In this document: positions 1 through 64,000 of the stretch, in pieces
Position numbering within the stretch: position 1 is the stretch's first letter
Layout: every line of letters begins with the position of its first letter
Assembly: GCF_003568845.1 (NCBI RefSeq)
Contig: NZ_CP030126.1
Span: 2,835,501 to 2,899,500 of the forward strand
DNA: 64,000 nucleotides
Reading direction: 5' to 3'
Origin: Indioceanicola profundi
GTDB lineage: Bacteria; Pseudomonadota; Alphaproteobacteria; Azospirillales; Azospirillaceae
The notes under the pieces: generated by a model
The model's database searches: none
What the model saw: only the letters and a program-made list of their open reading frames with translations
What the model was told of the DNA's origin: nothing
Translations under genes and position numbers: made by a program

Positions 1-176
1 AGCGGCCAGTCCGTCCCGGCCCGGCGGCGGATAGCCTCCAGCCCCAGCGCCGCGACCATGCCGCCGAAGCCAGCGCGGCCCTGCGCCCAGTTGGGCGCCA
101 GCACCGCCGTGAAGCCATCGCCCTCGCCGCGCATCAGTTCCAGCGTGCGCGTCAGATCCAGCTCTTCCTGTTCCAT
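1..176 (-). CDS. Acyl-CoA thioesterase-like protein, N-terminal fragment
   Basis: Only the first 58 codons are inside the window and the gene runs off the left edge. The reading begins MEQEELDLTRTLELM and continues with a GFGG segment and an L-x-LEAIRRR helix. This resembles the N-terminus of hotdog-fold TesB/4HBT_3 thioesterases, which hydrolyse acyl-CoA thioesters. An AGGAG Shine-Dalgarno lies about 12 bases upstream of the ATG at 176. The gene follows the SDR gene on the same strand after 32 bases, so the two are probably co-transcribed. The family call rests on a short N-terminal match and is tentative. Confidence 0.55.
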   Translation of the reverse strand, partial: MEQEELDLTRTLELMRGEGDGFTAVLAPNWAQGRAGFGGMVAALGLEAIRRRAGTDWP

Positions 177-208
177 CGCCTGCCTTGCTCCTGAGGTTCC
201 ACGCCGCC

Positions 209-889
209 TTACGCTGCCGGATTGGTCACCGGAACCAGAGCGCCGGTAATGGCGCGGGCGGCGGGAGAGGCCAGGAACAGGATCACGTCGGCGATGGCGG
301 CCGGAGAGGTCCATCCGGCGGGATCGGCATCGGGCATGTCGGCCCGGTTCTGCGGCGTGTCGATGATGGCGGGCAGCACGGCGTTGACGGTGATGCCGCG
401 GCCGGCCAGCTCCTCCGCCAGGCTTTCGGTCAGCTTGGCGACGCCGGCCTTGGAGGCGGCATAGGGAGCCATGCCTTTTCCGGCCTTTGCCGCCGCGGCT
501 GCCCCGATATTGACGATCCGCCCGCCCGGCGGCAGGTGCTCGATGGCGGCGGCCGACAGGTTGCGGGCGGTCTTCACATTGACGGCGTAGAGCATGTCCC
601 AGGTCTCCGGCGATCCGTCCTCCACCGTCTCCCAGCGGAAGGCGCCGGCGATATTGACCAGCACGTCCAGCCCGCCCAGCGCCGCCCGCGCCTTGTCCAG
701 GGCCGACGCCGCCTGCGCCGGGTCAGTCAGGTCCACGCCGCCGCAGAGGACCGCCTGGGCGATGCCGGCGGGCAGCTCCTGCGCCCGATCGATCACGGCC
801 ACCCGGTCTCCCTGCGCCAGGAAGGCGGCGGCCACCGCCGTGCCCAGCGCCCCGCATCCGCCCGACACGATGATGTTCCTGCTGCCCAT
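209..889 (-). CDS. Short-chain dehydrogenase/reductase, QDPR-like
   Basis: This 226-residue protein has a classical SDR Rossmann fold. The glycine-rich nucleotide loop is SGGCGALG (residues 9-16), NIAG stands where NNAG is usual, and YAASK gives Tyr143 and Lys147. The usual catalytic serine 13-14 residues before the tyrosine is absent, because NIGA stands where NISS is expected. That pattern is seen in dihydropteridine-reductase-like SDRs and in some FabG-like paralogues. The substrate cannot be told from sequence. A GGGGAGCGGAG ribosome site lies just before the ATG at 889. The thioesterase-like gene follows 32 bases downstream, which would fit a small lipid or CoA-ester operon. SDR family is certain; the function is open. 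Confidence 0.85.
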   Translation of the reverse strand: MGSRNIIVSGGCGALGTAVAAAFLAQGDRVAVIDRAQELPAGIAQAVLCGGVDLTDPAQAASALDKARAALGGLDVLVNIAGAFRWETVEDGSPETWDMLYAVNVKTARNLSAAAIEHLPPGGRIVNIGAAAAAKAGKGMAPYAASKAGVAKLTESLAEELAGRGITVNAVLPAIIDTPQNRADMPDADPAGWTSPAAIADVILFLASPAARAITGALVPVTNPAA

Positions 890-968
890 CTCCGCTCCCC
901 TATCCGGTTCTTGATTGTGCCGGCACCATGCCGCAACCGCTGCCGCGGTCCAAGCCGATTGCGCGGTC

Positions 969-2294
969 CTAGTGCCGCGGGACGTCGGTGGCGCTGTCCG
1001 CCAGCCCGACCTGCTCCGCCTCCGGATCGTGGCTGCCCAGCAGGTGATAGAGCAGGATGGCGCCGAAGGTGGCGGTGCCGATTCCGCCCAACGTGAAGCC
1101 GCCGATGCCCAGCGTCAGGTCCCCCGCCCCGGCGGTCAGCGCCACGGCGGCCGTGATCAGGTTGCGGGCCTTGGCGAAATCCACCCGGTTCAGCACCCAG
1201 ATGCGCCCGCCGGTCGCGGCGATCAGCCCGAACACCACCAGCGCCAGCCCGCCGATCACCGGGGCCGGCAGGGTCATGATCAGCGCCCCGAACTTGGGCG
1301 AGAAACCCAGCACCAGCGCCACCCCTGCCGCCACCACGAAGACCAGCGTGGAATAAATCCGTGTCACCGCCATCACGCCCATGTTCTCGGCATAGGTGGT
1401 CACGCCCGTGCCGCCGCCGGAGGCGGAGATCATGGTGGCCACCCCGTCGGCGATGAAGGCGCGGCCGATCAGCGGGTCCAGGTTGCGGCCAGTCATGGCG
1501 GCGATGCCCTTAACATGGCCCAGGTTCTCCGCCACCAGGATCACCGCGACGGGCGCGATCAGCACCATGGCGGCCGGCTCGAACACCGGCGCCGTAAAGG
1601 TCGGCAGGCCGAACCAGTCCGCCGCCGCGACCCCGCTGAAATCGATGGGCGTGCCGAAGCCCAGCAGATTGGCCCCGATGAAATAGGCCGCATAGCCCAC
1701 CGCCGCCCCGACCAGGATCGGGAGGGGCCGCAGCCAGTTGCCGCCGCGGACCGCGACCAGCGCGACCGCCGCCAGGGTCAGCAGGCCGATCACGCTGTTG
1801 AAGCCGTCGCCCGACACGTCCTTGACCGCGATAGGCGCCAGGTTCAGCCCGATCGCGGCGACGATGGCCCCGGTCACCACCGGCGGCATCATCCGCTCGA
1901 TCCAGCCGGTGCCGGCGGCATGCACGATAATGCCGATAAGGGTGTAGAGCAGCCCCGCCGCGGCGATGCCGCCCAGCGCCACCGGTATGTTCGGATTTGG
2001 CCCCCCGCCGGCATAGCCGGTCGCCGTGACCACCACGGCGATGAAGGCGAAGCTGGACCCCAGATAGGAGGGAAGCCGCCCGCCGGTCATCACGAAGAAC
2101 AGCAGCGTTCCGATACCGGAGAAGAAGATGGCGGTGTTCGGGTCGAACCCCATCAGGATCGGCGCCAGCGCCGTCGCCCCGAACATGGCGACCACATGCT
2201 GTACGCCCAGCGCCGCCATGCGCGGCCAGGGCAGCCGTTCGTCCGGCGCAACCTCCCCGCCGCTTCTCAGGGTCCAACGCGGGAAATAGGACAT
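969..2294 (-). CDS. rutG: NCS2-family pyrimidine/nucleobase permease, RutG/UraA type
   Basis: This is a 441-residue inner-membrane nucleobase:cation symporter of the NCS2 (SLC23) family. From memory it matches E. coli RutG closely over its whole length: the start (PRWTLRSGG then APDERLP), the half-helix segment YLGSSFAFI, and the transport-site stretch AENLGHVKGIAAMTGRNLDP. UraA has the same fold, so uracil or another pyrimidine is the likely substrate. No rut catabolic genes (rutA-F) are adjacent, so a role in the Rut pathway is not supported by context; simple uracil uptake is equally possible. The start at 2294 is preceded by a GAGG-like site. Ends about 80 bases before the SDR gene on the same strand. 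Confidence 0.88.
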   Translation of the reverse strand: MSYFPRWTLRSGGEVAPDERLPWPRMAALGVQHVVAMFGATALAPILMGFDPNTAIFFSGIGTLLFFVMTGGRLPSYLGSSFAFIAVVVTATGYAGGGPNPNIPVALGGIAAAGLLYTLIGIIVHAAGTGWIERMMPPVVTGAIVAAIGLNLAPIAVKDVSGDGFNSVIGLLTLAAVALVAVRGGNWLRPLPILVGAAVGYAAYFIGANLLGFGTPIDFSGVAAADWFGLPTFTAPVFEPAAMVLIAPVAVILVAENLGHVKGIAAMTGRNLDPLIGRAFIADGVATMISASGGGTGVTTYAENMGVMAVTRIYSTLVFVVAAGVALVLGFSPKFGALIMTLPAPVIGGLALVVFGLIAATGGRIWVLNRVDFAKARNLITAAVALTAGAGDLTLGIGGFTLGGIGTATFGAILLYHLLGSHDPEAEQVGLADSATDVPRH

Positions 2295-2451
2295 GCCTCA
2301 ACCCCTCCGATCCGTTCCGGCCTGTCCTAGCACATCTTCATCCCAAGACAACCGGCGGCGGTTATCCGCGACCCCGCCGGGGGCGGCAGGCGCTGTGACG
2401 GCAGCTGCCGGCGCCTGTTACGGGCGGAAGGCTTGAAACAGGGACAGGATC

Positions 2452-2637
2452 ATGACGGACCAACAGCCCCGGAACACGCAGGCCGGCAATCCGCAAGGCG
2501 CTTCCCCGGTCTATTCGGCGGAGCAGGCGCGCGGCGGCCGCATCGTCCTGAATACCCCGGCCCGCCGCTGGATCTTCATCGGCGGACTGGTCGGGATCGT
2601 GCTGCTGCCCTTCATCCTGCTTGCCTTCGCCGGCTGA
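2452..2637 (+). CDS. Small single-pass membrane protein
   Basis: A 61-residue protein with a polar N-terminal half, a conserved-looking GGRIVLNTPARRWIF segment at residues 28-42, and one C-terminal transmembrane helix ending in LLAFAG. Short proteins of this shape (basic motif directly before one helix) recur in alphaproteobacteria and are often mis-named transporter permeases. No function is known. A GGACAGGATC site precedes the ATG. It lies between the divergent permease gene and the next membrane protein and could share a promoter with the latter. Confidence 0.65.
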   Translation: MTDQQPRNTQAGNPQGASPVYSAEQARGGRIVLNTPARRWIFIGGLVGIVLLPFILLAFAG

Positions 2638-2748
2638 GCGCCCGGCCGGCCCGCCCGAACAGGTTACCCCGATTGTGGGCATATGGCTTTTATGCCAACT
2701 TATCCTCTATCCGGGCCATTTCGGCCCGCTTGGGGATTGGGGGCAGAA

Positions 2749-3525
2749 ATGAAGGGGAAGCTTTCGGTTGCGTTCTATGGGCTGATCGTCGGCATCTGCC
2801 TCTCGAACTGGTTGCTGATCGGTGTGGTCAAGAACAATGCGCTGGCGCTGCTGATGACGCTGGCGCTGCTGTTCCTGCTGCTGGGGGAGATCGGGAAGAC
2901 CCTGACCGGAAAGGCGTCCGGCATCCTGATCGACAGCCGCAACCGCATCAGCCTGTCACGCCTGCAGATGGTCGGGTGGACCGTGGTGGTCCTGTCCGGC
3001 GTGACGGTCGCCGCCGCCTACAACCTGTCCATCGATGCGGCCAACCCGCTGAACTTCACCATTCCGAACGAGCTGCTGATCGCGATGGGAATCGCCGGCA
3101 CCTCGGCCGTGGCGAGCCCGCTGGTGCTGGCCACGACCCGGAACCCGGCCCCGCTTGCCGCAACCACGGTCGCCGATGGTCAAGCCGATCCGGCTGCAGT
3201 CGCCGCCGCGCCGACGCCCGCCCCCGCCACGCCGGCAATCGCGACCCTGCACGCCAAATGCAGCATCGACGAGGCCGCCTGGGCCGATCTGTTCAAGGGC
3301 GAGGATGCCGGCACCGCCGGTTCCGTGGACATCAGCAAGGTACAGCAGTTCTTCTTCACCCTGCTGCTGCTGGCCGTCTATGCGCTGTCCATGGCGGATG
3401 CCTTCACTAGCGGCAGCAGGATCGGCAGCCTGCCCGCCCTGGACCAGACCTTCCTCTACCTGCTGGGCATCAGCCACGCCACCTACCTGACCTACAAGGC
3501 GGTGCCGAAGCCGGGCCCGGCCTGA
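2749..3525 (+). CDS. Membrane protein of unknown function with SRLQM segment
   Basis: This is a 258-residue protein with two N-terminal helices (about residues 5-45), a short loop containing SRLQMVGWTVVVLSG, a third and fourth helix, a proline/alanine-rich linker (about 140-180), then a soluble stretch and a final pair of helices. I chose the ATG at 2749 because a GGGGG stretch lies just before it. An in-frame ATG at 2683 would add 22 residues with no convincing ribosome site. The SRLQM-x-WT element is shared by uncharacterised bacterial membrane proteins. No enzyme motif is visible and I do not assign a function. Confidence 0.65.
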   Translation: MKGKLSVAFYGLIVGICLSNWLLIGVVKNNALALLMTLALLFLLLGEIGKTLTGKASGILIDSRNRISLSRLQMVGWTVVVLSGVTVAAAYNLSIDAANPLNFTIPNELLIAMGIAGTSAVASPLVLATTRNPAPLAATTVADGQADPAAVAAAPTPAPATPAIATLHAKCSIDEAAWADLFKGEDAGTAGSVDISKVQQFFFTLLLLAVYALSMADAFTSGSRIGSLPALDQTFLYLLGISHATYLTYKAVPKPGPA

Positions 3526-3560
3526 GCCGAGCCGCCGGATGACGGTGCCGGCGTCCGAAG

Positions 3561-3586
3561 CTCACGGATGGTCCGCCATCCGTGAG
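3561..3586. repeat. Perfect 11-bp hairpin with UCCG tetraloop
   Basis: CTCACGGATGG (3561-3571) pairs exactly with CCATCCGTGAG (3576-3586) around a 4-base TCCG loop, which is of the very stable UNCG class. It sits downstream of the membrane protein gene ending at 3525. There is no T-tract, so it may be an mRNA 3-prime end stabiliser rather than a classical terminator. Confidence 0.6.
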
Positions 3587-3692
3587 AGGGCGTACAAGGG
3601 CGCGCGGGCGGGCGGCGGTTTCCGCGTGATCCCGCAGCCCGGCCGGCGGTTGTTTCCAAGGACACCATTCCGGGAACACCGCATGAGACACA

Positions 3693-4061
3693 ATGATGAG
3701 CGATAACCAAACGCCGACGGGGCTCGACCCGGACGAAGTCGACCGGAGTCGCGTCAGCCTGCCCCGCTGGGCCGTTCGGGCGACCCTGGCCCTTTCCACC
3801 GTTTTCGCGCTGATCATCGCGGGTTTGGCGCTGATGATGATGACGGGCGCGCAACTGACCGGATTCGGCGGCTTCCTGTTCGGTCTGTTCTGGTTTGGTG
3901 CGACCGGCTACTGCCTGTGGAACACGGTGCTGATCCTGCTGTATCTGCGGCACGAGTCCGGCCTGACCAACGCCGGCCGCTACCGCCTGGGCGGCAGCGC
4001 CGCCATCATCCTGCTGACGGTGGCGGTACTGTCCATGATCGTGCTTCTGGTGGTGGGATAG
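3693..4061 (+). CDS. Small membrane protein, three helices
   Basis: This is a 122-residue protein with a polar 25-residue N-terminus and three predicted transmembrane helices (about 30-50, 58-80 and 98-120), the last two separated by a charged loop RHESGLTNAGRYRL. Codon use is typical of its neighbours. The start is either the ATG at 3693 or the adjoining ATG at 3696. No family is recognised. It lies just upstream of the acyl-CoA dehydrogenase gene (62-base gap), and whether they are co-transcribed is unclear. Confidence 0.65.
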   Translation: MMSDNQTPTGLDPDEVDRSRVSLPRWAVRATLALSTVFALIIAGLALMMMTGAQLTGFGGFLFGLFWFGATGYCLWNTVLILLYLRHESGLTNAGRYRLGGSAAIILLTVAVLSMIVLLVVG

Positions 4062-4123
4062 AGCCGCTTCGCCAGCCGACTCCTGCCCTGCTATCCTTCC
4101 GCCAAACCGGGAGGAAACCAGGA

Positions 4124-5839
4124 ATGAGCGGCAGCGCCCCCTATCCCCGCACGGTGCGGGGAACCAACCTGTTCGACACGGATGTCAACCTGCACCGGCT
4201 GCTGGAGCGCCGCGCCCCCCATGTGATGGAGCGGCATGGGGAGCGGCTATCCGATTTCGGCGCCTGGGCCGGCACGCGCTTGGACGAGCAGGCGGAATAT
4301 ACCGACCGCTTCGCCCCGCCGAAGCTGGACCCCTATGACGGCGACGGCCAGCGCACCGGCCGGGTGGTGTTCAATTCCGACTATCTGGACTGCCACCAGG
4401 AGGCCTACCGCCGCGGGGCCGTGGGCCTGCCCTATGCCGAGGGGGCGGAGCGGGTGAGCCATGCCGTCTGCTTCGCCATGGGCTACCTGCTGTCCCATGC
4501 CGACATCTCCATCCATTGCCCGGTCACCATGACGGGGGCGGTGGCGCATGTGCTGGACACGCTGGCCCCGGCGGATGTGCGGGACCGCTACCTGCCGGAA
4601 ATGACCCGCATGGATGGGCACACCAAATCCGGCGGCACCTGGGCGACGGAGCTGCATGGCGGTTCCGATGTCGGGGCCACCACCACGCGGGCGGAGCAGC
4701 GCAATGATGGCTGGCGGCTGGACGGGGTGAAGTGGTTCACCAGCAATGCCGGTTCCGGCCTGGCGCTGGCCACCGCCCGGCCGGCGGATTTCGACGGGCG
4801 GGACGTGGCCGGCGGGCGGGGGCTCGGCTGCTACCTCGTGCCCAGCCATCTGGACGATGGCAGCCCCAACCACTACCGCGCCCGCCGCCTGAAGGAGAAG
4901 GCGGGCACCCGCGGCCTTGCCACGGCGGAGCTTGATCTGCTGGGCGCGTTCGCGGTGGAGATGGCCCCGCCGCCCGTGGGGTTGCGGGTGATGATGGCGG
5001 CGTTGGAGTACAGCCGCATCCACAATGCCGTGGGCAGCGCCGGCATGCTGCGCCGGGCCTTCCTGGAATCGGCGGGCTGGGCCTTCCACCGCACCGCCTT
5101 CGGCCGCACGCTGCGCCACTATCCCATGGTGCAGGACCAGTTGCTGGACATGCAGATGGAGATGGAGGCGGCGACGGCCCTGGCCTTCGAATCCGTCCTA
5201 GCCTTCGACGCCCAGCTCCAGAATCCGGAGGGGGCGGACTGGCTGCGGCTGGTCACGGCGCTGGCCAAGTACCGCACGGCGGAACAGTGCGTGACCGCCT
5301 GCCGCCGATCCGTGGAGATGGTGGGCGGCAACGGCTATACGGAGGAATGGCCGACCGCCCGGCTGTACCGCGACTGCCTGGTCACCGCGGTGTGGGAGGG
5401 GCCGGCCAACATCCAGGCGCTGGAGCTGCTGCGCCTCGTCGCCGGCCGCCGTCCGGGGAACCAGATCTTCCTGGCGCGGGTGGGGGCGGTGCTGTCCGAC
5501 CTGCCCAATGAAGCCAAGCTGCCCGGCATTGCCGACGCGGCGGAGATTCTCGAGGGCGCCATGGAGGAATGCCGGGCCGCCCTGTCCTATCTTCGCGGCA
5601 ATCCCGAGGAGGGGCCGCGCCATGGCCGCCGGCTGCTGGAGCTGATGTCCGACACCATGGCGGCCGCCCTGCTGCTGGAGGAGGCGGTGGATGAACTGGC
5701 CCTGGGCGACCGCCGCAAATGGCTGGTGGCCCGGCGCTTCGTGCACAAGGTGCTGGCCAAGTCCGACCCCATCGGCCCCGATGCCGATCCCGCCAGCGCC
5801 GCCTTTGACGCCGTGCTGGCCTATGAGCCGGTTGATTAA
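4124..5839 (+). CDS. Acyl-CoA dehydrogenase, AidB-like
   Basis: A 571-residue FAD-dependent acyl-CoA dehydrogenase of the AidB branch. Features typical of that branch are the CPVTMTGA segment, the flavin-proximal TELHGGSDVGATTTRAE stretch, KWFTSNAGSGL, and the C-terminal VGGNGYTEEWPTARLYRD and WEGPANIQALELLR blocks. Length is a little above E. coli AidB (541). AidB proteins bind DNA and are linked to alkylation-damage resistance, but most bacterial homologues are untested and may simply oxidise branched acyl-CoAs. The ATG at 4124 has a GGAGGAAACCAGGA ribosome site; the frame stays open further upstream but that extension is not protein-like. Confidence 0.85.
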   Translation: MSGSAPYPRTVRGTNLFDTDVNLHRLLERRAPHVMERHGERLSDFGAWAGTRLDEQAEYTDRFAPPKLDPYDGDGQRTGRVVFNSDYLDCHQEAYRRGAVGLPYAEGAERVSHAVCFAMGYLLSHADISIHCPVTMTGAVAHVLDTLAPADVRDRYLPEMTRMDGHTKSGGTWATELHGGSDVGATTTRAEQRNDGWRLDGVKWFTSNAGSGLALATARPADFDGRDVAGGRGLGCYLVPSHLDDGSPNHYRARRLKEKAGTRGLATAELDLLGAFAVEMAPPPVGLRVMMAALEYSRIHNAVGSAGMLRRAFLESAGWAFHRTAFGRTLRHYPMVQDQLLDMQMEMEAATALAFESVLAFDAQLQNPEGADWLRLVTALAKYRTAEQCVTACRRSVEMVGGNGYTEEWPTARLYRDCLVTAVWEGPANIQALELLRLVAGRRPGNQIFLARVGAVLSDLPNEAKLPGIADAAEILEGAMEECRAALSYLRGNPEEGPRHGRRLLELMSDTMAAALLLEEAVDELALGDRRKWLVARRFVHKVLAKSDPIGPDADPASAAFDAVLAYEPVD

Positions 5840-6172
5840 CGAACAGGCGGCAATCATTAACGAATTACCGGGATGGCGGGCGGAGATCATAGCGCCCCGG
5901 CGCTTCCACTGTTCGAAACGCCCCCGTTGCGGCCGGAATCCCTGGTTCTCCGCCGATCCACGTCCGCAGGATTACCACGTATGTAGTAGAAATGCTGACG
6001 ATCTAGGTAATTCTTAGGTCAAATTCAGTCACACCTCCGCGCCCGCGGTGTAACCTTTAAGAAGCGGCCAGTCATGGGACAAAATTAAGTCCTCGTTAAG
6101 GGTCTTGGCGCTGTAATCAGCTCATCGGACGAACATACCGAACCTGAAACAGACAGACCGGAGACTAGAGAA
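5840..6172. other. Intergenic region with probable promoter of the 72-residue gene
   Basis: A 333-base gap. Its right half (about 5960-6130) is notably less GC-rich than the surroundings, as expected of a promoter region. A small dyad (GGAC at 6076-6079 and GTCC at 6088-6091) and a TAATCA hexamer near 6113 are visible. No coding frame with convincing protein character was seen in it. Confidence 0.4.
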
Positions 6173-6391
6173 ATGAGCACCCTGACCGTCGCCGCCGAAG
6201 TCGCCGCCACCGCCAAGCTGCACCTGGACCTGCTGGACCAGTTCGCCGCCACCATCGTCGCCCGCATGAACGGTGCCGCCACCGACTATGCCCGTGAGAG
6301 CCTGGCCGAGATGCTGGACACCATCGCCGAGCAGCGTGAGACCTATCTGAGCCTCCTCGCCAGCGCCGAGCAGCTTCCGCTGGCCGCCTGA
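6173..6391 (+). CDS. Small alpha-helical protein of unknown function
   Basis: A 72-residue acidic, alanine- and leucine-rich protein that reads as two amphipathic helices (about 5-35 and 40-66) with no signal or membrane segment. It has its own less GC-rich upstream region, a GGAGACTAGAGAA ribosome site and an intrinsic terminator 30 bases after its stop, so it looks like a self-contained, possibly abundantly expressed unit. No family is recognised. Confidence 0.65.
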   Translation: MSTLTVAAEVAATAKLHLDLLDQFAATIVARMNGAATDYARESLAEMLDTIAEQRETYLSLLASAEQLPLAA

Positions 6392-6420
6392 TCCCCGAAC
6401 GGATCACAGATGTGAAGCCA

Positions 6421-6444
6421 AGGGCCCCCCAGCGGGGCCCTTTC
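6421..6444 (+). terminator. Intrinsic terminator after the 72-residue gene
   Basis: AGGGCCCC (6421-6428) pairs perfectly with GGGGCCCT (6434-6441) around a 5-base loop and is followed by a short T run. The gene on the other strand ends at 6446, so it may serve both directions. Confidence 0.7.
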
Positions 6445-6445
6445 G

Positions 6446-7414
6446 CTATTGGGCCTGTAGCTCCGGGGTCAGGGGCTGGACGATAATCCGGTCGTCCGGC
6501 CCTACCAGCACGCCGACCCGGCCCTGCGCCACCCGGCCATAAATCCGAAAGCCTTCCGGCACAGGCAGTATGGGCTCCGCCAGATAGCCCGGCGGCGGCC
6601 GGTCCAGCGATTCGGCCCGGTCAGGGTGAAGCCGGTAATGGCCGCTGACGCGACCGCCCGACCAGCGCGCCACATAGCCGCCGCCGACGGGCTCCAGCAT
6701 GCCCGGCCTCTCATCTTCATCCCGGCTTGAGAGCAGGGCCAGAGGTCTCTCCGGATCGGCGAGGGAGAGGATGACCTCGATCTCCTCCGCCCCGGCGATC
6801 CGCGACAGCAGATAGGGCGTCCCTGCCTCCATCCACAGACGCTGGACCGATCCCCTCCGCCGGTCCTCGGGCAGCAGGCCCTGCGGGTCCGACGGATTGC
6901 GCAGCAGCGGCGGGACGGCTTCCGGCAGAATGCCAAGGCTGTCGGAGTCGCCGATGTCCACCAGCGTCAGGCCGGGACCGGGCATCCGGCTTTCATAGGC
7001 CGCGGCCAGCCCCGGCTTCAGGGGACCGGCGGAACAGCCCAGCCCCAGCGGACCGGCCCGCCCGAGCACCTGCCCGGTGGCGATGTCACGGGTTTCGAGA
7101 TCGCACCAGCTCATGCTGACCCCCTCACCCAGTTCGGCCGACTGCCCGACCGTGATGGCGACGGCCCCGGTCTCCGCATCCACATAGCCGCCCTCCACGG
7201 GCTCGAACACCGGGACGGACCACAGCCTCTCCGGCCGCAGCGGGTCGGAGAGGCTGTAGAGGTTCAGCATCGTCCGCGACCCGGCCGGAGTCGCGACCAG
7301 CAGATGCGACTCGGCCAGCGCCACCACCCTGCCCCGGAGTTCCGGGAGGGGTTCGGCCATGGCCGGGCCGGCAAGCGCCAGCCAGATCGCGGCGGCTATC
7401 GCGAAGACGCGCAT
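6446..7414 (-). CDS. Secreted protein of unknown function
   Basis: This is a 322-residue protein with a clear Sec signal peptide (MRVFAIAAAIWLALAGPAMA, residues 1-20). The mature part alternates short strands and turns with recurring blocks of the form LYSLSDPLRPERL and LSLADPERPLALL, suggesting a repeat-based (propeller-like) fold, but I cannot name a family. I chose the ATG at 7414 because it gives the signal peptide; the frame is open 61 codons further upstream but that part is arginine/proline-rich and non-protein-like. Converges on the terminator at 6421-6444. Confidence 0.6.
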   Translation of the reverse strand: MRVFAIAAAIWLALAGPAMAEPLPELRGRVVALAESHLLVATPAGSRTMLNLYSLSDPLRPERLWSVPVFEPVEGGYVDAETGAVAITVGQSAELGEGVSMSWCDLETRDIATGQVLGRAGPLGLGCSAGPLKPGLAAAYESRMPGPGLTLVDIGDSDSLGILPEAVPPLLRNPSDPQGLLPEDRRRGSVQRLWMEAGTPYLLSRIAGAEEIEVILSLADPERPLALLSSRDEDERPGMLEPVGGGYVARWSGGRVSGHYRLHPDRAESLDRPPPGYLAEPILPVPEGFRIYGRVAQGRVGVLVGPDDRIIVQPLTPELQAQ

Positions 7415-7461
7415 CCAGGCTTTCCGACCATGGCAGGAATTGTCGGCCACGCTCCGCGTGA

Positions 7462-7489
7462 CCGACCTACGCGGAGGCATGTAGGTCGG
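7462..7489. repeat. REP-like hairpin, GTAGGTCGG arms
   Basis: CCGACCTAC (7462-7470) and GTAGGTCGG (7481-7489) form a perfect 9-bp hairpin with a 10-base loop. It is the shortest member of a family with the same arms seen at 16492, 18435, 26480, 51369 and 53361. It lies between two minus-strand genes. Confidence 0.65.
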
Positions 7490-7533
7490 ACGCGCCCCGC
7501 GCGGCGGACATCGTGGGGCATCACTCCCCCGCC

Positions 7534-8199
7534 TCAATGGCCCGCCCGGGCCAGCAGGGCGCGGACGGCGTGCAGATCGTCGGCGACATGGTGGCACAGC
7601 GCCTTGATCTCGTCCGTCGCGGGCAGCAGGTCCGGCACCATCACGGCCATCATGCCGGCCCCATGGGCGGCGCGGATGCCGTTGTGGCTGTCCTCCAGCG
7701 CCAGGCAGTCCGCCGGGTCCACCCCCAGCCGTGCCGCGGCGGTGAGATAGGGTTCCGGGTGCGGCTTGCCGCGGGTGACGTCGTCGCGCGTCACCACATG
7801 GCGGAAGCGGGACAGGATTCCTACCTTCTCCAGATGCAGCAGCGCCTTGTCCCGCCCCGTGCTGGTGCAGACCGCCATGGGCAGGCCGGCCCTGTCCAGA
7901 TGGTCCAGCAGCTCCACCACCCCGGCCATCAGGCGGAGGTCGCGGGCAAGGCCGGAGATTTCCGCCTCAAACGCGGCGCGGAACCGCGTCAACTGCTCCT
8001 CCCCCCCGAAGAAGACCTTCAGCCGCGCCCAGGTCTCCGGCCAGGGGGTGCCGATCACGGTGGCGTAGAAAGCCTCGTCCATGGGCCGGCCCACGGCGAT
8101 GGCGGCGGCCAGTGTGGCGGCGCGCACCGGCTTTTCCGTGTCGATCAGCAGGCCGTCCATGTCGAAGACGACGGCGCGCACGGGGCGGGGAAAGGGCAA
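7534..8199 (-). CDS. HAD-superfamily phosphatase (subfamily IA, beta-PGM/pseudouridine phosphatase-like)
   Basis: A 221-residue HAD hydrolase with motif I DMDGLLID (nucleophile Asp13, acid/base Asp15), motif II CTSTG, motif III lysine in RGKPHPEPYLTAAARLG, and motif IV ALEDSHNGIRAAHGAGM. The cap is of the C1 four-helix type. These enzymes dephosphorylate small sugar or nucleotide phosphates; GLLIDTE and the overall layout fit the group containing pseudouridine-5-phosphatase and beta-phosphoglucomutase, but the substrate is not predictable. The start taken is a TTG at 8199 with an AGGA site upstream; an in-frame GTG at 8181 would remove six residues. Confidence 0.85.
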   Translation of the reverse strand: MPFPRPVRAVVFDMDGLLIDTEKPVRAATLAAAIAVGRPMDEAFYATVIGTPWPETWARLKVFFGGEEQLTRFRAAFEAEISGLARDLRLMAGVVELLDHLDRAGLPMAVCTSTGRDKALLHLEKVGILSRFRHVVTRDDVTRGKPHPEPYLTAAARLGVDPADCLALEDSHNGIRAAHGAGMMAVMVPDLLPATDEIKALCHHVADDLHAVRALLARAGH

Positions 8200-8351
8200 G
8201 GGACGTGTCCTGGCTGCGGGGGTGACCGCGCCAAACTGGCGGGCCGGGCCGGAATGTCAAGCTGTCGCGGTGCCGCCTTTGCAAAGGACTAGCCGACCAT
8301 CCGGGGCACCCCATATGCTGGCGCAAAACCAGGTTCAGGGAGCCTCACGCA

Positions 8352-10601
8352 ATGTCGAACAAGAATTCCGCCGGCCTGATCGCGGCGGTTGGCCTGATCG
8401 GGGCCGCCGCGGCCGGTCTTACGCTTTATTCCGCTGGCACCGGAATGGCGAAGGCGCCCGCCGACGCGCCCGCCCCGGCAGCCGCCGCCCCCCAAGAGAA
8501 CAGCAGCGAGGTCAAGAGCGTGGCGTTCCAGCAGAGCAGCTTCGGGCCCGGTCCCGTCGCCAAGAAGGTCCCCGTCGAGCTGGAAAAGCACGGTGACGTG
8601 CGCGTCGATCCCTATTTCTGGATGCGCGATCCCGAATATCCCACCGTCAACGACGAAGACACCCTGAACCATCTGAAGGCGGAGAACGCCTATCTGGAGA
8701 AGGTGCTGGGCGGAGAGGAAAGCCCGCTGCGCAAGTCCCTGTTCGACGAGATGCTCGGCCGCATCAAGCAGGACGACACCGGCGTGCCCTATGTCGAGGG
8801 CGGGTGGGAGTACCAGGTCCGGTTCGAGACCGGCAAGCAGCACCCGATCTATGTGCGCCGCCCGGCCGCCGGCGGCGGCGAGTTCACGACCATCCTGGAC
8901 GTGAACCAGCTCGCCGAGGGCAAGGAGTACATGCGCGTCACCTCGATGGAGGTGAGCCCGGACGGAAAGTACCTGGCCTATACCGAGGATGACGACGGGT
9001 CGGAGATGCTGGCCGTGAAGGTCAAGGACCTGACCACGGGCGAATATCTGCCGGACGTGATCGACGGCGCCAGCTACGGGCTGGCCTGGGCCAACGACAA
9101 CCGCACCCTGTTCTACGCCATCCGTGACGAGTACCAGCGGCCGAAGAAGATCTTCCGCCACACGCTGGGGGCGGAGCAGGCGGCCGACACGCTGGTCTAC
9201 GAGGAGACCGAGGGTCCCTGGACCGCCGGGGTGGGCAAGACCCTGTCCGGCCGCTTCATCGTCATCGTCACCGACAACAACGCCACCAACGAGGTGCGGC
9301 TGATCCCGGCCGACGACCCGGCGGCGGAGCCCATCGTGCTGGCCCCGCGCCAGACCTTCCGCCAGTACGATGTGGCGGAGCAGGACGGCACGCTCTGGAT
9401 TCTGGTCAACGACACCCACCGGAACTTCCGGCTGGTGAAGGCCCCGGCCGACAATCCCGCCCAGGCGAACTGGGAGGAGGTCATCGCCGGCAGCGACGAC
9501 GTCTATCTGATGTCCGTGATGGCCTTCAAGGACTGGCTGTTCCTGTTCGAGCGGGACAAGGGCAACCAGCGCGTCCGCGTCATCGCCAAGGACGGGACGG
9601 AGCATTTCATCGCCTTCCCCGACGCCGCCTACGACGTCAGCCCGTCCAACAATGCCGAGTATGACAGCAACGTGCTGCGGGTGAACTACACCAGCCTGGT
9701 CACCCCGGCCACCGTCTACGACTACGACCTGACCAAGCGCGAGCTGGCCGCCCGCAAGGTGCAGGAGATCCCCAGCGGCTACGACGCCAGCCTCTACACC
9801 TCCGAGCGGCTGATGGCCCCGGCCCGCGACGGCAGGACGATGATCCCGATCAGCATCGTCTACCGCAAGGACCGCCCCGCCAACGGCACCGCCCCGCTGC
9901 ATGTCTACGGCTATGGCAGCTACGGCATCCCGTCCGACCCGACCTTCAGCACGGCGCGGATGAGCCTGCTGGACCGCGGCTTCGCCTTCGCCATCCTGCA
10001 TGTGCGCGGCGGCGACGATATGGGCCGCGGCTGGTACGAGGACGGCAAGCTGGAGCACAAGGTCAACAGCTTCACCGATTTCATCGACGCCACCCAGTAT
10101 CTGGTGCAGCAGGGCTACGCCAAGGCCGGCAACGTGTCGATGTCCGGCGGCTCGGCCGGCGGGCTGCTGATGGGGGCGGTGATGAACATGGCCCCCGACG
10201 GGCTGTACAAGGCCGCCGTGGCCTACGTGCCCTTCGTGGACGTGGTCAGCACCATGCTGGACGAGACGTTGCCGCTGACCGCCGGCGAGTATGACGAGTG
10301 GGGCAACCCCAACCAGCCGGACGCCTATTTCCGGATGAAGGGCTACAGCCCCTACGACAATGTCGCCGCCCGCAACTACCCGCATATCCTGATCACCGCC
10401 GGCCTGACCGACCCGCGCGTGACCTATTGGGAGCCGGCCAAGTGGGCCGCCCGGCTGCGGGAACTGAAGACGGACGACAATGTGCTGCTGTCCTACACCA
10501 ACATGGGCGCCGGGCATGGCGGGGCCAGCGGCCGGTTCGACCGGCTGAAGGAGATCGCCATGGCCTATGCGTTCCTGGTCAAGGCGCACGGCGTGGAATG
10601 A
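8352..10601 (+). CDS. ptrB: Oligopeptidase B (S9A serine peptidase), exported or membrane-anchored form
   Basis: A 749-residue prolyl-oligopeptidase-family enzyme with an N-terminal beta-propeller and a C-terminal alpha/beta hydrolase domain. The triad is Ser601 in SGGSAGG, Asp687 in GLTDPRVTYWEPAKW and His722 in GAGHGGASGRF. The blocks PFVDVV-x-TMLDE-x-LPLT and WEPAKW-x-ARLRELKTDD match E. coli oligopeptidase B, which cleaves after basic residues in short peptides. It differs from that cytosolic enzyme by a hydrophobic N-terminal segment (about residues 7-30) followed by an Ala/Pro linker, suggesting a periplasmic or anchored location. Monocistronic: strong terminator 27 bases after the stop. 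Confidence 0.92.
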   Translation: MSNKNSAGLIAAVGLIGAAAAGLTLYSAGTGMAKAPADAPAPAAAAPQENSSEVKSVAFQQSSFGPGPVAKKVPVELEKHGDVRVDPYFWMRDPEYPTVNDEDTLNHLKAENAYLEKVLGGEESPLRKSLFDEMLGRIKQDDTGVPYVEGGWEYQVRFETGKQHPIYVRRPAAGGGEFTTILDVNQLAEGKEYMRVTSMEVSPDGKYLAYTEDDDGSEMLAVKVKDLTTGEYLPDVIDGASYGLAWANDNRTLFYAIRDEYQRPKKIFRHTLGAEQAADTLVYEETEGPWTAGVGKTLSGRFIVIVTDNNATNEVRLIPADDPAAEPIVLAPRQTFRQYDVAEQDGTLWILVNDTHRNFRLVKAPADNPAQANWEEVIAGSDDVYLMSVMAFKDWLFLFERDKGNQRVRVIAKDGTEHFIAFPDAAYDVSPSNNAEYDSNVLRVNYTSLVTPATVYDYDLTKRELAARKVQEIPSGYDASLYTSERLMAPARDGRTMIPISIVYRKDRPANGTAPLHVYGYGSYGIPSDPTFSTARMSLLDRGFAFAILHVRGGDDMGRGWYEDGKLEHKVNSFTDFIDATQYLVQQGYAKAGNVSMSGGSAGGLLMGAVMNMAPDGLYKAAVAYVPFVDVVSTMLDETLPLTAGEYDEWGNPNQPDAYFRMKGYSPYDNVAARNYPHILITAGLTDPRVTYWEPAKWAARLRELKTDDNVLLSYTNMGAGHGGASGRFDRLKEIAMAYAFLVKAHGVE

Positions 10602-10627
10602 TCCCGCGCCTGTAGGATGGGATAGAG

Positions 10628-10660
10628 CGGCCGGCCCTGAAGAAAGGGCCGGCCGTTTTC
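10628..10660 (+). terminator. Strong intrinsic terminator after ptrB
   Basis: CGGCCGGCCCT (10628-10638) pairs perfectly with AGGGCCGGCCG (10645-10655) around GAAGAA, followed by TTTTC. Confidence 0.85.
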
Positions 10661-10869
10661 CCGGCCGGTCCGCATCCGGCAGTTGACCCAGGATCGCTAT
10701 CTACCCTCTAAATACCATCTGCGGGCAGCTGCCCGTGCCGCGGAATTGTCGGGCCGGAAGGGCGCAAATCGACGCTAGCCCAAAAGAAGGCGTGATAGTT
10801 CGGTAGCTTAATCATATTTACATCAGCGCAATTGAATAATCTCCGGCTCTGCACACCGCCTACAGGGAT

Positions 10870-12732
10870 ATGACACACGGACATTACGACCCGGCCCTGG
10901 TGATGCTGTCCATCGTCATCGCCATCGCCGGTGCCTTCGTCGCCCTGGATCTGGCCCATCGCGCGCGTGAGAGCGACCGCGGCGGGCGGCAGTCGGCGGT
11001 GCGCTGGCTGACCGCGGCGGCACTGGCCATGGGAGCCGGCATCTGGTCCATGCATTTCGTCGGGATGCTGGCCTTCCGCATGCCGGTGCCGGTCACCTAC
11101 GATCCGGGGCTGACGTTCATATCGCTGGCCCTGCCCATCGTCGTGTCCGGTCTGGGCATCCTGATCGTGGCGCGCCACGGAACCAGGCCGGCGCCGCTGG
11201 CAGCGGCGGGCCTTCTGATGGGGGCCGGCATCTGCGCCATGCACTATGTCGGCATGCTGGCGATGCGCATACCCGGCGCCCTGAGGTTCGAACCCGCGAT
11301 TGTCGCCCTGTCCGTCATCATCGCCGTCGTGGCGTCGACGGCCGCGCTCTGGCTTGCCTTCCGGTCGGAGGGCGACCGGGCGCGGCTGACCGGGGCGGTC
11401 GGGCTGGGGCTGGCGGTGGTGGCCATGCACTATACCGGAATGGCGGCCGCGCACTTCACTCTTGTTGACGGTCATGGCTCGGCGGGTATCGCCGGAATGC
11501 CGGACGACGCCATGGCGGTCGGGGTGGCCTCGGTGATGCTGCTGGGGCTGGTCGGAGCCATGGCCATCGCCCGCTATGACCGCCGGCTGGCCCGCTCCGC
11601 CGCCCGCATGGCGGAACTCCGCGCCGCGAACGAGCGGCGCTTCCGGGCCTTGATCCAGGCCTCCACCGACGTGATCGCCGTGGTGCGGCCGGATGGCAGG
11701 CTGGACCTGGTCAGCGCCTCCGCCTCCCGCCTGGGCCTGAACCCTGTCGCCATGCGCGGCCAGCCCGCGGGGGAGGCGTTTCCCACCGTGGATTCCGGCT
11801 TCAAGGACCTGATCGCGGCGGCCACCGCCTCCCCCGACCGGATCGCCCGCGCGATGCTGGACCTGCAGGTGGCGCCCGACCATCAGGTGCGGGTCGAGGC
11901 CACCTGCGTGGACCTGACGGAGGACCCGGATGTCCGCGGGCATTTGCTGAACCTGCGCGATGTCTCGGAGCAGCAGGCCCTGCAGTCCCAACTGCACGAG
12001 GCCGCCCGGCTTGCCACCGTGGGTACGCTGTCCACCGGCATCGCCCATGAGCTGGGCCAGCCGCTGAACATCATCCGCCTGTGGGCGGAGGAGGCGCTGC
12101 TGGCCATCGAGGAGGGGGAGTTCGAGCGCGACCGGGTCGTGGAGGTGCTGCACACCATTTCCGACCAGACCCGCCGCATGCGGGACGTGATCGATCACAT
12201 GCGGGTCCTGGGCCGCCGCGATCAAGGGGGGCAGGAGCTGTTCGATGCCAGCGAGGCCGCGCAACGGGCGGTGGCCCTGCTGGATCGGCATTACGCCGCT
12301 GAAGATATCATGTTCGAACTGAGCCGCGCGGACGGTCCGATGAGAGTCCGGGGCACGCCCGGAAGGCTGGAGCAGGTTCTGCTGAACCTCTTCGCCAATG
12401 CGCGCGACTCCATCATCGCCCGCAAATCCCGCGACGGGAGGCCGGGCCGGGTCCGCGTCGTCGTCTCGGCGGAAGAGGATTCCGTTCATATCCAGGTGAA
12501 CGACGACGGGCTGGGCATCCCGGCGGAGCTGCGCGCCCGCCTATTCGAGCCGTTCTTCACCACCAAGGAGGTGGGCAGCGGGCTCGGCCTCGGCCTTGCC
12601 ATCAGCCTGTCCATCATCGACGCCATGGGCGGCAAGCTCCGCCCCTTGGAGGAGGACGGCCCCGGCGCCGGCTTCCAGATCACCCTGCCGCGCGCCAGCG
12701 GCGAGATCGTTCCATTGACCAGGGCAAGCTGA
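10870..12732 (+). CDS. MHYT-domain sensor histidine kinase
   Basis: A 620-residue integral membrane kinase. The N-terminal seven-helix MHYT domain carries all three signature motifs: MHFVGM (61-66), MHYVGM (124-129) and MHYTGM (186-191). These are proposed to bind a metal, probably copper, and to sense a diatomic gas. A PAS-like segment follows (about 255-370), then the HisKA dimerisation helix with phosphoacceptor His393 in GIAHELGQPLN, and the ATPase domain (NDDGLGIPAE, GSGLGLGLAIS). The stop overlaps the start of a receiver gene by one base (TGATG), so the pair is translationally coupled and forms a two-component system. Known: MHYT modules usually sit on GGDEF/EAL proteins; kinase fusions also occur. 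Signal and targets are unknown. Confidence 0.9.
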   Translation: MTHGHYDPALVMLSIVIAIAGAFVALDLAHRARESDRGGRQSAVRWLTAAALAMGAGIWSMHFVGMLAFRMPVPVTYDPGLTFISLALPIVVSGLGILIVARHGTRPAPLAAAGLLMGAGICAMHYVGMLAMRIPGALRFEPAIVALSVIIAVVASTAALWLAFRSEGDRARLTGAVGLGLAVVAMHYTGMAAAHFTLVDGHGSAGIAGMPDDAMAVGVASVMLLGLVGAMAIARYDRRLARSAARMAELRAANERRFRALIQASTDVIAVVRPDGRLDLVSASASRLGLNPVAMRGQPAGEAFPTVDSGFKDLIAAATASPDRIARAMLDLQVAPDHQVRVEATCVDLTEDPDVRGHLLNLRDVSEQQALQSQLHEAARLATVGTLSTGIAHELGQPLNIIRLWAEEALLAIEEGEFERDRVVEVLHTISDQTRRMRDVIDHMRVLGRRDQGGQELFDASEAAQRAVALLDRHYAAEDIMFELSRADGPMRVRGTPGRLEQVLLNLFANARDSIIARKSRDGRPGRVRVVVSAEEDSVHIQVNDDGLGIPAELRARLFEPFFTTKEVGSGLGLGLAISLSIIDAMGGKLRPLEEDGPGAGFQITLPRASGEIVPLTRAS

Positions 12733-13109
12733 TGCAGCCGAAGCCGCACGTTCTGATCGCCGAGGACGAGGTGCTGGCCGCGATGGCGCTGGAAAGCATC
12801 CTGATCCGCGCCGGTTTCCGTGTCACCTGCGCCTATGACGGGGAAAAGGCGCTGGCGGCCCAGGCTGTGGACCCGCCGGACATCCTGGTCACGGACATCC
12901 GCATGCCCCGCATGGACGGCCGCCAACTGATCCGAGAAGTCCGCCAGACCCTGGCGGACCTGCCGATCATCATCATGACCGGCTTCATCTCCCGCACCGG
13001 GGTGGATGAGCTGCGCGGGGAAGGGTCCGGCCCCATCGAGGTGATCCCCAAACCCATCAGCCCGCGCGAGATCGTCGCCACCATCCGCCGCCTGATCGCA
13101 CAGGCCTGA
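12732..13109 (+). CDS. Single-domain response regulator (CheY-like receiver)
   Basis: This is a 125-residue receiver with no output domain. Acidic pocket residues Glu11/Asp12, phosphoacceptor Asp55 in LVTDIRMP and the conserved lysine in IPKPIS are all present. Its ATG overlaps the stop of the MHYT kinase, which is therefore its likely phosphodonor. Stand-alone receivers act by protein-protein contact or pass the phosphate on in a relay, so the output of this system must lie elsewhere. Confidence 0.9.
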   Translation: MQPKPHVLIAEDEVLAAMALESILIRAGFRVTCAYDGEKALAAQAVDPPDILVTDIRMPRMDGRQLIREVRQTLADLPIIIMTGFISRTGVDELRGEGSGPIEVIPKPISPREIVATIRRLIAQA

Positions 13110-13122
13110 CGGAGGCCCCCCC

Positions 13123-13863
13123 TCAGAAGGCCTGGAGCACGCCGCGCAGGCTCAGGATGCTGATCAGCATGCCGACCAGGATCATCAGCGGTTTGTCCGG
13201 CACCCGCGAGGTGACATAGGCGGCGAAGGGAGCCGCAATGACGCCGCCAACCACCAGCCCGGCGATGATCGGCCAAAGCTCCAGCCCGATGGTGAACAGG
13301 AAGGTGGCGGTGATCGTGCTGGTCACGAAGAATTCCGCCAGATTCACCGATCCGATAGCATAGCGGGGCGCGGTGCCCTGCCCCAGCAGGTTGGTGGTGA
13401 CGATGGGTCCCCAGCCGCCGCCGCCCAGGGCATCCAGCAGCCCGCCGAACAGGCCGAGCAGGCCGACATGCTTCGGCTCGTCCGTCCGGTTCGGCTTGCG
13501 GCCCAGCGCCCGCCACAGGATGTACAGGCCCATGACCAGCAGATAGGCGCTGACCACCGGCCGCACGACTTCCCCCGGTATATTGGTCAGCAGGAACGCC
13601 CCGATGCCGCCGCCGATCATGCCCGGCAGGGCGAGACGGCGCAGCAGGCGGAAATCCACATTCCCGAACCGCCAGTGGGAAAAGCCGGAAGCGCCGGTGG
13701 TGAAGACCTCCGCCGCGTGGATGCTGGCGCTTGCGGTCACGGGCGGAACGCCGAAGCCCAGCAGAACGGTCGTGGCGCTGACGCCGTAGGCCATGCCCAG
13801 GGCGCCGTCGATCAACTGCGCTGCGAACCCCACGGCGACGAACAGAAGCAGGTCTTCCCACAT
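13123..13863 (-). CDS. TauE/SafE-family sulfite/organosulfonate exporter-like permease
   Basis: A 246-residue inner-membrane protein of the TauE/SafE (TSUP) family, with about seven to eight helices in two related halves. GFAAQLIDGALGMAYGVSATTVLLGFGVPP near the start (residues 12-41) is the classic N-terminal family block, and GGLLDALGGGGWGPIV (about 133-148) is the equivalent block in the second half. Members move sulfite, sulfoacetate or other small anions; the substrate here is unknown. It converges on the receiver gene with a 13-base gap. An imperfect palindrome at 13881-13904 lies in its promoter region. Confidence 0.88.
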   Translation of the reverse strand: MWEDLLLFVAVGFAAQLIDGALGMAYGVSATTVLLGFGVPPVTASASIHAAEVFTTGASGFSHWRFGNVDFRLLRRLALPGMIGGGIGAFLLTNIPGEVVRPVVSAYLLVMGLYILWRALGRKPNRTDEPKHVGLLGLFGGLLDALGGGGWGPIVTTNLLGQGTAPRYAIGSVNLAEFFVTSTITATFLFTIGLELWPIIAGLVVGGVIAAPFAAYVTSRVPDKPLMILVGMLISILSLRGVLQAF

Positions 13864-13880
13864 TTAACGCCACCCTTGAT

Positions 13881-13904
13881 GTGGTATGCTATATTGCACA
13901 CCAC
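13881..13904 (-). promoter_or_regulatory. Near-perfect dyad upstream of the TauE/SafE gene
   Basis: GTGGTATGC (13881-13889) and GCACACCAC (13896-13904) are inverted copies with one mismatch around TATATT. It lies 18 bases upstream of the start codon, where it could overlap a promoter, and has the size of a dimeric repressor operator (GntR-like). No regulator gene is adjacent. Confidence 0.4.
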
Positions 13905-13971
13905 GGCGGATGATGTAGGAAATCCATCAACGGCGCCAGAGCCCAAATCGAAAGCGGACCTACCCCACTGC

Positions 13972-14838
13972 TCAGCTTGCTGCGACCTTTTCGCCGGCTG
14001 TGGTCAGGGTGCGGAACTGCGCCGGACGGCCGAAGAAGCGCGTTGCCAGACGCGTGACCCTTTCCGCATCCCCGGTGGTGTGGAATGTGACCCGGCCAGT
14101 GCCCGGCAGGTCGAACTCGGGGTGGCGTTCCAGATAATGGCCCAGGCTCCTGGTGGTCAGCGTGGGCTGGCACAGCACCTCCACCCCCGCCGGCAGCGCG
14201 TCCACGAAGGCGTCGGACACCAGCGGATAATGGGTGCAGCCCAGCATCACCGCTTGCGGCGGCACGCCATCCATCTTGGCCATCAGCGCGTCGGCATAGG
14301 TCTGCACGGCGGCGCGGATTTCACCGGCCGGCGCATCCTGCTCGATCAGGCGGACCAGGTCCGGGCAGGCCTGCTGCACCACCCGCACCTCCGGCGCGCG
14401 CTTGCCGATCTCACGCGGGTAGGCCTCGCTCTCCACCGTGCCGCGGGTGGCGAAGATGCCGATGGTGCGCGGCTCCCCCGCCATGCTGCCGGCGGGAACG
14501 TCCGCCATCCAGGGCTGGCCGGTGATGGCCTCCACCATCGGCACCAGCACGCCCAGCACCCGCTTGTCCGGATGGGCGTGGGGCAGCCAGCTCTGCTGCA
14601 GGCGGCGGAGCGCGATGGCGCTGGCCGTGTTGCAGGCCAGGACCACCAGCGGGCAGCCCAGCGCGAACAGCCGCTCCACCCCCGCCAGGGTGAGCTGGTA
14701 GACCTCCTCCGGCGTGCGGTTGCCATAGGGGGCGGCGGCATGGTCGCCTAGATAGGTGAAATCCTTGTCCGGCAGCCCTGCGTGCAGGGCCCGCAGAACC
14801 GTCAGGCCGCCATGGCCGCTATCGAACACGCCGATCAT
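13972..14838 (-). CDS. murI: Glutamate racemase
   Basis: A 288-residue enzyme making D-glutamate for peptidoglycan. The N-terminal DSGHGGLTVL with Asp6-Ser7 and the two catalytic cysteines, Cys69 in LACNTASA and Cys201 in GCTHYPLV, are all intact. Cytoplasmic. The ATG at 14838 has a GGAG site about 10 bases upstream. It stands alone, followed after about 110 bases by the TauE/SafE gene. Confidence 0.95.
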   Translation of the reverse strand: MIGVFDSGHGGLTVLRALHAGLPDKDFTYLGDHAAAPYGNRTPEEVYQLTLAGVERLFALGCPLVVLACNTASAIALRRLQQSWLPHAHPDKRVLGVLVPMVEAITGQPWMADVPAGSMAGEPRTIGIFATRGTVESEAYPREIGKRAPEVRVVQQACPDLVRLIEQDAPAGEIRAAVQTYADALMAKMDGVPPQAVMLGCTHYPLVSDAFVDALPAGVEVLCQPTLTTRSLGHYLERHPEFDLPGTGRVTFHTTGDAERVTRLATRFFGRPAQFRTLTTAGEKVAAS

Positions 14839-15029
14839 CGGATGCCATCTCCATCGTGCTGCCCCGGTCTACCACGCCATTCGGGCGAGGAAAGGGCAAA
14901 GCGTGGGACCGCCAGGGACGCCTGCCCGGCCGGCCGGGCGCTCCCTCCGCTTGTCAAGGCGGGGCGCATTGTGCGTAACTCCAGCCGCCGGGCACCGGGC
15001 CGCCCGGTCTTGAAAAAGTGTCGAGGACC

Positions 15030-15536
15030 ATGCCGCGTATTCTTTGCGCCATCGCCGTTGCAAGCACCGCCGCCCTGGCCGCCAGCTTCACCGCCGGGCC
15101 GGCTGCCGCCCAGGCCACGATCGGAGAGATCGCGAACCAGGGCCGCCCGATCCAGACGGCCCCCGCCGCTGCCGCCCCCGGCCTGCGCCCGAGCCGCCCG
15201 CTTCCCACGCTGGGGGAGATCGCCCAGGGCGGTGCGGCCCCACAGCCGCGCGCCGGCTGCACCCCGCCCTCCCTGCCCGGCGAACTGCCCGACGGGGCAA
15301 AGGCCACGGCGGAGGAGATGCAGAAGGCCCATGCCGCCTTCCGCGGCTTCGTGGACCAGGGGCAGAACTTCATCCAGTGCCTGGACGCCGCCTACAAGGC
15401 CAGTTCGCAAAGCATCACGGTTGGCGGCTATCTGGCCCTGACCGAGGCGCACAACCGCATGGTCGCGGTGATGCAGGTGCTGGCCGACCGCTTTAATATT
15501 GAACTGCGCGAGTACAAGGCGAAGGGCGGGAAGTAA
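15030..15536 (+). CDS. Secreted protein of unknown function with two IGEIA-type repeats
   Basis: A 168-residue protein with a signal peptide ending near AQA (residue 29). Just after the cleavage site are two related motifs, TIGEIANQGRPIQ and TLGEIAQGGAAPQ, spaced about 32 residues apart by an Ala/Pro linker. A helical domain follows with two cysteines (in GCTPPSLPG and QCLDAA). I chose the ATG at 15030 (GAGG site 6 bases before); a GTG at 15018 would add four residues. The helical domain resembles unnamed alphaproteobacterial periplasmic proteins. Function unknown. Confidence 0.65.
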   Translation: MPRILCAIAVASTAALAASFTAGPAAAQATIGEIANQGRPIQTAPAAAAPGLRPSRPLPTLGEIAQGGAAPQPRAGCTPPSLPGELPDGAKATAEEMQKAHAAFRGFVDQGQNFIQCLDAAYKASSQSITVGGYLALTEAHNRMVAVMQVLADRFNIELREYKAKGGK

Positions 15537-15615
15537 GGGATGACCCGGCAAAAGCCCTGGACCCTGCCGCCGGCTCCGGCGTACCGATAGGAAAACAATA
15601 TCGGGAGACGCCGTC

Positions 15616-16485
15616 ATGCCCATCGACCACGCCAAGCTGATCTCCGCCCCGCCGCTGGTGGCGGAGCAGGAATTCAGCCGGCGGGACACCATCCTCTATG
15701 CGCTCGGCGTCGGGGCCGGCATTCCGGACCCGCTGGACCCGGCCGATCTGCGCTTCGTGCTGGAGCGCGGGCTGCTGGCCCTGCCGACCATGGCGGTGGT
15801 GCTGGGCTGGTCGGACGCCTGGATCAACAATCCCGAATACGGCATCGATCCGCGCATGGTGCTGCACGGGGAACAGTCCCTGGTCCTGCACGCCCCCATG
15901 CCCGTGGAGGGCCGCGTCCGCGCCACCCTGACGGTGGAGGACATCTTCGACAAGGGGCCGGGCCGGGGCGCCGTTCTGCTGTTCCGGCGGGAGATCGAGG
16001 ATATCGGCCGCGGCACCCATCTGGCGACATCCCGCCAGATCGTGTTCGTGCGCGGCGACGGCGGCTTTGGCGGCAAGAGCGAGGGGCAGCCCAGGCCCCA
16101 CCCGGTTCCCGAGGACCGCGACCCCGACCTGACGCTGGATTTGCCGACCCGGCCGGAGCAGGCGTTGATCTACCGCCTGTCGGGCGATTTGAACCCGCTG
16201 CACGCCGATCCGGATTTCGCGAAGATGGCGGGGTTCAGCCGGCCGATCCTGCACGGTCTCTGCACCTATGGCGTGGCCGGCCGGGCCGTGCTGAAGCTGC
16301 TCTGCGGCAACGACCCCGCCCGCCTCGCCCGCCTGGACGGCCGCTTCACGGCCCCCGTCATCCCCGGCGAGACCCTGCGCACCGAGGTCTGGCAGGGCGA
16401 GGCCGGCCGCCACGCCTGGCGCGTCCGCGCGGTGGAGCGGAACATCGTGGTGCTGAACAACGGGCTGGCGGAGGTGCGGGGGTAA
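15616..16485 (+). CDS. MaoC-family (R)-specific enoyl-CoA hydratase 2-like protein
   Basis: A 289-residue double-hotdog protein. The C-terminal half holds the hydratase-2 motif YRLSGDLNPLHADPDFA followed by GFSRPILHGLCTYGVAGRA, with the catalytic Asp and His of the (R)-hydratase signature. The N-terminal half is the degenerate second hotdog found in peroxisomal MFE-2-type hydratases. Such enzymes hydrate trans-2-enoyl-CoA to (R)-3-hydroxyacyl-CoA, linking beta-oxidation to polyhydroxyalkanoate or other pathways. GGGAG ribosome site. It stands between the secreted unknown and a REP-like element. Confidence 0.88.
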   Translation: MPIDHAKLISAPPLVAEQEFSRRDTILYALGVGAGIPDPLDPADLRFVLERGLLALPTMAVVLGWSDAWINNPEYGIDPRMVLHGEQSLVLHAPMPVEGRVRATLTVEDIFDKGPGRGAVLLFRREIEDIGRGTHLATSRQIVFVRGDGGFGGKSEGQPRPHPVPEDRDPDLTLDLPTRPEQALIYRLSGDLNPLHADPDFAKMAGFSRPILHGLCTYGVAGRAVLKLLCGNDPARLARLDGRFTAPVIPGETLRTEVWQGEAGRHAWRVRAVERNIVVLNNGLAEVRG

Positions 16486-16491
16486 GGCCTG

Positions 16492-16589
16492 CCGTAGGTC
16501 GGATCGAGCCCATGGGGCGATGATCCGACACGGCGGTGCAGAACGCTGGCGGTGTGTCGGATCGGCGCTTTGCTTGATCCGACCTACGG
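16492..16589. repeat. Two-level palindromic REP-like element
   Basis: Outer arms CCGTAGGTCGGATC (16492-16505) and GATCCGACCTACGG (16576-16589) are a perfect 14-bp inverted repeat. Inside is a second inverted pair, GATCCGACAC (16522-16531) and GTGTCGGATC (16554-16563). The layout, two opposed hairpin units, is like a BIME built from REP sequences. The right arm contains the stop codon of rsuA (TAG at 16586-16584). Confidence 0.8.
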
Positions 16590-17291
16590 GTTTCCGGCGA
16601 AGATTCCCGCCACCTCCGCCGCGGACAGGTACCGCCACTTCCCCTCCGGCAGATCGCCCAGCGCGACCCCGCCGATGGCGCTGCGGTGCAGGGCCGCGAC
16701 ATGGTTGCCCACCGCGGCGAACATGCGGCGGACCTGGTGGTAGCGGCCCTCCGTGATGGTCAGGCGGCAGTTCCGCTCCCCCGTCGGTTCCAGCACGGCG
16801 GGCAGCAGCGGCGTTTTCTCCGACTTCAGCATCAGCGTGCCGCTGGCGAAGATCTCCGCCTCGTGCCCGTCCAGCGGGCGGTCCAGCGTGACCTCGTAGA
16901 CCTTCGGCAGGTGCGTCTTCGGGCTGGTGATGCGGTGCAGGAGCTGGCCGTCATCGGTCATCAGCAGCAGGCCGGTCGTGTCCCGGTCCAGCCGCCCGAC
17001 CGGGGCCACGATGGGGCTGCGGCGCATGAAGCGGCCGGGCAGCAGCTCATAGACCACCCGCCCCGGATCGGTGGTGGAGGCCGTGTAGCCCGCCGGCTTG
17101 TTCAGCATCAGCACCAGCCCCTGCGGCGGGTCCAGCGGTTCGCCGTCGACCCGCACATCCGCATGCTCCACCCGGTCGTCGGGGCCGAGCGGCGCGCCGT
17201 CCGTGCCGGTGATCCGGCCGTCGCGGAGCATGGCCTTGACCTCCCGCTGGCTGCCATAGCCGAGATTCGCCACCAGCCGCGCCACCCTCAT
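16584..17291 (-). CDS. rsuA: 16S rRNA pseudouridine synthase, RsuA family
   Basis: This is a 235-residue protein with an N-terminal S4 RNA-binding domain (MRVARLVANLGYGSQREVKAML start) and the RsuA/RluB catalytic domain with Asp in PVGRLDRDTTGLLLMT. The C-terminal block ITEGRYHQVRRMFAAVGNHV is also typical. RsuA makes pseudouridine 516 in 16S rRNA, although RluB/E/F paralogues share these motifs, so the exact site is inferred. Its ATG overlaps the rsmC stop by four bases (ATGA), so the two rRNA enzymes are coupled. Its stop codon lies inside the right arm of a REP-like element. Confidence 0.85.
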   Translation of the reverse strand: MRVARLVANLGYGSQREVKAMLRDGRITGTDGAPLGPDDRVEHADVRVDGEPLDPPQGLVLMLNKPAGYTASTTDPGRVVYELLPGRFMRRSPIVAPVGRLDRDTTGLLLMTDDGQLLHRITSPKTHLPKVYEVTLDRPLDGHEAEIFASGTLMLKSEKTPLLPAVLEPTGERNCRLTITEGRYHQVRRMFAAVGNHVAALHRSAIGGVALGDLPEGKWRYLSAAEVAGIFAGNP

Positions 17292-18331
17292 CGCCGCGCC
17301 CCCCTGGCGGGTCCCGCCACGGCCTGGATGATCTTGTAGCCGCCCTCCTCCGCCACCGTGCGGGCGGAGGCGAACTTCTCCGCCAACTCCGCCTCATAGG
17401 GCAGGTGTCGGTTGGCCACCAGCCAGAACTGCCCGCCCGGCCTCAACGCGCCCGCCGCCGCCGTGATGAAACCCTGTCCCAGGGCCACATCGTCGGCGCG
17501 GCCCACATGGAAGGGCGGGTTGCTGACGATCACGTCATAGCGGTGCGGCAGCCCGGCCGTGACATCGTGCCAGTGGAAGCCGAAATTGGCAGAGCTTGGA
17601 AGATTCCGACGCGCCAGTTCCAGCGCCCGCGCCTCCGCCTCGTAGAGGTCCAGATGCGTGACGCCGGGGCAGCGGGCCAGCAGCTCGGCGGAGAGATAGC
17701 CGAAGCCGGCGCCCAGATCGGCGGCACGGCCGGAGAGGTTGGCGGGCAGGTGCCGGGCCAGCAGCGCGCTGCCGGGATCGATCCGGTCCCAGGCGAACAG
17801 GCCGGGGCGGCTGAGGAAGCGGGCGTCCGCCACCGGGCGCGGGGCATCCAGCGCCTCCCACTCGGCCCGCAACGCCTCGTCCACGCCGGTTCCGGCCTTC
17901 ACCCAATGGGCCCGCGCCTTGTTCTTGGACAGGCCGCCGGCCAGGGGGGCGAGCCGGGCGAGGTCCGCCTCATGGCTCTTCGCCCCCTCGGTATTGGTGC
18001 TGGCCGCCAGCACCGTTCCGCCCGCTGCCGCATGGCCCAGCGCCCGGGCCAGCAGCGCCCGCGCCTCCTCCCGCTGCCGGGGGGTGAGCACCAGCACCAG
18101 CGCGAACCGCTCCCCCGCCGGCACGTCGGCCGCCACCGCGAGGCCGGTCTTGGTCAGGGTATCGGCGAAGGGCTTGAAGCTCTGCTGGCAGACCAGCCGC
18201 TCCCGCGGCGCATCCCCCAGCCCAGCGCCGGCCCGCGCCCGCAGGAACAGCACCCGCCCCTCCGCAGGCCAGGCGAGCGCGCCGCCGCGAAGCGGCAGCA
18301 GAAGGGTATCGAGTGCGGGATCGGTGGTCAT
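17288..18331 (-). CDS. rsmC: 16S rRNA (guanine-N2) methyltransferase, RsmC-like
   Basis: A 347-residue class I SAM methyltransferase with a degenerate N-terminal duplicate domain and an active C-terminal domain, as in RsmC/RsmD. SAM motif I is AADLGAGFGYLS, the catalytic motif is VSNPPFH, and the region PANLSGRAADLG opens the fold. RsmC methylates G1207 of 16S rRNA; RlmG has the same layout. I chose the ATG at 18331 (AAGGAGA site) over a GTG two codons upstream. Followed directly by rsuA with an ATGA overlap. Confidence 0.85.
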   Translation of the reverse strand: MTTDPALDTLLLPLRGGALAWPAEGRVLFLRARAGAGLGDAPRERLVCQQSFKPFADTLTKTGLAVAADVPAGERFALVLVLTPRQREEARALLARALGHAAAGGTVLAASTNTEGAKSHEADLARLAPLAGGLSKNKARAHWVKAGTGVDEALRAEWEALDAPRPVADARFLSRPGLFAWDRIDPGSALLARHLPANLSGRAADLGAGFGYLSAELLARCPGVTHLDLYEAEARALELARRNLPSSANFGFHWHDVTAGLPHRYDVIVSNPPFHVGRADDVALGQGFITAAAGALRPGGQFWLVANRHLPYEAELAEKFASARTVAEEGGYKIIQAVAGPARGARR

Positions 18332-18360
18332 GCTCACTCTCCTTGCCGCTTTCCGCAGGC

Positions 18361-18523
18361 CGGTGCGAGGCGGAGGCGGGGGGCCGACAATACGCGTCCG
18401 GCCCGGAACACGTCGGACCTCGCATGCGCTCGATCCGACCTACGTCGGCCCCATTCCGTAGGTCGGTGCGAGGCGAAGCCGAGGGCCGACGATACGCGTC
18501 CCGCCCGGAACACGTCGGCCCTC
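18361..18523. repeat. REP cluster: 60-bp direct repeat around a GTAGGTCGG hairpin
   Basis: Two nearly identical 60-bp stretches start at 18361 and 18464 (103 bases apart). In the second copy GAGGGCCGACG (18481-18491) and CGTCGGCCCTC (18513-18523) form a perfect 11-bp hairpin. Between the copies CCGACCTACG (18435-18444) and CGTAGGTCGG (18457-18466) form a 10-bp hairpin. Fills the gap between rlmI and rsmC. It is non-coding. Confidence 0.75.
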
Positions 18524-18557
18524 CGTTCCGCGGGCCGGCATCCGGCGGGTGCGGCCC

Positions 18558-19763
18558 TCAATCCACCGCGAAGACCATGGCCTTCAGATACTGCGTTTCC
18601 GGCAGCAGCGGGTGGACCGGGTGGTCGGGGCCGGCGCCGGCGAAGCGCAGGATGCGGCCGGTGCGGCCGGCCTCGCCCAGGCCGCGCGCCACCTCCTGGT
18701 GGAACAGGGGCGGTTCCATATTGTGGGAGCAGCTCGCCACCAGCAGATAGCCGCCGGGGGCGACCAGCCTGGCGGCGGCCTTGGTCATGCGGCGGTAGGC
18801 GCGGCTGCCCACGGCCAGATCCTTGCGCGACTTCACGAAGGCAGGCGGATCGGCGATCACCACCTCGTACCGCTCGCCCGCGGCCACCAGCTCGTCCAGC
18901 AGGTTGAAGGCGTCGGCCTTGCGGGCCTCCACCTTGGCCGCGACGCCATTGGCCTCCGCGGCCTGCATGGCGATCTCCAGCGACGCGGCGGAGCGGTCCA
19001 CCAGCGTGACATGGCTGGCCCCGCGCTGGGCCGCCAGCACGCCGAAGCCGCCGGCATAGGTGTAGAAATCGATGGTGCGCCGGCCCTTCGCCAGATTGGC
19101 GATGAAGGAGCGGTTGTCGCGCTGGTCGAAGAACCAGCCGGTCTTCTGGCCGGAGGACAGGTCAGCGAAGAAGGCGGCCCCGTTCTCCTCGATCCTCGTC
19201 AGCCCCTCGACGCTGCCCTTGGCGACCCGCACCTCCTCCGCCAGCCCTTCATAGGCGCGCGCACCGCTGTCGTTGCGCAGCACGATGGCGGCGGGGCTCA
19301 GGACCTTGTCCAGGGCGGCCACGATCATGTCGATGCGGGAATCCATGGCGGTGGTGTTGGCCTGCACCACCAGCGTGTCGCCGTAGCGGTCCACGATCAG
19401 GGCCGGCAGCCCGTCGCTTTCGGCATGGACCAGCCGGTAGAAGGGCCGGTCGAACAGGGCCTCGCGCACATCCAGCGCCCGGCGGAACCGCGCCTCGAAG
19501 AAGGCCCGGTCCACCACCAGCGCCGGGTCGCGGGACAGCATGCGGCAGGCGATCAGCGTGTGCGGGTTGAAGGTAGCCGTGCCCAGCGGCTGGCCGCCGG
19601 CATCGGTGACCCGCACGATCGATCCGGGCGGCAGCGCCTTGGCCGCCTTGTCCATCTCGATCTCGTTGGAATAGATCCAGGGATGCCCGAACTGGGCGCG
19701 CTTGTGCCGGCCGGGCTGGATGCGCACGGCGGGCAGCTTCGGGGAGGTCGTGGTGTCGCTCAT
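18558..19763 (-). CDS. rlmI: 23S rRNA (cytosine-5) methyltransferase, RlmI-like
   Basis: A 401-residue SAM enzyme with an N-terminal PUA domain (RIQPGRHKRAQFGHPWIYSN) and a Rossmann methyltransferase domain: GWFFDQRDNR, motif I YTYAGGFGVLAA, motif IV DPPAFVKSR and catalytic-type Cys in ASCSHNM. Length and motifs match RlmI, which methylates C1962 of 23S rRNA. The ATG at 19763 begins the PUA domain; upstream codons in the same frame are not protein-like and lack family similarity. Third RNA-modification gene of this stretch, separated from rsmC by a REP cluster. Confidence 0.88.
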   Translation of the reverse strand: MSDTTTSPKLPAVRIQPGRHKRAQFGHPWIYSNEIEMDKAAKALPPGSIVRVTDAGGQPLGTATFNPHTLIACRMLSRDPALVVDRAFFEARFRRALDVREALFDRPFYRLVHAESDGLPALIVDRYGDTLVVQANTTAMDSRIDMIVAALDKVLSPAAIVLRNDSGARAYEGLAEEVRVAKGSVEGLTRIEENGAAFFADLSSGQKTGWFFDQRDNRSFIANLAKGRRTIDFYTYAGGFGVLAAQRGASHVTLVDRSAASLEIAMQAAEANGVAAKVEARKADAFNLLDELVAAGERYEVVIADPPAFVKSRKDLAVGSRAYRRMTKAAARLVAPGGYLLVASCSHNMEPPLFHQEVARGLGEAGRTGRILRFAGAGPDHPVHPLLPETQYLKAMVFAVD

Positions 19764-19846
19764 GGCCGCGGAAGATAGCGAAGCGGACCGGCCACGAAAA
19801 TAGGCGGCAAAGGCGGGGCGCCCGTGCGCGCCGCGAAGGTCCGCCC

Positions 19847-20344
19847 CTATTCCGCTGCCGCCGCCGGTGCCAGCGACTTGCAGAGCCGCACCCCTTCCAT
19901 ATGCAGGCCGATCCGCTCGATCCGGCCGCGCAGGGCGCCGTCGGGCAGTTCCGGCAGGGACAAATGGATGGCGTCGCAGCGGTGCTGGCGTGCCGTCCGC
20001 TCGATCTCCAGCAGCAGCGCCTCCGCCGCCGCGGTGGGATCGAACAGGTTCAGGGCCACGAAGACATCCACCTGCAAGGTGCGGCCGTGGCACAGGCTGT
20101 GAAGCACGCGGTAGCCGAAGACGCCGTGGATATAGCCGTGGGGAAGTTGGGCCACGACGATGCCGGTCGGCTCCGTTCCCGGCAGCGGCACCACATTGCT
20201 GGCGGCGTCCGCCAGGGGCAGCATGGCGCGGGCATAGTCACGCCAGCGGTCGATGGTCAGCCGGGGAAAGCTGGACTGCACGACGGGGAACGCCATGTCG
20301 ATCCGGCGGGGGTCCAGCGGCTTCAATGTATATTGGTCGGGCAT
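19847..20344 (-). CDS. GNAT-like protein of unknown function, divergent from the FNR gene
   Basis: This is a 165-residue protein starting MPDQYTLKPLDPRRIDMAF. The central strand VDVFVALNLFD followed by a helix with ALLLEIERTARQHRCDAIHLSLPE resembles the core of GCN5-type acetyltransferases, but the acetyl-CoA loop (Q/RxxGxG/A) is not clear, so enzymatic function is uncertain. It is transcribed away from the fnr-type gene, and an FNR box sits 55 bases upstream of its ATG, so control by oxygen through FNR is a reasonable inference. Confidence 0.6.
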   Translation of the reverse strand: MPDQYTLKPLDPRRIDMAFPVVQSSFPRLTIDRWRDYARAMLPLADAASNVVPLPGTEPTGIVVAQLPHGYIHGVFGYRVLHSLCHGRTLQVDVFVALNLFDPTAAAEALLLEIERTARQHRCDAIHLSLPELPDGALRGRIERIGLHMEGVRLCKSLAPAAAAE

Positions 20345-20398
20345 GGCGGCTCTGCTCTCTGCACCCGCCGACCATGCCGGCTTTCCCCCGGCCCGGCC

Positions 20399-20412
20399 TT
20401 GACGTGGATCAA
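20399..20412. promoter_or_regulatory. FNR/FixK-type binding site
   Basis: TTGACGTGGATCAA matches the FNR consensus TTGAT-N4-ATCAA at 9 of 10 positions. It lies in the divergent region between the GNAT-like gene (start 20344) and the FNR gene (start 20641), much closer to the former, so activation of the GNAT-like gene and/or autoregulation are both possible. Confidence 0.75.
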
Positions 20413-20640
20413 GGGTGCGGCGGCTTGGGCGGATTCCGCGCCCTTCACCACTTTTGTGCGACCATCCGTAGCACGGGAAAGCGCCCCCGGACCGGTGCAA
20501 GGAACTGGCGCCCTTGGAACAAGAGGTGGCACATATCCATCTTAGCGTCGGAGCATCCAACTGCGCTGTGGCCGATAGGCGTTGCAGGGGGGAACTTCCC
20601 GGCGCATGATTTGATTGCCTTTGCGCCTTCTGGTGGGGAG

Positions 20641-21384
20641 ATGGCGGTGCCGCCGTTCGATATGGGCAAGGTCCGTGATTTGTCGGCGCAGGCCGACGTG
20701 AACCCGTGCGGGGCCTGCCCGGTGCGCTCCCTGTCCGTCTGCGCCGCCCTGGAGGCGGAGGAGCTGCGGCGGATGGCGGAAATCCTCCAGACCGTGCGGC
20801 ACGAGGCCGGCCACACCCTGTTCGCGGAAGGCGACACGGCGGACACGCTGTACAACGTCACCGCCGGGACCATGAAGCTCTACAAGCTGCTGCCCGACGG
20901 GCGGCGGCAGATCACCGGCTTCCTGCTGCCGGGCGATTTCATGGGGCTGGCGGTCAACGAGAACTACGCCTACTCCGCGGAGTCCATCACCCCGGTCCAG
21001 CTCTGCCGCTTCCCGCGCAAGCGGATGGAAGCGCTGCTGGACGAGTTCCCGAAGATGCAGCGCCGTCTCTTCTCCATGGCGTCGAACGAGCTGGCGGCGG
21101 CCCAGGACCAGATGCTGCTGCTGGGCCGCAAGACGGCGAAGGAGAAGATCTGCTCCTTCCTGCTGATGCTGTCCCAGCGCGCCCAGCGCCGCGGCTACAA
21201 GGAGAACCCGGTGCATGTGCCCATGAGCCGGGCCGACATCGCCGACTATCTGGGCCTGACCACCGAAACCGTCAGCCGCACCTTCACCCAGTTGAAGACC
21301 ACCCGGGTGATCAGCCTTCTGGAAGGCAACAAGGTGCAGATCCACGACATGGGCGACCTGCTGGACCTGGCCGAAGGCGCGTGA
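20641..21384 (+). CDS. fnrL: FNR/FnrL-type oxygen-responsive transcription regulator
   Basis: A 247-residue CRP/FNR-family regulator. Three N-terminal cysteines in NPCGACPVRSLSVC (Cys23, Cys26, Cys34) plus Cys122 in QLCRFPRK would ligate an oxygen-labile [4Fe-4S] cluster, as in FNR. A cyclic-nucleotide-like beta-roll follows, then a dimer helix and the helix-turn-helix MSRADIADYLGLTTETVSRTF, whose E-x2-S-R contacts specify the TTGAT half-site. The C-x2-C-x7-C spacing is that of alphaproteobacterial FnrL/AadR. The ATG at 20641 has a GGGGAG site; the frame is open well upstream, but those codons precede the family N-terminus. It is expected to switch respiratory genes under low oxygen. A hairpin follows the stop. 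Confidence 0.92.
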   Translation: MAVPPFDMGKVRDLSAQADVNPCGACPVRSLSVCAALEAEELRRMAEILQTVRHEAGHTLFAEGDTADTLYNVTAGTMKLYKLLPDGRRQITGFLLPGDFMGLAVNENYAYSAESITPVQLCRFPRKRMEALLDEFPKMQRRLFSMASNELAAAQDQMLLLGRKTAKEKICSFLLMLSQRAQRRGYKENPVHVPMSRADIADYLGLTTETVSRTFTQLKTTRVISLLEGNKVQIHDMGDLLDLAEGA

Positions 21385-21389
21385 GGCGT

Positions 21390-21411
21390 CGGGCCGGCTT
21401 CCGCCGGCCCG
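21390..21411 (+). terminator. Hairpin after fnrL
   Basis: CGGGCCGGC (21390-21398) and GCCGGCCCG (21403-21411) pair perfectly around TTCC. Only a weak T-rich tail follows, and the next gene converges on it, so it could serve both strands. Confidence 0.55.
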
Positions 21412-21422
21412 CATCCTTGTCC

Positions 21423-22022
21423 TCAGCTTCCGCCGCCCTCGCCCGCCTTCTCCTGGGCTGCGCGGCTGCCGGGCACCAGCGTGTCCAGGGCGCGACTGAC
21501 GATGGCGGCGAGCTGGTCCTTGTCCGTGCCCTTGGCGATTGCGTCCTGCAAGGTCAGCAGCGTCCCCGCGGAATCCATCCGGCTTCTGGCCACCTGCTGG
21601 TCGATCCGGCTGCGCATGTCCCGTTCCGCCGCATCCCTGGCCTCGACCGGGGCGGGCTGGAACAGGGACTGGATGGTCTGCACCACCCGCTGCAACACCG
21701 TATAGACCAGGTTCGCGGAGAACCCGCCCAGCAGGGCCAGCATCGGCTTGCCGAGGTCTACGGCCTTGATCTTCGATTGATCTTCACTCTGGAGAACTTC
21801 ATCGACCGGGATCAGCTCCGCCATCAGCAGTCCGGAGATCACGCCGAGCCCGATCCGCATCCAGTAGGAGCTGTCGAAGCGCGTGTCGTAGGTGCCGTCG
21901 CTGATATAATGATGGGCCGTGAACAGCGCGTTGAAGCAGGCTCCCAGCGCCGCGGCGCTCATCAGGAACAGCATCACTGTCAGCAGCTCGATCCCCTGCA
22001 TCGCATAGACCGCCTTCAGCAT
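21423..22022 (-). CDS. Membrane protein of unknown function, second part of a possibly split gene
   Basis: A 199-residue protein with two or three helices (about 10-33 and 55-70, weaker near 90-110) and a charged C-terminal tail. Its ATG (22022) overlaps the stop of the upstream frame in the arrangement ATGCTGA. Reading the sequence without its first start gives PYITSDSMLKAVY, which joins smoothly to the upstream protein if one C is added to the CCCC run at 22042-22045. So this may be the C-terminal part of one 350-residue protein rather than its own gene. Function unknown. Confidence 0.55.
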   Translation of the reverse strand: MLKAVYAMQGIELLTVMLFLMSAAALGACFNALFTAHHYISDGTYDTRFDSSYWMRIGLGVISGLLMAELIPVDEVLQSEDQSKIKAVDLGKPMLALLGGFSANLVYTVLQRVVQTIQSLFQPAPVEARDAAERDMRSRIDQQVARSRMDSAGTLLTLQDAIAKGTDKDQLAAIVSRALDTLVPGSRAAQEKAGEGGGS

Positions 22023-22483
22023 GCTGTCGCTCGTGATGTAGGGGAAAGGCTGAGCGTCACGAACCCGCCCGTGGCGATGAACGCCATCACCATCAGGCGG
22101 CGGATGTTCGGAAGCGGCCCGAAATTGTTCAGAAGCGGGAACCGGTTCCGGTCCTGGTAGAGCAGCAGGATGGTGTGCGGCCTGGCGGGCGCCACCAGCT
22201 CCCCCAGCCGGTTATGCAGGTTCACGATCTGCGGCAGCGTGGGCGTGGCGCCCATCAGCCCGCCGCGATCCTCCAGCATCACGATGGCGGATGCCACTTC
22301 CGGCGGCATGCGCAGCCCCTGGCCCAGCGCATACCGCACCATGGCGTCGCATTCCTGGATCAGATGATCGGCCGTGCCGAGAGGGGCCGTTTCCGCACCG
22401 GCCCGCAGACGCCCCGCCCATCCGGTTCCGCCCGCCTGCCGTCCGGCAACCGCCGCCCCGGTTTCCGCCGTGATATCCGCCAT
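22016..22483 (-). CDS. Protein of unknown function with C-terminal membrane segment, first part of a possibly split gene
   Basis: A 155-residue protein: a polar, mostly helical N-terminal region, the stretch PQIVNLHNRLGELVAPARPHTILLLYQDRN, and a helix LMVMAFIATGGFVTLSL near the end. The last seven residues (PTSRATAC) look unnatural for a membrane protein end. They vanish if the frame shifts at the nearby C run, after which the reading continues into the next open frame. Either a translationally coupled pair or one frameshifted gene. No family recognised. Confidence 0.55.
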   Translation of the reverse strand: MADITAETGAAVAGRQAGGTGWAGRLRAGAETAPLGTADHLIQECDAMVRYALGQGLRMPPEVASAIVMLEDRGGLMGATPTLPQIVNLHNRLGELVAPARPHTILLLYQDRNRFPLLNNFGPLPNIRRLMVMAFIATGGFVTLSLSPTSRATAC

Positions 22484-22722
22484 GGTGCCCCCGCCTGTCC
22501 TCTGCGGCAGAGCCTACCTCGAACGGAGTAGAAGGTGAAGCCGCCTCCTACGCCGCTTTCATCTTTTACGGTAAATGCGGCCCCATATACCCCCATGTTT
22601 CATGGAAGAATACCGGACAGACGCCTCGTGCCCGCCGGACGATACGGCAGGGAAGGTTTGACAAAGCTTTCGTTTACCTTGACCCTCTAGACAGGGGTAC
22701 TTTCCACCAACCGGGGTAGGTC

Positions 22723-23583
22723 ATGTTTGCCGCCATCGGCCTGTTCGGCGTGTTTTTCTGCGTGTTCGGCGGGTACATCATCTTCGGCGGCAAGATCGGG
22801 ATTGTGCTCGAGGCCCTGCCCAAGGAGATCATGATCATCGGCGGCTCCGCCGTCTGCGCCTTCCTGATCACGAACAGCACCCATGTGGTCAAGCAGTCCA
22901 TGGGTGACATCAAGAAGATCTTCAGCGGGGCACGCTTCCACAAGAAAGAGTACATGGAGCTGCTGTCGCTCCTGTACCAGATTCTGAAGACGATGAAGAC
23001 CAAGGGCGTGCTGGCCATCGAGCAGCACATCGAGAAGCCCATGGAGTCCAACATCTTCAACGCCTACCCATCGATCATGAAGGACCCTTTCACGGTCAAG
23101 TTCGTGGCCGATTACCTGCGCATGTTCTCCATCGGCGTGGACAACCCGCACGAGATGGAGTCCCTGATGGAGCAGGAGATCGAGAAGGTGAAGCATGAGG
23201 GGCTCCACTCCTCCCACGCCTTGCAGAACGTGGCCGACGCCATGCCGGCGCTGGGCATCGTGGCCGCCGTGCTGGGCGTGATCAAGACCATGGCCTCGAT
23301 CAGCGAGCCGCCGGAAGTGCTGGGCAAGCTGATCGGCGGCGCCCTGGTCGGCACCTTCATGGGCATCTTCCTGTCCTACGGCATCATGGCGCCCATTGCC
23401 GGCCGCCTGAAGAGCATCGTGGAGGAGGAGAACCAGTTCTACCACGTCATCCGCGCGGCCATCACCGCCCACCTGGCCGGCTACGCCCCCCAGGTCTCCA
23501 TCGAGGCGGCGCGCAAGAAGGTGCCGTCGGAATACATGCCGGACTTCGCCGAGCTGGAAGAGGCGCTGGCCGCCATCAGCTAG
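22723..23583 (+). CDS. motA: Flagellar motor stator protein MotA
   Basis: A 286-residue MotA of the ExbB/TolQ superfamily, with four helices and a large cytoplasmic loop. The proton-channel prolines lie in MPALGIVAAVLGVIKTM and the last helix reads GTFMGIFLSYGIMAP, both typical. MotA with MotB forms the proton-driven stator. No motB follows: the next gene, 160 bases on, is a phosphoribosyltransferase-like protein, so the partner is elsewhere. A GGGGTAGG site precedes the ATG. A GC-rich hairpin (23597-23604 with 23616-23623) follows the stop but lacks a T-tract. Confidence 0.95.
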   Translation: MFAAIGLFGVFFCVFGGYIIFGGKIGIVLEALPKEIMIIGGSAVCAFLITNSTHVVKQSMGDIKKIFSGARFHKKEYMELLSLLYQILKTMKTKGVLAIEQHIEKPMESNIFNAYPSIMKDPFTVKFVADYLRMFSIGVDNPHEMESLMEQEIEKVKHEGLHSSHALQNVADAMPALGIVAAVLGVIKTMASISEPPEVLGKLIGGALVGTFMGIFLSYGIMAPIAGRLKSIVEEENQFYHVIRAAITAHLAGYAPQVSIEAARKKVPSEYMPDFAELEEALAAIS

Positions 23584-23746
23584 GGCTGCGGGTCCACGGG
23601 GCGGACGGCGACCCGCCGCCCCGCAGGAAGGGGGGCCTCTACCCCTCCTGCACCGGCCGGCCGGCTTATCTCCCCCGCCGTTCCAATGCCTTCCCGGTGT
23701 TACGGTCCTGGACAAAGGACCGAAAACACAGGACGGGGAGGATGCC

Positions 23747-24430
23747 ATGGTGCCGGACTATGCGGACATGGAACTGCGGCAGGAAGCCCGTGCTACGGCG
23801 CGCCTGCTGCTGGAAGCGGGATGCGTGCGCTACGACCCGGAACTTCCCTTCCGCCTTGCCCAGGGTTTTGAAAGCCCGCTGCATGTGGATGCCCGCCTGG
23901 TCCTGAGCCGACCCGCGGCGCGGGACGAGCTGTTGCGCCTGGCGCTGGAGATGATCAAGCGCGACATCGGTACGGAGGGGCTGGACGCCATCGCCTGCCG
24001 GACGGAAGGCCAGGGCGTGCCATTCGCCACGCTGATCGCCGACCGCCTGTGCCTGCCCCTTGTCTTCGTCCGCCGCTCCTGTGAGGACAATCCGCACAAG
24101 AACAGTGTGGAAGGACATGTGGAGCCGGGCTGGCGCATTATGCTTGTTGAGCAGCTCGTTGCCGACGGGGCCCGCAAGGAGGCGCTGATCCGCCCCTTGC
24201 AGGATGCCGGTGCGACGGTGCCGGAACTGTTCACCCTGTTCCAGTACGGCGTCTTCGACACCATCCATGAACGGCTGAGCGCCATGGGCGTGCGGCTGCA
24301 CGCGCTGGTCACCTGGTGGGACCTGTTGGAGGCGGCGGGGGAGACCGGCCGGCTGCCGCCGGAGGCGCAGGAGGAAATCCGGCGCTTTCTGGACCAGCCC
24401 GGCCGCTGGACCGCTCAGCGGACCGGATGA
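23747..24430 (+). CDS. Orotate phosphoribosyltransferase-like protein with degraded active site
   Basis: This 227-residue protein follows the PyrE fold: N-terminal helix LLLEAGCVRYDPELPFRLAQGFESPLHVDAR (compare the PyrE substrate loop), a core strand RCRTEG region, then VFVRRSCEDNPHKNSVEG at the place of the flexible catalytic loop and IMLVEQLVADG (132-141) at the PRPP-binding motif. In active enzymes the latter is V-E-D-V-x-T-x-G; here the key acidic Asp is Gln136 and the T-x-G is A-D-G. The loop KxHG signature is also lost. So orotate transfer is doubtful and a binding or regulatory role is possible. No other pyrimidine gene is adjacent (pyrD is 31 kb away). Confidence 0.7.
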   Translation: MVPDYADMELRQEARATARLLLEAGCVRYDPELPFRLAQGFESPLHVDARLVLSRPAARDELLRLALEMIKRDIGTEGLDAIACRTEGQGVPFATLIADRLCLPLVFVRRSCEDNPHKNSVEGHVEPGWRIMLVEQLVADGARKEALIRPLQDAGATVPELFTLFQYGVFDTIHERLSAMGVRLHALVTWWDLLEAAGETGRLPPEAQEEIRRFLDQPGRWTAQRTG

Positions 24431-24782
24431 CTCCGTAAGCGCCGCTGTTCCCCGATGCGACCGAACGTCCGCCGATGGCTGCCCTGCCCGAATAGAATGT
24501 TGACCTCGGCGCTTCCAGCGTCCAGATACCGTGCCATGCACGACATCCGAGACCACGCGCCCCCGCCCGACCCCGCGTTCTGAGCGCTGGGGGCGCGCGA
24601 CGCGTGACCGTCGCTTCATCCGGCCGGCCAGACGGGCTGATCGGGTGGCAGCGGTCACGTCCTTTCCGCCGCCGCGGACGGACCAGCGAACCTTTCCTGC
24701 CGCGCGTTGTTCGACGCTGGGGCAGGAATGGGCGGGACCGGTCACCGCAGGGCCGCCGGAGCAACCAAGAAGGAGACAGACA
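24431..24782. other. Intergenic region with candidate promoter and long leader
   Basis: A 352-base gap before the DJ-1-like gene. TTGACC near 24503 with AGATAC about 18 bases downstream is a possible sigma-70 promoter, which would give a leader of about 250 bases. Open frames exist but lack protein character. No riboswitch class was recognised in the leader. Confidence 0.35.
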
Positions 24783-25352
24783 TTGACCGATCAGCCGCTC
24801 GCCGGAAAGAACGTCGCCATCCTCGTCGCCAACGGCTTCGAAGAGCTGGAGATGACCGAGCCGCAGCGCGCCCTGCTGAAGCTGGGCGCCAATCTGAAGA
24901 TCATTTCGCCGGAGCAGGGCCTGGTCAACGGCTGGCACGGCACCGCCTGGGGCCACTACTTCCCGGTGGACAAGCAGGTCGGCGACGTTCTCGCCGCCGA
25001 TTTCGACCTGCTGCTGCTGCCGGGCGGTGAGCGCAGCGTGGCCAAGCTGGTCAACAACCCGCACACCCGCCGCATCCTGGGCAGCTTCATGGATGCCGGC
25101 AAGGGCGTCGCCGCCATCGGCACCGGCGTGTCCCTGCTGGCGACGGCCCAGAAGGCCAAGGCCCGCACCCTGACTTCCGCCCCGGCCGTGGCCGACGCGC
25201 TGAAGGCAGAGGGTGCGGACTGGTCGGAGGAGCCCGTGGTGGTCGACCGCTATCTGGTCACCGCCCAGGGCCAGGAGCATCTGGACGCCTTTGTCGAGGC
25301 CGTCACCCGGACCTTCGTCCAGGCGGTTGAGCAGCGTAAGCAGGCGGCCTGA
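24783..25352 (+). CDS. DJ-1/PfpI-family protein lacking the catalytic cysteine
   Basis: A 189-residue DJ-1/PfpI-superfamily protein. The start GKNVAILVANGFEELEMTEP contains the conserved glutamate of the nucleophile elbow, and LLLLPGGE and VVVDRYLVTAQGQEHLDAF are family blocks. The elbow itself, normally A-I-C-H-G, reads A-I-G-T-G (111-115), so the nucleophilic cysteine and its neighbour histidine are Gly113 and Thr114. It therefore should not have glyoxalase, deglycase or peptidase activity by the known mechanism. The start is a TTG at 24783 with a strong AAGGAG site 8 bases before; no ATG fits. An intrinsic terminator follows. Confidence 0.8.
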   Translation: MTDQPLAGKNVAILVANGFEELEMTEPQRALLKLGANLKIISPEQGLVNGWHGTAWGHYFPVDKQVGDVLAADFDLLLLPGGERSVAKLVNNPHTRRILGSFMDAGKGVAAIGTGVSLLATAQKAKARTLTSAPAVADALKAEGADWSEEPVVVDRYLVTAQGQEHLDAFVEAVTRTFVQAVEQRKQAA

Positions 25353-25422
25353 TCCGGCAGGCAGAGTATCGGCCCGCGGGCGGTTCGACCCGCGCGGCCC
25401 TGCAACGGACTTGAAAGGCGTC

Positions 25423-25454
25423 GGCGCCGGGAAACCGGTTCCGGCGCCTTTTTT
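25423..25454 (+). terminator. Intrinsic terminator after the DJ-1-like gene
   Basis: GGCGCCGG (25423-25430) and CCGGCGCC (25441-25448) form a perfect stem followed by six T. Confidence 0.85.
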
Positions 25455-25634
25455 CATGTCCGGGCGACGCCGAGCGCCGGAATCATCCGTTGCAGTGCGA
25501 GAGAGGGGCAGGAATTCACGTCCGATTGCGTTATACGGGACGGCGGTTGCGCGACCGGTCCGCGGTGCCGGGGAGATTCCGGCGCGCAAGCGGTTGAACG
25601 ACCGGCAGCTCCGCCGACCACGTACGAGGTGTCC

Positions 25635-26471
25635 ATGGCCCAGACCCCGCCGCTCCTCCGTCGCGCCCGCGAGCGCGCGGCCGCACGGCTGAAGCCCGGA
25701 TTCATGAGCCATGAGGATGCGCGCCGCGCAGCCGACCGCCGGGAAGGCCCGGTGCCGGAGGGAATGGCCCCCCTGCATGTGGCCACCTGGAACGTGCATT
25801 CCTGTGTCGGCATCGACGCCCGCTTCGCCCCCGACCGGGTCGCCGGCGTGATCCGCGGGCTGAATGTGGACGCCATCGGGCTGCAGGAGGTGGGCTGGCA
25901 CCATCGCGGCGAAACCGGCATCGACCAGTTCGCCTTCCTGGCGGAGGCCACCGGCTACAAGGCGCTGAGCGGCCCCACCAAGCACAACAGCCAGGCCCAT
26001 TACGGCAACGCCATCCTGACCCGCCTGCCGGTGCTGGACACCGTGCCCATCGACCTGTCGCTTCCAGTGCGGGAGCCGCGCGGCGCGCTGGCCGCCGTGC
26101 TGGAGGTGGAGGGCACGCCGGTGCGGCTGATCGTGGCCCATCTGGGGCTGGACCCGTGGGAGCGCAATGCCCAGGTGGACCGCATCCTGGACCATGTGGC
26201 GGCGGGCAGGAGCATGCCCACCATCTTCATGGGCGATTTGAACGAATGGCGGCCCAGCGCGCCGCGCCTGAAACGCCTGTCGGAGCAACTGCCCGACTGC
26301 GCCGCACCGCGCAGCTTCCACGCCCGCCTGCCGACCCTTCGGCTGGACCGGATTTTCGTGTCGGGAGAGTTGAAGCTCGCCGGCTACGACGTGGTCCGCA
26401 ACGCCCTGACCCGCCGCGCCAGCGACCATCTGCCGGTCAAGGCCCTGATCGGGGTGCCGAGGAAGGGGTGA
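25635..26471 (+). CDS. Endonuclease/exonuclease/phosphatase (EEP) family hydrolase
   Basis: This is a 278-residue EEP-superfamily protein with all core motifs: TWNVHSC, GLQEV, the catalytic GDLNEW and the terminal SDHLPV, plus HLGLDPWERNAQ. The family hydrolyses phosphodiesters or phosphomonoesters in nucleic acids, lipids and nucleotides using a divalent metal. The R-rich N-terminal 45 residues are extra. No signal peptide, so cytosolic. The substrate cannot be assigned; similar proteins are often encoded next to cardiolipin synthase-like genes, but none is here. ATG at 25635 preferred to a GTG two codons upstream. Confidence 0.85.
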   Translation: MAQTPPLLRRARERAAARLKPGFMSHEDARRAADRREGPVPEGMAPLHVATWNVHSCVGIDARFAPDRVAGVIRGLNVDAIGLQEVGWHHRGETGIDQFAFLAEATGYKALSGPTKHNSQAHYGNAILTRLPVLDTVPIDLSLPVREPRGALAAVLEVEGTPVRLIVAHLGLDPWERNAQVDRILDHVAAGRSMPTIFMGDLNEWRPSAPRLKRLSEQLPDCAAPRSFHARLPTLRLDRIFVSGELKLAGYDVVRNALTRRASDHLPVKALIGVPRKG

Positions 26472-26479
26472 GCCGGTCC

Positions 26480-26572
26480 GTAGGTCGGATCGAGCCCTGG
26501 GCGATGATCCTACATACCGCCGCCGGTCTTCGCCACCGCGCCGGATCGGCGCTGCGCTTGATCCGACCTACG
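26480..26572. repeat. REP-like palindromic element overlapping the ctaA stop
   Basis: CGTAGGTCGGATC (26480-26492) and GATCCGACCTACG (26560-26572) are perfect 13-bp inverted arms, with about 67 bases between them. The spacing and flanking words (TCGAGCCC after the left arm, CGCTTGATCC before the right) match the element at 16492-16589. The right arm contains the TAG stop of ctaA. Confidence 0.8.
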
Positions 26573-27674
26573 AGGTTGCGCCCACGTAGGCCACCCGCCC
26601 CTCCGTCGGCACCTTCAGCTCATGCAGGCTCCACAGGATCAGGGCCACCACGACCAGGGCCCCGCCCTGGTGGGCGGCGGCGACCGGAATCCAGACGAAG
26701 CTCAGCAGGGTGGCAATGCCCATGGCCACCTGCAGAAGGATCATCCCCGCAAGGCCCAGCGCCAGCATCTTGCCGCGGGGATCGATCCCGGACTTCAGCG
26801 CCCGGAAGGCATAGGCCCAGACCACCAGCGCCGTCGCCACCGCCAGCCAACGGTGGGCGAACTGCACCGTGGCCGTGTTCTCCACGAAGTTCGCCATGAC
26901 CGGCGACAGGTTCCACATCTCCGGCGGGGCGATACGCCCGTCCATCAGCGGCCAACTATTGTAGGCGAAGCCGGCATCCAGCCCGGCGACGAAGGCGCCC
27001 CAGACCACGGTGACCGCCACCATCGCCAGCGCGAACCAGAGATGCTTGCGCAGCCCAACCGCCTCCCGCGCCCGGTGGCTGCCGGGCCGCGGGTCCAGCA
27101 CGTCCAGCGCCACCCACAGCAGCGCGCCGAAGATCACGAAGGCCAACCCCAGATGGGCGGCCAGCCGGTAGTGGCTGACATCGGTGCGGTCCACCAGCCC
27201 CGACATCACCATGAACCAGCCCATGAAGCCCTGCGCCCCGCCCAGCAGCAGCAGGCCGAGGGCCCGCGGCACCATCCGCTTCGAGAGCCGCCCCGTGGCC
27301 CAGAACCAGACGAAGGGAATGAGGAACACCAGCCCGATCAGACGGCCCCAGAGCCGATGGAACCATTCCCAGAAGAAAATCTGCTTGAACTCCTCCAGGC
27401 TCATGCCCCGGTTGACGTACTGGTATTCCGGGATCTGGCGGTACTTCTCGAACTCTGCCATCCACTGCGCCTCGTTCAAAGGCGGGATGGCGCCGGTGAT
27501 GGGCTTCCATTCGGTGATGGACAGGCCGCTTTCGGTCAGACGGGTGATGGCGCCGATGATCGCCATGGCGAAGACCATGGCCGCACAGCACAGCAGCCAC
27601 GCCGCCACGGCCCTGGTCGCGGCCTGCGCCTTGCCGCCGATGGCGGCGGCGGGGCTGTAGGTTTCGGTGGTCAC
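26568..27674 (-). CDS. ctaA: Heme A synthase (COX15/CtaA)
   Basis: An eight-helix inner-membrane enzyme converting heme O to heme A for aa3-type oxidases. The four conserved histidine sites are visible: IFFWEWFHRLWGRLIG, DVSHYRLAAHLGL, QFAHRWLAVATAL and VAAAHQGGALVVV. TRLTESGLSITEWKPITGAIPPL is the signature N-terminal loop. I use the GTG at 27674 (368 residues, AAAGGG site upstream). A TTG at 27743 overlapping the thiE stop as TTGA would add 23 residues and is a real alternative. It is the last gene of the thiamine operon, and its stop codon lies in a REP-like element. Confidence 0.92.
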   Translation of the reverse strand: MTTETYSPAAAIGGKAQAATRAVAAWLLCCAAMVFAMAIIGAITRLTESGLSITEWKPITGAIPPLNEAQWMAEFEKYRQIPEYQYVNRGMSLEEFKQIFFWEWFHRLWGRLIGLVFLIPFVWFWATGRLSKRMVPRALGLLLLGGAQGFMGWFMVMSGLVDRTDVSHYRLAAHLGLAFVIFGALLWVALDVLDPRPGSHRAREAVGLRKHLWFALAMVAVTVVWGAFVAGLDAGFAYNSWPLMDGRIAPPEMWNLSPVMANFVENTATVQFAHRWLAVATALVVWAYAFRALKSGIDPRGKMLALGLAGMILLQVAMGIATLLSFVWIPVAAAHQGGALVVVALILWSLHELKVPTEGRVAYVGATS

Positions 27675-27739
27675 GGGAACTGGCCCTTTCAGGCGGATCA
27701 CATCATTCCGGCCCGATATGGGCGCTGCGGGCGCAGGGG

Positions 27740-28381
27740 TCAAAATCTATCCGTGCGGCCCGGGGTCGCATCGGCGGCCAGGGCGGCCAGCAGCTCCCGC
27801 ATCGCCGCCGCAGGATCGCCCGCCCGCATGATGCCGCCCATCACCGCCAGCCCCGCCGCCCCGGCCCGCCGGCAGGCGGCGGCATTCCCGGCATCCACCC
27901 CGCCCAGCGCCAGCACCGGCACGCCGATGGCGGCCGCCTCGGCCAGCGCCCCCGGCCCCAGCGCCGGGCCGTAGCCGGGCTTGGACTCCGTCGGGAAGAC
28001 CGGGCTGAAGGTCACGTAATCCGCCCCGCCCTCCCGCGCCGCCCGCACCTCCGCCAGCGTGTGGCAGGAGACGCCCACCAGCGCCGCGGGGCCGAGCAGC
28101 CCGCGGGCCCGCGCGGCATCGCCGCCGGCCGGCAGATGCACCCCGTGGCAGAGCCCCGCGGCGGCCGGATCGCCATGCACCGTCAGCCGCGCCCCGTGCC
28201 GCTCCGCCAGCGGCAGCAGCTTCCGCACCAGGGCCGCCAGCCCGTCCGCCGGCAGGTCCTTCTCCCGCACGCCGACCCAGCGGCAGCCGCCCGCCAGCGC
28301 CGCCGCGACCACCTCCGCCAGCGGCCGGTGGGCCTGCATCCGGTCGGTGATCAGCAGCACGGGCGGTGCAGGCAGGGCCAC
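27740..28381 (-). CDS. thiE: Thiamine phosphate synthase
   Basis: A 213-residue TIM-barrel enzyme joining the thiazole and pyrimidine phosphates to give thiamine phosphate. The motifs are LITDR, GGCRWVGVREKDL (pyrophosphate-side lysine/arginine), GVSCHTLAE, DYVTFSPVFPTESKPG and LALGGVDAGN. TenI-like proteins share the fold, but the position after thiG and the retained charged residues favour ThiE. The start is a GTG at 28381, five bases after the thiG stop. It runs directly into ctaA. Confidence 0.88.
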   Translation of the reverse strand: MALPAPPVLLITDRMQAHRPLAEVVAAALAGGCRWVGVREKDLPADGLAALVRKLLPLAERHGARLTVHGDPAAAGLCHGVHLPAGGDAARARGLLGPAALVGVSCHTLAEVRAAREGGADYVTFSPVFPTESKPGYGPALGPGALAEAAAIGVPVLALGGVDAGNAAACRRAGAAGLAVMGGIMRAGDPAAAMRELLAALAADATPGRTDRF

Positions 28382-28385
28382 GGCG

Positions 28386-29396
<1,011 letters not shown>

Positions 29397-29407
29397 TCAA
29401 GGCCACC

Positions 29408-29526
29408 GCCATTTTCCCTCGCCCATCGACAGGCTCAGGGTGAGGGAAAATGGCTCCATTCGTGATGTTACTGCTCCGGTCTCACCCTTTGGCCTCACCC
29501 TGAGCCTGTCGATGGGCGAGGCCAAA
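29408..29526. repeat. Head-to-head pair of palindromic repeats inside the thi operon
   Basis: A 27-bp sequence (29418-29444) recurs as its exact reverse complement at 29494-29520. Each copy sits in its own hairpin: copy 1 between arms GCCATTTTCCCTC (29408-29420) and GAGGGAAAATGGC (29442-29454), copy 2 between TTTGGCCTC (29488-29496) and GAGGCCAAA (29518-29526). The shared core, read as CCCTGAGCCTGTCGATGGG, is of a kind scattered through many proteobacterial genomes. It lies between thiO and thiS. Confidence 0.85.
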
Positions 29527-29542
29527 GCAGGCCGGGACCCCA

Positions 29543-30694
29543 TCACCCCCCACCCCCGAACCGCCCCATCCCGAACCCGGCGATCACATCGGCCGTCCGC
29601 CCGGTCAGGACCAGCTCGGCGATGCTGTCGGCGGTCACGGGGGTCAGCAGGATGCCGTTGCGGTGGTGGCCGGTGGCCAGCACCAGCCCGTCGACGCCGG
29701 GGGCCGGCCCCAGCACCGGCGCGTCGTCGCGGCTGCCGGGGCGGAAGCCGGTCCACATCTCGGCGATGGGAAGCTCCTCGATCCCCGGCAGGGCGCGCCA
29801 CGCCGCCTCCAGCAGGGCCAGCACGCCGCCGGCGGTCAGGCTTTCGTCCCAGCCCTTCTCCTCCGTCGTCGCCCCCACGATCAGCGTGCCGTTCAGCCTG
29901 GGCACCAGATAGCATTTCGGCGGCCACACCACATGGCGCAGCAGGGGATTGGCCGGGTCCATGCGCACCGACAGCATCTGGCCCTTCACCGGCCGCACCG
30001 GCGGCATGGCCCCGGCGGGCAGGCCGGCGATCTGGCGCGACCAGGCGCCGGCCGCCAGCACCACCGCATCCGCCGGGCGCAAGTCCCCGTCCACCACGAC
30101 GCCGCGCACCCGGCCGGCCGCGATGTCCACCGCCTGCACCCCGGTGCGCTGGTGCAGCCGCCCGCCGGCCTTGGCGAAGGCCAGGATCAGGGCGGCGCAG
30201 ACCTGGCGGTTGTCCACCTGCCCGTCGGCCGGGCTGAACACCCCGGCGGAGGTGCGGGGGTTCAGGAACGGCTCCCGCTCCTTCACCGCGGCACCATGCA
30301 GCCAGTGCAGTTCCAGCCCCAGCCCGCGCTGGAATTCATAGGTGCTGCGCAGATGTTCCACATCGTCGCGGGTCAGGGCCACGGCCAGCGTGCCCTCCTG
30401 CCGCAGGCCGACCCGCATGCCGCTGGCGGCCTCCAGCTCCGCCGCGAAGCCGGGCCAGCGGCGCTGGCTTTCCCGGCACAGCGGCAGCAGGCTCTGCTCC
30501 CCCGGTTCGGCCTCGACCCCGGCGGCCAGCATGCCGGCGGCGGCGCGGCTGGCCCCCGCCCCGGCGGTTCCCTTCTCATAGATGTCGACGGCGCAGCCGG
30601 CCTGCGCCAGCCGCCAGCCGATGGACAGCCCGACCACGCCGCCGCCGATGATGGCGACGGCAGGCTTGGCCGCCGATGTGGATGGAATCGTCAT
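29543..30694 (-). CDS. thiO: Glycine oxidase ThiO
   Basis: A 383-residue FAD enzyme of the DAO family that oxidises glycine to the imine used by ThiG. The FAD-binding AIIGGGVVGLSIGWRLAQAG lies at the N-terminus, GASRAAAGMLAAGVE is the typical ThiO block, and the C-terminal GLVLATGHHRNGILLTPVTADSIAEL closes the FAD site. The ATG at 30694 lies just downstream of a TPP riboswitch. First gene of thiO-thiS-thiG-thiE-ctaA. Confidence 0.93.
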   Translation of the reverse strand: MTIPSTSAAKPAVAIIGGGVVGLSIGWRLAQAGCAVDIYEKGTAGAGASRAAAGMLAAGVEAEPGEQSLLPLCRESQRRWPGFAAELEAASGMRVGLRQEGTLAVALTRDDVEHLRSTYEFQRGLGLELHWLHGAAVKEREPFLNPRTSAGVFSPADGQVDNRQVCAALILAFAKAGGRLHQRTGVQAVDIAAGRVRGVVVDGDLRPADAVVLAAGAWSRQIAGLPAGAMPPVRPVKGQMLSVRMDPANPLLRHVVWPPKCYLVPRLNGTLIVGATTEEKGWDESLTAGGVLALLEAAWRALPGIEELPIAEMWTGFRPGSRDDAPVLGPAPGVDGLVLATGHHRNGILLTPVTADSIAELVLTGRTADVIAGFGMGRFGGGG

Positions 30695-30702
30695 GGATCG
30701 CG

Positions 30703-30785
30703 TGCTCCCTTCGCCGGCATGACCCGGATCAGGTTCTATGGGTGTGATCTCAGCCGCGGACCGCCCGCGGCACCCCAGGCCCCTA
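30703..30785 (-). promoter_or_regulatory. TPP riboswitch (THI element)
   Basis: On the minus strand the leader contains the conserved GGGGTGCC, GGCTGAGATC, then ACCTGATCCGGGTCATGCCGGCG and AAGGGA. These are the J3/2, P2-P4 and P5 elements of the THI box that binds thiamine pyrophosphate. The riboswitch ends about 10 bases before the thiO ATG, which favours control of translation initiation in addition to or instead of termination. It should repress the whole operon when TPP is plentiful. Confidence 0.95.
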
Positions 30786-30861
30786 GAGTCATGGACCTTG
30801 GCGGACGGCAAGGCAAGAGGGTGGGACCGGAGACCGCGGATACCGGGCCGCGCGTCGCGCC

Positions 30862-31401
30862 CTACACACCCCGCAGCCTCGCCATCGCCAACGCATCTAC
30901 ATAGCGCCCGTCGCGGAAGGCGTAGGCACGGTGCAGCCCCTCTTCCACGAAGCCGAACTTGCGGTACAGCGCGATGGCCGGCGCATTGTCGGCATAGACG
31001 GTGAGGTCCACGCGCTTCAGGTCCAGCCAGTTGTCCGCCGTGTCCAGCAGGGCCGCCATCATGGCGCTGCCGACCCCGCGCCCCTGCCAGTCATCGCGCA
31101 CGCCCATGCCGATATGGGCCGTGTGAATCTGGCGGCCCTTGCGCCTGTGCAGACCGGCATTGCCCACCACCATGCCCCCCGCCTCCGCCATCAGCAGCGT
31201 GTCGCCCTCGCCGGGGCTTTCCAGCCAGCGGCGCGTCTCCGCCAGGGGGCGGAACGGCAGGCGCAAAGTGCCATGCCGGAAGCCCGGCATGCCGGCCATC
31301 TCCCATACCGCCTCCGCATCCTCCGGCCGGGCCGCGCGCACCGTGATGCGGGCCGGCGCCGGCCTGCCGCTCTCCGCTTCGATCATCTCCATCTCGACCA
31401 T
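30862..31401 (-). CDS. GNAT-family N-acetyltransferase
   Basis: This is a 179-residue GCN5-related acetyltransferase. The start ITVRAARPEDAEAVWEMAG, the acetyl-CoA loop RDDWQGRGVGSAMM and the C-terminal VYADNAPAIALYRKFGFVEEG are complete. It resembles the RimI/PhnO-like group acting on small amines or protein N-termini; the acceptor is unknown. Several in-frame ATGs (31401, 31392, 31386) are possible starts. A terminator-like hairpin pointing into this gene lies about 60 bases upstream. Confidence 0.85.
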   Translation of the reverse strand: MVEMEMIEAESGRPAPARITVRAARPEDAEAVWEMAGMPGFRHGTLRLPFRPLAETRRWLESPGEGDTLLMAEAGGMVVGNAGLHRRKGRQIHTAHIGMGVRDDWQGRGVGSAMMAALLDTADNWLDLKRVDLTVYADNAPAIALYRKFGFVEEGLHRAYAFRDGRYVDALAMARLRGV

Positions 31402-31456
31402 GTCCGAATCTCCGGTCTATCGGCCGGGCGGCGGAGGGAAGCGGGAGAAAAGGCAT

Positions 31457-31489
31457 GAAAAAGGCCCCGATCCGTCTCCGGCGGGGCCT
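31457..31489 (-). terminator. Intrinsic terminator or attenuator upstream of the GNAT gene
   Basis: Read on the minus strand, AGGCCCCG (31489-31482) pairs with CGGGGCCT (31469-31462) and is followed by a run of five T. Because it precedes the GNAT gene on the same strand and no annotated minus-strand gene lies immediately to its right, it may act as an attenuator or end a short leader RNA starting near 31600. Confidence 0.7.
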
Positions 31490-31747
31490 GGGTGTGGAAG
31501 CTTGCGGCGCCTGCCGTCAGCCCATGACCATGGCCCCCTGTCCACCGAGGTGGACCTGGACGGTCAGGGTTAGGCAGGATACGGCGCGCATGCTCATGAA
31601 GGGAGGCTAACCCGGGGTTGCGGGTCGGTCAAGCCGCCCTCCTGACGCCGTCCCAAAAAGGGCTCATCGCGACGCTTGACAGCCGGTGCGGGGATGACCA
31701 TTATCCCGCCCACTTCGGAACGCCGAATACCCAGGGCGTTCCAGCGT

Positions 31748-31823
31748 GGGGCCGTAGCTCAGCTGGGAGAGCGACGCGTTCGCAATGCGTAGGTCGGGAG
31801 TTCGATCCTCCTCGGCTCCACCA
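31748..31823 (+). tRNA. tRNA-Ala (anticodon CGC)
   Basis: A full 76-base cloverleaf: acceptor GGGGCCG/CGGCTCC with the G3-U70 pair that identifies alanine tRNA, D-arm GCTC/GAGC, anticodon loop TTCGCAA (anticodon CGC, reading GCG), T-arm GGGAG-TTCGATC-CTCCT, and an encoded CCA end. Confidence 0.97.
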
Positions 31824-32048
31824 ATTCCCCCCGGATAACATCGATATATGTGCTGATCGGGTCTTGCCCGTGCTTGGCCTGTGTCGCCGCCGCACCGAAT
31901 GCAGTCCGCAGCAGGGCGGAGTCATCTGCCCGGCAGAATCCGCCGGGTGGCACCGTCTGCCCCCGCCCATCTTCGCTAAACTACTGTTCTGAAGGCGTTT
32001 CCGGCTGGCACGCCGCTTGCTGCTCTTCCCATCGCAGGAGGGAGAGCC
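31824..32048. other. Intergenic region between tRNA-Ala and the Ala/Pro-rich gene
   Basis: 225 bases. A GCAGGAGGGAGAG ribosome site at the right end serves the next gene. Nothing else was recognised. Confidence 0.4.
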
Positions 32049-33119
32049 ATGCCGCCGAACAGCATCCACAACATCCATCATCCCCGCCACATGCACCGCG
32101 CAGCGGAAACGCAGCAGCAGTCGGGCGAGGTTGCGCGGAAGGGCGGCGAGGCCGGGACCGAAGCGGCCGGCCAGCAGGACGGCTATTCCTTCTGGGATCT
32201 GCTGGACGTGGTGAACCCGTTGCAGCACATCCCCGTGGTCAACCGCGCCTACCGCGCCATGACCGGCGACACCATCCGTCCGGAGGCGCAGATCGCCGGA
32301 AGCACCCTGATGTTCGGCGCCGTCGGCTTCGCCGTCGCCAGCGCCGATGTGGCGCTGAAGCAGGAAACCGGCAAGGATGCGGGCGAGCATATGGTCGCCA
32401 TGCTGTTCGGCAGCGGGGAGGAAAGCGCCCAGCCGGCGAATGCCACCCAGCTCGCCGAAGCTCCGCCCCCTGCGGCCCGCCCCTCCGCCGAAGAGGCCGC
32501 TTCCGCGGCAACGCCCGCCAGCCAGCCGGCGGAATCCACAGCCATTCCCATGGCCGCGCTGCAGCAGGAGCAGCTTCGCCGGATGACGGAGACGCCGGGC
32601 GGGTCCGCCGCCGCAATGGCCGCCGCCGGCCTGCCGGGCGCTGCCGCGGCCACCCTGCCTTCTCCCGGCCTTGGCGGCGGGGATGCGGTGATGGCGGCCG
32701 TGATGCAGGACAATGGTGCCGCGAAGCCGGCGGCCCAAGGCATGGGTCTGGCCCAGTACCGGGCCATGGCAGGGGCCGGCAGCCCGCAGCCGCCCAAATC
32801 CATGATCCCGCCCAAGGTGGTGCAGATGGCCAATGCGGAGCGTTCCCGCGCCGCCCAGGAGGCTCTGCTGCGCGCCCAGGAACAAGCCGCGGCACCGCAA
32901 CCCGCCGCCCAGCCTGCCCCCGCCCCGGTCCAACCGGCCGCGGCGCCTCAGCCCGCAGCCTCCGCCCTGGCCAGTACCGCTGCCGGTGCCCCTGCCGCCG
33001 AGACCACCGCCTGGAGCGAGGGCGGCACGCCGCAGCTTCCGAGCGCCCTGATCGCCGACCTGATGATGGCCAACCTCGCCAAGTACGAGGCGCTGGCAAA
33101 GGACCGGAAGGCCCCGTAG
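32049..33119 (+). CDS. Ala/Pro-rich protein of unknown function with a conserved hydrophobic N-terminal module
   Basis: This is a 356-residue protein. Residues about 1-45 are polar and histidine/glutamine-rich. Residues about 46-110 form a compact module, FWDLLDVVNPLQHIPVVNRAYRAMTGD then a glycine-rich hydrophobic stretch STLMFGAVGFAVASADVAL, which recurs in uncharacterised alphaproteobacterial proteins. The remaining two thirds are low-complexity Ala/Pro/Gln with short coiled segments (AERSRAAQEALLRAQEQAA), probably disordered. A strong GGAGGGAGAG site precedes the ATG. Possibly membrane-associated through the hydrophobic stretch. Function unknown. Confidence 0.65.
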   Translation: MPPNSIHNIHHPRHMHRAAETQQQSGEVARKGGEAGTEAAGQQDGYSFWDLLDVVNPLQHIPVVNRAYRAMTGDTIRPEAQIAGSTLMFGAVGFAVASADVALKQETGKDAGEHMVAMLFGSGEESAQPANATQLAEAPPPAARPSAEEAASAATPASQPAESTAIPMAALQQEQLRRMTETPGGSAAAMAAAGLPGAAAATLPSPGLGGGDAVMAAVMQDNGAAKPAAQGMGLAQYRAMAGAGSPQPPKSMIPPKVVQMANAERSRAAQEALLRAQEQAAAPQPAAQPAPAPVQPAAAPQPAASALASTAAGAPAAETTAWSEGGTPQLPSALIADLMMANLAKYEALAKDRKAP

Positions 33120-33175
33120 GGCGGCGCAGGCACAGATGATGTCCGGAGACTTGGTGGCGAGGTGCTGGACATCTT

Positions 33176-33312
33176 GAAAGATGAAAATGATGAACAGGAT
33201 GAAGATGATAAGCCCGACGCGCCGCAGGCGGTGCTCAAGACCATGCAGGGCTGAGGCGTAGCCAAATGGCCCTGCATCATCATTTCAATCCTGTTCATCA
33301 TTTTCATCTTTC
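33176..33312. repeat. 137-bp palindromic element with nested inverted repeats
   Basis: The outer arms (33176-33200 and 33288-33312) are a perfect 25-bp inverted repeat, A/T-rich compared with all surrounding DNA, and the match continues imperfectly inward. A second pair, ATGCAGGGC (33243-33251) and GCCCTGCAT (33269-33277), lies inside. It is in the gap between the Ala/Pro-rich gene and mazEF. It has the size and symmetry of a non-autonomous mobile element (MITE) or of a large RNA hairpin. Confidence 0.75.
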
Positions 33313-33478
33313 CTGAAGACAACGCACCCCGCCGCAACGCTCCTCCCCGGTCCGCACGTCCTGCCGCCGGACACTTCCAAATAGCTCCCCTTGCACCCAT
33401 ATTTCGTTGCATCCGGCGCGTCCTTGCGGCGCGCAGTCGAGCCTGCGATGATATACGCAGGATATCCGGGGATCGTTG

Positions 33479-33724
33479 ATGAAGGCGCGCGTGGCCCGTT
33501 GGGGCAACAGCCTTGGCATCCGCATTCCGCGCGACGTGGCGGGCGGGGTCGGGCTGGTGGAAGGCAGTATGGTTGAGATCGCGACGGAGAATGGCCGCAT
33601 CGTGATCGATCCCGGCCGCCCGCGCTATCGGCTGGACGATCTGCTGCACGGCATGAAGCCGGGCGAAATGGCCGGCATCTATGATTGGGGTCCCGATCTG
33701 GGGCAGGAAATCGTCGACGAATGA
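33479..33724 (+). CDS. mazE: MazE/AbrB-type antitoxin
   Basis: This 81-residue protein begins MKARVARWGNSLGIRIPRDVA, the swapped-hairpin AbrB/MazE DNA-binding fold (WGNSLGIRIP is the family hallmark). A C-terminal acidic tail, with DWGPDLGQEIVDE, would bind the toxin. It neutralises MazF and represses its own promoter. Its stop overlaps the mazF start as ATGA. A TTG immediately before the ATG is an alternative start. The promoter region abuts the 137-bp palindrome. Confidence 0.9.
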   Translation: MKARVARWGNSLGIRIPRDVAGGVGLVEGSMVEIATENGRIVIDPGRPRYRLDDLLHGMKPGEMAGIYDWGPDLGQEIVDE

Positions 33725-34077
33725 GCCTGCCGGAACCCGATTACGCGCCGGAGGCCGGAGACCTGATCTGGACCGACTTCGATTCCCGCACCGGAGGCGG
33801 ACAGGGCGGCCGCAGGCCCGCCGTGGTGCTGTCCGCCCGCGCCTTCTGGGAGATCAGCCGGTTGTGCATCGTCTGCCCCGTGACGTCCGGGGTGCGCCCG
33901 TTCCCGACCAGCGTGGTGCTGCCGGACGGGCTGGGCATCGCTGGAGAGGTGCTGACCAGCCATGTCCGCAGCATCGACACGCTGGCGCGGCCGGTCCGTT
34001 TCAGCGGCCGCCCGCTGCCGGAGCGGGTCCTGAACGAGTTGCGGGCGAAACTGGCCGCCCTGATCGGGTGGGAGTAG
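33721..34077 (+). CDS. mazF: MazF/PemK-type endoribonuclease toxin
   Basis: A 118-residue toxin with the PemK/MazF fold: EAGDLIWTDFD, QGGRRPAVVLSARAFWE (catalytic-region arginine), VCPVTSGVRPFPTSVVLP (Thr/Ser of the active site) and SHVRSIDTLARP. It cleaves RNA at specific short motifs. Translationally coupled to the antitoxin by ATGA. It ends five bases before recF, so the TA pair is physically joined to the recF-gyrB block. Confidence 0.92.
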   Translation: MSLPEPDYAPEAGDLIWTDFDSRTGGGQGGRRPAVVLSARAFWEISRLCIVCPVTSGVRPFPTSVVLPDGLGIAGEVLTSHVRSIDTLARPVRFSGRPLPERVLNELRAKLAALIGWE

Positions 34078-34081
34078 GAGC

Positions 34082-38147
<4,066 letters not shown>

Positions 38148-38165
38148 GGATGGTGTCGTGTGCGA

Positions 38166-38278
38166 AGTGACGCATAATCGACGAATGCTGACGCATAAAG
38201 CGCGAATGAGAGTGACAGAGCACCGCATCCTGTCTTGATAATCAAGGTGCGGGTCGGGTTCGTCCTTTATGCGTCACT
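38166..38278. repeat. Iteron-like TGACGCATAA repeats downstream of gyrB
   Basis: TGACGCATAA occurs directly at 38168 and 38189 (21 bases apart, two helical turns) and inverted at 38267-38276. TGACGCATAAAG (38189-38200) and CTTTATGCGTCA (38265-38276) are a perfect 12-bp pair. The palindrome CTTGATAATCAAG (38234-38246) lies between. Could be a protein-binding array, a recombination site or the gyrB 3-prime end structure. Confidence 0.55.
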
Positions 38279-38329
38279 GGTGGTCTCGGCAGTGCCTGTA
38301 ATGATCCGCCATTTGCCGCCTAACCGGTC

Positions 38330-38587
38330 CTAAGCCGTACCGGGCAGCTCGTCACCTTCCTGGGGCGGTTCTCCGCCCTGGCGGGTCAGCAGCTTCCTGA
38401 AGGCGTCACGGTCCCCGCGTCCTCGGCGTTCCTCGAAGAAGGCGGCGGTTCTCAGGGCAGCCAGCTTCTCGGCCACGGCGGTCGCGACGAACTGGTTCAG
38501 GCTTGTTCCGTCTTCAGCGGCTACGCGTTCCGCCTCGGCCTTCACCGAGGCCGGGAGGCGTATCGGGTAAGTGGACATCTTGCTCAT
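38330..38587 (-). CDS. Ribbon-helix-helix (HicB/CopG-like) antitoxin
   Basis: An 85-residue protein whose first 45 residues (STYPIRLPASVKAEAERVAAEDGTSLNQFVATAVAEKLAAL) form the ribbon-helix-helix DNA-binding fold of Arc/CopG/HicB C-terminal type. A charged tail follows. Its ATG overlaps the stop of an upstream PIN-domain remnant as ATGA, the arrangement of PIN toxin/RHH antitoxin pairs. The toxin partner is truncated, so this is an orphan antitoxin. Confidence 0.8.
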   Translation of the reverse strand: MSKMSTYPIRLPASVKAEAERVAAEDGTSLNQFVATAVAEKLAALRTAAFFEERRGRGDRDAFRKLLTRQGGEPPQEGDELPGTA

Positions 38588-38739
38588 AGCCGTATCCTCT
38601 CCAATGCCTCGCCAGGCCGCAGCACCGGCAGGGCGAAGCGTTCCGCCGCCGGCAGAAAGTGGCGATGGTTGAATGACACCAGGGCGTCCGCCCGCCCGTT
38701 CACGGCAGCTTCCAGCACGATCTCATCATGTTGGCGCCA
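38584..38739 (-). pseudogene. C-terminal remnant of a PIN-domain toxin
   Basis: The last 51 codons of a PIN_3-type ribonuclease remain: DEIVLEAAVNGRADALVSFN then HFLPAAERF and PVLRPGEALERI. The ADALVSFN stretch carries one acidic residue of the PIN active site. There is no start codon or N-terminal domain: one base to the right lies the stop codon of the SDR gene, so the 5-prime end was lost at that junction. It stays in frame and overlaps the antitoxin start. Confidence 0.75.
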
Positions 38740-38740
38740 G

Positions 38741-39490
38741 CTACAGCCCCCCGGACACCCGCAGCACCGCCCCGGTCACATAGGACGCCTCCGCGGAGAG
38801 CAGCCAGAGCACGGCGTTGGCGATTTCCTCCGGTTCGGCGATGCGGCCCATCGGCACGCGGGAGACGACGCGGGCCGGGCGGTTCGGCTCGCCGGCGGCT
38901 TCGTGGATGTCGGTATAAGCGGTGCCCGGCGCCACGGCGGCGACCCTGATGCCGGCCGGGGCCACCTCCTTCGCCAGGCCGATGGTGAAGGCCTCCACCG
39001 CGGCCTTGGTGGCGGCGTAGTGGACATATTCGCCCGGCGCGCCGAGGGTGGAGGCGATGGAGGAGATGTTCACCATGCGGCCGGGAATCCCGGCGGCCTC
39101 CCAGCGGCGGATGGCCTCCTGTGCCGCGTACATGGTGCCCAGCACATTGGTGTCGAGGGTGCTGCGCAGCATCGCCGGGTCGGCGTCCCGGAAGCGGCCG
39201 ATGCGGCCCGTGATCCCGGCATTGTTGACCAGGGCGGTCGCGGGGCCGAGCGCGGCCTCCGCCGCGTCGAAGAACCGTGCGGCGAAATCCGGGTCCGCCA
39301 CATCCCCCTGGACGGCATGGGCCCTGTGGCCGGCCTGGTCCAGCTCGGCAACCAGCCGGGCGGCGGCATCGCCGTTGCGCACATAGCTGAAGCCGACGGC
39401 GTAACCGTCCCGCGCCGCCTTCCTGACGATCGCGGCGCCGATCCCGCGGCTGCCGCCGGTCACCAAGAGAACATCCGGCCCTGTGAGCAT
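38741..39490 (-). CDS. Short-chain dehydrogenase/reductase, glucose dehydrogenase/FabG-like
   Basis: A 249-residue classical SDR: cofactor loop TGGSRGIG (11-18), NNAG (89-92), catalytic Ser144 in NISSIAS, Tyr158 and Lys162 in YAATK. VSYVRNGDAAARL after strand 2, with a basic residue, suggests NADPH preference. The substrate is unknown. Its stop lies one base from the truncated PIN toxin, indicating that this gene or its flank arrived by recombination. Confidence 0.88.
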   Translation of the reverse strand: MLTGPDVLLVTGGSRGIGAAIVRKAARDGYAVGFSYVRNGDAAARLVAELDQAGHRAHAVQGDVADPDFAARFFDAAEAALGPATALVNNAGITGRIGRFRDADPAMLRSTLDTNVLGTMYAAQEAIRRWEAAGIPGRMVNISSIASTLGAPGEYVHYAATKAAVEAFTIGLAKEVAPAGIRVAAVAPGTAYTDIHEAAGEPNRPARVVSRVPMGRIAEPEEIANAVLWLLSAEASYVTGAVLRVSGGL

Positions 39491-39608
39491 GGGAAGCCTC
39501 CTCCGATCCGGAACCTTGCCGGGCGATCATAGCGGCATCGGCAGTCCGCCCGGAACCTGCGCCGGGTAATGGCACCTGCGGGCCGGGCGCATATGTCGGC
39601 GGGGTGCG

Positions 39609-40544
39609 TCAGGCCCCCTTGCCGGCCCGCCGCGCTGCCAGCCCGATGCCCACGGCGATCAGGCCGATGCCCAGCCCGTGGTGGAGCTGGGGCGTCTCCC
39701 CCAGCAGGAGCACGGCCAGGATGGTGCCGAAGACGGGGACGAGGTGGACGGCGAGGCCGGCCGTGTTCGCGCCGAGCAGCGCCACCGCCCGGTTGAAGCT
39801 GAGATAGGCCAGGATCGAGGGGAACACCGCCACATAGGCAATGGCCAGGGCCGAGGTGGAGGTCAAAGGCAACGGACGGCCGGACAGGCTTTCCCACAGA
39901 TAGAAGGGCAGCAGCATGGCCGCCCCCAGCGCGAAGGTCGCGGCCACGAGGCTGAGGCCGTGCACCGCCGGGCGGCGGCGCAGCAAGGCCGTGTAGAGGG
40001 CGTAGCTGACGATGGCCACCAGCAGCCAGATATCGCCCCGGTTCAGCTCCAGCCGCGCCAGGGAGGCCGGGTCGCCGTGGGACACCAGGATCAGCGCCCC
40101 CGCCAGCGACACCGCGATGCCCAGCGCCTGCCGCCCGGTCACCGCCTCCCGGAACAGCAGGAAGGTCGCCCCCACCACCAGCACCGGCATGCTGGATTGC
40201 AGCATCACGATGTTCAGCGCGCTGGTGGTCTGCGCCGCGATGTAGAGCAGCGTATTGAAGGCCGTGATGCCGAGGGCGGAGAGCGCCAGCATGATCGGCC
40301 AGGCCTTCAGCATCGGGCGGATGTCGGCGCGCAGATGACGCCAGGCGAAGGGCAGCACGATCAGCACCGCCCCCACCCAGCGCCAGAAGGCCAGCGCCAC
40401 CGGCGGCACGTCCCCCGCCACGGCCCGCCCCACGATGGCGTTGCCGGCCCAGAACAGGCCGGGCAGGGTCATCAGCAGCCATGCCTGGTCGGCGATGCCC
40501 TTGCGGGCGGGCACCGTGCCCGTCGTCTCTGTGGAGTGGTCCAT
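39609..40544 (-). CDS. DMT-superfamily (EamA) transporter
   Basis: This 311-residue inner-membrane protein has ten helices made from two EamA repeats (PGLFWAGNAIVGRAVAGDVPP-x-ALAFWRW opening the first, the second starting near WLLVAIVSYALYT). The typical PVFGTILAVLLLGE closes the second repeat. Members export amino acids or metabolites; the substrate is unknown. I chose the ATG at 40544 because the family N-terminus starts soon after; the frame is open upstream but that part is arginine-rich and non-protein-like. Confidence 0.85.
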   Translation of the reverse strand: MDHSTETTGTVPARKGIADQAWLLMTLPGLFWAGNAIVGRAVAGDVPPVALAFWRWVGAVLIVLPFAWRHLRADIRPMLKAWPIMLALSALGITAFNTLLYIAAQTTSALNIVMLQSSMPVLVVGATFLLFREAVTGRQALGIAVSLAGALILVSHGDPASLARLELNRGDIWLLVAIVSYALYTALLRRRPAVHGLSLVAATFALGAAMLLPFYLWESLSGRPLPLTSTSALAIAYVAVFPSILAYLSFNRAVALLGANTAGLAVHLVPVFGTILAVLLLGETPQLHHGLGIGLIAVGIGLAARRAGKGA

Positions 40545-41167
40545 GCCGGCCCCGTCATCGGTTCGGCCCTGGCGATGCCCGCCCGGCCGCCGCTTGTCAA
40601 CGGCCATGGTTCCCGTCCGGGCCCGGTGGCCCCATTCCTTGTGCAGCGCAGGAAGGAAAAAGCCGAATGTCCGAATTTCAGGCAGATTTTGCCAGTGGCG
40701 ATTAATTGTGCAGCAGGCCCGGTCATGATGGCTGGTGCGGGCAATGCCGACGGCAATATTCACCGCCCCGCCGCCTCCGCACCCGCCCCTATACCGCCAA
40801 ATCGCGCCTACGGATTAGGCAGAGGCAGAAGAGTATTGCGCGGACATCATGGTGCTTCATACGCCGAACCATGGCCGCGTTACGCCAAACCACAGACACC
40901 GCCGCCATCACGGCATGTAAACTTGCATTGCGCCAAGTATACTTAGCGCGACATCACGCATTATATTTGGAGCATCGCTTGCTCCCGCCCGTTTCCTCTT
41001 ATGAATACCGGGTCCAATTTGCAACAGTGCAAGCGATATATTTGAGTGATCGTTGACAGGCTGATAAGCCGCCCCCCTAAACTGCGCATGTGAAAAAGGC
41101 GCGTCGCAGATCCCGGCTACGGGACGGACGAACAGGCGCGCCGAACGGATGCAGGACAGGGGACTTC
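40545..41167. other. Long divergent intergenic region upstream of the TonB receptor
   Basis: 623 bases between the divergent EamA and TonB-receptor genes. The right part (40900-41060) is A/T-rich. It holds a 20-bp near-palindrome (40930-40949), a hairpin GGAGCA/TGCTCC (40969-40985), a smaller dyad TTGCA-ACAG-TGCAA (41019-41032) and TTGACA at 41053-41058, a possible -35. No coding sequence with protein character seen. Confidence 0.5.
40930..40949. promoter_or_regulatory. Candidate operator: 20-bp near-palindrome
   Basis: GCGCCAAGTATACTTAGCGC is symmetric at 18 of 20 positions and lies about 240 bases upstream of the TonB-receptor start, in an A/T-rich region. It has the form of a dimeric regulator site. 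No regulator gene is adjacent. Confidence 0.4.
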
Positions 41168-44100
41168 ATGATGCTGATGGTGAGTTCGGGCCGTCTTCGC
41201 CGCGCGGGGCTGCGCGCCGGCTTCCTGGCGGGGTGCTGCGGTGCAGCGATCCTGGCCGTTCCCGCGGTCGCGCAGGAGGCGCCGGCGGACGTTCCGCTGG
41301 AAGAGATCGTCGTCACCGGGTCGCGCATCGCCCGCCCGGAACTGGAGAGCCCGATCCCGGTCGTGGTCCTGACGGCGGAGCAGATGGCGCTGGAGGGTGA
41401 GACCAACGTCTCCGAGGCGCTGGACACCCTGCCGGCCCTGTCCAACTCCATCAGCAGCGAGCAGTCGGTTCTGGATGGCGCCGCGGTGGGCGTAGCGACG
41501 CTGGACCTGCGCGGGCTGGGCGTAGACCGCACGCTGGTGCTGGTCAATGGCCGGCGGCATGTGGCCGGCGTGCCCGGCTCCGCGGCCGTGGACATCAACT
41601 CCATCCCCGAGGCGCTGATCGAGCGGGTGGATGTGCTGACTGGCGGCGCTTCCGCCATCTATGGCGGCGATGCCGTCACGGGCGTGGTCAACTTCGTCCT
41701 GAAGCGGAATTTCGAGGGCGTCGAGGCCAGCGCCCAGATCACCGCGCCGGAGGAGGAGGGCGGCATCGTCCACACCTTCGACCTGACAATGGGCCGGAAT
41801 TTCGGGCCCGACGACCGCGCCAACCTGACGGCCAGCTTCAGCCACGCCTATGACGAGGGCGTCAGGGCCGGGGAGCGCGGCTTTTCCCGCAACCGCGGCC
41901 GGGCCGACGACTACCCCAACCCGGCCCTGTTCTTCCAACCCGGCGAGCTGACGCAGGAGATCATCGATGCCGGCTTCGCCATCGGCGATTCCATCCTGGA
42001 CGCGGTGGACGCCGGCCTGACCGTGCCCCAGTCGCTGATCGACCGCACGGAGGGCGCGCCCAGCCGCGTCATCCGCCGCCGGCCCACCTTCTCCATCTCC
42101 TCCTTCGACGGGCGCATCGGCTTCGGCAACGCCGATTCCTTCGATTACGGCGACCCGGCCTTCGACGCCTTCGTCGATCTGGACAATGACGGCAACCCCG
42201 ATTGCGCCGAGCCCACGGTGGAATCCAATGCCGGCTATGGCTGTCTGGTCTTCGATCCCGCGCTGAACAATGTGCGTCCGTTCCAGAACGGGGCGGCGGC
42301 GGGCGGCTTCAACCAGTTCGACAATCCCGACGGCGCCGGCAGCCAGGTGGACCGGGAAAGCATCATCCCGCGCAATGAGCGGCTGATCGGCAATCTGATG
42401 GGCAGCTACGAGGTCAGCCCCGCCTTCCGGCCCTTCTTCGAAGCCAAATTCGCCAGCGTCACCACCCATTATTATTCAAGCACGGGCGCGTTCAACGACG
42501 CGGTTCCGATCGCGCTCGACAATCCCTATCTGCCGACCGCCCTGCTGACCGAGATCAATGAGTTCCTGGCGGCCAACCCGGACTTCGACGCCTCCACCGC
42601 CAAGGTCACCGTTTCCCGAGACTTTCCGGAGCTGTCCGCACGGCCGAACCGGATCGAGCGCGAAACGATCCGCCTGGTCGGCGGCTTCGACGGCGAGTTC
42701 GACAATGGCTGGACCTATGAGCTGGCCGCCAACTGGGGCCAGACCAAAGAGGACTCATACGGCAATCAGCGCATCGAGGATCGCTTCTATGCCGCCGTGG
42801 ATGCGGTGCGCGATCCGGCGACCGGCAACATCGTCTGCCGCTCCAGCCTGACCGGCTCGCGGGAGCTGAGCGTATCCCCCTTCCCCTTCTATGCGGGGGA
42901 GATCAGCACCTTCGACCCGCTGGACGGGACCTGCCAGCCGCTGAACATCTTCGGCCAGGGCAACGCTTCGGCCGAGGCCATCGACTTCGTCGCCTATCAG
43001 CAGCATGACGAATCGACCATCGAGCAGTTCGTGCTGTCCGGCTTCCTGTCCGGCGACAGCGCCGCCCTGTTCGAGCTGCCGGGCGGGCCGCTGGCCTTCG
43101 CCATAGGCGGCGAGTACCGCGACGAGCAGAGCGAGTACATCCCGGACGAGCTGGCCGACACCGGCCTGCTGTTCGACAGCGACCCGGCCATCACCGAGGG
43201 CGGCTACGATGTCTGGGGCGTGTCGCTGGAGCTGAGCGCGCCGCTGCTGCGCGACCTGCCCTTCGTGCAGTTTCTGGCGGTGGACGGCGCCGTGCGATAC
43301 GACGAGTACAGCACCGATGTGGGCGGCGCCTGGACCTACAAGGTCGGCGGCACCTATCAGCCGGCGGACTTCCTCAGCATCCGCGGCGGCCTGAACCGCA
43401 CCATCCGCGCGCCCAACATCGCCGAGCTGTTCTCTCCCCTGTCATCGGCCTTCTTCCGCCCCGTCGATCCCTGCGACGCGAACGAGATCAACCAGGGTCC
43501 GGCCCCGGAGAACCGGCTGGCGAACTGCCGCGCCGATGGCATTCCGGAGGGCTATACCGACCCGCTCTCCGCCCGCTTCCGCGGCGAATCCGGCGGCAAT
43601 CCCGACCTGACGGAGGAGACCTCCGACTCCTGGACGGTGGGCGCGGTGTTCCAGCCGGACTTCGTTCCGGGCCTGACCGTGACCGTGGATTACTGGGACA
43701 TCACCATCGACGACGCCATCGTGGCGGTGAGCGCGCAGGACATCGTGGACGGCTGCTATGACGCGGACTCGCTGGAAAACCCGTTCTGCGACCTGATCGG
43801 CCGCAACCGGGAGTCCGGCTCCCCGCAGTTCCTGGGCCTGAACTTCCTGCGCCAGACCCAGGTGAATTTCGCCTCGCTGGAGGCGGCGGGCGTGGACTGG
43901 GATGTCCGCTACACCTTCGACCTGGCGGATATCGGCATCAATGACGACAGCAGCCTGACCCTGGGGGTGCGCGGCACCTACATGGACAAGCTGGTGCGCT
44001 ACGCCTCGGTGGCGAACCCCAACGCCGCCGACGACGAGCTGGGCGAGCTGGAGCGGCCGCAATGGGCGTTCAACACCAACGTCCAGTACCGCCGCGACCG

Positions 44101-44365
44101 CCTCACCCTGAACTGGTCCACCTTCTGGGAGGAGTCGACCTATCTGCGCGGCGTCGAGGCCGACGATTTCGAGCGCTTCGCCCCCTATGAGACGGGCAAC
44201 ACATGGGTTCACAACCTCTCGGCCGCGTTTGAACTGACCGAGCAGGTCCGCTTCATCGCCGGCGTGAACAACCTGACCGACGAGAAGCCGTTCCTGACCG
44301 AGTTCAGCATTCCGGTGTCGGCCCGCGGAAGGTCCTACTTCCTGCGGGCGACGGCCAGCTTCTAG
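41168..44365 (+). CDS. TonB-dependent outer-membrane receptor
   Basis: This is a 1065-residue receptor: a signal peptide (to about residue 36, ending VAQEA), TonB box and plug start EEIVVTGSRI (45-54), plug domain (ALDTLPALSN, LDLRGLGVDRTLVLVNGRRHV, GGASAIYGGDAVTGVVN), then a long 22-strand barrel ending FLRATASF with the terminal Phe needed for assembly. The layout (TGSRI, GGASAIYGADAV-like plug end) is that of the large Caulobacter/sphingomonad-type receptors for carbohydrates or other nutrients rather than siderophores. A GTG at 41090 would add 26 basic residues ahead of the signal peptide; the ATG at 41168 has an AGGGGA site. Followed by a terminator, so probably monocistronic. Ligand unknown. 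Confidence 0.93.
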   Translation: MMLMVSSGRLRRAGLRAGFLAGCCGAAILAVPAVAQEAPADVPLEEIVVTGSRIARPELESPIPVVVLTAEQMALEGETNVSEALDTLPALSNSISSEQSVLDGAAVGVATLDLRGLGVDRTLVLVNGRRHVAGVPGSAAVDINSIPEALIERVDVLTGGASAIYGGDAVTGVVNFVLKRNFEGVEASAQITAPEEEGGIVHTFDLTMGRNFGPDDRANLTASFSHAYDEGVRAGERGFSRNRGRADDYPNPALFFQPGELTQEIIDAGFAIGDSILDAVDAGLTVPQSLIDRTEGAPSRVIRRRPTFSISSFDGRIGFGNADSFDYGDPAFDAFVDLDNDGNPDCAEPTVESNAGYGCLVFDPALNNVRPFQNGAAAGGFNQFDNPDGAGSQVDRESIIPRNERLIGNLMGSYEVSPAFRPFFEAKFASVTTHYYSSTGAFNDAVPIALDNPYLPTALLTEINEFLAANPDFDASTAKVTVSRDFPELSARPNRIERETIRLVGGFDGEFDNGWTYELAANWGQTKEDSYGNQRIEDRFYAAVDAVRDPATGNIVCRSSLTGSRELSVSPFPFYAGEISTFDPLDGTCQPLNIFGQGNASAEAIDFVAYQQHDESTIEQFVLSGFLSGDSAALFELPGGPLAFAIGGEYRDEQSEYIPDELADTGLLFDSDPAITEGGYDVWGVSLELSAPLLRDLPFVQFLAVDGAVRYDEYSTDVGGAWTYKVGGTYQPADFLSIRGGLNRTIRAPNIAELFSPLSSAFFRPVDPCDANEINQGPAPENRLANCRADGIPEGYTDPLSARFRGESGGNPDLTEETSDSWTVGAVFQPDFVPGLTVTVDYWDITIDDAIVAVSAQDIVDGCYDADSLENPFCDLIGRNRESGSPQFLGLNFLRQTQVNFASLEAAGVDWDVRYTFDLADIGINDDSSLTLGVRGTYMDKLVRYASVANPNAADDELGELERPQWAFNTNVQYRRDRLTLNWSTFWEESTYLRGVEADDFERFAPYETGNTWVHNLSAAFELTEQVRFIAGVNNLTDEKPFLTEFSIPVSARGRSYFLRATASF

Positions 44366-44400
44366 CCGTTCAGCGTCGGGCCGGTCCGGCGCCGGAACAG

Positions 44401-44432
44401 GGACGGGGGGCCGTACGCTCCCCGTCCTTTTT
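44401..44432 (+). terminator. Intrinsic terminator after the TonB receptor
   Basis: GGACGGGG (44401-44408) and CCCCGTCC (44420-44427) form a stem followed by five T. Confidence 0.85.
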
Positions 44433-44524
44433 CATTGACCGTCGGGCGGATGGCCGCATCCGTTTGACCGGCCCGGTTCCTGTGCTACATCCCCCGCAGA
44501 CGCACGAGGCAAAGGCGGCAGGCG

Positions 44525-44836
44525 GTGGAGACGGATGCAGGCGTGACGGGAGCGGTTGAGCTGGCCGCCGGAAGCGGCGGGCTGGAGCTGGCGCTGCTGA
44601 TCCATGTGGCGCTGACCCTGCTGGCGCTGTGGCCGGCGGTGCGGCTGCTGCGCCGGGCGGGACTGCCGGCCGGGCATGCCGGCTGGCTGGCCCTTCCGGT
44701 GCTGGGCTGGGCGGTGTTCGCAGCATATCTGGCCTTTGCCAAATGGCCCAACCTGCCGCCGCGGCCGGAAAAGCTGCACCCCCGCGAGGCGCTGCGCCGC
44801 CAGCGCGAGACCCGCACTGCCGAGGAGGGAAGATAG
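44525..44836 (+). CDS. Small two-helix membrane protein (first of a related pair)
   Basis: This is a 103-residue protein with two hydrophobic segments (about 20-40 and 52-72), the second ending in LAFAKWP, followed by a charged tail. Its core layout (helix, short loop with RAGLPAGHAGW, helix, x-x-WP) is repeated in the next protein, whose loop reads KTGRNPLW and end reads AYMRWP, so the two look like distant paralogues. The frame could start at 44525 (GTG). Function unknown. Confidence 0.6.
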   Translation: METDAGVTGAVELAAGSGGLELALLIHVALTLLALWPAVRLLRRAGLPAGHAGWLALPVLGWAVFAAYLAFAKWPNLPPRPEKLHPREALRRQRETRTAEEGR

Positions 44837-44839
44837 GCC

Positions 44840-45076
44840 ATGCCGCGCTATGGCGACCTGACCGAGATGATGCTGTTCCTGCCGGGCTGGCTCAGCACGC
44901 TGGTGGCGGTGCTGGCCATCACCTGGACCGTCTGCATGGCGGGGCTTGTGCTGGGCAAGACCGGGCGCAATCCGCTCTGGGCCCTGCTGGTGTTCCTGTT
45001 CTTCCCGCTGCTGACCGCCGGCCTGTGGCTGCTGGCCTATATGCGCTGGCCGCGCCAGCAGCAGGGCGGGAACTAG
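44840..45076 (+). CDS. Small two-helix membrane protein (second of a related pair)
   Basis: A 78-residue protein with two helices (about 14-36 and 45-66) joined by GKTGRNPLW and ending MRWPRQQQGGN. It starts three bases after its neighbour stops, so the two are co-translated and may form a heteromeric membrane complex. No family name recognised. Confidence 0.65.
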   Translation: MPRYGDLTEMMLFLPGWLSTLVAVLAITWTVCMAGLVLGKTGRNPLWALLVFLFFPLLTAGLWLLAYMRWPRQQQGGN

Positions 45077-45115
45077 CCGTCCTGCCCGAACCGCCAGGGC
45101 CGGTGTTCATCCGGC

Positions 45116-45829
45116 ATGCGGTTCTTCCTTCTGTTCCTGCTGCTGCTCGCCGGCTGCGGCGCACTCGCCCTCCATCAGGGCTGGGCGCCGCCGCGCTGGA
45201 ATCCCTGGGCCGTGCCCGACCCGGCGGAACCGCCCGGCCTGTTCACCGGAATGCAGCTCCAGCGGCTTGACCGCGATCCCGCCCGCTGCCTGGCCTGGGT
45301 GGAGGCGGCCGGCATGCGGATCACCCCCGTGCCCGACCGGGAGACCGGCCCCGGCTGCGGATTCCAGGGGGCGGCGCGGATGGAGCGGAGCGAACGGGTG
45401 CGCTACAGCGCGCCCTTCACCGCCACCTGCCCCGTGCTGGCAGCACTGGCGATGTGGGAGCGCTGGACGCTGCAGCCCGCGGCGCGTGAGCTGCTGGGGG
45501 CGGAGGCGGAGACCATCCAGCATTATGGCACCTATGCCTGTCGCAATACCCGCACCGACCGCGGCCAGGGCCGGAATCGCAGCCAGCACGCCACCGCGAA
45601 CGCCATCGACATCGCCGCCGTCACGCTGGCGGACGGGCGCACGGTGCGTGTGGCGCGGGACTGGACCCGCACCGGCCCGGATGGGGAGTCGACGGCGGAG
45701 GCGCGCTTCCTGCACCGGCTGCGGGATGGGGCGTGCGACAGCTTCCGCGCAGTCCTGTCGCCGGACTACAACCGCGCCCATGCCGACCATCTGCATCTGG
45801 ATCTCGGCCGCTGGGGCGTCTGCCGCTGA
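45116..45829 (+). CDS. Extensin-like family lipoprotein
   Basis: A 237-residue protein with a lipoprotein signal (LLLLLAGC, lipobox cysteine at residue 14) and the bacterial extensin-like C-terminal domain: GCGFQGAARM, PFTATCPVLAALAMW, HYGTYACRN, SQHATANAIDIA and the final HADHLHLDLGRWGVC. The conserved SxHxxxxAxDI and HxDHxHxD histidine/aspartate pattern is like that of D-Ala-D-Ala (M15) metallopeptidases, so a peptidoglycan-related zinc hydrolase role is plausible but unproven for this family. Several cysteines suggest disulfides in the periplasm. Confidence 0.85.
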   Translation: MRFFLLFLLLLAGCGALALHQGWAPPRWNPWAVPDPAEPPGLFTGMQLQRLDRDPARCLAWVEAAGMRITPVPDRETGPGCGFQGAARMERSERVRYSAPFTATCPVLAALAMWERWTLQPAARELLGAEAETIQHYGTYACRNTRTDRGQGRNRSQHATANAIDIAAVTLADGRTVRVARDWTRTGPDGESTAEARFLHRLRDGACDSFRAVLSPDYNRAHADHLHLDLGRWGVCR

Positions 45830-45852
45830 CGCCCTGACGCCGCCCGGACCGG

Positions 45853-46569
45853 TCAGAAGGTGCGGCCGATGCCCAGGGTCAGGCGGTCGCCCACGCCGGA
45901 CAGGTCGGCATCGGACCAGAGCAGCTGCACTCTGCCGACATCCGGAATGGCATAGGAGATCGAAGCGCCCCAATCCACGAACTGCGGCACGGCCGTGTCG
46001 CCGAACTGGTGGCCGACCCAGCTGTCCAGCGCCAGCCCGTCGAGCTGCGGAACGTCGTAGCGCAGCCCGCCGCGCAGATAGAACTCGTCGCCCCGCCCGC
46101 CGAAATAGTCCGGCGACCAGTTGGCCCGCAGCCGCGGCGTGAACGCGCCCAATGTGCGTCTGATCGTGGCGCCGAATTCCAGGTAATCGTACTCGAACTC
46201 CTCCGGCACGCCTGGATAGATGTAATAGTAGGCATTGGTGTCCAGGCTGAAGCCCTGCACCTCGCCCGCCCAACCGGCATAGAAGCCGAACTCGCTGTTC
46301 GACTCGTCGTCCCCGAAATCCACATTGCCGCCATAAAGGCCGGCATAGGCGCCGCTGTCATGGGCAAGGTCCAGCGAGCCCAGGATGAAGGGCTTCCCGC
46401 CGGTGAAGCTCTGCCCCCGGCTGATATAGTCGGTGGCCAGCAGCACCGTCCCGGAGACGCTGAACTCCTCCGGCAGCGCCTGCGCCGCGGCGGCCGGCGG
46501 CAGGACGGCAAAAGCCGCGAAAGCGGCAAGGGACAGGGCGATGCGGGCGGAAGCGGGATGTGGGTGCAT
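45853..46569 (-). CDS. TorF-family putative porin
   Basis: A 238-residue outer-membrane protein with signal peptide (ending AAAQA) and the Gcw_chp/TorF signature: VSGTVLLATDYISRGQSFTGGKP, YAGLYGGNVDFGDDESNSEFGFYAG and YYYIYPGVPE, ending in GIGRTF with a terminal Phe for barrel assembly. Function in transport is inferred from the family only. It converges on the extensin-like gene; its promoter region faces the betT gene. Confidence 0.88.
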   Translation of the reverse strand: MHPHPASARIALSLAAFAAFAVLPPAAAAQALPEEFSVSGTVLLATDYISRGQSFTGGKPFILGSLDLAHDSGAYAGLYGGNVDFGDDESNSEFGFYAGWAGEVQGFSLDTNAYYYIYPGVPEEFEYDYLEFGATIRRTLGAFTPRLRANWSPDYFGGRGDEFYLRGGLRYDVPQLDGLALDSWVGHQFGDTAVPQFVDWGASISYAIPDVGRVQLLWSDADLSGVGDRLTLGIGRTF

Positions 46570-46739
46570 AAGAAATGGAACCGTTGTCAGCAGGATGATC
46601 CCGGCAGATGACGCCGGGTCCGACCAACATCTCTGCCAGCGATTGATCTCGCATAGATTTCGATCAGTACAGATTGTTGCGCGACGGGATCGGGCCGGAA
46701 CTGTTCCCCCAACCGCCCCATTCCGCTACAGTCACCGCC

Positions 46740-48734
<1,995 letters not shown>

Positions 48735-48742
48735 GGCTACGG

Positions 48743-48767
48743 GGCCGGCCGCGCCGAGCGGCCGGCC
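48743..48767. terminator. GC-rich hairpin between the convergent betT and usg genes
   Basis: GGCCGGCCGC (48743-48752) and GCGGCCGGCC (48758-48767) pair perfectly around five bases. There is no T-tract; it is placed as expected for a bidirectional terminator. Confidence 0.55.
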
Positions 48768-48779
48768 GGCCTTCCGGCA

Positions 48780-49043
48780 TCAGTGCAGCACCAGCTCCGC
48801 CCCCACCATCCGCACCTCCGCCGGGGTGATCAGCCCCTGGCTGGCCACCCGCACGCTGTGCAGCTTGCCGTCCAGCTCACGACTCCAGAAATCCAGGAAC
48901 CGCTTGAGCTGTGGAAATTTCGGGGCCAGGTCCAGCTCCTGCCAGATGAAGCTCTGCAACAGGCCCGGATGGTCCGGCATGTGATACAGGATCTCCGCCG
49001 TGGTCAGGCGGTAGTTGTTGAGCTGGAGCAAGAGCTTCGCCAT
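48780..49043 (-). CDS. usg: Usg family protein
   Basis: An 87-residue protein with the alphaproteobacterial Usg signature YRLTTAEILYHMPDHPGLLQ then FIWQELDLAPKFPQLKRFLDFWSRELDG. The family is conserved but has no established biochemical role. The ATG at 49043 has a GGAGA site. Codons further upstream in the same frame are not protein-like. Confidence 0.88.
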   Translation of the reverse strand: MAKLLLQLNNYRLTTAEILYHMPDHPGLLQSFIWQELDLAPKFPQLKRFLDFWSRELDGKLHSVRVASQGLITPAEVRMVGAELVLH

Positions 49044-49258
49044 TCGCGTCTCCCCGGATGTGGACCCAGCGGCTGTCTCCCCCGGCCGGGCGGAGGATTG
49101 CCTCCCCTCGCCCGCCAGCTTTGATGTTGCCCTGACATGACGGTTCTGTGAAGACGGAAACGTAATGATTTCAGTAGGTTGGCAGCCGGCGGGCTGGAGT
49201 GCTGCCAAACGGGGTGCCCTCCCCCTCCGCATGCGTGCAACCGGGGACGGCCACCCCT

Positions 49259-49288
49259 CTTGACTCGGGGACGGGCCTCCATTACCTC
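49259..49288 (+). promoter_or_regulatory. groESL promoter
   Basis: CTTGACT (49259-49265) followed at a 16-base spacing by TTACCT (49282-49287) can be read as a sigma-70 promoter. CTTGA together with CTCCATTA (49277-49284) is also similar to heat-shock sigma-32 sites, so dual control is likely. It is directly upstream of a CIRCE element. Confidence 0.55.
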
Positions 49289-49291
49289 GTC

Positions 49292-49317
49292 TGGCACTCA
49301 CCGCGGGTGAGTGCTAA
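49292..49317 (+). promoter_or_regulatory. CIRCE operator (HrcA binding site)
   Basis: TGGCACTC (49292-49299), nine bases, then GAGTGCTAA (49309-49317). This matches the CIRCE consensus TTAGCACTC-N9-GAGTGCTAA with changes only at the two outermost left bases. HrcA repression of groESL is expected; hrcA itself is not in the window. Confidence 0.95.
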
Positions 49318-49363
49318 CAACAGGCTCATCCCGAGCTCTTTGCCTTTTAGAGGGAGAGAATTC

Positions 49364-49657
49364 ATGCGTTTCCGTCCGCTGCACGACCGCGTGGTGGTCA
49401 AGCGCGTCGAGTCCGAGCAGAAGACCGCCGGCGGCATCATCATCCCGGACACCGCCAAGGAAAAGCCCCAGGAGGGCGAGGTGGTAGCCGTTGGTCCCGG
49501 CGCCCGTGACGAGAGCGGCAAGCTGGTGGCGCTCGACGTGAAGGCTGGCGACCGTGTGCTCTTCGGCAAGTGGTCCGGCACCGAGGTGAAGATCGACGGC
49601 GTCGAGTACCTGATCATGAAGGAGAGCGACATCATGGGCGTGATGAACGCCGCCTGA
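49364..49657 (+). CDS. groES: Co-chaperonin GroES
   Basis: This is a 97-residue GroES with the start [19 protein letters not shown], the mobile loop [18 protein letters not shown] that contacts GroEL, and the terminal [21 protein letters not shown] ribosome site at 49350. It forms the heptameric lid of the GroEL chamber. First gene of groES-groEL (53-base gap), controlled by CIRCE and probably by sigma-32. Confidence 0.98.
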
Positions 49658-49680
49658 TGCGACCGCGCCTTACCGCCTGA

Positions 49681-51354
<1,674 letters not shown>

Positions 51355-51368
51355 GAAGTCCGTTCGAC

Positions 51369-51421
51369 CGGCCGTAGGTCGCAAGGAGCGCAGCGGATTG
51401 CGACGCTCCTTACGACCGGCC
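51369..51421. repeat. REP-like element after groEL, GTAGGTCGCAA type
   Basis: It contains CGTAGGTCGCAAGGAGCG (51373-51390) and can fold in two exclusive ways: AAGGAGCG (51383-51390) with CGCTCCTT (51404-51411), or GTCGCAA (51378-51384) with TTGCGAC (51398-51404). Outer GGCCG and CGGCC arms add an imperfect stem. Same sub-family as the element at 53361. Confidence 0.65.
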
Positions 51422-51434
51422 AAAGACACGAAGA

Positions 51435-51465
51435 CCCCCGGCGGAGCGATCCGCCGGGGGTTTTT
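51435..51465 (+). terminator. Strong intrinsic terminator of groESL
   Basis: CCCCCGGCGG (51435-51444) and CCGCCGGGGG (51451-51460) form a perfect 10-bp stem with a six-base loop, followed by five T. Confidence 0.93.
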
Positions 51466-51679
51466 GTTTTTAGGCGGGGTGAGACCCCGAATCATCATGA
51501 CAGAGCAGCCGACGCCAAACAGCGCCCGCCCCTGCGCCATGCACTGCCCGCTGGCCGAGCATCGTTAACACCAGATTTATCCTATTAGCACAAACTATTT
51601 CGCCACTGCACCATAACATGGTATGCAGCGCTTCCTGCCGGCTGTTTCGGCTGATCCGAAACCTTCCAGGATTCTCAAC

Positions 51680-53356
51680 ATGCCACTGCATCGAATCACC
51701 CTGTCGGCCAAGGTCGCGGGCATGGTCGTAAGTTCGCTCGCGATTCTCAGCCTCGCTATCTACTTCGCCACCGACATGACGATGCGTAGCCACGCCCGTG
51801 AACAGGCGATGGAGCGGCAGGAATCCAATATGCGGGTGGCCTGGGACGTGCTGCGCCGATATGGCGGCGAGTTCCGGATCGAGGATGGCCGGCTGCTGGC
51901 CGGGGACATGCCGCTGAACGATTTCTTCGAGCCGGTGGACCGGATCAAGGCCATGGTTGGCGGCACGGCGACCGTATTCATGGGCGACACGCGGATCACC
52001 ACCAATGTGAAGAAGCCGGACGGCAGCCGGGCCGTGGGCACAACCCTGGCGAAGGGGCCGGTGCATGACGCGGTGCTGGGCCAGGGCGTGCCGTTCCGGG
52101 GGGAGGCCGAAATCCTGGGCGTTCCGTTCTTCACCGCCTACGATCCCATCAAGGATGCCGGCGGCAAGGTCATCGGCATCCTGTATGTGGGCATCCCCCA
52201 GGCCGAGTTCTTCGCCGGCGTCAATTCCATGGATCGGAAGATCGGCGGCCTGACCGCCGTGATCGCCCTGCTGGTGGCCGGCGGCTGCTTCCTGGTCGGG
52301 CGTGCGATGTTCAGCCCGCTTGAAGGCATCCGCGCCGCCATGGAGCGGCTGTCCGGCGGCGACCTGTCGGTGGATATCCCCTGGAGCGCGCGGGCCGACG
52401 AGATCGGGCGCATGGCCCAGGCCGTCGTCGTCTTCAAGGACAATGCCCTGGCGGTGGAGCGGCTCCGCGCCGAGCAGGAGGAGACCAAGCGCCAAGCCGA
52501 GGCTGCCCGGCGGGCCGAGATGATGCGGCTGGCCGACAGCTTCGAGGCCAGCGTGAAGTGCGTGGTGGAGGCCGTGGCCTCCGCCGCGACGGAGATGCAG
52601 GCCTCCGCCTCCTCCATGTCCGCCACCGCCGAGGAGACCAGCCGGCAGGCCATGGCCGTGGCCGCTGCGTCGGAGCAGGCCTCCGTCAATGTCCACACGG
52701 TTGCCGCCGCGACGGAGGAGATGTCGGCTTCCATCGGGGAGATCGGGCGTCAGGTCTCCAGCTCCGCCGAGATTTCCGCCGCCGCTGTGCGGGAGGCCGC
52801 GCGCACCACCGGCATCATCACCGGGCTGGTGGAGGCGGCGCGCCAGATCGGCGACGTGGTGGAGCTGATCAACGCCATCGCGGGCCAGACCAACCTGCTG
52901 GCCCTGAACGCCACCATCGAGGCGGCGCGGGCCGGGGAGGCCGGCAAGGGCTTCGCCGTGGTGGCGTCCGAGGTGAAGGCGCTGGCCAGCCAGACAGCGA
53001 AGGCGACGGAGGACATCCAGGCCAAGGTGGCGGAAATCCAGGCCGCCACCGGCGGGGCCCAGTCCGCCATCGAGGGGATCGGCCGCACCATCGAGCGCAT
53101 CAACGGGATCGCCGCCGCCATCTCCAGCGCGGTGGAGCAGCAGGAGGGGGCGACGCGGGAGATCGCCGGAAATGTCCAGCAGGCCGCCCATGGCACCCAG
53201 GAGGTTTCGGCCAGCATCGGCGGGGTGAACCAGGCCGCCGCCGAGACCGGCGCCGCCGCCGCCCAGGTGCTGAACGCCGCCTCCGGCCTGTCCGGCGAGG
53301 CCGAGAAGCTCCGTGCCGAGGTGGCGGGCTTCGTCGCCATGATCCGCGCGGCCTGA
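51680..53356 (+). CDS. Methyl-accepting chemotaxis protein with periplasmic Cache-type sensor
   Basis: This is a 558-residue chemoreceptor: an N-terminal helix (about 10-30), a periplasmic single-Cache-like domain (about 35-195, with [17 protein letters not shown] and [27 protein letters not shown]), a second helix (about 200-220), a HAMP domain, and the signalling hairpin with the core [37 protein letters not shown]. This type usually binds small organic acids or other metabolites directly. No pentapeptide tether at the C-terminus. I chose the ATG at 51680 (AGGA site); an upstream ATG at 51623 lacks one. Its promoter region (51545-51640) is A/T-rich. Confidence 0.93.
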
Positions 53357-53360
53357 CGCC

Positions 53361-53397
53361 CGTAGGTCGCAATCCGCTCCGCTCCTTGCGACCTACG
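53361..53397. repeat. REP-like perfect hairpin, CGTAGGTCGCAA arms
   Basis: CGTAGGTCGCAA (53361-53372) and TTGCGACCTACG (53386-53397) are perfect 12-bp inverted arms with a 13-base loop. It fills the gap between the convergent chemoreceptor and tipF-like genes. Confidence 0.8.
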
Positions 53398-53400
53398 CCG

Positions 53401-54607
53401 CTATCCCGCCTTCCGGGCCAGCTTCGGCTCGCCGAACAGGTAGCCCTGGCCGAAGTCGATATGCAGGTCCAGCAGCTCCAGGAGCTGCCTGTCCGTCTCC
53501 ACCTTCTCCGCGATCAGGTCGATGGCGTTGCGGTCGAGAAGGCCTTTGAGGTCCCGCGCGGCCTGCGGATCGGCGAAGGGACCGGCGGGGTCCAGCAGGC
53601 GGGCGGCGTCCAGCTTCACATGGCGGATTTCGTGACGGGCCATCTCCGCCCAGTCCACCTCCAGCCGCTCCACCTGATCCATGGAGAAGCGGAAGCCCAA
53701 GCGGCGCAACCCGTCCAGGAAGCCGGTGCTGAACGACCCGTCCGGCATCAGTTCGGCCTGCCCCAACTCGAACACCAGCTTGGCGGCAAGGTTGGGGTGC
53801 CGGCCGAGATATGAGGCGAACTCCTCCATGAAATCACGGTCGGCCAGGGTGGCGGCGGAGATGTTGTAGAAGAAGCCCACCGCCTGATGCCGCTTCTCCG
53901 TCTCGCGCAGGAGCTGGATGCAGCGGAACAGCAGCATGTTGTCGATCCCGGCGATCAGCCCGGCGCGTTGCGCCACCGGCAGATATTGTTCGGGCAGCAG
54001 ATGGGCGCCGTCGGCGCGGCGGATGCGGCTGAATACCTCGTAGTAGCGATGCTTGCGCTGGGGCAGGGAAGACGACGGGCTGAAGGAACAGGTCGATCCG
54101 GTCGGCGCGCAGGGCCTCCCGGATCTCCTCCAGAATGGCGGCGTCGGCAGGCGGCAGGGGGGCCGGGCCGGAGGCCCGTGGCGGCGCGAAGGTGGCGTCC
54201 AGGGGAAGCTGGGGCTGCGCCTCCGCCATGACGGGCTGCGCAGGTGCCGCCGGTTCCGGCACGGGGGCGGCAAGGCTTTCCAGCAGGCGGGCGTCGGACA
54301 GCAGCCTGTCCAGCTCCTGCAGGCTGGCCGGATGGCCGTCCAGCCGCTGTTCCAGCTTCAGCAGCAGCCCGCGGATGTCCGCCTGCCCCTCCTTCAGCCG
54401 CCAGAGCCGATGCTCCAGCCGCTCCCGCTCCTCCTGCCGCGCCCAGAATTCGTGCAGCAGCCCGCCGAAGACGAAGACCACCAGCCCGAACAGCAGGCCG
54501 GTATGGGGGTCCATTCCGTCCACGGAGAGCGGCAGGGTCAGCGCCACCGAGATGGCGATGGCGGTGTATACCGCCGCGAAGATGCCATGCCGCAGCCACC
54601 CGCCCAT
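53401..54607 (-). pseudogene. tipF: TipF-like degenerate EAL protein, broken by a one-base frameshift
   Basis: Two overlapping minus-strand frames join into one protein of about 402 residues if one base is removed from the AA at 54069-54070. It starts MGGWLRHGIFAAVY (ATG 54607 with AGGGGGG site), has two helices, a coiled coil (RQEERERLEHRLWRLKEG), an Ala/Pro linker, then an EAL domain. RIDLFLQPVV in the first frame joins SLPQRKHRYYEVFSR in the second, as in the EAL consensus. Key catalytic residues are replaced: EVF for EAL and DQVE for DDFG; GQGYLFGEP is kept. This two-helix, coiled-coil and inactive-EAL layout is that of Caulobacter TipF, a c-di-GMP receptor for flagellum placement. Either a true pseudogene or a base-call error. 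Confidence 0.75.
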
Positions 54608-54713
54608 ACCGCCCCCCTGCCCCGGACCATCCATACACGGTCAGGATGCGGCTACCCGCCTGGAGGGGAAATACCACTTTCGTGAGGGGGCGGGTTCCAT
54701 GTCCTCTCCCCTT

Positions 54714-54841
54714 ATCTCCGTCACTTGAGGTGCGCTACCTACCCTTCCACCCATCTCCGTCACCTGAGGGGCGGTGCCTACCCTTCCACCCATCTCCGTC
54801 ACCTGAGGAGCTGTACCTGCCCTTCCACCCATCTCCGTCAC
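54714..54841. repeat. Minisatellite, 39-bp unit
   Basis: Units start at 54714, 54753 and 54792, exactly 39 bases apart, with a fourth beginning at 54831 and running into the palindrome at 54836. Each begins ATCTCCGTCAC. The multiple of three means the minus strand reads a repeated 13-residue VTEMGGRVGTAPQ, but I find no support for a gene. Confidence 0.85.
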
Positions 54842-54918
54842 CCCGGCGAAAGCCGGGGCCCAGGAGTCCCAAGAGCCGTGCATGCGGCCCCTGGGTCCCG
54901 GCTTTCGCCGGGATGACG
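54836..54918. repeat. Palindromic repeat, CCCGGCGAAAGCCGGG arms
   Basis: The left arm (54836-54864) and right arm (54890-54918) are inverted copies differing at two positions; each contains its own small hairpin CCCGGC-GAAA-GCCGGG. This sequence type, read as GTCATCCCGGCGAAAGCC, is scattered in many proteobacterial genomes. It is flanked on the left by the 39-bp array and on the right by the 17-bp array. Confidence 0.85.
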
Positions 54919-54998
54919 ATGGAGAAGAGGTGACGATGGAGAAGAGATGACGGTGGAGAAGAGATGACGGTGGAGAAGGTATGACGGGGAGAAGGGAT
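54914..54998. repeat. Minisatellite, 17-bp unit
   Basis: TGACGATGGAGAAGAGG and variants start at 54914, 54931, 54948, 54965 and 54982, exactly 17 bases apart (five units, the last diverged). The unit begins with the outer end of the palindrome at 54836-54918. Confidence 0.85.
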
Positions 54999-55030
54999 AT
55001 CGAGGGGAAACAATGGCCGGCGAGCCGCCC

Positions 55031-56086
55031 CTACCGGTGATCCGCCCCCACTGCCTCGGCCACGCTGCGGAATCCGTCGCGGGCCAGCAGGTCCGCCAAT
55101 TCCCGCTTGATTCGGGTGACCAGGGCCGGGCCGTTGAAGGCCAGCGCGGTGTAGAGCTGCACCAGCGCGGCCCCGGCGCGGATCTTGGCATAGGCGTCGG
55201 CCCCGCTGGCGACACCGCCGACACCCACCAGCGGCACCCGCCCGCCGATCAGCCGGTGGAACTCCCCAAGCACCTGCGTGCTGGGCACCATCAGCGGCCG
55301 GCCGGACAGGCCGCCGGCCTCCTTCGCCAGCTCGGGCGGAATGATGTCCGGCCGGGCGATGGTGGTGTTGGAGACGATCAGCCCGTCGATGCCGCTGCCC
55401 AGCACCACCTCGGCGATGTCGGCCTTGTCCTGCTCCGCCAGGTCCGGGGCGACCTTCAGCAGCAGCGGCGGCTCCGCCCCGCTCTGCTTCCGCGCCTCCA
55501 AGCAGCGGGCCAGCAAGGCGGACAGGGCCTCCTTGCTCTGAAGCGTGCGCAGGCCCGGCGTGTTGGGGCTGGAGACGTTGACGACCAGATAGCTGGCGAA
55601 GGGGGCGGTACGGCGGATGCCGACGGCATAGTCGGCCGCCGCATCCTCCGTCTCCTTGTTCTTGCCGACATTGGCCCCGACAGCACCCGGCCGCTCGGCC
55701 CGCGCTTCCAGCCGGCCGGCGAAGGCGTCGATGCCTTGGTTGTTGAAGCCGAAGCGGTTGATCACGGCCCCGGCCGCCGGAATGCGGAACAGGCGGGGGC
55801 GCGGATTGCCAGGTTGCGGGCGGGGGGTGACGGTGCCGGCCTCCACCAGCCCGAATCCCAGCTTCAGCATGGCGTCCGGCACCTCGGCATTCTTGTCGAA
55901 GCCGGCCGCCAGCCCGATGGGGTTCGGCAGTTCCAGACCCAGCACGCGGGTGCGCAGGATGTCCGGGTCCCTGCCGCCGGCCGGGGGCACCAGCCCGGTC
56001 TTCAGGGCGCGGATGGTCAGCTCATGCGCCTGCTCCGGGTCCATGCGCAGCAGGAAGGGTCGGGCCAGCGGATAGAGATCGACCAA
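55031..56086 (-). CDS. pyrD: Dihydroorotate dehydrogenase (quinone), class 2
   Basis: A 351-residue FMN enzyme of pyrimidine synthesis that passes electrons to ubiquinone at the inner membrane. LELPNPIGLAAGFDKNAE, NRFGFNNQG, VNVSSPNTPGLR (class 2 catalytic serine) and LVGVGGVASGADAYAKIRAGAALVQLYTAL are family motifs; the N-terminal PLARPFLLRMDPEQAHELTIRAL helix pair is the membrane-binding part. The start is a TTG at 56086 preceded by AGGGGGG at an ideal distance, one base after the DUF952 stop, so the two genes are coupled. Confidence 0.95.
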   Translation of the reverse strand: MVDLYPLARPFLLRMDPEQAHELTIRALKTGLVPPAGGRDPDILRTRVLGLELPNPIGLAAGFDKNAEVPDAMLKLGFGLVEAGTVTPRPQPGNPRPRLFRIPAAGAVINRFGFNNQGIDAFAGRLEARAERPGAVGANVGKNKETEDAAADYAVGIRRTAPFASYLVVNVSSPNTPGLRTLQSKEALSALLARCLEARKQSGAEPPLLLKVAPDLAEQDKADIAEVVLGSGIDGLIVSNTTIARPDIIPPELAKEAGGLSGRPLMVPSTQVLGEFHRLIGGRVPLVGVGGVASGADAYAKIRAGAALVQLYTALAFNGPALVTRIKRELADLLARDGFRSVAEAVGADHR

Positions 56087-56087
56087 G

Positions 56088-56495
56088 TCAGCCCCCCTGC
56101 TCCGACAGGAAGCCGGCATCCTTGTCGCGCGCCGCGACCTCCGCCAGATGGGGCGGGAAGACGTGCAGCCCGTCCGGCCCCAGCGGCAGCGGGTCCACCC
56201 GCACCGCTGCCCCGACCGGCAGGGCGCCGTAGAGATGCGGGAAAAGCTGCCCACCCCGCGACGGCTCCCACTTCAGGGCAGCGCCCAGCGCCGTGGCATC
56301 CACGGTCAGCAGCAGCAGGCCGGTCTGGCCGGCGCGGTGCTTCGCCGCACTGACGGGCAGTTGCCCGGCGGTGGAGAAATGGATGAAGCCGTCCGCCCGG
56401 TCCTGGGAGGAGCCGGGATAGGCGCCGGCGTCCCGCGCGGCCTCCCATTCCTCGGCACGGCACATATGGAAGATGGTGGTGGGATGCTGGCTCAT
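56088..56495 (-). CDS. DUF952 family protein
   Basis: This 135-residue protein contains the DUF952 signature FHMCRAEEWEAARDAGAYPGSSQDRADGFIHFST and later LKWEPSRGGQLFPHLYGALP. The family adopts an ADP-ribosyltransferase-like fold of unknown biochemical role. It is frequently encoded next to pyrD in alphaproteobacteria, and here their reading frames are one base apart. Cytosolic. Confidence 0.9.
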   Translation of the reverse strand: MSQHPTTIFHMCRAEEWEAARDAGAYPGSSQDRADGFIHFSTAGQLPVSAAKHRAGQTGLLLLTVDATALGAALKWEPSRGGQLFPHLYGALPVGAAVRVDPLPLGPDGLHVFPPHLAEVAARDKDAGFLSEQGG

Positions 56496-56597
56496 GGCCG
56501 CGACCTTAGTGCAGCGCCGGCCGGCTGACCAGAGGGCGCAGGGCCGTATGTGTCAGTATGGTTAACGCGCGAAGCGTGCAAAGTTGACTCTTTCTAA

Positions 56598-56609
56598 ACA
56601 CATATGTGT
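56598..56609. promoter_or_regulatory. Perfect 12-bp palindrome in a promoter region
   Basis: ACACATATGTGT lies 9 bases after TTGACT (56584-56589), a possible -35, so it would fall in the spacer and -10 of a promoter driving the small gene at 56694. Possible repressor site. Confidence 0.4.
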
Positions 56610-56693
56610 GTTCGATAGTACGCCCGTTGGTACTTGGGGTTGGAAGCTGCCTCAGCTCCAGGAGCACCAGCAGTATAACCAGGGAGGTTCCGC

Positions 56694-56912
56694 GTGACTG
56701 CATTTGAAATCCCAGGCCTGCCCGACGACGACAATCTGAGCGAGAGCATGCGCTATGCGTTGGGCGTCGTGGAATCGATGGGCAGCCACGGGCTGACAGC
56801 GGTGCCGGTCAAGCCGACCATGGAAATGCTTCTGGCCGGCGCCCGTGCCGGGGATATCAGCGTGGAGGCCGCCTGGACCGTCTATACCGCCATGCTGAAG
56901 GCCTCCGAATAG
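56694..56912 (+). CDS. Small protein of unknown function next to the prophage
   Basis: This is a 72-residue acidic protein, starting with a GTG preceded by AGGGAGG at the right distance. It reads as two or three helices (about 15-30, 40-52 and 54-70) with no signal or membrane segment. It has its own A/T-richer promoter region and is convergent with the phage genes, so it is probably the last host gene before the prophage block. No family recognised. Confidence 0.6.
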   Translation: MTAFEIPGLPDDDNLSESMRYALGVVESMGSHGLTAVPVKPTMEMLLAGARAGDISVEAAWTVYTAMLKASE

Positions 56913-56943
56913 GGGCGGAACAGCTCCGCCCCTCCGGCCGGGG

Positions 56944-57402
56944 TCACCCCACATCGGCATAGAAGAGGTGCCGCCCGATCTCCGCCATCGGCTGGCGCCC
57001 GGCAGCCCATTCAGGGCGGACGCCGCGCGCATGGTAATGCGTGGCCCCTGCGGTGGGGTCCGGCAGGCCGCCCGCTGCCGCCCGCCGGGCGATGCGCAGG
57101 GCCAGCGCGAAGACGGGATCGGTCGAATCGACCGCCAGCAGCTTGGCCCGGTTCGGGTCGCCCGCGTTCCAGCAACTGAACTGCCTGGGCTTGCGGCAGA
57201 CTTCCGCCACGCTGTTGCCCCACCACATGCGCCCGCGCCGCCGGGCCTGGGCGACGCGGTTCATGATGACGGCCGCCACCGCCTCCATCCCCGCCATCCC
57301 CTCCCCGCGCGCCTCGCCCCACAGGGTGCGGGCCAGCACATCCACCGCATCCTCCGGCTCGGCGGCGGTTCCGGTGTCCGGGCTCAATGTCTTGCGGCTC
57401 AT
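56944..57402 (-). CDS. SleB-type cell wall hydrolase (phage lysin candidate)
   Basis: A 152-residue protein with the Hydrolase_2/SleB fold: LARTLWGEARGEGMAGMEAVAAVIMNRV, with the catalytic glutamate in WGEARGE, then QFSCWN and ATHYHA near the end. It cleaves peptidoglycan glycan strands. No signal peptide, so release would need the neighbouring holin-like protein. The ATG at 57402 overlaps the stop of the gene before it. The last gene of the block, consistent with a late lysis cassette. Confidence 0.88.
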   Translation of the reverse strand: MSRKTLSPDTGTAAEPEDAVDVLARTLWGEARGEGMAGMEAVAAVIMNRVAQARRRGRMWWGNSVAEVCRKPRQFSCWNAGDPNRAKLLAVDSTDPVFALALRIARRAAAGGLPDPTAGATHYHARGVRPEWAAGRQPMAEIGRHLFYADVG

Positions 57403-57707
57403 CGTGCAACTCCTTCCGTGCGGGCGCCGTCCAGCTTGCCCTCGATGCGCAGCAGATGGCTGGTCAGGCGCTGCTCCACCTCGCGCAGCGTGGTGATGCT
57501 GGCATAGGTCTTGGCGACCTCCAGCTTGTAGGCGGCCAGCGCCTCCCGCATCTGGATGGAGGTGGCCTCCATCCCGCTGCGCAGCCGGTCGGTCGCCTCC
57601 TCCGCCTCCCCGCGCACCCGCAGGATCAGCCAGAGAAGCCCGCCCATCGCCGGCAAATCCACCACCGTGATCCACCAGATCAGGTCGATGCCCTGGGACT
57701 CGGTCAT
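57399..57707 (-). CDS. Phage protein with one membrane helix and coiled coil
   Basis: This 102-residue protein has an N-terminal helix (IDLIWWITVVDLPAMGGLLWLILRV) followed by about 70 residues of coiled coil. Shape and position between holin-like and lysin genes suggest an inner-membrane spanin-like or lysis accessory role, but there is no sequence hallmark. GGAGAAAG ribosome site. Confidence 0.65.
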   Translation of the reverse strand: MTESQGIDLIWWITVVDLPAMGGLLWLILRVRGEAEEATDRLRSGMEATSIQMREALAAYKLEVAKTYASITTLREVEQRLTSHLLRIEGKLDGARTEGVAR

Positions 57708-57740
57708 GATCTTTCTCCGTGTTGAAGGAAAACGTGGCCT

Positions 57741-57932
57741 CTACCGCCCCCGCTCCGTGCTGACCCCATGCCGCACGGTCATCAGCATGATGGCGGGGAT
57801 GGCGGTCTGGAGCAGGTCGGGGAGGGTGAGTTCCCCGGTGAGATAGCCGGCGACGGCGCCCAGAACGGTGAGCGTGCCGGTGACATAGGTTTTCCGCCCG
57901 GCGAACCAGCCGCCGGTGATCAGCTTCGACAT
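57741..57932 (-). CDS. Holin-like small membrane protein
   Basis: This is a 63-residue protein starting MSKLITGGWFAGRKTYVTG with one clear hydrophobic helix (TLTVLGAVAGYLTG) and a second weaker one (LLQTAIPAIMLMTVRHG). Size, position beside terminase and lysin, and a GGGAGA ribosome site fit a phage holin. Similar short proteins occur in alphaproteobacterial prophages. Confidence 0.65.
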   Translation of the reverse strand: MSKLITGGWFAGRKTYVTGTLTVLGAVAGYLTGELTLPDLLQTAIPAIMLMTVRHGVSTERGR

Positions 57933-57949
57933 GGGGTGTCTCCCGATGG

Positions 57950-59470
57950 TCAGGGGGTGAAGTCGGCCTCGGCCCGGTGCGGGACGGCGGCCATGGGGAA
58001 TGCCGGCGGGCGCACCGCGCCGGGGGCGGGCTTTCCGGCGGGCAGCCGCAGGGGCTCCGCCAGCAGGCAGCCGGCCAGGGCGTCCAGCCCGTCGTCGGGA
58101 CCGGCGCCCTCCGGCCGCCAGTCCCGCATCTCGGCGATCAGGGGTGTTGCGAAGACGCCGGCATGGGCGTGCAGCATGCCGGCGGCCAGCCGCGCCTCGA
58201 TCCCCTCCTGGATGCGCTGGGCCTTGGGCGCGCGGCTGACCTCCTTGCAGACGGAGACGGCCAGCCCGTGCCGGGCCAGCACCCCCCGCAGAAGCTGGGG
58301 CAGGAAGCCGCCAACCCCATTGGCCTCCACATGCAGGGTCCGCACCGGCACGCTCCGGAGCAGGCCGGCCACGGCCTCGCACTGGGCCTGCGCCGATTCC
58401 TCCGCCGCCCCGGCGGAGAGATATTCGATGCGGTGGAGCCAGGCGTCGCCCTCTGCCCCGAAGAACACCACCGCCACCACGCTGGCATCTCCGCCGGCCC
58501 GCGCCAGCGACGGGTCCCACCAGGCCCGGGCGGAGACGACGCGACGCCCCGCCAGCTCCATCACCGGCCGCCGCCCCGCCTCGCGGTAGAGGATCTCCGC
58601 ATCGTAGCGCCTCAGCAGCTCCGGGTTCAGCAGACCGGCGACCACCGGCACGGGCTTCAGCATCATCTGGCTGGCGAAGCGGCTGGGGCCGGAGAGGGTG
58701 CGGATGCGGCTGATCTCCTCCTGCCCGAACACCTCCGGCCAGACGGGACCGCGGGAGCCCTCGACCGGGATTTCCAGCCTGTGGAAGCCGGCCAGGAACG
58801 GTTCCGCCCCGCCCGGCCCCGGCTCCGCCCCATAGATGCTGTCGGCGGCATGGGGCGTGCCGATATAGAGCACGGTGCCGCCGGGGACGAGCACATGGGT
58901 GATCTCCCCCAGCCGCCGCCGCAGCTCCGCCCGCGCATGGGCGGTGGCGCAGGTGTTCGGCACCTCCACATCGTCGCAGATCACGATGTCGGCATGGCTG
59001 CCGGTGAAGTTCGCCCCGATGCCCTTGGCCAGCATGGAGGGATCGCGCGAGGTACCCGCCCGCGCCACGGTCAGCGCATCGGCGCCCCAGAGCTCGATCT
59101 TCGGCGGCCGGAGGCCGATGCAGACCGGATGGCGTTCCAGCACATGCTTGACGGTGCGCACCATCTTGGCCGCCAGCTCATCCTCCGCCGCCAGCACCAG
59201 GATGCGGATATCCGGATCGCCGGCCAGCGCCCAGGCGCAGAACAGGCCGGCGACGCTGCTCTTGCCGCTGCCGCGGAAGGCCAGCAGCAGCAGATCCCGC
59301 CGCCCTTCCCGCCACGCCCTTCCCAGCCACCCGGCCATCCAGAGCTGCGGCGGCGGCAGGTTCCGCCCCTCATGCTCCGCCCACATCTGGGCGAATTCGG
59401 GAAAGGGCACCTTCTCGGTCCAGGGCAGCGGGCCGGGGATGGAAGTCGGCGCACTCTCCGCTCCGGTCAT
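57950..59470 (-). CDS. Phage terminase, large subunit
   Basis: This is a 506-residue DNA-packaging motor. The ATPase has Walker A FRGSGKSS (residues 65-72) and Walker B IVICDDVEV (162-170), followed by the coupling segment LVPGGTVLYIGTPH. The C-terminal nuclease part contains ARAWWDPSLARAGGDASVVAVVFF and later HVEANGVGGFLPQLL. The FRGSGKS form is common in T7-like TerL proteins. The ATG at 59470 overlaps the preceding gene by four bases. Confidence 0.9.
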   Translation of the reverse strand: MTGAESAPTSIPGPLPWTEKVPFPEFAQMWAEHEGRNLPPPQLWMAGWLGRAWREGRRDLLLLAFRGSGKSSVAGLFCAWALAGDPDIRILVLAAEDELAAKMVRTVKHVLERHPVCIGLRPPKIELWGADALTVARAGTSRDPSMLAKGIGANFTGSHADIVICDDVEVPNTCATAHARAELRRRLGEITHVLVPGGTVLYIGTPHAADSIYGAEPGPGGAEPFLAGFHRLEIPVEGSRGPVWPEVFGQEEISRIRTLSGPSRFASQMMLKPVPVVAGLLNPELLRRYDAEILYREAGRRPVMELAGRRVVSARAWWDPSLARAGGDASVVAVVFFGAEGDAWLHRIEYLSAGAAEESAQAQCEAVAGLLRSVPVRTLHVEANGVGGFLPQLLRGVLARHGLAVSVCKEVSRAPKAQRIQEGIEARLAAGMLHAHAGVFATPLIAEMRDWRPEGAGPDDGLDALAGCLLAEPLRLPAGKPAPGAVRPPAFPMAAVPHRAEADFTP

Positions 59471-59775
59471 CCCAGCACCTCCTTGATCTGGTCGGCATAG
59501 GGGCTTTGATCCGCGATGCGGTGGACATGCTCGGTCATCAGCTCCGCCACCCGGCGCATCTGGGCCGTGGTGACGGCGTCCCCTTCCGGATCGGCCTTCT
59601 CGGCGGCCTCCGCCGCCAGCTTCGCCATCTTGAAGAGCCGCTCCGCCGTGGTCAGCACGGCATGCAGCTCCGCCTCGCTCTTGTCCCCGTCCAGCCGCTT
59701 CAGCGCCATCTCCATGGCGGCCGGCAGGGCCTTCGACAGCGCCTCGCAGCATGCTTCCAAAGCCGTGTCGGACAT
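59467..59775 (-). CDS. Candidate phage terminase small subunit
   Basis: A 102-residue, all-helical acidic protein whose stop overlaps the terL start (ATGA). The first part (ALPAAMEMALKRLDGDKSEAELHAVLTTAERLFKMAKLA) resembles the oligomerisation helices of small terminases, but no clear helix-turn-helix is seen. The assignment rests mainly on position. Confidence 0.55.
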   Translation of the reverse strand: MSDTALEACCEALSKALPAAMEMALKRLDGDKSEAELHAVLTTAERLFKMAKLAAEAAEKADPEGDAVTTAQMRRVAELMTEHVHRIADQSPYADQIKEVLG

Positions 59776-59865
59776 GGGTCTCCATCCTGGTTGTTGTGAG
59801 TGGGCTGGGGTGGTTTTCCGAGCCTCGCTGTTGGCACCGCGCCGAATCGCACAGCCACAATCCCC

Positions 59866-62227
59866 CTACACCCTCGCCACCACATGCCAGGCGGCGCCGT
59901 TGGACAGCACCGTCGCCCCCGCATGCTGCGCGCCCAGCGCCAGCGCCGCCCCGTCGGGTCCGGTGCCGCCGGCCACCGTCACGGTGACGGGGTTGCCGCC
60001 GGGGTCCGTCTTCTTCACCACGACCACCGCCCCCGAATTGGCCGCCGCCGGAGCCGGCAGGCGGGCCTCCACCGGGCCGGCGAAGGCGCTGACCAGATAG
60101 GCCTCCGCCCCCAGATCGATGGGCAGCAGCCCCGCCGCCTCGTGGTACTGCACACTGCGCGGGGCGGAGCGGGCGCCGGTGACCCACCAGTTGCCGCCAT
60201 TGCTGGCGACCGTGACGAAGTCGTAGCGCTTGCCCAGCCGCCGGACCCGCCCGTCCGGCCCGGCCCCGCCCTGTTCCGTCACCAGCACGGCATGGGCGGA
60301 CTCATCGGACTTCTTGATGGTGACGCTGCGCCCCGCCCCGGCGGAGGCCGGCGGAAGGCGCACCTCCAGCTCCCCCGCCGCGGCGCTGACGAGATAGAGC
60401 GGCTTCAGCAGGTCCGGCGTGAACGGCCCCGGCCCCTCCACGAACTCCGTATTGGCGGGCATGAGGTTGGAGGAGGTCACCCACCAGCCGTGGCCGTTGC
60501 TGATGGCGGTGAGCTGGTCGTGCCGGCAGGCCAGCACCACCGGCGCCCCGTCCGGCCCCGGCCCGCCATCCACGGTCACCGTCACCGGATTGGCGCTGCC
60601 ATCCGTCTTCTTGACGGTGACGGTGCGGCCGATATGGGTTCCGGCGGGGGGAAGCCGGAACTCCACCGGCCCGCCATAGGCGCTGACGAACCAGATCGTG
60701 CAGCCCTCGATGTCCGGTTCCACCAGCCCGCCGGCAGCGGGCTCCACATACTCCGTCTCCAGCCGCAGCCCTTCCAGCATCAGGTCGCTGATGCGGGTCT
60801 GCTTCAGATCGTTGCGCAGCGGAAAGCCGGCATTGACGGCGCTGTAGGCGCGCGCGTCGGTGGTGTCCCAGATCGGCATGCCGGCGGTGGCGCTGAACAG
60901 GTTGACGATGCTGGTGTTCCGGCTGCCGCCGTCGATGCGGATGCCGGGCAGCGCGCCGGCACTTTCCGCATAGAAGTTGACGATCAAATTCTGGTCCGTC
61001 GCCGCGCCCAGCCGCAGGCAGGCCTCGCCGCCCGGATGCAAATTCGCCTCGCAATCCACGAAGCTGTTGTTGAAGCGGCCGGCGGACAGGAAGAAGCCGC
61101 AGCCGCTCATGGGCGCGGCCAGGCTGTAGACCCGGACATCGTGGAACTTGTTGGCGTTCGGCGTGTCGCCGCTGCTCTCCACCGTCAACAGCACGCCGTG
61201 GATCTGCGGCCGCGCCACCAGCACCCGGCCGACATGGTTCCAGTAGCAGGGCCGGTCCGGGCTGCTGTAGCCGTCCAGCACAATGCCGATCATGCTGTCC
61301 CAGATGGACAGGTTCTCCACCACATTCTTCACGCAAGGCCCGTCACGACCGTAGAGCTTCACCCCCGACGCCCCGCCCACGATGCGCAGGTTCCGCAGGG
61401 CGGCGTAGCTGTCCACCAACTCCACCGCGTTGAACTGGCTGGGATAGGAGGGCAGGTTGACGGCGTCGTAGGGCTGGTCGCGCGCCTGGATCACGCTGGC
61501 CTCCCCCACCCCGGTCAGGCTCTGCCCGTGGCCCAGCGTGATGGTGCCGGTGGTGCGGTAGGTGCCGGCCGGCAGGAACACCGCCCCATGGGCGGCCAGC
61601 GCGGCCTGGATAGCATGGGTGTCGTCCACGATGCCGTCGCCAGCCGCACCGAAATCCTTGGCGCTGACCATGTCGCCCAGCTTGTCGCGCATGCTGCGCC
61701 GCACGGCCCCGCCGCCCCTGGGCACGAAGGTGCCGTCCGCCCCGATCGGCCGGCGGCCGGGCCACGGGGTTCCCGGCCTCGTCGAAGCCCAGCACCATCC
61801 CGGCCCGTGCGGCGCGGGCGGGCAGCAGCCCGTCCGCCGGCAGGTCCGTTTCCGGATAGCGCACCATACGGGCCTGGTCCGCCTGCAATTGCTGGGCGAT
61901 GGCCGTCAACCGGCTGAGCTGGTCGTTCAGCGTGCGGGCGGAAAGCGGGCCGCTTTCCAGGAAGTCGCTCCGCCGGGAGATCGCCAGCCGCCGGCTGATC
62001 GTCACCACGGTGCCCGCGGCCGGGGCAGCGTCGAAGCGGACGCTGCCCCCTGCCGCCTGTCCGATCCCGGCCACGGTGAAGCCGGTGGGCTGGGGGGCGG
62101 CGTCCAGGAAGATCTGCAGATCGCCGGCCTCGAACACCGGAAAGGAGAAGCCGAACACGGCCCCCTGCCCGTCCGCCACATACTGCACGCGCGGGCTCAC
62201 CGCCGGCAGCGCTGCTTGCTCGGTCAT
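59866..62227 (-). pseudogene. T7-type tail spike/pectate-lyase-like protein, frameshifted
   Basis: Two frames join into one protein of about 787 residues if one base is removed near 61745. The N-terminal part from the ATG at 62227 (SPRVQYVADGQGAVFGFSFPVFEAGDLQIFLD, SRRLAISRRSDFLESGPLSARTLNDQL) is the phage_T7_tail adaptor. The second frame continues with DGTFVPRGG and VSAKDFGAAGDGIVDDTHAIQAAL, the usual start of a pectate-lyase beta-helix that binds or cleaves capsule. Three tandem 80-residue modules close the protein (about 60706-60470, 60411-60176, 60114-59869), each with YLVSA-like, RLPP, VKK(T/S)D, GPDG and SNG-x-x-WWVT blocks. A GTG at 61725 might restart the second part. Confidence 0.75.
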
Positions 62228-62289
62228 CTCGGGTCTCGTCTTTGTTGGATTGAAAGCTATGTGCGGGGGAGAGAGGGCTGCGTACCCCC

Positions 62290-62829
62290 TCACCCCACCC
62301 CGCGCGCCAGCCGCTCCAGCCGCTGCCTCTCCTGAAGCCGGGTCAGCTCCAGCAGGTTGCGCCGCTGCGCGGCCGTGGCGTCCGTATCCAGCGCCCGCAG
62401 CCGCAGCCCTTCCAGCCGCTCCTCCGCCGCCCGCTCCTCCTCGGACTCGCGGACCAGACCCAGCAGGATGGCCTCGCCGGAGCCGTCGGCGCTGGAGATG
62501 CCCTGGGAGCCGAGTTGGGCGCGGGTGCGGGATACGCTGCGGCGCAAGGCGCTCCGGCGTTTGCGCTCCGCCTCCTGCGCCTCCGCCCGGATCAGGGCGG
62601 CGCGCTCCCGCCGTTCCGCGGCGGACAGCTCCTCCTCCAGCCTCTGGGCCTCGCGCAGCTCGGCCAGCCGGCTGGCCTGCGTCTCGTCCAGCAGCCGCAG
62701 TTCCTCTTCCTCCGCCCGGCGCCGGCGGCGCGCATCGCCGCCGGTGGCCTCGTCCAGGGCGGAGGCGGTGCCACGCACCTGGTTGACGGCGCCCAGGGCC
62801 GCCAGCGCCGGCGTGCTTATCCCAGCCAT
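62290..62829 (-). CDS. Phage coiled-coil protein
   Basis: A 179-residue protein: a short hydrophobic N-terminus (ISTPALAALGAVNQVRG) followed by long highly charged Arg/Glu-rich helices (AEEEELRLLDETQASRLAELREAQRLEEELSAAERRE). It has the size and position of small virion or internal proteins between tube and fibre genes of podophages, but no hallmark. It overlaps the upstream gene by one base. Confidence 0.6.
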   Translation of the reverse strand: MAGISTPALAALGAVNQVRGTASALDEATGGDARRRRRAEEEELRLLDETQASRLAELREAQRLEEELSAAERRERAALIRAEAQEAERKRRSALRRSVSRTRAQLGSQGISSADGSGEAILLGLVRESEEERAAEERLEGLRLRALDTDATAAQRRNLLELTRLQERQRLERLARGVG

Positions 62830-64000
62830 CAGTCATTCACCTTCAGTTCGAGTGTCGCGGAGAGGAGCGTGAAGGGCAGCGGCCGATCATCCGCGATCCG
62901 CCACAGCGGCCGGGCCGCATCATGCGCCCAGCCCAGGCAGGAAAGCCGCCGGTCCCCCGTGAAAGGCGGGGCGGGCTCGCCGTGCAGCGCCGGCCCCGCC
63001 GCCCGGCGCAACGGCACCTCCACCGGACCGCGCCCGAGATCGACGCGCAGCACCGGCGTCCCCTCCAGGCGCAAGGTCACGGCCACCGGCCGCATCCGCC
63101 GCCCCATCCCCTCCGCAGCCAGCAAATTGACGGGCAGCGGTGCGATCTCATGGGCGAAGCGGAGCCCGGCCTGCACGGAAGCCGCCGGCTGGTCCAGCAT
63201 CAGGGTTCCGGCGGCGATGCCCTGGTCCGGCAGCACGACGCCATCCGCCAGCACGCCCACCTCACGGCCCTTGAGATGCTCCAGCCCCCGCCAGCGGCGC
63301 GTCGGCGTCGGGCTGCTGCCGGCCAGCGCGCTGTCCAGCCGGAACGCCTCGTCCCAGGCCTCCACGCACACCGTGCCCCGCCGCTCCACCAGCCAGTAGA
63401 CCGTGCCGCCCGCCAAGGCGACGGAGAGGATGCGGCCATCCGTGTCCAGCACCGTCCAGGCCGCGACCTGCTCCGCCCGGTGGAGCGTCAAGGCCCCCAC
63501 CGTGCCGTCGCCCATCACCACCAGCAGCAGGCGGCGGCTGCGGTCGAAATCCATATCCACCGGATCGCTCAGGATATGGCGCGCGGCCACGGCCAGATCG
63601 TTGGCCTGGTATCCCCGCTCCAGCTCCGTATAGGCGAATTCGCGCACAGTCCCGTCGCAGGTGGCGAACAGGGTGGCCCCGTCCACCTCCCGCACCGGCA
63701 CCTGCCGGGTCATGGCGCAGCCGGTGCGGGTCTGCCGGTCCAGCCGGATGCCGCCGGGCGTCAACGGCTCCCCCGTCACCGCCCATTCGGCCCCGGTGGT
63801 GAAGACCTGCAGGTGCCGGCCGGAGAAGACGCTGCGGATCGGGTTCACCTCGTCCGACAGGATGGCGAACTCGATGGCGGCGTCATCCTCCCCCTCGCCC
63901 AGATCGAAATTGAACAGGTCGCCGGATCTGGACAGCCAGAGCCGGTTCGGCAGGTCGCGGCTGCCGCCGATCACCAGCCGGTCCTGGTGGAAGCCGCAAC
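62829..64000 (-). CDS. Phage tail-tube/stabilisation-like protein, C-terminal part
   Basis: The last 389 codons; the gene continues past the right edge (the reading at the edge is CGFHQDRLVIGGSRDLPNRL). NRLWLSRSGDLFNFDLGE, then EWAVTGEPLTPGGIRLDRQTRTGC, is the pattern of T7 gp12-like tail tubular or P22 stabilisation proteins that close the portal. The remainder is beta-rich with an IYLV-type repeat region. No start codon lies in the window. Confidence 0.75.
   Translation of the reverse strand, partial: CGFHQDRLVIGGSRDLPNRLWLSRSGDLFNFDLGEGEDDAAIEFAILSDEVNPIRSVFSGRHLQVFTTGAEWAVTGEPLTPGGIRLDRQTRTGCAMTRQVPVREVDGATLFATCDGTVREFAYTELERGYQANDLAVAARHILSDPVDMDFDRSRRLLLVVMGDGTVGALTLHRAEQVAAWTVLDTDGRILSVALAGGTVYWLVERRGTVCVEAWDEAFRLDSALAGSSPTPTRRWRGLEHLKGREVGVLADGVVLPDQGIAAGTLMLDQPAASVQAGLRFAHEIAPLPVNLLAAEGMGRRMRPVAVTLRLEGTPVLRVDLGRGPVEVPLRRAAGPALHGEPAPPFTGDRRLSCLGWAHDAARPLWRIADDRPLPFTLLSATLELKVND

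Follow-up and report, generated by a model that had tools for sequence, protein, structure and literature searches.

Two different minisatellites abut the two ends of a single palindrome in the window of the Indioceanicola profundi genome analysed here (the whole stretch of 64,000 nucleotides, to which the positions below refer). Each array is made of tandem copies of a junction, in which the outer bases of the palindrome (about 7, or 12 with an outward extension) are joined to flanking DNA. Judged by its sequence, the palindrome consists of two CGTC-tagged REP-like units arranged head to head. Boundary duplications of the same kind recur at other REP ends in this genome and elsewhere, on either side of the element and with a unit that is specific to each locus. 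We consider it probable (about 60%) that such arrays arise by a hairpin-provoked slipped duplication of the boundary between palindrome and flank, which would then be extended by ordinary tandem-repeat slippage or unequal exchange.

Two arrays at the ends of one palindrome

The locus lies between a gene for dihydroorotate dehydrogenase and an EAL-domain gene, and comprises the following features.

53401..54634, - strand: EAL-domain gene, downstream neighbour; two overlapping frames, 54634-53834 and 54273-53401
54714..54842: left array; 39-bp period, 3.3 copies, 91% matches, TRF score 209
54836..54918: palindrome of 83 bp; inverted repeat with arms 54836-54871 and 54883-54918
54836..54863, + strand: left REP unit; CGTC tag at 54836-54839, GAAA loop, CCCAG tail
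54891..54918, - strand: right REP unit; CGTC tag at 54918-54915, REP core match at 54897-54912 on the - strand
54912..54998: right array; 17-bp period, 5.2 copies, 88% matches, TRF score 118
55031..56110 (putative start), - strand: pyrD (dihydroorotate dehydrogenase), upstream neighbour; Pfam DHO_dh, 2.8e-83

The gap between pyrD and the EAL gene (54635-55030, 396 bp) thus holds the left array, the palindrome and the right array. Tandem Repeats Finder (TRF), applied to the full 64 kb, returned six arrays, of which the pair flanking the palindrome scored highest, the other four reaching 53-59. The palindrome has arms of 36 nt that are 86% complementary about an 11-nt centre, and each array shares 7 bp with its palindrome end. 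This overlap at both ends of the inverted repeat bears out the report, in an initial annotation of this DNA, of a 39-bp and a 17-bp array flanking an 83-bp palindrome. The RNA fold of positions 54831-54925 has an energy of -73.5 kcal/mol, whereas shuffles average -41.1; z is -8.98, and 0 of 200 shuffles did as well.

Comparison of the printed units agrees with the further proposal that they start with the outer bases of the palindrome itself. On the left, every 39-bp unit starts with ATCTCCGTCAC; the unit consists of ATCTCCGTCAC(C), which is the left terminus of the palindrome plus an outward extension, and 27 bp of flank. The tag is present four times, and the units show 4-5 differences from one another. 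On the right, GATGACG, the right terminus of the palindrome, is joined to ATGGAGAAGA; TGACG(A/G)TGGAGAAG is found in units 1-4, and the fifth and last unit is degenerate and the most divergent. Read outward, the left side runs GGGGTGACGGAGATGGGTGGAAGGG... and the right side GGGATGACGATGGAGAAGAGG..., the boundary being repeated outward from about GTGACG or GATGACG in these arrays. The end sequences originally quoted as complements of each other depart from exact complementarity: TCTCCGTCA has TGACGGAGA as its reverse complement, whereas the palindrome's right end is TGACGATGGAGA, which contains three additional bases.

Several minor features of the region were recorded. The Pfam EAL match (9.7e-35) falls in frame 54273-53401, and none falls in frame 54634-53834; the matches in 20 relatives each fall in one open frame of at least about 400 codons, with one internal stop in two of the 20, and the two frames here would reflect a frameshift in the gene or a slip in the assembly. 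A search of 54500-55200 against Rfam gave only matches far below gathering scores, mostly to microRNA families. An intrinsic terminator was considered and set aside, 54600-55100 containing no site with a GC stem and T run. A small ORF at 54641-54883, which runs through the left array (39 bp corresponding to 13 codons), has no Pfam match and was taken as spurious. Farther along the window, at 57950-61725 on the - strand, are ORFs that we take, by eye, to resemble phage terminase and tail-type proteins.

The palindrome resembles a CGTC-tagged REP dimer

The left end of the dimer is of a C type (CGTCACC) and the right end of a T type (CGTCATC, on the reverse strand), and the consensus of each half is CGTCAyCCCGGCGAAAGCCGGGryCCAG. 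Searched by BLAST against its own 5.37-Mb genome, the palindrome matched 67 times, on both strands and exclusively on contig C1. Allowing up to 3 mismatches, 58 REP units were found versus none with the reversed pattern, and two-ended dimer copies numbered 26 among those displayed. The CGTC that stands outside the stem is present in the window palindrome and at most ends of these 26 copies; altered tags include TGTC in L007, L010 and L022, and CCTC in L020.

CGTC-tagged REPs, in the portions of their description available to us (Di Nocera et al. 2013, PMC3733652), possess a CGTC tag, a loop of 4-5 nt and a CCA-like tail, occur mostly as head-to-head dimers, are predominant in Alphaproteobacteria, and are tied to no transposase. 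The window element is alike in its tag, in its 4-nt GAAA loop and CCCAG tail, and in forming head-to-head dimers that have no linked transposase (26 two-ended copies, the only Y1_Tnp locus of the genome being without a CGTC REP). It differs in its stem. The same portions of PMC3733652 give a stem of 8-9 bp with a complementary A and T almost invariably at the first two positions, whereas the REPs here have a 7-bp stem (CCCCGGC/GCCGGGG or TCCCGGC/GCCGGGA) with no T opposite the first A, which places the element outside all four published CGTC families. We regard it as a CGTC-REP-like variant, very like the CGTC-tagged REPs in construction and behaviour.

Duplicated termini at other REP ends

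For each REP end a 12-base probe, made of the final 8 bases of the element and 4 bases of flank, was sought outward over 40 bp and counted as recurring at 10/12 matches or better; ends that lack TGAC or lie less than 50 bases from the end of a locus were skipped. The sample comprised 30 loci from this genome and 60 from G012, G090, G088 and G009, four of at least 13 other genomes with matches, whose sites were taken in part (G090:C16, G088:C289 and G009:C100, for example, being left out). In its own genome the terminus recurred at 6 of 52 REP ends, compared with 12 of 2238 distant control windows, the other 46 ends having no terminus repeat; in the four related genomes it recurred at 9 of 114 ends, compared with 20 of 3281 control windows. 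Shuffled flanks predicted 0.43 and 0.94 recurrences, respectively (P 5e-6 and 5e-7). Swapping of flanks between loci predicted 0.93 for the own genome (P 3e-4) and 4.97 for the others (P 0.06), so that the signal in the latter may partly reflect shared outward sequence, or arrays among the swapped flanks. At most eight of those nine matches are independent, since two (L123 and L124) belong to one 1.25-kb segment, 97% identical, at two places. Another of the nine (L158) is a weak case in a run of G. The copied segment, in G012, is inverted at its two places and bordered by CGTC REP ends, with like spacing in L128; it would fit a mobile element in or beside REP dimers.

In the 30 own loci, TRF showed that L008, L013 and L018 each carry a duplication in two copies, 13-21 bp long, at their right end; long arrays, and arrays on both sides, appeared at the window locus only. 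Arrays beside other copies of the palindrome, which the initial annotation had proposed looking for, are therefore represented by smaller duplications of like kind, clearest at these three loci, and the arrays of the window do not stand alone in the genome. Chance resemblance in GC-rich intergenic DNA could contribute to such counts, as purine-rich outward flanks raise the background of matches and the excess over swapped flanks is weak in the other genomes; but the observed counts greatly exceed those of every control, whether shuffled flanks, distant windows or reversed patterns. These controls refute chance as a full account, and we regard an origin by coincidence or composition as extremely improbable. 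The comparison supports the palindrome as the probable seed of the arrays, and to that extent upholds the earlier suggestion that it seeded them by slippage or unequal exchange, two processes that sequence alone cannot separate.

Recurrence in other bacteria

A scan of genome contigs, in which a REP end had to be succeeded by two further GATGACG tags, yielded at least 117 stretches with at least three tags, spread across several phyla. The matches include Alpha-, Beta- and Gammaproteobacteria, Actinobacteria (Micropruina, Propionicimonas, Nocardia), Chloroflexi (Dehalococcoidia), Elusimicrobia, Kapaibacterium and others. Their spread may include binning errors, because many are metagenome-assembled genomes (MAGs), but that of Micropruina glycogenica is a complete chromosome. 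The latter (genome G098; L213, L216 and L226) contains 219 exact GCCGGGATGACG ends. CGTC repeats have been listed for five phyla, with Actinobacteria absent from the list as given in the accessible part of the source (PMC3733652).

Statistics were compiled on 119 arrays from 116 of these loci, chosen by their three tags and not by likeness of their spacers; L295 was left out (loop bound), and sequences with identical first 60 bases were dropped. The first 10 spacer bases differed by a mean distance of 0.20 within a locus versus 0.60 between loci, and distances of 0.2 or less made up 62% of comparisons within loci versus 0.6% between them. The first period is most often 18-19 bp. A partner REP was found within 170 bp for 86 of the 119 arrays, and six of the 86 (one of them, L282, doubtful) have repeats on both sides; arrays on both ends of a dimer are thus uncommon. 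A second bilateral case is a dimer of Sphingomonas kyeonggiensis (G102:C1:260232-260370), with different two-copy repeats on its two ends. The distal unit was more divergent than the proximal one in 13 arrays versus 4, with 5 ties (22 arrays), a count not used as evidence because the last unit is biased toward being a chance or partial copy.

An exact two-copy pattern, GCCGGGATGACG followed by a second GGGATGACG, was matched 147 times in 10 genomes, several times per long array, and never when reversed; the 12-base REP end alone was matched 1160 times versus 5 for its reverse. Seven of these 10 genomes were picked from the matches of the three-tag scan, and the set is not an unbiased sample. 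The two-copy pattern has no exact match in the own genome, where the copies carry substitutions. With like arrays at related palindromes in many bacteria, such palindromes look like recurrent starting points of minisatellites.

Order of events and array turnover

Neighbouring gene order in relatives offers some indication of which came first. In 12 of 20 relatives pyrD lies inside the compared locus, and in 10 its distance from the EAL gene could be measured: counted in one and the same way, it is 397 here, versus -26 to +52 in six of the 10, including the three best matches, and 126-355 in the other four. A pattern search for the CGTC hairpin found none in the 20 relative loci, and TRF detected no comparable array in the pyrD-EAL gap of the 12, L071 having only a 12-bp repeat of 2.3 copies (score 42). 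The simplest reading is that the palindrome arrived first and the arrays formed later. The reverse order, in which the palindrome was inserted into an existing tandem array by preference for CGTC-like, pyrimidine-rich targets, derives something from the flanks upstream of the tag, often pyrimidine-rich by eye, and from the left unit, which is mostly non-element sequence. We judge it very unlikely, in view of the gaps without comparable arrays, of units that vary from locus to locus, and of orthologous REPs that have different units or carry them on opposite sides.

Two pairs of loci exhibit the latter differences. L220 and L247, from two MAG species and 87% identical over 2.3 kb, have one REP at the same site with 3 versus 4 tag copies and different spacers. 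L186 and L204, from two Sphingomonas species, apparently share one dimer, with a three-tag array on the right in one (and two tags on its left) and on the left in the other; their right flanks can be aligned, whereas on the left L204 is longer by about 0.8 kb, and two separate insertions may therefore be involved. Taken as orthologues, the two pairs differ in copy number, unit or side of the array and would show array turnover. All such comparisons are between species: the genus is represented by one genome, and a genome-contig scan with the neighbouring protein found no close relative. Hypervariability and value for strain typing, as put forward in the initial annotation, are candidate properties of the window locus.

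Slippage, breakage and transposition

The events that we favour would begin with entry of the dimer between pyrD and the EAL gene, which abut or overlap in the three best-matching relatives. At the base of the REP hairpin DNA synthesis would stall or be broken off; the newly made strand would then slip back over short homology, duplicating a boundary segment (a few to about 12 stem bases plus flank) on either side. Once two copies were present, slipped-strand mispairing or unequal exchange could lengthen or shorten the array. Both ends of the window dimer would have expanded independently, one with a 39-bp and the other with a 17-bp unit, and no cellular function is needed to explain the arrays. 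A point against slippage is the 27 bp of non-element sequence in the left unit, which is long for a slip.

Breakage is the main rival. A hairpin-opening nuclease such as SbcCD would cut the extruded hairpin close to the loop, and the half-stem and flank would be duplicated as the break is repaired; the proposal differs from slippage in that it needs a break. The number of REP bases reused in the second unit peaks at 12 (28 of 119 arrays), ending at the stem-loop boundary and thereby matching exactly the 3' half-stem, with a drop-out rate of 0.49 at position 12 versus 0.20-0.21 at positions 9, 10 and 13. A second and broader group of 59 arrays, however, reuses 7-10 bases, a number that cutting at the loop does not produce, and in the window only about 7 are reused. 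The reuse count is moreover distorted by the G-rich composition of spacers, and drop-out is also high at positions 16-19, where arrays are few.

The side on which repeats lie relative to replication also bears on the choice. In Micropruina glycogenica 8 were ter-ward versus 11 ori-ward, a few of these 19 cases repeating the whole REP or having a long spacer; in the own genome 4 were ter-ward versus 2, with L013 close to the assumed terminus. Sides were counted by hand with neighbouring matches merged and the terminus assumed opposite dnaA. No side is clearly preferred, which counts against a simple lagging-strand model, since that model predicts a side, and is in keeping with breakage. On balance, breakage strikes us as unlikely. 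We are similarly doubtful of a broader proposition built on it, that CGTC-tagged REPs are general minisatellite generators, in which hairpin opening at the loop boundary, by breakage and not by lagging-strand slippage, would repeatedly copy half-stem and flank outward and leave small arrays, specific to their locus and evolving independently, as the main visible trace of hairpin instability across several phyla.

Arrays might instead be made by a transposase, an IS200/RAYT-like HUH enzyme nicking beside the CGTC tag and leaving, by abortive or repeated insertion, tandem footprints of tag and flank. According to the portion of PMC8266576 at hand, the transposase of GTAG-type REPs makes its cut near the REP, on the 5' or the 3' side. 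The own genome does have one Y1_Tnp gene, encoding 173 aa (L001 1339-1860, - strand; C1:2600000-2600739). We take its product to be RAYT-like. The gene lies between inverted GTAGGTCGGCGCCGAGCG repeats, which are GTAG-tagged and not of the CGTC kind; mobilization of the window dimer as a REPIN by this RAYT was rejected on that ground. A third exact copy of GTAGGTCGGCGCCGAGCG occurs at C1:3335830, and its 18-mer at 3 mismatches has 30 matches versus 58 for the reversed control; the family is tiny, being no commoner than that control.

Among nine array-bearing genomes, three gave no match to the Y1 transposase, two of these being drafts of unknown completeness, and at the 8 transposase loci of the other six no CGTC REP (up to 1 substitution) was found within 1.5 kb. 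A resident Y1 transposase thus seems not to be needed for the arrays. Nor is a transposase tied to CGTC repeats in the sections of PMC3733652 that we could draw on, although an enzyme since lost, or missed in a draft, may exist. A transposase origin accordingly appears quite improbable to us.

Relation to known repeats and significance

Several repeat systems share some properties of these arrays. Tandem REPIN clusters of Pseudomonas fluorescens SBW25 were reportedly studied by Bertels and Rainey in 2011, and Brucella HOOF-Print arrays are, we presume, linked to a palindromic element. In the SBW25 clusters, as far as the accessible account goes, a palindromic doublet and its flanking DNA are in tandem, some clusters lying beside RAYTs (PMC3116915); the whole REPIN is repeated there, whereas the window locus keeps a single hairpin and repeats no more than its outer end. 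Similarly, the parts of PMC3733652 available describe clusters and tandem reiteration of whole CGTC repeats with flanks, unlike the terminal tag and few flank bases repeated at the ends in the window. Neisseria dRS3, equated there with CGTC-1, participates in NIME arrays, intergenic mosaics built from dRS3 (20 bp) and RS elements (30-160 bp) (PMC3898611); these are intergenic like the arrays of the window, but tandem boundary duplications are not described in the portion of that source available. Brucella HOOF-Print octamers form short, strain-variable VNTR arrays at several loci and are used for typing; in the accessible parts of PMC1183211 and PMC7589603 one 8-bp unit is common to all loci, whereas units of the CGTC-REP arrays differ from one locus to another. 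Tandem whole REPINs with flanks, dRS3/RS mosaics and octamer VNTRs are thus already known; arrays that repeat the terminal tag and a few bases of flank at the ends of CGTC REPs, of which our searches of an open-access library gave no account, may be new.

The first appearance of a bacterial minisatellite can seldom be observed, since its seed disappears within the array. In the present case the seed is still there beside the array and can be recognised, in some species at several to dozens of REP ends in each genome. Counts can therefore be made of birth, side, unit length and breakpoint, and hairpin-provoked duplication becomes testable with natural data. REPs of the CGTC type, which have no known transposase, gain by this a visible effect on genome change. 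The short tandem units at the window locus have the structure of a VNTR, as determined by TRF and unit comparison, and the outer ends of REP dimers offer a pointer in the search for typing loci. A microsatellite-like version is seen in Seongchinamella unica, where a REP end (L230, near 3421) runs into a long 7-bp array of TGACGGG/TGACGGA.
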